Origin: Anaerolineae bacterium
Lineage (GTDB): Bacteria; Chloroflexota; Anaerolineae; Anaerolineales; UBA11858
Assembly (NCBI GenBank): GCA_003694235.1
Contig: RFKO01000133.1
Span: 1-14,163, forward strand
Length of the DNA: 14,163 nucleotides
Reading direction: 5' to 3'
Below the pieces are notes generated by a model. It was not told where the DNA came from. It worked only from the letters and a program-made list of their open reading frames with translations, and searched no databases. The position numbers were made by a program, and so were the translations under genes. Below, piece by piece: positions 1 to 14,163 of this stretch; the first letter of the stretch is position 1; each line of letters begins with the position of its first letter.

Positions 1-12
1 AAGGAGAAAAAC

Positions 13-216
13 GTGAACAATCGCTCAGGCTGTCTTTCGGGTTTGTTGAAACTCCTCTTGCTGGACGCGCTGTTCGACTGGCTGCAAGACCGCTTCGGCT
101 TTGGCCGCGGCCCATCCTGCACCGGTTGCGGATGCGGTTTCATCCTCTTGCTGATCTTCCTGGCAATGAGCTGCTCCGTGATACTGAACACAGACTGGTT
201 CCGCTTGAGTTTCTAA
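13..216 (+). CDS. Small Cys-rich single-pass membrane protein, unknown function
   Basis: 67-residue ORF beginning with GTG. The start is supported by a consensus AAGGAG SD at bases 1-6, six bases upstream. An amphipathic N-terminal half (a leucine run at about 11-20, then an aromatic/charged stretch) precedes a glycine/cysteine patch with Cys36, Cys39 and Cys41. A hydrophobic segment at about 42-58 containing Cys54 follows, so a single membrane helix is likely. The CxxCxC patch directly before the helix could bind a metal or form disulfides, but that is inference; no family is recognised. The next gene starts 4 bases after the stop, so the two are probably co-transcribed and translationally coupled. 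The promoter lies outside the window. The SD and codon structure argue for a real gene. Confidence 0.62.
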   Translation: MNNRSGCLSGLLKLLLLDALFDWLQDRFGFGRGPSCTGCGCGFILLLIFLAMSCSVILNTDWFRLSF

Positions 217-220
217 CGTC

Positions 221-1897
221 ATGCAATACCCCTACCGCTTCGCTTCCCGCCGTTCGGCGGTGATGGCACGCGGCGGGATGGTGGCCACCTCGCAGCCGCT
301 GGCTGTCGCCGCCGGATTGGAAACCCTACGCCGGGGAGGCAACGCCGCCGACGCAGCCATCGCCACTGCAGCCGCGTTGAACGTCACCGAGCCGACCTCC
401 ACCGGCATCGGCGGCGACGCTTTCGCCCTGTACTACCAGGCCAGCAGCGGACATGTGTACGCCCTCAACGGCTCCGGGCGCGCCCCGGCCGCGTTGACCC
501 TCGAACGCATCCGCCGCCAGGGTTTGCTGGACGAGCGCACACACACCATTTCCGACCCCTACCACCCCTATACCATCACCGTCCCCGGCGCGTGTTCTGC
601 CTGGAGCGCGCTGGTGGAGCGCTTCGGCCGTCTCTCTCTGGCAGACGTGCTCAGCCCCGCCATTCGCCTGGCCGAGGAAGGCTTCCCGGTCGAGCCGGTG
701 ACGGCATACTTCTGGCAGCGCGGCGTGGAACGACAACTGCGTCATGCGCTCAACGGCCAGGAACTCACCATTGAGGGGCGCGCCCCCCGCGCGGGAGAGA
801 TTTTTCGCAACCCCGGGCTGGCGCGCACGCTGCGCGCCGTCGCCGAGGGCGGGGCAGAAGCCTTTTACCGCGGCCCGATCGCCGAGGCCATCGCACACAC
901 CGTGCAACAGGCCGGCGGCTGCCTGACCGTTGATGACCTGGCCGCACACCGCGCCACCTGGGATGTTCCCATCAGCACCACATACCGCGGCCACCGGGTG
1001 TGGGAATGCCCGCCCAACGGGCAGGGGCTGACCGCCCTGCTTGCGCTCAACATCCTGGAGCAGTTCGACCTCGCCGCCTTCGCGCCGCTCTCGGCCGAAC
1101 GCCTGCATCTGCAAATCGAAGCCCTGCGGCTGGCCTTTGCCGATACCCGCTGGTATGTCACCGACCCGACGGTAGAACACATCCCGGCGGATGACCTGCT
1201 CTCGAAAGCATACGCCGCCGCCCGCGCCGCCTTGCTCGACCCGCAACGCGCCACACTGGATCAAACGCATGGCACGCCCGTGGCGCACTCCGATACCGTG
1301 TATCTCAGCGTGGTGGACGGCGAGGGCAACGCCTGCTCGTTCATCAACAGCAACTACATGGGGTTCGGCACAGGCATCGTTCCAAAGGGATGGGGCTTCA
1401 CGCTGCAAAACCGCGGCCACAACTTCAGCCTCGATCCACAACACCCCAACGCCTTGAAGCCGGGGAAAAGGCCGTATCACACCATCATCCCCGGCCTGAT
1501 CACGCTGGACGACCCCACCAAGAGCGCAAAGGGAAACGAAAACGCGGCTCGGTTATTCGCCTCTTTTGGCGTGATGGGCGGTTTCATGCAGCCGCAGGGA
1601 CATGTACAGGTGGTCAGCGCGCTGGTGGACGACCGCCTTGACCCACAATCCGCCCTGGACCGACCGCGCTTCTGCATCACCGATGGCCGCGCCGGAGGAA
1701 CAGTCGCCCTGGAAGAGGGCATCTCCCCCGAGGTGACGGCCCGCCTCGCAGAGATGGGACATCCCGTCGAGCCTACACAGGGCTACGCCAGGGCGGTGTT
1801 CGGGCGCGGGCAGGTCATCCTGCGCAGCGCGACAAACGGCGTGTTGATCGGTGGCAGCGACGGCCGCGCCGACGGATTGGCGATGGGTCTGATATAA
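221..1897 (+). CDS. ggt: Gamma-glutamyltransferase-family Ntn hydrolase (cytoplasmic, YwrD/HpxW-like)
   Basis: 558 residues, normal length for the gamma-glutamyltranspeptidase family. The N-terminal motif NAADAAIAT (41-49) and the glycine-rich TGIGGDAFAL (61-70) are family hallmarks. The catalytic nucleophile is expected to be Thr359 in SDTVYLSVVDGEGNACSF. By family knowledge the precursor cleaves itself just before this Thr into a large (about 358 aa) and a small (about 200 aa) subunit. The small subunit also carries GVMGGFMQPQGH (450-461), resembling the substrate-binding glycine loop region. There is no signal peptide, unlike periplasmic Ggt of Escherichia coli. The D-T-V-Y-L-S form around the nucleophile resembles the YwrD/oxamate amidohydrolase (HpxW) branch, so the true substrate may not be glutathione. 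The start codon is 4 bases after the upstream stop with no strong SD, which fits translational coupling. Confidence 0.93.
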   Translation: MQYPYRFASRRSAVMARGGMVATSQPLAVAAGLETLRRGGNAADAAIATAAALNVTEPTSTGIGGDAFALYYQASSGHVYALNGSGRAPAALTLERIRRQGLLDERTHTISDPYHPYTITVPGACSAWSALVERFGRLSLADVLSPAIRLAEEGFPVEPVTAYFWQRGVERQLRHALNGQELTIEGRAPRAGEIFRNPGLARTLRAVAEGGAEAFYRGPIAEAIAHTVQQAGGCLTVDDLAAHRATWDVPISTTYRGHRVWECPPNGQGLTALLALNILEQFDLAAFAPLSAERLHLQIEALRLAFADTRWYVTDPTVEHIPADDLLSKAYAAARAALLDPQRATLDQTHGTPVAHSDTVYLSVVDGEGNACSFINSNYMGFGTGIVPKGWGFTLQNRGHNFSLDPQHPNALKPGKRPYHTIIPGLITLDDPTKSAKGNENAARLFASFGVMGGFMQPQGHVQVVSALVDDRLDPQSALDRPRFCITDGRAGGTVALEEGISPEVTARLAEMGHPVEPTQGYARAVFGRGQVILRSATNGVLIGGSDGRADGLAMGLI

Positions 1898-1898
1898 T
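1890..1898 (+). promoter_or_regulatory. Extended -10 promoter for the ferritin gene
   Basis: TGATATAAT is a perfect extended -10 element (TGN plus TATAAT). Its TATAAT (1893-1898) overlaps the TAA stop codon of the upstream gene at 1895-1897. No good -35 hexamer is seen 16-18 bases upstream, as is common for extended -10 promoters. Predicted transcription start is near 1905, giving a leader of about 34 bases before the ferritin ATG. Confidence 0.55.
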
Positions 1899-1938
1899 TT
1901 TTGTGACACACAGAACAAAACACAAGGAGAGAATACTC

Positions 1939-2454
1939 ATGTTGATCAGCAAAGAACTGGAAAACGCAATCAACCAGCAAATTGGCGCGGAATTTGGCGC
2001 CAGCCTGCAATACGTCAGCATCGCGGCCTACTTCGACGCCGACGACCTGCCTCAACTGGCGGCCTTCTTCTACCGCCAGGCAGAGGAAGAAAAGATGCAC
2101 GCCATGAAATTCGTACACTATCTGGTGGAAGCCGGCGGCGAGGTACGCATCCCCGCCATCCCCGAAACAACCCACGGCTTCGAGTCTCCGGAGCACTGCG
2201 CCCGCCTGGCGCTGGAATGGGAGACTGAGGTCACCGCCATGATCAATAACCTGATGGGCATCGCCATCCAAGACAAGGACTACATCTCGCAGGACTTCCT
2301 GCGCTGGTTCGTCACCGAACAGCTGGAGGAGATTTCCATCATGAGCACCTTGCTCAAGACCATCCAGCGCGCCGGAGAGAACATCCTGCTGGTGGAAGAA
2401 TTCCTGGCGCGCACCTCCCTGGGGGCGGAGACAGCCGGCGCAGCAGGCAAGTGA
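1939..2454 (+). CDS. ftnA: Ferritin (FtnA-type iron storage protein)
   Basis: 171 residues from the ATG preceded by AAGGAG at 1924-1929 (9-base spacer). An in-frame GTG 12 codons upstream would lie at or before the predicted transcription start, so it was not used. The protein is the four-helix ferritin type. All ferroxidase ligands of E. coli FtnA appear shifted by one residue: Glu18, Glu51, His54 (in EEEKMHA), Glu95, Gln128 and Glu131. Third-site acidic residues Glu50, Glu127 and Glu130 are also present. It should oxidise Fe2+ and store Fe3+ as a 24-mer in the cytoplasm. The bacterioferritin haem methionine cannot be assigned, and the Gln128 pattern favours non-haem ferritin. The gene is monocistronic, with its own promoter and a strong terminator. 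The convergent neighbour operon includes a NifU-type Fe-S protein, which may reflect an iron-handling neighbourhood. Confidence 0.95.
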   Translation: MLISKELENAINQQIGAEFGASLQYVSIAAYFDADDLPQLAAFFYRQAEEEKMHAMKFVHYLVEAGGEVRIPAIPETTHGFESPEHCARLALEWETEVTAMINNLMGIAIQDKDYISQDFLRWFVTEQLEEISIMSTLLKTIQRAGENILLVEEFLARTSLGAETAGAAGK

Positions 2455-2475
2455 GTCCACCCAAACAGAAAAACA

Positions 2476-2512
2476 AAGCGGGCAGTGGTAGAACTGCCCG
2501 CTTGTTTTTTTA
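2476..2512. terminator. Bidirectional intrinsic terminator between ferritin and the leftward NifU-domain operon
   Basis: A perfect 10-bp stem AAGCGGGCAG/CTGCCCGCTT (2476-2485 with 2494-2503) has an 8-base loop. On the plus strand it is followed by GTTTTTTTAT. On the minus strand the hairpin is followed by TGTTTTTCTG, so it can also serve the convergent operon ending at 2528. Confidence 0.9.
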
Positions 2513-2527
2513 TCTTGCCCCAAAACA

Positions 2528-2806
2528 TCACTCGTCCGGGGATTGTTCATCCTTCTCCCGTGCGCTCCATAACATCGCCGCGCCGGCGCCCAGGGTATAA
2601 GCGCCCACCCCGCCGGGCGATACAAAAGCAATCGCCACGGCCGAGAGGAAGAAATACCCCAACAGCACAGCGGCCTGAAGACGCGGCTCTCCATCGGCCC
2701 GCTTCAGCGTTTGCCACACGAACAGCGCCACGGCCACGCCAAACACCAGCAGGCCGATAAACTGCGCCAGCGCGCCAAAGAACGAAACCACATCGTGAAA
2801 ATTCAT
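2528..2806 (-). CDS. Small three-helix membrane protein, unknown function
   Basis: 92 residues from an ATG with an AAGGAGG SD at 2816-2822, nine bases upstream. An in-frame TTG three codons earlier is too close to the SD to be the start. Three hydrophobic segments are visible at about 10-35, 46-65 and 67-83, with a charged K-R-A-D-G-E loop after the first and an acidic, polar C-terminus ending DEQSPDE. No family is recognised. It is the third gene of a leftward operon, 27 bases after the NifU-domain gene, and ends at the shared bidirectional terminator. Its ribosome-binding region closely resembles that of the gene before it. Role unknown; a membrane partner of the operon's other two products is only a guess from position. 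Confidence 0.75.
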   Translation of the reverse strand: MNFHDVVSFFGALAQFIGLLVFGVAVALFVWQTLKRADGEPRLQAAVLLGYFFLSAVAIAFVSPGGVGAYTLGAGAAMLWSAREKDEQSPDE

Positions 2807-2833
2807 CGCCAACAACCTCCTTCGCCGGTAGCC

Positions 2834-3079
2834 TTAATCTTCCACACCGATGACTTCCACATCCGGGAAGAATTGCTTGACTGTGCCGGCCACCCAGCCA
2901 TGCAGCGTGGTGGGTGAAAGCGGACAGCCGATGCACGCCCCTCCCAGACGCACTTTGAGTTTGTTCCCCTCCAGGGAGACCATCTCCACGCTGCCGCCGT
3001 GATACTGCTCCACATAGGCGCTGATCTGTTCAACCAGGCCTTTCAACATCTCCTCTTTCGAATATTCCGACGCGCTCAT
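2834..3079 (-). CDS. NifU C-terminal-domain protein (Fe-S scaffold/carrier)
   Basis: 81 residues, about the size of a stand-alone NifU C-terminal (Nfu) domain. The diagnostic motif GGACIGCPLSPTTL holds the CxxC pair Cys49 and Cys52. By family knowledge two copies bridge a labile [4Fe-4S] cluster across a dimer and pass it to apo-proteins. The ATG is preferred over an in-frame TTG two codons earlier because the AGGAGGT SD (about 3089-3095) lies 10 bases from the ATG but only 4 from the TTG. That SD is embedded in the last codons (Ile-Gly-Gly-stop) of the upstream cNMP-fold gene, so translation of the two is probably coupled. The context suggests it serves Fe-S assembly or repair, possibly sensed through the upstream protein (inference). 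Confidence 0.92.
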   Translation of the reverse strand: MSASEYSKEEMLKGLVEQISAYVEQYHGGSVEMVSLEGNKLKVRLGGACIGCPLSPTTLHGWVAGTVKQFFPDVEVIGVED

Positions 3080-3085
3080 CGCCAA

Positions 3086-3580
3086 TTAACCTCCTATGGG
3101 TTTGACACCGTTGGTCAGGCCGTCTTCCAGCATGGCAACCACATCTTCGTGCCAGTGCGTCTCCCGCAGACGATTGGCCACCACCCGCGCCAGCCGCCTG
3201 AGGATCTGCAGGCCGGTCTCCGGTTGCGTATGGCGCAGTTGCTTCAAATCTTCGCCGCGGATGCGCAGAAAGCGGCTGTCGGAACGGCACACCGCCCCAG
3301 AGGTATAAATCCCGCTGCCAAACGCCGCCGACCAGCCAAACACGCCATCCGGCTTGATCTGTGCCACGGTGATCTCGGTACCATCTTCCGGCTTGTAAAT
3401 AATCGCCACCAACCCCTCGATCACAATATAGAGATAATCCGCGGGGGCATCCTGCTCAAAAATTACCTCTCCGGGCCGGCAATCACATACTTCCACCAGC
3501 GGCTCCAAAATCGCCAGTTGCTCGTCGCTAAAGCCGCTGAAGATATTCATTGTCCTTAAAACATCCAGCACATCGTTCAT
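3086..3580 (-). CDS. Cyclic-nucleotide-binding-fold (Crp/Fnr-type) protein lacking a DNA-binding domain
   Basis: 164 residues. The N-terminal helix and FSGFSDEQLAIL (14-25) plus PGEVIFEQDAPADYLYIVIEG (36-56) are typical of the cNMP-binding beta-roll. The segment corresponding to the phosphate-binding cassette (about 79-100, FGWSAAFGSGIYTSG) lacks the Glu and the Arg-Ser/Ala pair that bind cAMP in Crp, so cAMP binding is doubtful. A long helix rich in Arg/Leu (about 122-141) follows, resembling the Crp dimerisation helix. The protein then ends without the winged helix needed to bind DNA (Crp is about 210 aa). Cys32, Cys34 and Cys98 are present but form no recognisable cluster motif. First gene of a leftward operon with a NifU-domain protein and a small membrane protein. 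Likely role: ligand or redox sensing by protein contact, inferred only. Confidence 0.88.
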   Translation of the reverse strand: MNDVLDVLRTMNIFSGFSDEQLAILEPLVEVCDCRPGEVIFEQDAPADYLYIVIEGLVAIIYKPEDGTEITVAQIKPDGVFGWSAAFGSGIYTSGAVCRSDSRFLRIRGEDLKQLRHTQPETGLQILRRLARVVANRLRETHWHEDVVAMLEDGLTNGVKPIGG

Positions 3581-3620
3581 GACTCAACCCTCGCCTCGAT
3601 GCTCGGTCGAATTGAGGCTC

Positions 3621-3649
3621 AGTGTAACGGCGAGCGGCGCATTTTCCAA
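3621..3649 (-). promoter_or_regulatory. Candidate sigma-70 promoter of the cNMP-fold/NifU operon
   Basis: On the minus strand TTGGAA (3644-3649) and TACACT (3621-3626) are separated by exactly 17 bases; each matches consensus at 4 of 6 positions. Predicted start near 3614 gives a leader of about 35 bases. The rest of the 3581-3859 gap holds the divergent promoter region and no gene I can support. Confidence 0.4.
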
Positions 3650-3734
3650 GTGGCAAACATCCCGCCTTTTTTGACATTCGTCCAAAACCACCGGGAACGT
3701 TAACCAAATTCTACTGGTATTTTTACCCAAAATC

Positions 3735-3743
3735 TGAGATAAT
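3735..3743 (+). promoter_or_regulatory. Candidate extended -10 promoter for the two coiled-coil genes
   Basis: TGAGATAAT fits an extended -10 (TGN plus GATAAT, 5 of 6 to consensus). The hexamer 17 bases upstream (TGGTAT) is a poor -35. The start would fall near 3750 and leave a leader of about 110 bases. A TTGACA at about 3671 has no matching -10 at 16-18 bases. Confidence 0.35.
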
Positions 3744-3859
3744 GCAAGCAAAAGTGAAACCGAGGGTGCACGCAAATGCCGATTGAGAACCCTCCCGCAG
3801 GTTCGACGATGCGAATTTTCGCTGCAAATGTGCAGTATAGAACAAACAGGAGCACAAAA

Positions 3860-4621
3860 ATGACCCAACCCATCGCGATCAATCAAGCCACGCGAGACGA
3901 GTTGATCAGCCTGCCGGGGGTAGGCCCGGCGCTGGCCGACCGCATCCTTGCGGCGCGCCCCTTTGCATCAGCGGAAGAGCTGGAAAAAGTCGAAGGCATC
4001 GGGCCGAGTCTGGTCGCCCGCCTGCAACCATTGATCTCCTTCAACGCCACCTCAGCGGCGGAAAGCGCCGACCAGCCCGCAGCCGAGGAGGCCTCCACCG
4101 ACGAAGCGTCCGCGGCTACCACAACCGAAGAGGAAGAAACCGAACCCTCTGCGCCGCCGGAGTCGCCCCCCCTCCCCGCCAGCACAGACATTCCCACGCA
4201 ACCGGCCCCGCCCCGCGGGGCCAGCGTCCGGCAGGTGTGGGGGATCGCACTGTTCAGCGCCCTGCTGAGCATGGTGCTCACGCTGGCCATCGTCTTTGGC
4301 GTGTTGATCGGCCTGAATGGCGGCGTGCGTTTCGTCCGTCCCGCCGAGTTACAGGCCATCAACCGGACAGTAGAGGGGTTGCAATTGCAAAGCGACCTGC
4401 TCTCCCAGGACGTGGACAGCCTGCGCCAGCGGGTGGACAACTTTGAGGACTTTGGCAAAGCCATCGAAACGCTGAACAACGATGTGGCCGGCATCAACCA
4501 ACAGGTAGAAGAACTCGGCAGCCAGGTTGACACGCTGAACGCTCAGGCAGACCGCTTCACTGCCTTCCTCGACGGTCTGCGCGAGTTGTTGACCGGCCTG
4601 GCCGAGCCGACAGCACCATAG
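3860..4621 (+). CDS. Helix-hairpin-helix domain protein with a membrane helix and C-terminal coiled coil
   Basis: 253 residues from the ATG with AGGAG at 3848-3852 (7-base spacer). An ATG 28 codons upstream has no SD and was rejected. The N-terminus holds two helix-hairpin-helix motifs, LPGVGPALADRIL (18-30) and VEGIGPSLVARL (44-55), close to the ComEA/PulK-type HhH domain that binds DNA backbone without sequence preference. A linker rich in Glu, Ala and Pro follows (about 64-120), then one membrane helix (about 127-152) and a heptad-like region (about 163-245) with repeated V..L/I..L spacing. There is no signal peptide before the HhH domain, so it may sit in the cytoplasm with the coiled coil outside; topology is inferred. 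The next gene begins 13 bases on and shares the linker-helix-coil plan. Function unknown: tethering DNA to the membrane is one possibility, and HhH as a protein-contact module is another. Confidence 0.85.
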   Translation: MTQPIAINQATRDELISLPGVGPALADRILAARPFASAEELEKVEGIGPSLVARLQPLISFNATSAAESADQPAAEEASTDEASAATTTEEEETEPSAPPESPPLPASTDIPTQPAPPRGASVRQVWGIALFSALLSMVLTLAIVFGVLIGLNGGVRFVRPAELQAINRTVEGLQLQSDLLSQDVDSLRQRVDNFEDFGKAIETLNNDVAGINQQVEELGSQVDTLNAQADRFTAFLDGLRELLTGLAEPTAP

Positions 4622-4634
4622 GAGCACATTACAG

Positions 4635-5402
4635 ATGGATATTGAAAACGCCCTCCCCACCGAAGAAATTCCCGGCGAACCCTCTCAGCCGGTAGAGTCT
4701 CCCTCGCCGGAGGAAGCGCCCCCTCCCCCCTCCGCCGAATCCACGCCTCCGGAGGTCGCGGCAGCCTCCCCCGGCGAAATGCCCGCAACCGAAGAAGAGC
4801 CGCCACCTCCACCGCCAGAGAGCAAAGCACGTCGTTTCTTTCGGCGGCTGATCCGTGGGCTGCTGGCCGTGCTCATCATTTTCGGGGCCGGCTTCGCCGC
4901 CGCGCTCTACACCGTGTACCAGCCGGCAACGAATGAAGCACAAGGGCAGGCGCAGGAACTTCGCGCCCAACTGCAAAGCGCCGAAGAGCAGATCGCCCAG
5001 CTGCAACAGCAAGTGGACGACCTGCAAAGCAAGCTGGACGCCCTGCAACAAAGCAACGACAAACTGAGCGCCCAAAACGAAGAGCTCCAGGCCATGCAAA
5101 GCTCCTACGAATTGCGCATCGCTCTGCTGAACGCCCGCCTGGATGTGGCCAGCGCGACGATCGCCCTCACCGGCGACGACCCCGCCGGCGCGCGGCTGGC
5201 GCTCGAACAAACCGACCAGACACTGGCGACCATCGGCTCGCTGCTCCCCCCCGCGCAGCAAGAAGTCGCCACTTCCCTGCAACAGCGCCTGGCGTTGATC
5301 CTGGAAGAACTGGACGGCGACACGTTCGCGGCGGCCTCCGACCTGAGCGTGCTGGCCAAACGCCTGCTGGAAATCGAAGACGCGCTCTTCGGCGCGCCGT
5401 GA
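4635..5402 (+). CDS. Membrane-anchored coiled-coil protein with Pro/Glu-rich N-terminus
   Basis: 255 residues; GGAG at 4621-4624 lies about 10 bases before the ATG. Residues 1-63 are low-complexity, dominated by Pro, Glu and Ala. A basic stretch KARRFFRRLIR (64-74) precedes one membrane helix (about 75-97), so by the positive-inside rule the N-terminus is cytoplasmic and the rest external. Residues 100-165 are a Gln/Leu/Glu-rich coiled coil with regular heptads. Residues 166-255 look like a compact helical domain with no recognised family. It has the same order of parts (acidic linker, helix, coil) as the upstream protein but no HhH domain. The genes are separated by 13 bases and end at a shared terminator, so their products probably work together. 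Function unknown. Confidence 0.83.
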   Translation: MDIENALPTEEIPGEPSQPVESPSPEEAPPPPSAESTPPEVAAASPGEMPATEEEPPPPPPESKARRFFRRLIRGLLAVLIIFGAGFAAALYTVYQPATNEAQGQAQELRAQLQSAEEQIAQLQQQVDDLQSKLDALQQSNDKLSAQNEELQAMQSSYELRIALLNARLDVASATIALTGDDPAGARLALEQTDQTLATIGSLLPPAQQEVATSLQQRLALILEELDGDTFAAASDLSVLAKRLLEIEDALFGAP

Positions 5403-5423
5403 TCGGGCATCCACAACCTGCAA

Positions 5424-5460
5424 AAAACAGCCGAAGGTTCACTCCTTCGGCTGTTTTCTT
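5424..5460. terminator. Bidirectional intrinsic terminator
   Basis: A perfect 14-bp stem (5424-5437 with 5444-5457) has the core CAGCCGAAGG/CCTTCGGCTG, loop TTCACT, and A and T tracts forming the stem base. TTTTCTT follows on the plus strand, and a T-rich run (complement of AAAAAA at 5422-5427) on the minus strand. It lies between the convergent coiled-coil pair and the solute-binding protein gene and can stop transcription from both. Confidence 0.9.
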
Positions 5461-5478
5461 GTTCGGTTTGCGTCACAC

Positions 5479-7170
5479 TCACGGGGTGGGGCTTGGCTGC
5501 TCCAGCCCGCTGCCCCGCTCGGAAAACACATGCCACATCAGCACAGTGTGGAAACGATCCGGCGTATCGAAGATCGGCCCAATGCGCACCCCTTTGATGG
5601 CCGCATCTACGCCGTAAGTGTACACGGGGTAAAACAGGGGTAAAGCCGGCAATTCATTGGCAAAGCGCACCTGAAAGTTGCGATACAAACGTGTGCGCTC
5701 CTGAGGATCCACCGTAATACGCGCCTGCTCCAGATACTCGCTGGCCTGACGGTCATCCCACTGCGCATAGTTCTGCCCGCCGGTGATCTGCGTCTGGTGC
5801 CAGAATGGATACGGGTCAGGATCAGGCGAGCGGAACAACGTCAAGTCCACCAATGCGGCCTGATAATCCCGCTTCTCCAGATGATCGTTTATCAACTCAT
5901 CATAGGGAAGCGCCCGCAGCGTGACATCCACACCAAGCGTCCTCCAGTTTTCCTGGATCACCTGAGCCAGTTGCTCATACGGCTCGCCTTCGGGGTAAAG
6001 GAGCGTAAAGGCGAAGAACACGCCATCCGCGTTGGCGCGCACATCGCCGCCTTCCGCGGGGATGGTGTAGCCGGCTGCGCGAATCGTCTCGACGGCGTTC
6101 TGCGGGTCGAATGCCACGCGCGGCGTGCCTTCATAGTAAGCCCACAGGCCGGGGAAAATCGGCCCATCGGCCAGGATCGCCTGTCCTTTGAGCAAACGAT
6201 CCACCATCCACTGACGATTCAGGCCCATCAGCAATGCCCGGCGAATGGAGGCATCCTGGAAGAAGGGCAATTGCGGATCGTTGAGATTCAGAAATACGAG
6301 GGTGAGTTGCGGCAGGCGGCTGGTGTACAGGTTGAGATTTGGTTCGGCCAATGCGTCGGCCAGAATGGTATCGTCAACCCGCGCAATGCCCTGCACATCA
6401 CCGGCCTGATACGCCGTCAGGGCGGCGGTTGCATCAGGATAGTAACGAAAGGTAATCTGATCGAGGTAAGGACGGCCGGCATAGTACGCTTCATTTGCCA
6501 GCAGGGTCACCCCCGCGATCTGTCCGTTTTCCACGATCAATTCGCCAAAGCGAAATGGGCCGCTTCCCACCGGTTGCAGGTTGAAGGGCGCGTTGATCAT
6601 CTCGTCAACGCTCATCCCCTCCAGCAAGTGAGCCGGCAAAATCTCAAAGTCGAGGTAATCCAGAAAGGGAGCAAATGGTTCGGGCAGGCGGAATTGCAAA
6701 GTGTACACATCCAGCATTTGCACTTCAACCGCCTCCCAAAATGCCCGCAAATCATCCGGGATGGGAAGCGCCGGGTCTTGCAAAAGGCTGAGGGTGAACA
6801 CCACGTCCCGCGCCGTCACCGGGTTGCCATCGTGCCAGAAGGCATCCTGCCGCAGGGAGAAGTTGTACACCGTCCCATCGGCGGAGATGCCCCAGGACTC
6901 GCCCAAATCCGGCAGCGGCAGACCGCGGTCGTCGAAACGGATCAGGCTGCTGTACAACAACCGGTTGACATCCCTGTCCGGGGCATTGTAATAGGCCAGC
7001 AGCGGGTTCAGGCGCGAGAGCGAACCGATCAACGCCTCGGCATACGTTCCCCCGGCGACCGGTTCGGGCTGCAACGGTTGCACGGTGACCGGCTGCTGAC
7101 CGACCAGCAAAACGCCGATGGCGATCAGCGCCACCACCACAATAAGCAATTGCCAGCGTAAACGCTTCAT
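5479..7170 (-). CDS. ABC transporter solute-binding protein, OppA/DppA family (SBP_bac_5)
   Basis: 563 residues, in the usual range for the family 5 peptide/nickel-binding proteins. A Lys/Arg-rich start (MKRLRW) and a hydrophobic segment (about 7-23) form a signal sequence or anchor. No Cys follows, so it is not an obvious lipoprotein. The family signature is clear at 110-126 (FWHDGNPVTARDVVFTL), with an N-terminal beta region GGTYAEALIGSLSRLNPLL (40-58) and the late-domain pattern of LYRNFQVRFANELPALPLFYP near the C-terminus. It should capture peptides or a similar ligand outside the membrane for an ABC importer. No permease or ATPase subunit lies within the window, so it is orphaned here. 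It follows secG by 91 bases. No clear SD precedes the ATG; the leader ends in a hairpin and a T tract, which may limit read-through from secG. Confidence 0.92.
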   Translation of the reverse strand: MKRLRWQLLIVVVALIAIGVLLVGQQPVTVQPLQPEPVAGGTYAEALIGSLSRLNPLLAYYNAPDRDVNRLLYSSLIRFDDRGLPLPDLGESWGISADGTVYNFSLRQDAFWHDGNPVTARDVVFTLSLLQDPALPIPDDLRAFWEAVEVQMLDVYTLQFRLPEPFAPFLDYLDFEILPAHLLEGMSVDEMINAPFNLQPVGSGPFRFGELIVENGQIAGVTLLANEAYYAGRPYLDQITFRYYPDATAALTAYQAGDVQGIARVDDTILADALAEPNLNLYTSRLPQLTLVFLNLNDPQLPFFQDASIRRALLMGLNRQWMVDRLLKGQAILADGPIFPGLWAYYEGTPRVAFDPQNAVETIRAAGYTIPAEGGDVRANADGVFFAFTLLYPEGEPYEQLAQVIQENWRTLGVDVTLRALPYDELINDHLEKRDYQAALVDLTLFRSPDPDPYPFWHQTQITGGQNYAQWDDRQASEYLEQARITVDPQERTRLYRNFQVRFANELPALPLFYPVYTYGVDAAIKGVRIGPIFDTPDRFHTVLMWHVFSERGSGLEQPSPTP

Positions 7171-7178
7171 AAGACAAT

Positions 7179-7231
7179 AAAAAAGCGCTCAGGAATCCGC
7201 GCGGCACAAAACACGCTTCGGCGCTGTGCCG
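7179..7231 (-). other. Hairpin and T-tract in the secG to solute-binding-protein intergenic region (possible terminator/attenuator)
   Basis: Minus-strand RNA would first form a hairpin at 7202-7231: outer 7-bp stem CGGCACA/TGTGCCG and inner CGC-CGAA-GCG with an asymmetric internal loop. About 14 bases later a short GCGC/GCGC pairing (7199-7202 with 7185-7188) is followed directly by TTTTTT (7184-7179). The second stem is short and bulged, so termination strength is uncertain. The T tract lies only 9 bases before the start codon at 7170. Confidence 0.35.
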
Positions 7232-7261
7232 GGGCTCCTGGCGCCGGGGAGAAAAATCTGA

Positions 7262-7486
7262 CTAACCGCTGACAATAACGGAGAGGATGGCCAGGGCAAA
7301 GAACAGCACACTGAGCACAATGGTGACCCGGAAAAGCAACTTTTCGATGCCGCGCCGGGCGGTAAAAATGCCGCCGCTGTCGGCCCCGGTCAACCCACCC
7401 AGGCCTGCGCCCTTGCTCTGCAAGATCACGCTGGCAATCAGAGCAATTGACGTTATAATCAAAGCAATATCGAGATAAATTTCCAC
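7262..7486 (-). CDS. secG: Preprotein translocase subunit SecG
   Basis: 74 residues beginning with GTG, placed seven to eight bases after a perfect AGGAGG SD (about 7494-7499). Longer in-frame starts would lie inside the divergent gene's promoter region. Two hydrophobic helices (about 4-23 and 50-72) flank the conserved cytoplasmic loop VILQSKGAGLGGLTGADSGG, in which the L-Q-x-x-x-G-x-G-L-x-x pattern is typical of SecG. The small subunit assists the SecYEG channel and the SecA cycle during protein export across the cytoplasmic membrane. A near-consensus promoter and a 5'-proximal hairpin precede it. The downstream solute-binding protein, itself an exported protein, is on the same strand. Confidence 0.94.
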   Translation of the reverse strand: MEIYLDIALIITSIALIASVILQSKGAGLGGLTGADSGGIFTARRGIEKLLFRVTIVLSVLFFALAILSVIVSG

Positions 7487-7536
7487 TCGCGAACCTCCTG
7501 TTGGATGCGCGTTTGCTCCCGCACACCCTGAAAATA

Positions 7537-7555
7537 AAGGGCGGCACCCGCCCTT
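7537..7555 (-). other. Stable hairpin at the 5' end of the secG leader
   Basis: A perfect 8-bp GC-rich stem (AAGGGCGG/CCGCCCTT) closes a 3-base loop. On the minus strand it is followed by TATTTTC. The predicted transcription start (about 7561) is only a few bases before the stem, so the RNA would begin with this hairpin. It could protect the mRNA 5' end or act as a weak attenuator; no choice can be made from sequence alone. Confidence 0.45.
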
Positions 7556-7567
7556 CAGCAAGGCTGG

Positions 7568-7596
7568 ATTATACCGTTCACCCAAATTTACGTCAA
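7568..7596 (-). promoter_or_regulatory. Near-consensus sigma-70 promoter of secG
   Basis: On the minus strand TTGACG (7591-7596) and TATAAT (7568-7573) are spaced by exactly 17 bases: 11 of 12 consensus positions. Start is predicted near 7561, 75 bases before the secG GTG. The -35 box ends two bases before the ATG of the divergent PHP gene at 7599. Confidence 0.8.
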
Positions 7597-7598
7597 AC

Positions 7599-8666
7599 AT
7601 GAACGAATACCTGGTCAACCTGCATATGCACACCGTCTATTCCGACGGACACGCCACACACAGCGAGATCGCCCGCGCCGCGCTACGCGCCGGCGTGGAC
7701 GTGATCATCACCACCGATCACAACGTCTGGGTGCAGGGCGTGGAAGGTTATCACCAAGACGGAGAGCGGCGCGTCCTGCTGCTGGTAGGCGAAGAAGTCC
7801 ACGATCAGCGGCGCAAGCCGCAGAAGAATCACCTGCTGGTCTTCGGCGCCAACCGCGCCATGGGGCCGTTCGCGCCCGATCCCCAAGAGCTGATCAACCG
7901 GGTAAACGAAGCCGGCGGTTTATGCTTCATCGCCCATCCGGTGGACCCGGCCGCGCCGGCCTTCGGCGAAGGCGACCTCTCATGGGTCAGCTGGGAGGTT
8001 CACGGGTACACCGGCATCGAGCTGTGGAACGCCATGTCGGAGTTCAAATCTCTGCTCAAGGGGAAAGCCGAAGCTATCTACTACGCCTTCAACTTCCCGG
8101 CTGTGGCACACGGCCCGTTCCCCAGCGTGCTGAAGAAGTGGGACGAACTGCTGGCGCAGGGAAAGCGCGTGGTCGCCATCGGCGGCTCGGACGCACACGC
8201 CCTGATCGGCCGCATGGGACCGTTACAACGCACGCTGTTCCCTTATGAAGCGCACTTTCAAGCGATCAACACGCACATTCTCACCCCTGAGCCGTTGAGC
8301 GGCGACCTTGCCACCGACCGTCGTCTGGTGCTGGAGGCTTTGCGGCAGGGTCATGTCTTCGTAGGCTACGACCTGCCCGCCCCAACGCGCGGCTTCCGTT
8401 TCACTGCCAGCGGCAAGGGCGCAACCGCCTGGCCAGGGGATGAAATCTCCGCCAACGAGGGGGTCACGCTGCAGATTCGCCTGCCGCGCAAAGCCGAATG
8501 TCATCTGCTCAAGGACGGAGAAGTGGTACAGACGTGGACCGACCGCGAGACCTGCACGCACATCACCACCGAGGCGGGCGTGTACCGCGTGGAAGTTTAC
8601 CTGCCCTTCCTGGGGAAACGGCGCGGATGGATTTTCTCCAACCCGATCTATCTACGCGCCGCATGA
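7599..8666 (+). CDS. PHP-domain metal-dependent phosphoesterase
   Basis: 355 residues. Metal-binding motifs of the PHP fold are all visible: His9 and His11 (NLHMHTVYSDG, with Asp16), His41 (TTDHN), Glu65/Glu66 (GEEVH), His113 (FIAHP), and Asp198 with His200 (GGSDAHA). This set fits a trinuclear-site phosphoesterase related to the PHP part of DNA polymerase III and to small-nucleotide or histidinol-phosphate phosphatases; the actual substrate is not known. Residues about 265-355 form a beta-rich extension after the catalytic part (SANEGVTLQIRLPRKAECHLLKDGEVV), seen in some stand-alone PHP proteins. No SD precedes the ATG, which begins directly at the domain, so it may be poorly translated or use another initiation mode. 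recO follows 74 bases later on the same strand, possibly co-transcribed. Confidence 0.9.
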   Translation: MNEYLVNLHMHTVYSDGHATHSEIARAALRAGVDVIITTDHNVWVQGVEGYHQDGERRVLLLVGEEVHDQRRKPQKNHLLVFGANRAMGPFAPDPQELINRVNEAGGLCFIAHPVDPAAPAFGEGDLSWVSWEVHGYTGIELWNAMSEFKSLLKGKAEAIYYAFNFPAVAHGPFPSVLKKWDELLAQGKRVVAIGGSDAHALIGRMGPLQRTLFPYEAHFQAINTHILTPEPLSGDLATDRRLVLEALRQGHVFVGYDLPAPTRGFRFTASGKGATAWPGDEISANEGVTLQIRLPRKAECHLLKDGEVVQTWTDRETCTHITTEAGVYRVEVYLPFLGKRRGWIFSNPIYLRAA

Positions 8667-8740
8667 GCGCACTTCCGCGCAGTCGTCGCGTTGAGCGGCT
8701 GTCCCTTCCCCTGGCTCGCGGTCAGGCAGGCCGGTGAAGC

Positions 8741-9514
8741 ATGGCTGAGAACTGGCGTTCGCTCCGCGTCGAGGGCATCACCCTGCGCCACAAAGACTGG
8801 GGGGAAGCCGACCGGCTGCTGAGCATCTTCACGCGCGAACTGGGCAAAGTGCAGGCCATCGCCAAAGGGGTACGCAAACCACGCTCGCGCAAGGCGGGGC
8901 ATCTCGAACCGTTCATGCGGGCCAGCATGCTGCTCGCCCGCGGGCGCAGCTTCTTCATCCTCACCCAGGCGGAGGCGATTGACGCCCACATCCCCCTGCG
9001 CGAGGACCTTACACTGCTGGGACGCGCCTCCTACCTCGCCGAACTGCTGGATCGGTTTACGTTCGAAGAGGAAGCGAACCCCGCCCTGTACCGCTTGATG
9101 CAGCACTCTCTCACCCGCCTGGAACGCGGCGACCACCCCGCGGCTGTGCTGCACTTCTTCGAGATGCGCCTGCTCGATCAGGTCGGCTACCGGCCTCAAT
9201 TACAACGTTGCGGCCTGTGCGGCCAGGAGATTCGACCTCAAAACCAGTTCTTCTCGGCGGCGCACGGCAGCGCGTTATGCCCTGCCTGTGGGGAAAAAGA
9301 GCCGCAGGCGCGCCCGGTCTCCCTGCAGGCGCTCAAATACCTGCGCCACTTTCAACGCAGCACCTACGCCGAAGCGCGGCGCGCTCGTTTCGCCCCCGCC
9401 ACGCTGGCCGAAGTCGAGGCCCTGATGTACTACTACCTGACCTACCTGCTGGAAAGCAGCCTGCACAGCCCGGCGTTCATCCAGCGCATCCGTCAGCACA
9501 AAAGCCGCCGGTGA
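8741..9514 (+). CDS. recO: DNA repair and recombination mediator RecO
   Basis: 257 residues, normal for RecO (about 240-260). The N-terminal OB-fold begins with RSLRVEGITLRHKDWGEADRLL, which matches the family start, and continues with LGKVQAIAKGVRKPRSR (34-50). The helical C-terminal part carries a zinc site with two CxxC pairs, Cys157/Cys160 and Cys180/Cys183. RecO works with RecR, loading RecA on SSB-coated single-stranded DNA and annealing complementary strands. The bases before the ATG show only a weak SD. The 74-base gap from the PHP gene has no promoter or terminator that I can support. The stop codon abuts the stop codon of the convergent ATPase gene, leaving no space for a terminator. 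Confidence 0.95.
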   Translation: MAENWRSLRVEGITLRHKDWGEADRLLSIFTRELGKVQAIAKGVRKPRSRKAGHLEPFMRASMLLARGRSFFILTQAEAIDAHIPLREDLTLLGRASYLAELLDRFTFEEEANPALYRLMQHSLTRLERGDHPAAVLHFFEMRLLDQVGYRPQLQRCGLCGQEIRPQNQFFSAAHGSALCPACGEKEPQARPVSLQALKYLRHFQRSTYAEARRARFAPATLAEVEALMYYYLTYLLESSLHSPAFIQRIRQHKSRR

Positions 9515-12244
9515 TCAGGCTTCTCGCCGTCGTAGCCACCATTTCTGCAGCTCCACCCCCCAAAAGACGGCAGTGCTCAAAAGCAACGCCACCGCCAGAT
9601 CAAGCGGCGGCAAAGCCACGGTCTCGAAGACTTCCTGCAAAAAGGGGACATAGATCACTGCCAGTTGCAAAACCAGGGTGAGCAGCACCGCTCCCAGCAA
9701 GGCCTTGTTCGACAGCCATCCCAAGCGGAAGAGCGACTCTCGATCGGAGCGGATCGCCAGCGCGTTGCCCATCTGTGAAAGCGTCAGCGTGGTGAAAAGC
9801 ATGGTCTGCCAGTCGGGACGGCCAGAACGCCAGGCCCAATAGCCCATCCCCAGCGAGACCAGCCCCATCAGAAAGCCAATCCACACGATATCGCGCCCCA
9901 TACCGCGCCCGAAAATGTTTTCCTCCGGATGAATCGGCTTGCGCCGCATCACGCCCGGTTCCGAGGGTTCGACCGAAAGCGCCAGGCCGGGGAGACCATC
10001 GGTCACCAGGTTGATCCAGAGAATCTGCAATGGCAACAGGGGTAGCGGCATTCCCAGGAAGGGAGCGAACAACATCACCAGAATCTCGCCGGTGTTGGAA
10101 GCCAGCGTGTACTTGATGAACTTGCGGATGTTATCGTAAATCGTGCGGCCTTCTTTCACCGCCGCGACGATGGTGGCGAAATTGTCGTCCAGCAAAATCA
10201 TGTCAGCCGCTTCTTTGGAGACATCGGTGCCGGTGATTCCCATCGCCACGCCGATATCCGCCTTTTTGAGAGCCGGCGCATCGTTGACCCCATCCCCTGT
10301 CATGGCGACGACATGCCCTTGCTTTTGCAAAGCCTTGACGATGCGCAGCTTGTGCGTGGGCGAAACCCGCGCGTATACCGAGGTGTGCCGCACAACCTCT
10401 TCCAGTTCTTCGTCCGGCAACGCCTCCAGCTGACTGCCGGTGATCACGCCGCCATCTTCTCCCAGCATATCCAGTTCCCGCGCGATGGTCTGGGCCGTCA
10501 GCGGATGGTCACCGGTGATCATGATGGGGCGGATGCCTGCCGTACGGCACATGGCGACCGCGTCCCGCACCTCCGGCCGCGGCGGGTCAATCATCCCCAC
10601 CAGCCCGACAAAGACAAAATCGCGCTCGATATCCTGTTCGTCAATCTTCTCAGGAAGCGACTCCAGCGGACGGTAAACCACGCCCAGCACCCGTTTGCCC
10701 TCCTGCGCCAGAGCATCGTTGGCTTTCAGAATGCGCTGCCGCAGGTTATCCGTCAACGGCAAAACCTGCTGACCATCCCACACATACGAGGCCAGCGACA
10801 ACAAACCATCCACCGAGCCTTTGCCAAAAGCCACATAGCGAGCCTCGCGCCAGGGGGCATCGGTCTGATCTACGCTCACATTGACCTGGTGGATGGTGGT
10901 CATGCGTTTACGCTCTGAGGTAAAGGGGATTTCCGCCACCCGCGGCCAGCGCGCCTCCAGTTCAGGCTTGAGCATACCCAAACGCGCCGCGGCGATTACC
11001 AGCGCCCCCTCGGTCGGGTCGCCTATTGTGCGGTAATACTCGTCCTCCGGCTCGTCCCCGACTTTGTCCAGCACAACATCGTTGCACAAAACAGCAGCCT
11101 TCAACAACAGCGCAAGGCTGCGCACTGGCGGCTCGGTGCGCGCCGTCAATTCGGCATCCAACACAGGAATGCCCTTGCGAAGCAACGTCTCGAAAGTCTG
11201 CACCGAGCCCATCACATCCAGCGTGGTGACGGTCATGCGATTCTCGGTGAGTGTGCCGGTCTTATCCGAGCAGATGGTATCCACCGACCCCAGCGTCTCC
11301 ACCGCCGGCAGTTTGCGGATCAGGGCTTTGCGCCGCAGCATCCGCTGCGCGCCCAAAGCCAGGGCGATGGTCACCACGGCGGGCAACCCCTCCGGAATAG
11401 CCGCCACCGCCATACTGATCGCCGTCAGGAACATCAGGCGCGCGTCTTCACCGCGCAAAATACCCAGCAGAAAGACCACCGCGACGATAACCAGCGAGGC
11501 GACCGCCAGCCCGCGCCCCAACTGCGCCAGCCGCCGTTGCAACGGCGTGGGTTCGCGTTCCAGCGACTGGATCATGTCGGCGATCCGGCCCAATTCGGTT
11601 TGCATCCCCGTGGCGGTGACCACCGCCACGCCGCGGCCGTAGGTCACAGTGGTGCCCATATACACCATGTTGCGCCGATCGCCGAGAGGCAAATTCTCCT
11701 CAGGCAAAGCGTCCACGTGCTTTTCAACCGGCTCGGATTCCCCCGTCAGCGCGGCCTCCTGCACGCGCAGATTCATCTCTTCGACCAGCCGCCCATCGGC
11801 GGGCACTTTGTTGCCGGCTTCCAGCAGCACGATATCCCCCGGCACCAATTCGACCGCCGAAATCTGCTGCACATGTCCCTCCCGGCGCACGCGCACGTAA
11901 GGAACGGCCAGCTTCTTCAGCGCAGCGATCGCCTGCTCGGCGCGGTATTCCTGGCTAAATCCCAGAATGGCGTTGAGCACCACAATCGCCAAAATGGCAA
12001 GCGCATCTTCGAGATCGCCCAAAAAGAGCGAGACGATGGCCGAGATGATCAGGATCAACACCATGACATCGGTCAACTGCTCCCAAAGAATGCGCCAGGG
12101 AGATTTTATGCCCCGCTCCACCAGCTCATTGCGGCCATACACTGCCAGCCTGCGCTGCGCCTCCGCCTGAGAAAGCCCCTCTTCAGCGCGGGTCTGTAGT
12201 TCCGTCAGTACATCCGAGAGTTGCCTGGTGTACCAGGGTATCAT
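9515..12244 (-). CDS. P2A-type cation P-type ATPase, probable Mn2+ (or Ca2+/Mn2+) exporter
   Basis: 909 residues, full length. Parts in order: N-terminal cation ATPase domain, actuator TGES (167-170), TM4 motif [11 protein letters not shown] (281-291), phosphorylation site DKTGT (Asp327), nucleotide-domain KGSVDG (475-480), [10 protein letters not shown] (575-584), hinge TGDGVNDAP (649-657), and six C-terminal helices. Compared with SERCA, ion ligands are kept at Glu285 (E309), Asn717 (N768), Glu720 (E771), Asn745 (N796), Thr748 (T799) and Asp749 (D800). Gln824 sits where SERCA has E908. The fold thus suits Ca2+ or Mn2+ export from the cytoplasm. The start is fixed by GGAGGT seven bases upstream. 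The leader holds a yybP-ykoY-type riboswitch and terminator, a class known to control Mn2+ exporters including P-type ATPases, so Mn2+ is the favoured substrate (inference). Confidence 0.95.
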
Positions 12245-12261
12245 GCCAAACCTCCAGAATT

Positions 12262-12294
12262 AAAAAAGCGAGCCGCCAAATCGGACGGTCTCGC
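12262..12294 (-). terminator. Intrinsic terminator of the riboswitch expression platform
   Basis: Minus-strand RNA: GCGAG, bulged A, CCGUC, loop CGAUUU, GGCGG, CUCGC, then UUUUUU. The 10-bp stem (one G-U pair) pairs 12290-12294 and 12284-12288 with 12268-12272 and 12273-12277. It ends a few bases before the ATPase SD, so it would block expression unless an alternative RNA fold prevents it. Confidence 0.85.
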
Positions 12295-12301
12295 AATCGC
12301 C

Positions 12302-12378
12302 ACAGGGCGCACAGGTTGCCGGGAGTAAACTCCGTCTTGACGACAACCTGTCCCGCAAACGCGGGTGCTACTCCCCGT
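12302..12378 (-). promoter_or_regulatory. yybP-ykoY family (Mn2+) riboswitch aptamer
   Basis: Read on the minus strand, the RNA contains the hallmark loop GGGGAGUAGC (12367-12376). A P2 hairpin ACCCGC-GUUU-GCGGG follows. A long P3 arm ACAGGUUG/CAACCUGU (12311-12351) then encloses the second conserved loop GUCGUCA (12338-12344) and an ACUCCCGG strand. A basal P1 can form between ACGGGG (12373-12378) and CCCUGU (12302-12307). These elements match the Mn2+-binding yybP-ykoY class as I recall it; in known members the two loops dock to bind Mn2+. The terminator after it and the cation ATPase gene downstream fit the usual setting of this class. Which stem competes with the terminator is not obvious by eye. 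Confidence 0.88.
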
Positions 12379-12408
12379 ATTCAAGTCAAACCTTCATTTC
12401 CAAAAGTG

Positions 12409-12436
12409 AGTATATCACAGGACAAGAGGGGGTCAA
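12409..12436 (-). promoter_or_regulatory. Sigma-70 promoter of the riboswitch-ATPase transcript
   Basis: TTGACC (12431-12436) and TATACT (12409-12414) on the minus strand are spaced by 16 bases, each 5 of 6 to consensus. Predicted start near 12402 places the complete aptamer in the transcript. The stretch 12437-12530 between this and the divergent promoter shows no gene or clear element. Confidence 0.7.
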
Positions 12437-12530
12437 GAACCGCAACGGCGGCAGAAAGAAAAAGAGGAAGATGGTCACCCCAGATTGAGGGCATTTCTCG
12501 CTTTCACCAGCCGTCAATCTGAAGCAACGA

Positions 12531-12539
12531 TGCTATAAT
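12531..12539 (+). promoter_or_regulatory. Extended -10 promoter of isocitrate dehydrogenase
   Basis: TGCTATAAT is a perfect extended -10. No good -35 is present (CCGTCA at 17 bases). Predicted start near 12546 leaves a leader of about 77 bases with one 7-bp hairpin (12567-12573 with 12584-12590, one G-U pair). Confidence 0.6.
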
Positions 12540-12622
12540 TGACGCGTTTTGAGAGCAGGAAACCACATCGGGCTGCCTCCGCCGCCCGGTGCAATCCCCA
12601 AAAAACACAAGGAGCGAAAAAG

Positions 12623-14029
12623 ATGACGTACACGATTATCGAAGTGCCAAAAGAGGGCGAAAAAATCACCATGCAAGACGGCGCGCTGCAGGTGCCCGAT
12701 CACCCCATTTTGCCCTTCATCGAAGGCGACGGCACGGGGCGCGATATCTGGCGGGCCGCGGTGCGCGTGTTCGATGCGGCGGTGGAAAAGGCCTACGGCG
12801 GCAAGCGCAAAATCCACTGGATGGAAGTCTATGCCGGCGAAAAAGCCTATCACAAATTCGGTGACTGGCTGCCGGAGGAAACCGTCAAGGCCTTCCGCGA
12901 ATACCTGGTGGGCATCAAAGGCCCGTTGACCACGCCGATTGGCGGCGGCATCCGCTCGCTGAACGTGGCGCTGCGCAAGCACCTCGACCTGTATGTCTGC
13001 CAGCGGCCGGTCAAATACGTGGACGGCGTCCCCTCCCCGGTCAAGCACCCCGAATGGGTGGACATGGTCATCTTCCGTGAAAACACCGAAGATATCTACA
13101 CCGGCATCGAATTCGCCTACGGCACGCCGGAGTGGGAGAAGTTCATGGCGGTCTTCAAGGAGAACTTCCCGGATGAATTCGCCAAGATGCGCTTCCCCAA
13201 CACGGCCGGCATCGGCGTCAAGCCGGTTTCCAAAGAAGGCACCGAACGCCTGGTGCGCGCCGCCATCAAGTGGGCGCTGGCCAATGGCCGCAAACGCCTG
13301 AGCCTGGTGCACAAGGGCAACATCATGAAGTTCACCGAGGGCGCCTTCCGCAACTGGGGCTATGCGCTGGCCAAGCGCGAGTTCCGCAACGAAATCGTCA
13401 CCGAGCGCGAATCCTGGATCCTGGGCAACAAGGAACAGAACCCCAACCTGACCGTGGAAGAAAACGCCCGCATGATCGAGCCCGGTTTCGACATGCTCGC
13501 CCCCGACAAGCAGCAGGAAGTCATCCAGGAAGTCAAGGACGCCCTGGCCTTGTGGGAGACCCACGGCGACGGCAAGTGGAAGTCCAAGTTGCTGATCAAG
13601 GACACCATTGCGGACATCGTTTTCCAGCAGACCATCACCCGCGCGAAGGAATTCGACGTGCTGGCCACCATGAACCTGAACGGCGACTACCTCTCCGACG
13701 CGCTGGCAGCTCAGATCGGCGGCATGGGCATCGCGCCGGGCGCGAACATCAACTACGAAACCGGCCACGCCATTTTCGAGGCCACCCACGGCACCGCGCC
13801 GAAGTACGCCGACCTGGACAAGGTCAACCCCAGCTCGGTCATCCTCTCCGGCGAGATGATGTTCCGCTACATGGGCTGGCATGAAGCCGCCGACCTGATC
13901 TGGAAGGGCATCACCGGCGCGGTCAAGGCCAAAACCGTGACCTACGACTTCCACCGCCTGATGGAAGGCGCCACCAAGGTGAAGTGCTCCGAGTTTGGCG
14001 ATGCCATCATCCGCCACATGGATGACTGA
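12623..14029 (+). CDS. icd: NADP-dependent isocitrate dehydrogenase
   Basis: 468 residues from the ATG with AAGGAG at about 12609-12614. A TTG 28 codons upstream overlaps the promoter -10 and was rejected. Substrate residues are in [23 protein letters not shown] (Ser112, Asn114, Arg118, Arg128) and [12 protein letters not shown] (152-163); metal Asp355 and Asp359 lie in [17 protein letters not shown] preference is shown by Lys394 and Tyr395 (HGTAPKYAD) and Tyr441 with Arg445 (TYDFHRLM), which match E. coli residues contacting the 2'-phosphate. It oxidises isocitrate to 2-oxoglutarate in the TCA cycle. About 45 extra residues near 272-318 are absent in E. coli Icd but resemble the insertion in cyanobacterial enzymes. 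Strong SD, own promoter and terminator, and frequent AAG lysine codons suggest high expression. Ser112 is the position that AceK phosphorylates in E. coli, but no kinase is seen here. Confidence 0.97.
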
Positions 14030-14054
14030 AATCCAAACCACCAGCTTGTCTTTC

Positions 14055-14086
14055 ACCGCCGGCAGAACATGTCGGCGGTTTTCCTT
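14055..14086 (+). terminator. Intrinsic terminator of icd
   Basis: ACCGCCG (14055-14061) pairs with CGGCGGT (14073-14079). The stem extends inward by three pairs (one G-U) around loop GAACA and is followed by TTTTCCTT. It lies 25 bases after the stop codon. Confidence 0.82.
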
Positions 14087-14125
14087 AAAAAATAGCCCCA
14101 CGGTACTATCTGCCGCCTTTTTCTA

Positions 14126-14134
14126 TGGTATGAT
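14126..14134 (+). promoter_or_regulatory. Candidate extended -10 promoter for a gene beyond the right edge
   Basis: TGGTATGAT fits TGN plus TATGAT (5 of 6). The -35 region is poor. No ORF follows in the remaining 29 bases, so the target gene lies outside the window. Confidence 0.35.
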
Positions 14135-14163
14135 TATCTCACGCGGTTGCCGTGCCTCCACCG

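Follow-up and report, generated by a model that had tools for sequence, protein, structure and literature searches.

Which signal controls the cation ATPase encoded on the minus strand of this Anaerolineae contig, and does the DNA ahead of it encode a metal sensor? A sequence-only reading of the window, by which we mean the whole 14,163-nucleotide stretch analysed, had placed a Mn2+-responsive riboswitch of the yybP-ykoY type at this position, acting on the pump by antitermination. Our analysis upholds that proposal. Two covariance models, covariation, an intact L1/L3 core and the overlap of the P1.1 helix with the terminator make it very probable that expression of this P2A-type cation ATPase depends on a Mn2+-sensing yybP-ykoY riboswitch that acts by transcription antitermination. 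Judged by its sequence, the leader looks like an ordinary member of the class that the standard database cut-off misses.

Architecture of the leader

Read on the minus strand from 12436 down to 12244, the leader passes from a sigma-70-like promoter through a junction RNA to a terminator with U6, the Shine-Dalgarno GGAGG and the ATG (Table 1). The promoter, GGGGAGUAGC, the GUCGUCA within a long arm and the terminator ahead of the ATPase Shine-Dalgarno, all named in the earlier reading, were found at 12262-12436 on the minus strand, and beyond them we recognized P2, P3.2, P4 and a P1.1 helix common to the terminator. All proposed pairs of the four-way junction P1-P4 are standard in the window. 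P3 forms a 10-bp arm (12351-12342 with 12320-12311) with GUCGUCA inside it at 12344-12338, and the window retains both the L1 motif GGGGAGUAG (12376-12368) and an L3 with A12338, the counterpart of the Mn2+-contacting adenosine. The terminator stem occupies 12294-12268 and is followed by six U at 12267-12262, its 5' arm taking up bases of P1.2, L1 and P1.1.

The fold of 12262-12436 reaches -65.1 kcal/mol (z -2.95), and 1 of 200 shuffles was as stable. Between 12000 and 12800 we counted two promoter-like sites, TTGACC-16-TATACT being one, against 0.3 in shuffles, and three terminator-like sites against 1.4 (sd 1.4), the latter alone not beyond chance.

Table 1. Features of the pump gene and its leader in the window. 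A2 and A4 are leader alignments, and R1 and R2 the covariance models made from them.
Feature	Position	Strand	Basis
Promoter TTGACC-16-TATACT, TG before -10	12409..12436	-	10/12 consensus positions; consensus match only
Putative aptamer domain, four-way junction	12281..12382	-	R1 73.7 bits; R2 63.6 bits
GGGGAGUAGC, 5' strand of P1.1/L1/P1.2	12367..12376	-	Invariant in 34/34 A2 rows, which were gathered with a pattern that requires GGGGAGUAGC
P1.1 switch helix, 5' strand ACGG	12375..12378	-	Pairs with CCGU 12288-12285
P1.1 switch helix, 3' strand CCGU	12285..12288	-	Also within terminator 5' arm
P1.2, 5' strand GCA	12366..12368	-	Pairs with UGC 12295-12293
L1, 3' strand GAGA	12289..12292	-	Placed via the L1 G-A contacts described in part of PMC6754395
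P2 hairpin CCCGC-GUUU-GCGGG	12352..12365	-	R1 match and fixed-structure check
P3 arm with L3 and P3.2 hairpin GGAG-UUUA-CUCC	12311..12351	-	P3 covaries in A2 and A4
L3 adenosine, counterpart of A41 (L. lactis) and A48 (X. oryzae)	12338	-	By-eye match on UCA; part of PMC6754395
P4 hairpin CGCC-CUGU-GGCG	12298..12309	-	R1 match and fixed-structure check
Intrinsic terminator GCGAG-A-CCGUC / GGCGG-CUCGC and U6	12262..12294	-	-16.2 kcal/mol alone
Shine-Dalgarno GGAGG	12251..12255	-	Sequence; ATG at 12244
P2A-type cation ATPase, 909 aa	9515..12244	-	Pfam, NCBIfam and PDB comparison

Relatives of the leader and covariation

The pattern GGGGAGTAGCN{10,40}GTCGTCA had 52 occurrences, spread over 46 of the 396 genomes from the window's class, and its reversed control gave 11 matches in the same search. 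A stricter pattern applied to GTDB genomes returned 54 stretches, by title 36 from Chloroflexota, one from an uncultured bacterium and 17 from other groups (Bacillota, Betaproteobacteria, Planctomycetota, Atribacteria, Capsulimonas and Chthonomonas). The resulting leader set held 98 distinct members, including E. coli mntP and the window, with four pattern matches dropped because they had no 3' end. Alignment A2 was made with MAFFT from 34 of the 47 class leaders, excluding the window, and given a hand-written structure. Its paired cells amounted to 82.2% against 66.1% in shuffles, with double changes in 26 of 33 pairs, and its covariation score of 0.429 (0.169 in shuffles) was matched by 0 of 500 shuffles and stood against at most 0.129 for slid versions; P4 was the weakest helix, at 55.0% paired.

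Model R1 was built from these 34 related leaders and therefore without the window, to which it nevertheless assigned 73.7 bits (E 1.4e-15; E-values of both models are rough). The leader as a whole is thus far beyond chance. The same model gave 51.4 bits to E. coli mntP, 38.4 bits to alx and 47.6 to 65.0 bits to the best matches in the 17 loci of other phyla, and its best other match across its 21 sources scored 14.9 bits. Model R2 came from A4, a set of 18 leaders with mntP and alx but without Chloroflexota or the window, and scored the window at 63.6 bits (E 5.9e-14). A4 was 94.9% paired against 70.0% in shuffles, with covariation of 0.566 against 0.159, counts that lean towards the structure since A4 was aligned by R1 and fitted to its structure; for the same reason R2 is not fully independent of R1. 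Two further alignments were set aside, A1 because mntP was misaligned in it and A5 because of one locus on the wrong strand and misaligned E. coli rows. On these alignments the predicted aptamer is homologous to known Mn2+ riboswitches, and its proposed helices covary in relatives.

Among 21 genomes of the window's family, only the window's own carried a copy with the full 5' motif, and R1 found none in the 20 others, where part of the candidates was scored. Of the 30 ATPases closest to the window's, itself included, which were drawn from 121 sampled genomes of the order, 8 had an R1 match directly upstream and 22 did not. Across its own genome (80.76% complete) R1 matched the window only. The single RF00080 match in that genome lay elsewhere than the leader, at 11.6 bits; as a second copy, at C337, it was rejected, R1 listing nothing in L001.

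Score of the Rfam model and its controls

The sequence-only reading had offered a covariance search against the yybP-ykoY family as its test, with a sub-threshold score counting against it. RF00080 was not listed at E 10 in a whole-window Rfam scan, and on 12245-12440 alone it scored 15.5 bits (E 0.014), below the gathering threshold of 45 (Rfam 15). The score is thus sub-threshold, but it does not amount to a refutation, because the known mntP switch misses the same cut-off: the mntP leader of E. coli (L113:1968-2058) reaches 44.9 bits, 0.1 bit short. It and the alx leader are reported Mn2+ riboswitches according to part of PMC9603457, and the two E. coli loci that carry them gave no RF00080 match at the gathering threshold. 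We therefore rejected this threshold as the deciding test.

In 14 control genomes RF00080 matched in nine and exceeded the cut-off in two. Under stricter filters, 31 of 45 other class genomes with the motif gave a match at E<=10, sometimes away from the leader, and none of the 45 passed the cut-off, the top score being 34.6 bits. RF00080 appeared at E<=1 in 6 of 20 related loci, and none of the 17 loci of other phyla with GTCGTCAAGACGG stood above the cut-off. The RF00080 gathering threshold is a database convention and not a biological feature, and it does not separate members from non-members.

The predicted Mn2+-binding core

In the solved structures described in part of PMC6754395, the ligands of Mn2+ are phosphates together with N7 of an adenosine that never varies, numbered A41 in the L. 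lactis RNA (UCA41AUUC) and A48 in that of X. oryzae (ACA48UACU). The L3 of the window reads GUCGUCA-AGAC and places an adenosine at the corresponding position. Its constancy in the collected leaders is no test, because the collecting pattern demands it. Six leaders found by the model outside the pattern (L121, L132, L135, L136, L140 and L151) all keep it, a 6/6 count that leans because R1 itself favours that adenosine, and the E. coli alx leader keeps it in UCGUCA. The P3 closing pair by L3 has changed on both sides in several model-found leaders, with UUC/GGA in L136 and AUC/GGU in L132.

P1.1 and the terminator

P1.1 is described as the switch helix, competing with the terminator, in parts of PMC6754395, PMC9190785 and PMC11087558. 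In the window its 3' strand, CCGU at 12288-12285, falls in the terminator 5' arm, and in this pairing scheme these bases can serve either P1.1 or the terminator. The third pair of P1.1 is C-G in the window, U-A in 32 of 34 A2 rows and A-U in 15 of 18 A4 rows, that is, both sides have changed and the predicted pairing is kept. Fixed-structure energies, which take in neither tertiary contacts nor metal, came to -48.7 kcal/mol for core plus terminator and -38.7 kcal/mol for core plus P1. The former being more stable, termination should be the default.

This arrangement recurs across the leader set. In a strict scan, 78 of 98 leaders had a terminator-like hairpin that draws on the P1.1 3' strand, compared with 1-7 of 98 in each of ten shuffled sets, and a lenient scan recovered one over that strand in 90 of 98, with mntP among the eight without. 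The window is absent from the strict 78 because its terminator has a bulged A and the scans are ungapped; the lenient scan caught it only through a poorer hairpin.

Because the terminator takes in the 3' strand of P1.1, Mn2+ should favour read-through. The parts of the L. lactis papers that bear on this (PMC11087558, PMC9190785) describe Mn2+-driven read-through and an ON switch, and a passage in one review describes Mn2+ riboswitches as OFF switches (PMC11477304). Following the L. lactis papers, we take the ON reading as the one that should apply to the window leader. At low Mn2+ the terminator would form and leave the ATPase off. At high Mn2+ the ion would sit between L1 and L3, coordinated by A12338 and phosphates near it, and the RNA would dock. 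P1.1 would then hold in the docked RNA, the terminator would be blocked and the ATPase made.

The pump and its neighbours

The ATPase carries PF00122, PF00690, PF00689 and PF13246, that is, the E1-E2 domain with the N- and C-terminal domains of a P2 cation ATPase. It narrowly missed the cut-offs of the NCBIfam PMR1-type family TIGR01522 (759.9 against 798.3) and the SERCA-type family TIGR01116 (652.7 against 703.4). We assign it to P2A because these are its two best families and because its nearest PDB chains by sequence are LMCA1 (654 bits) and then SPCA1 (579 bits). Its ion-site residues we take to be E285, N717, E720, N745, T748, D749 and Q824, counted from the ATG, on the SERCA naming of the sites. 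Between 25 ATPases linked to a leader and 33 others, the M4-M6 site letters hardly differed (K replaces E720 in 2 and 4, respectively), and at the M8 site there were 16 Q and 5 E in the leader-linked against 30 Q and 2 E in the others, gaps omitted. In this comparison leader presence means the pattern at -500 to +250 of the open frame together with R1 upstream matches; some genes are counted twice, and because the search was limited to that interval an ATPase lying deeper in a leader operon was scored as lacking the leader. These residues gave no mark of Mn2+ pumps, since they do not separate leader-linked from other ATPases. The pump probably exports Mn2+, perhaps along with Ca2+, a reading that derives from the switch and from studied relatives and not from the protein sequence.

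Beside the pump lies recO, whose six best matches all fall in the window's own family (58-71% identity), which counts against misbinning of the contig. The isocitrate dehydrogenase at 12539-14029 (+), transcribed away from the ATPase, shares 91-92% identity with two genomes of another family (f65) and at most 82% with its own family. By these identities, it is possible that this part arrived laterally.

Genes behind related leaders

We extracted 97 downstream proteins and scanned 39 with Pfam (A3), all from class loci and including the window's ATPase. P-type ATPases made up 23 of the 39, with four TerC, three Na/Ca exchangers and two GDT1 proteins bringing these families to 32/39; the rest were three VTT (DedA), two Zn_peptidase_2, one M50 with CBS and one LTD, and there was one weak TauE match. 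Ten proteins, chosen by inspection and overlapping A3 in four cases, comprised two M50, one each of VTT, TerC, MpsC, DUF454, LTD, Zn_peptidase_2 and Na/Ca exchanger, and one without a family. Some of the linked genes (DedA, M50, Zn_peptidase_2) are not obvious Mn2+ genes.

Several first genes were unexpected. Leaders stand before membrane metalloproteases, with Zn_peptidase_2 in L048 and M50 with CBS in L051 and L070; L048, L049, L050 and L052 were grouped as leaders ahead of such proteases, L050 and L052 being assigned to the Zn_peptidase_2 type by their N-terminal letters. Others precede DedA-like proteins (L012, L017, L034 and L072, the last with a VTT domain), MpsC (L088), DUF454 (L082) or LTD (L035), and L101 and L079 were grouped with L088 and L035 by similar N-termini only. 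A literature search for yybP-ykoY with metalloproteases or DedA gave nothing on point among the best 10 of 202 matches, and one for yybP-ykoY with Chloroflexi listed a single paper. On a Capsulimonas contig (L111:4160-4279) a TPP riboswitch (RF00059, 63.6 bits) lies on the opposite strand about 125 bases from a Mn2+-type leader.

Alternative readings

A switch that keeps the yybP-ykoY fold but whose pocket has drifted towards a different divalent metal, Ca2+ for instance, would match the Ca2+-type pump, and P2A ATPases and Na/Ca exchangers are indeed among the linked genes; according to a part of PMC7266159, a change of ligand is to be expected in some yybP variants, and a passage of PMC11434433 terms the S. 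pneumoniae mgtA switch Mn/Ca2+-sensing. We nevertheless hold such a drift to be unlikely, given that the window retains L1 and the Mn2+-contacting adenosine, as do alx and the six leaders missed by the pattern, with the lean already described for that count. We hold it unlikely as well that a Chloroflexota branch of the yybP fold, lying below the Rfam cut-off, has Ca2+, or Mn2+ and Ca2+ mixed, as its ligand and governs an envelope-cation programme in which P2A pumps, Na/Ca exchangers, DedA proteins and membrane proteases take part, and not Mn2+ efflux alone.

The near-chance frequency of terminator-like sites taken alone (3 against 1.4 in shuffles) would suit a plain terminator-bearing leader that binds no ligand, but the conserved L1/L3, the covarying junction and homology across phyla to known riboswitches render that very improbable. 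The least probable of these readings is another known class, c-di-GMP-II-GAG (RF03169), which among cis-regulatory families had the highest bit score in the narrow scan (17.2 bits, E 0.55). Its gathering threshold is 40, its E-value is weaker than the 0.014 of RF00080 in the same scan, the match spans 12342-12274 and so omits the conserved 5' core, and it did not appear at E 1 in any of 20 related loci; with the other sub-threshold Rfam matches, it was rejected.

Comparison with known systems

A Mn2+-sensing leader would point to Mn2+ as the likely substrate of a pump that would otherwise be annotated as a calcium ATPase. Such leaders stay hidden under the present RF00080 cut-off, which none of the 45 class genomes, none of the 17 other-phylum loci and neither E. 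coli leader pass, and a refitted model of the R1 kind would bring back both these leaders and their regulon. Mn2+ riboswitches before P-type ATPases are already in print, for the L. lactis orthologue and C. difficile CD2503 in a passage of PMC11477304 and for S. pneumoniae MgtA in one of PMC11434433.

The E. coli mntP and alx switches resemble the window in being found by R1, and alx shares UCGUCA. Unlike the window, mntP carries AACA in its L3, and the scan showed no overlapping terminator there; the two switches precede mntP and alx, not ATPases. On the protein side, the Ca2+ ATPases LMCA1 of Listeria (lmo0841) and SPCA1 are the pump's nearest PDB sequences, and LMCA1 has A where the pump has E720 in M5. 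Going by the title of Martin 2019, S. pneumoniae reportedly has a Mn2+ riboswitch and a cation ATPase called a Mn2+/Ca2+ transporter.

By its description in part of PMC11434433, S. pneumoniae mgtA likewise has a Mn2+ switch before a cation ATPase, although MgtA is there called P1B-type whereas the window's pump is P2A. The L. lactis yoaB riboswitch, compared over its core letters and in another host, has the same four-way junction, L1/L3 core with UCA and opposition of P1.1 and terminator (parts of PMC11087558, PMC9190785 and PMC6754395), and a P-type ATPase lies downstream (a passage of PMC11477304). It differs in the letters after the first UCA adenosine, which are A-U-U-C in L. lactis and A-G-A-C in the window.
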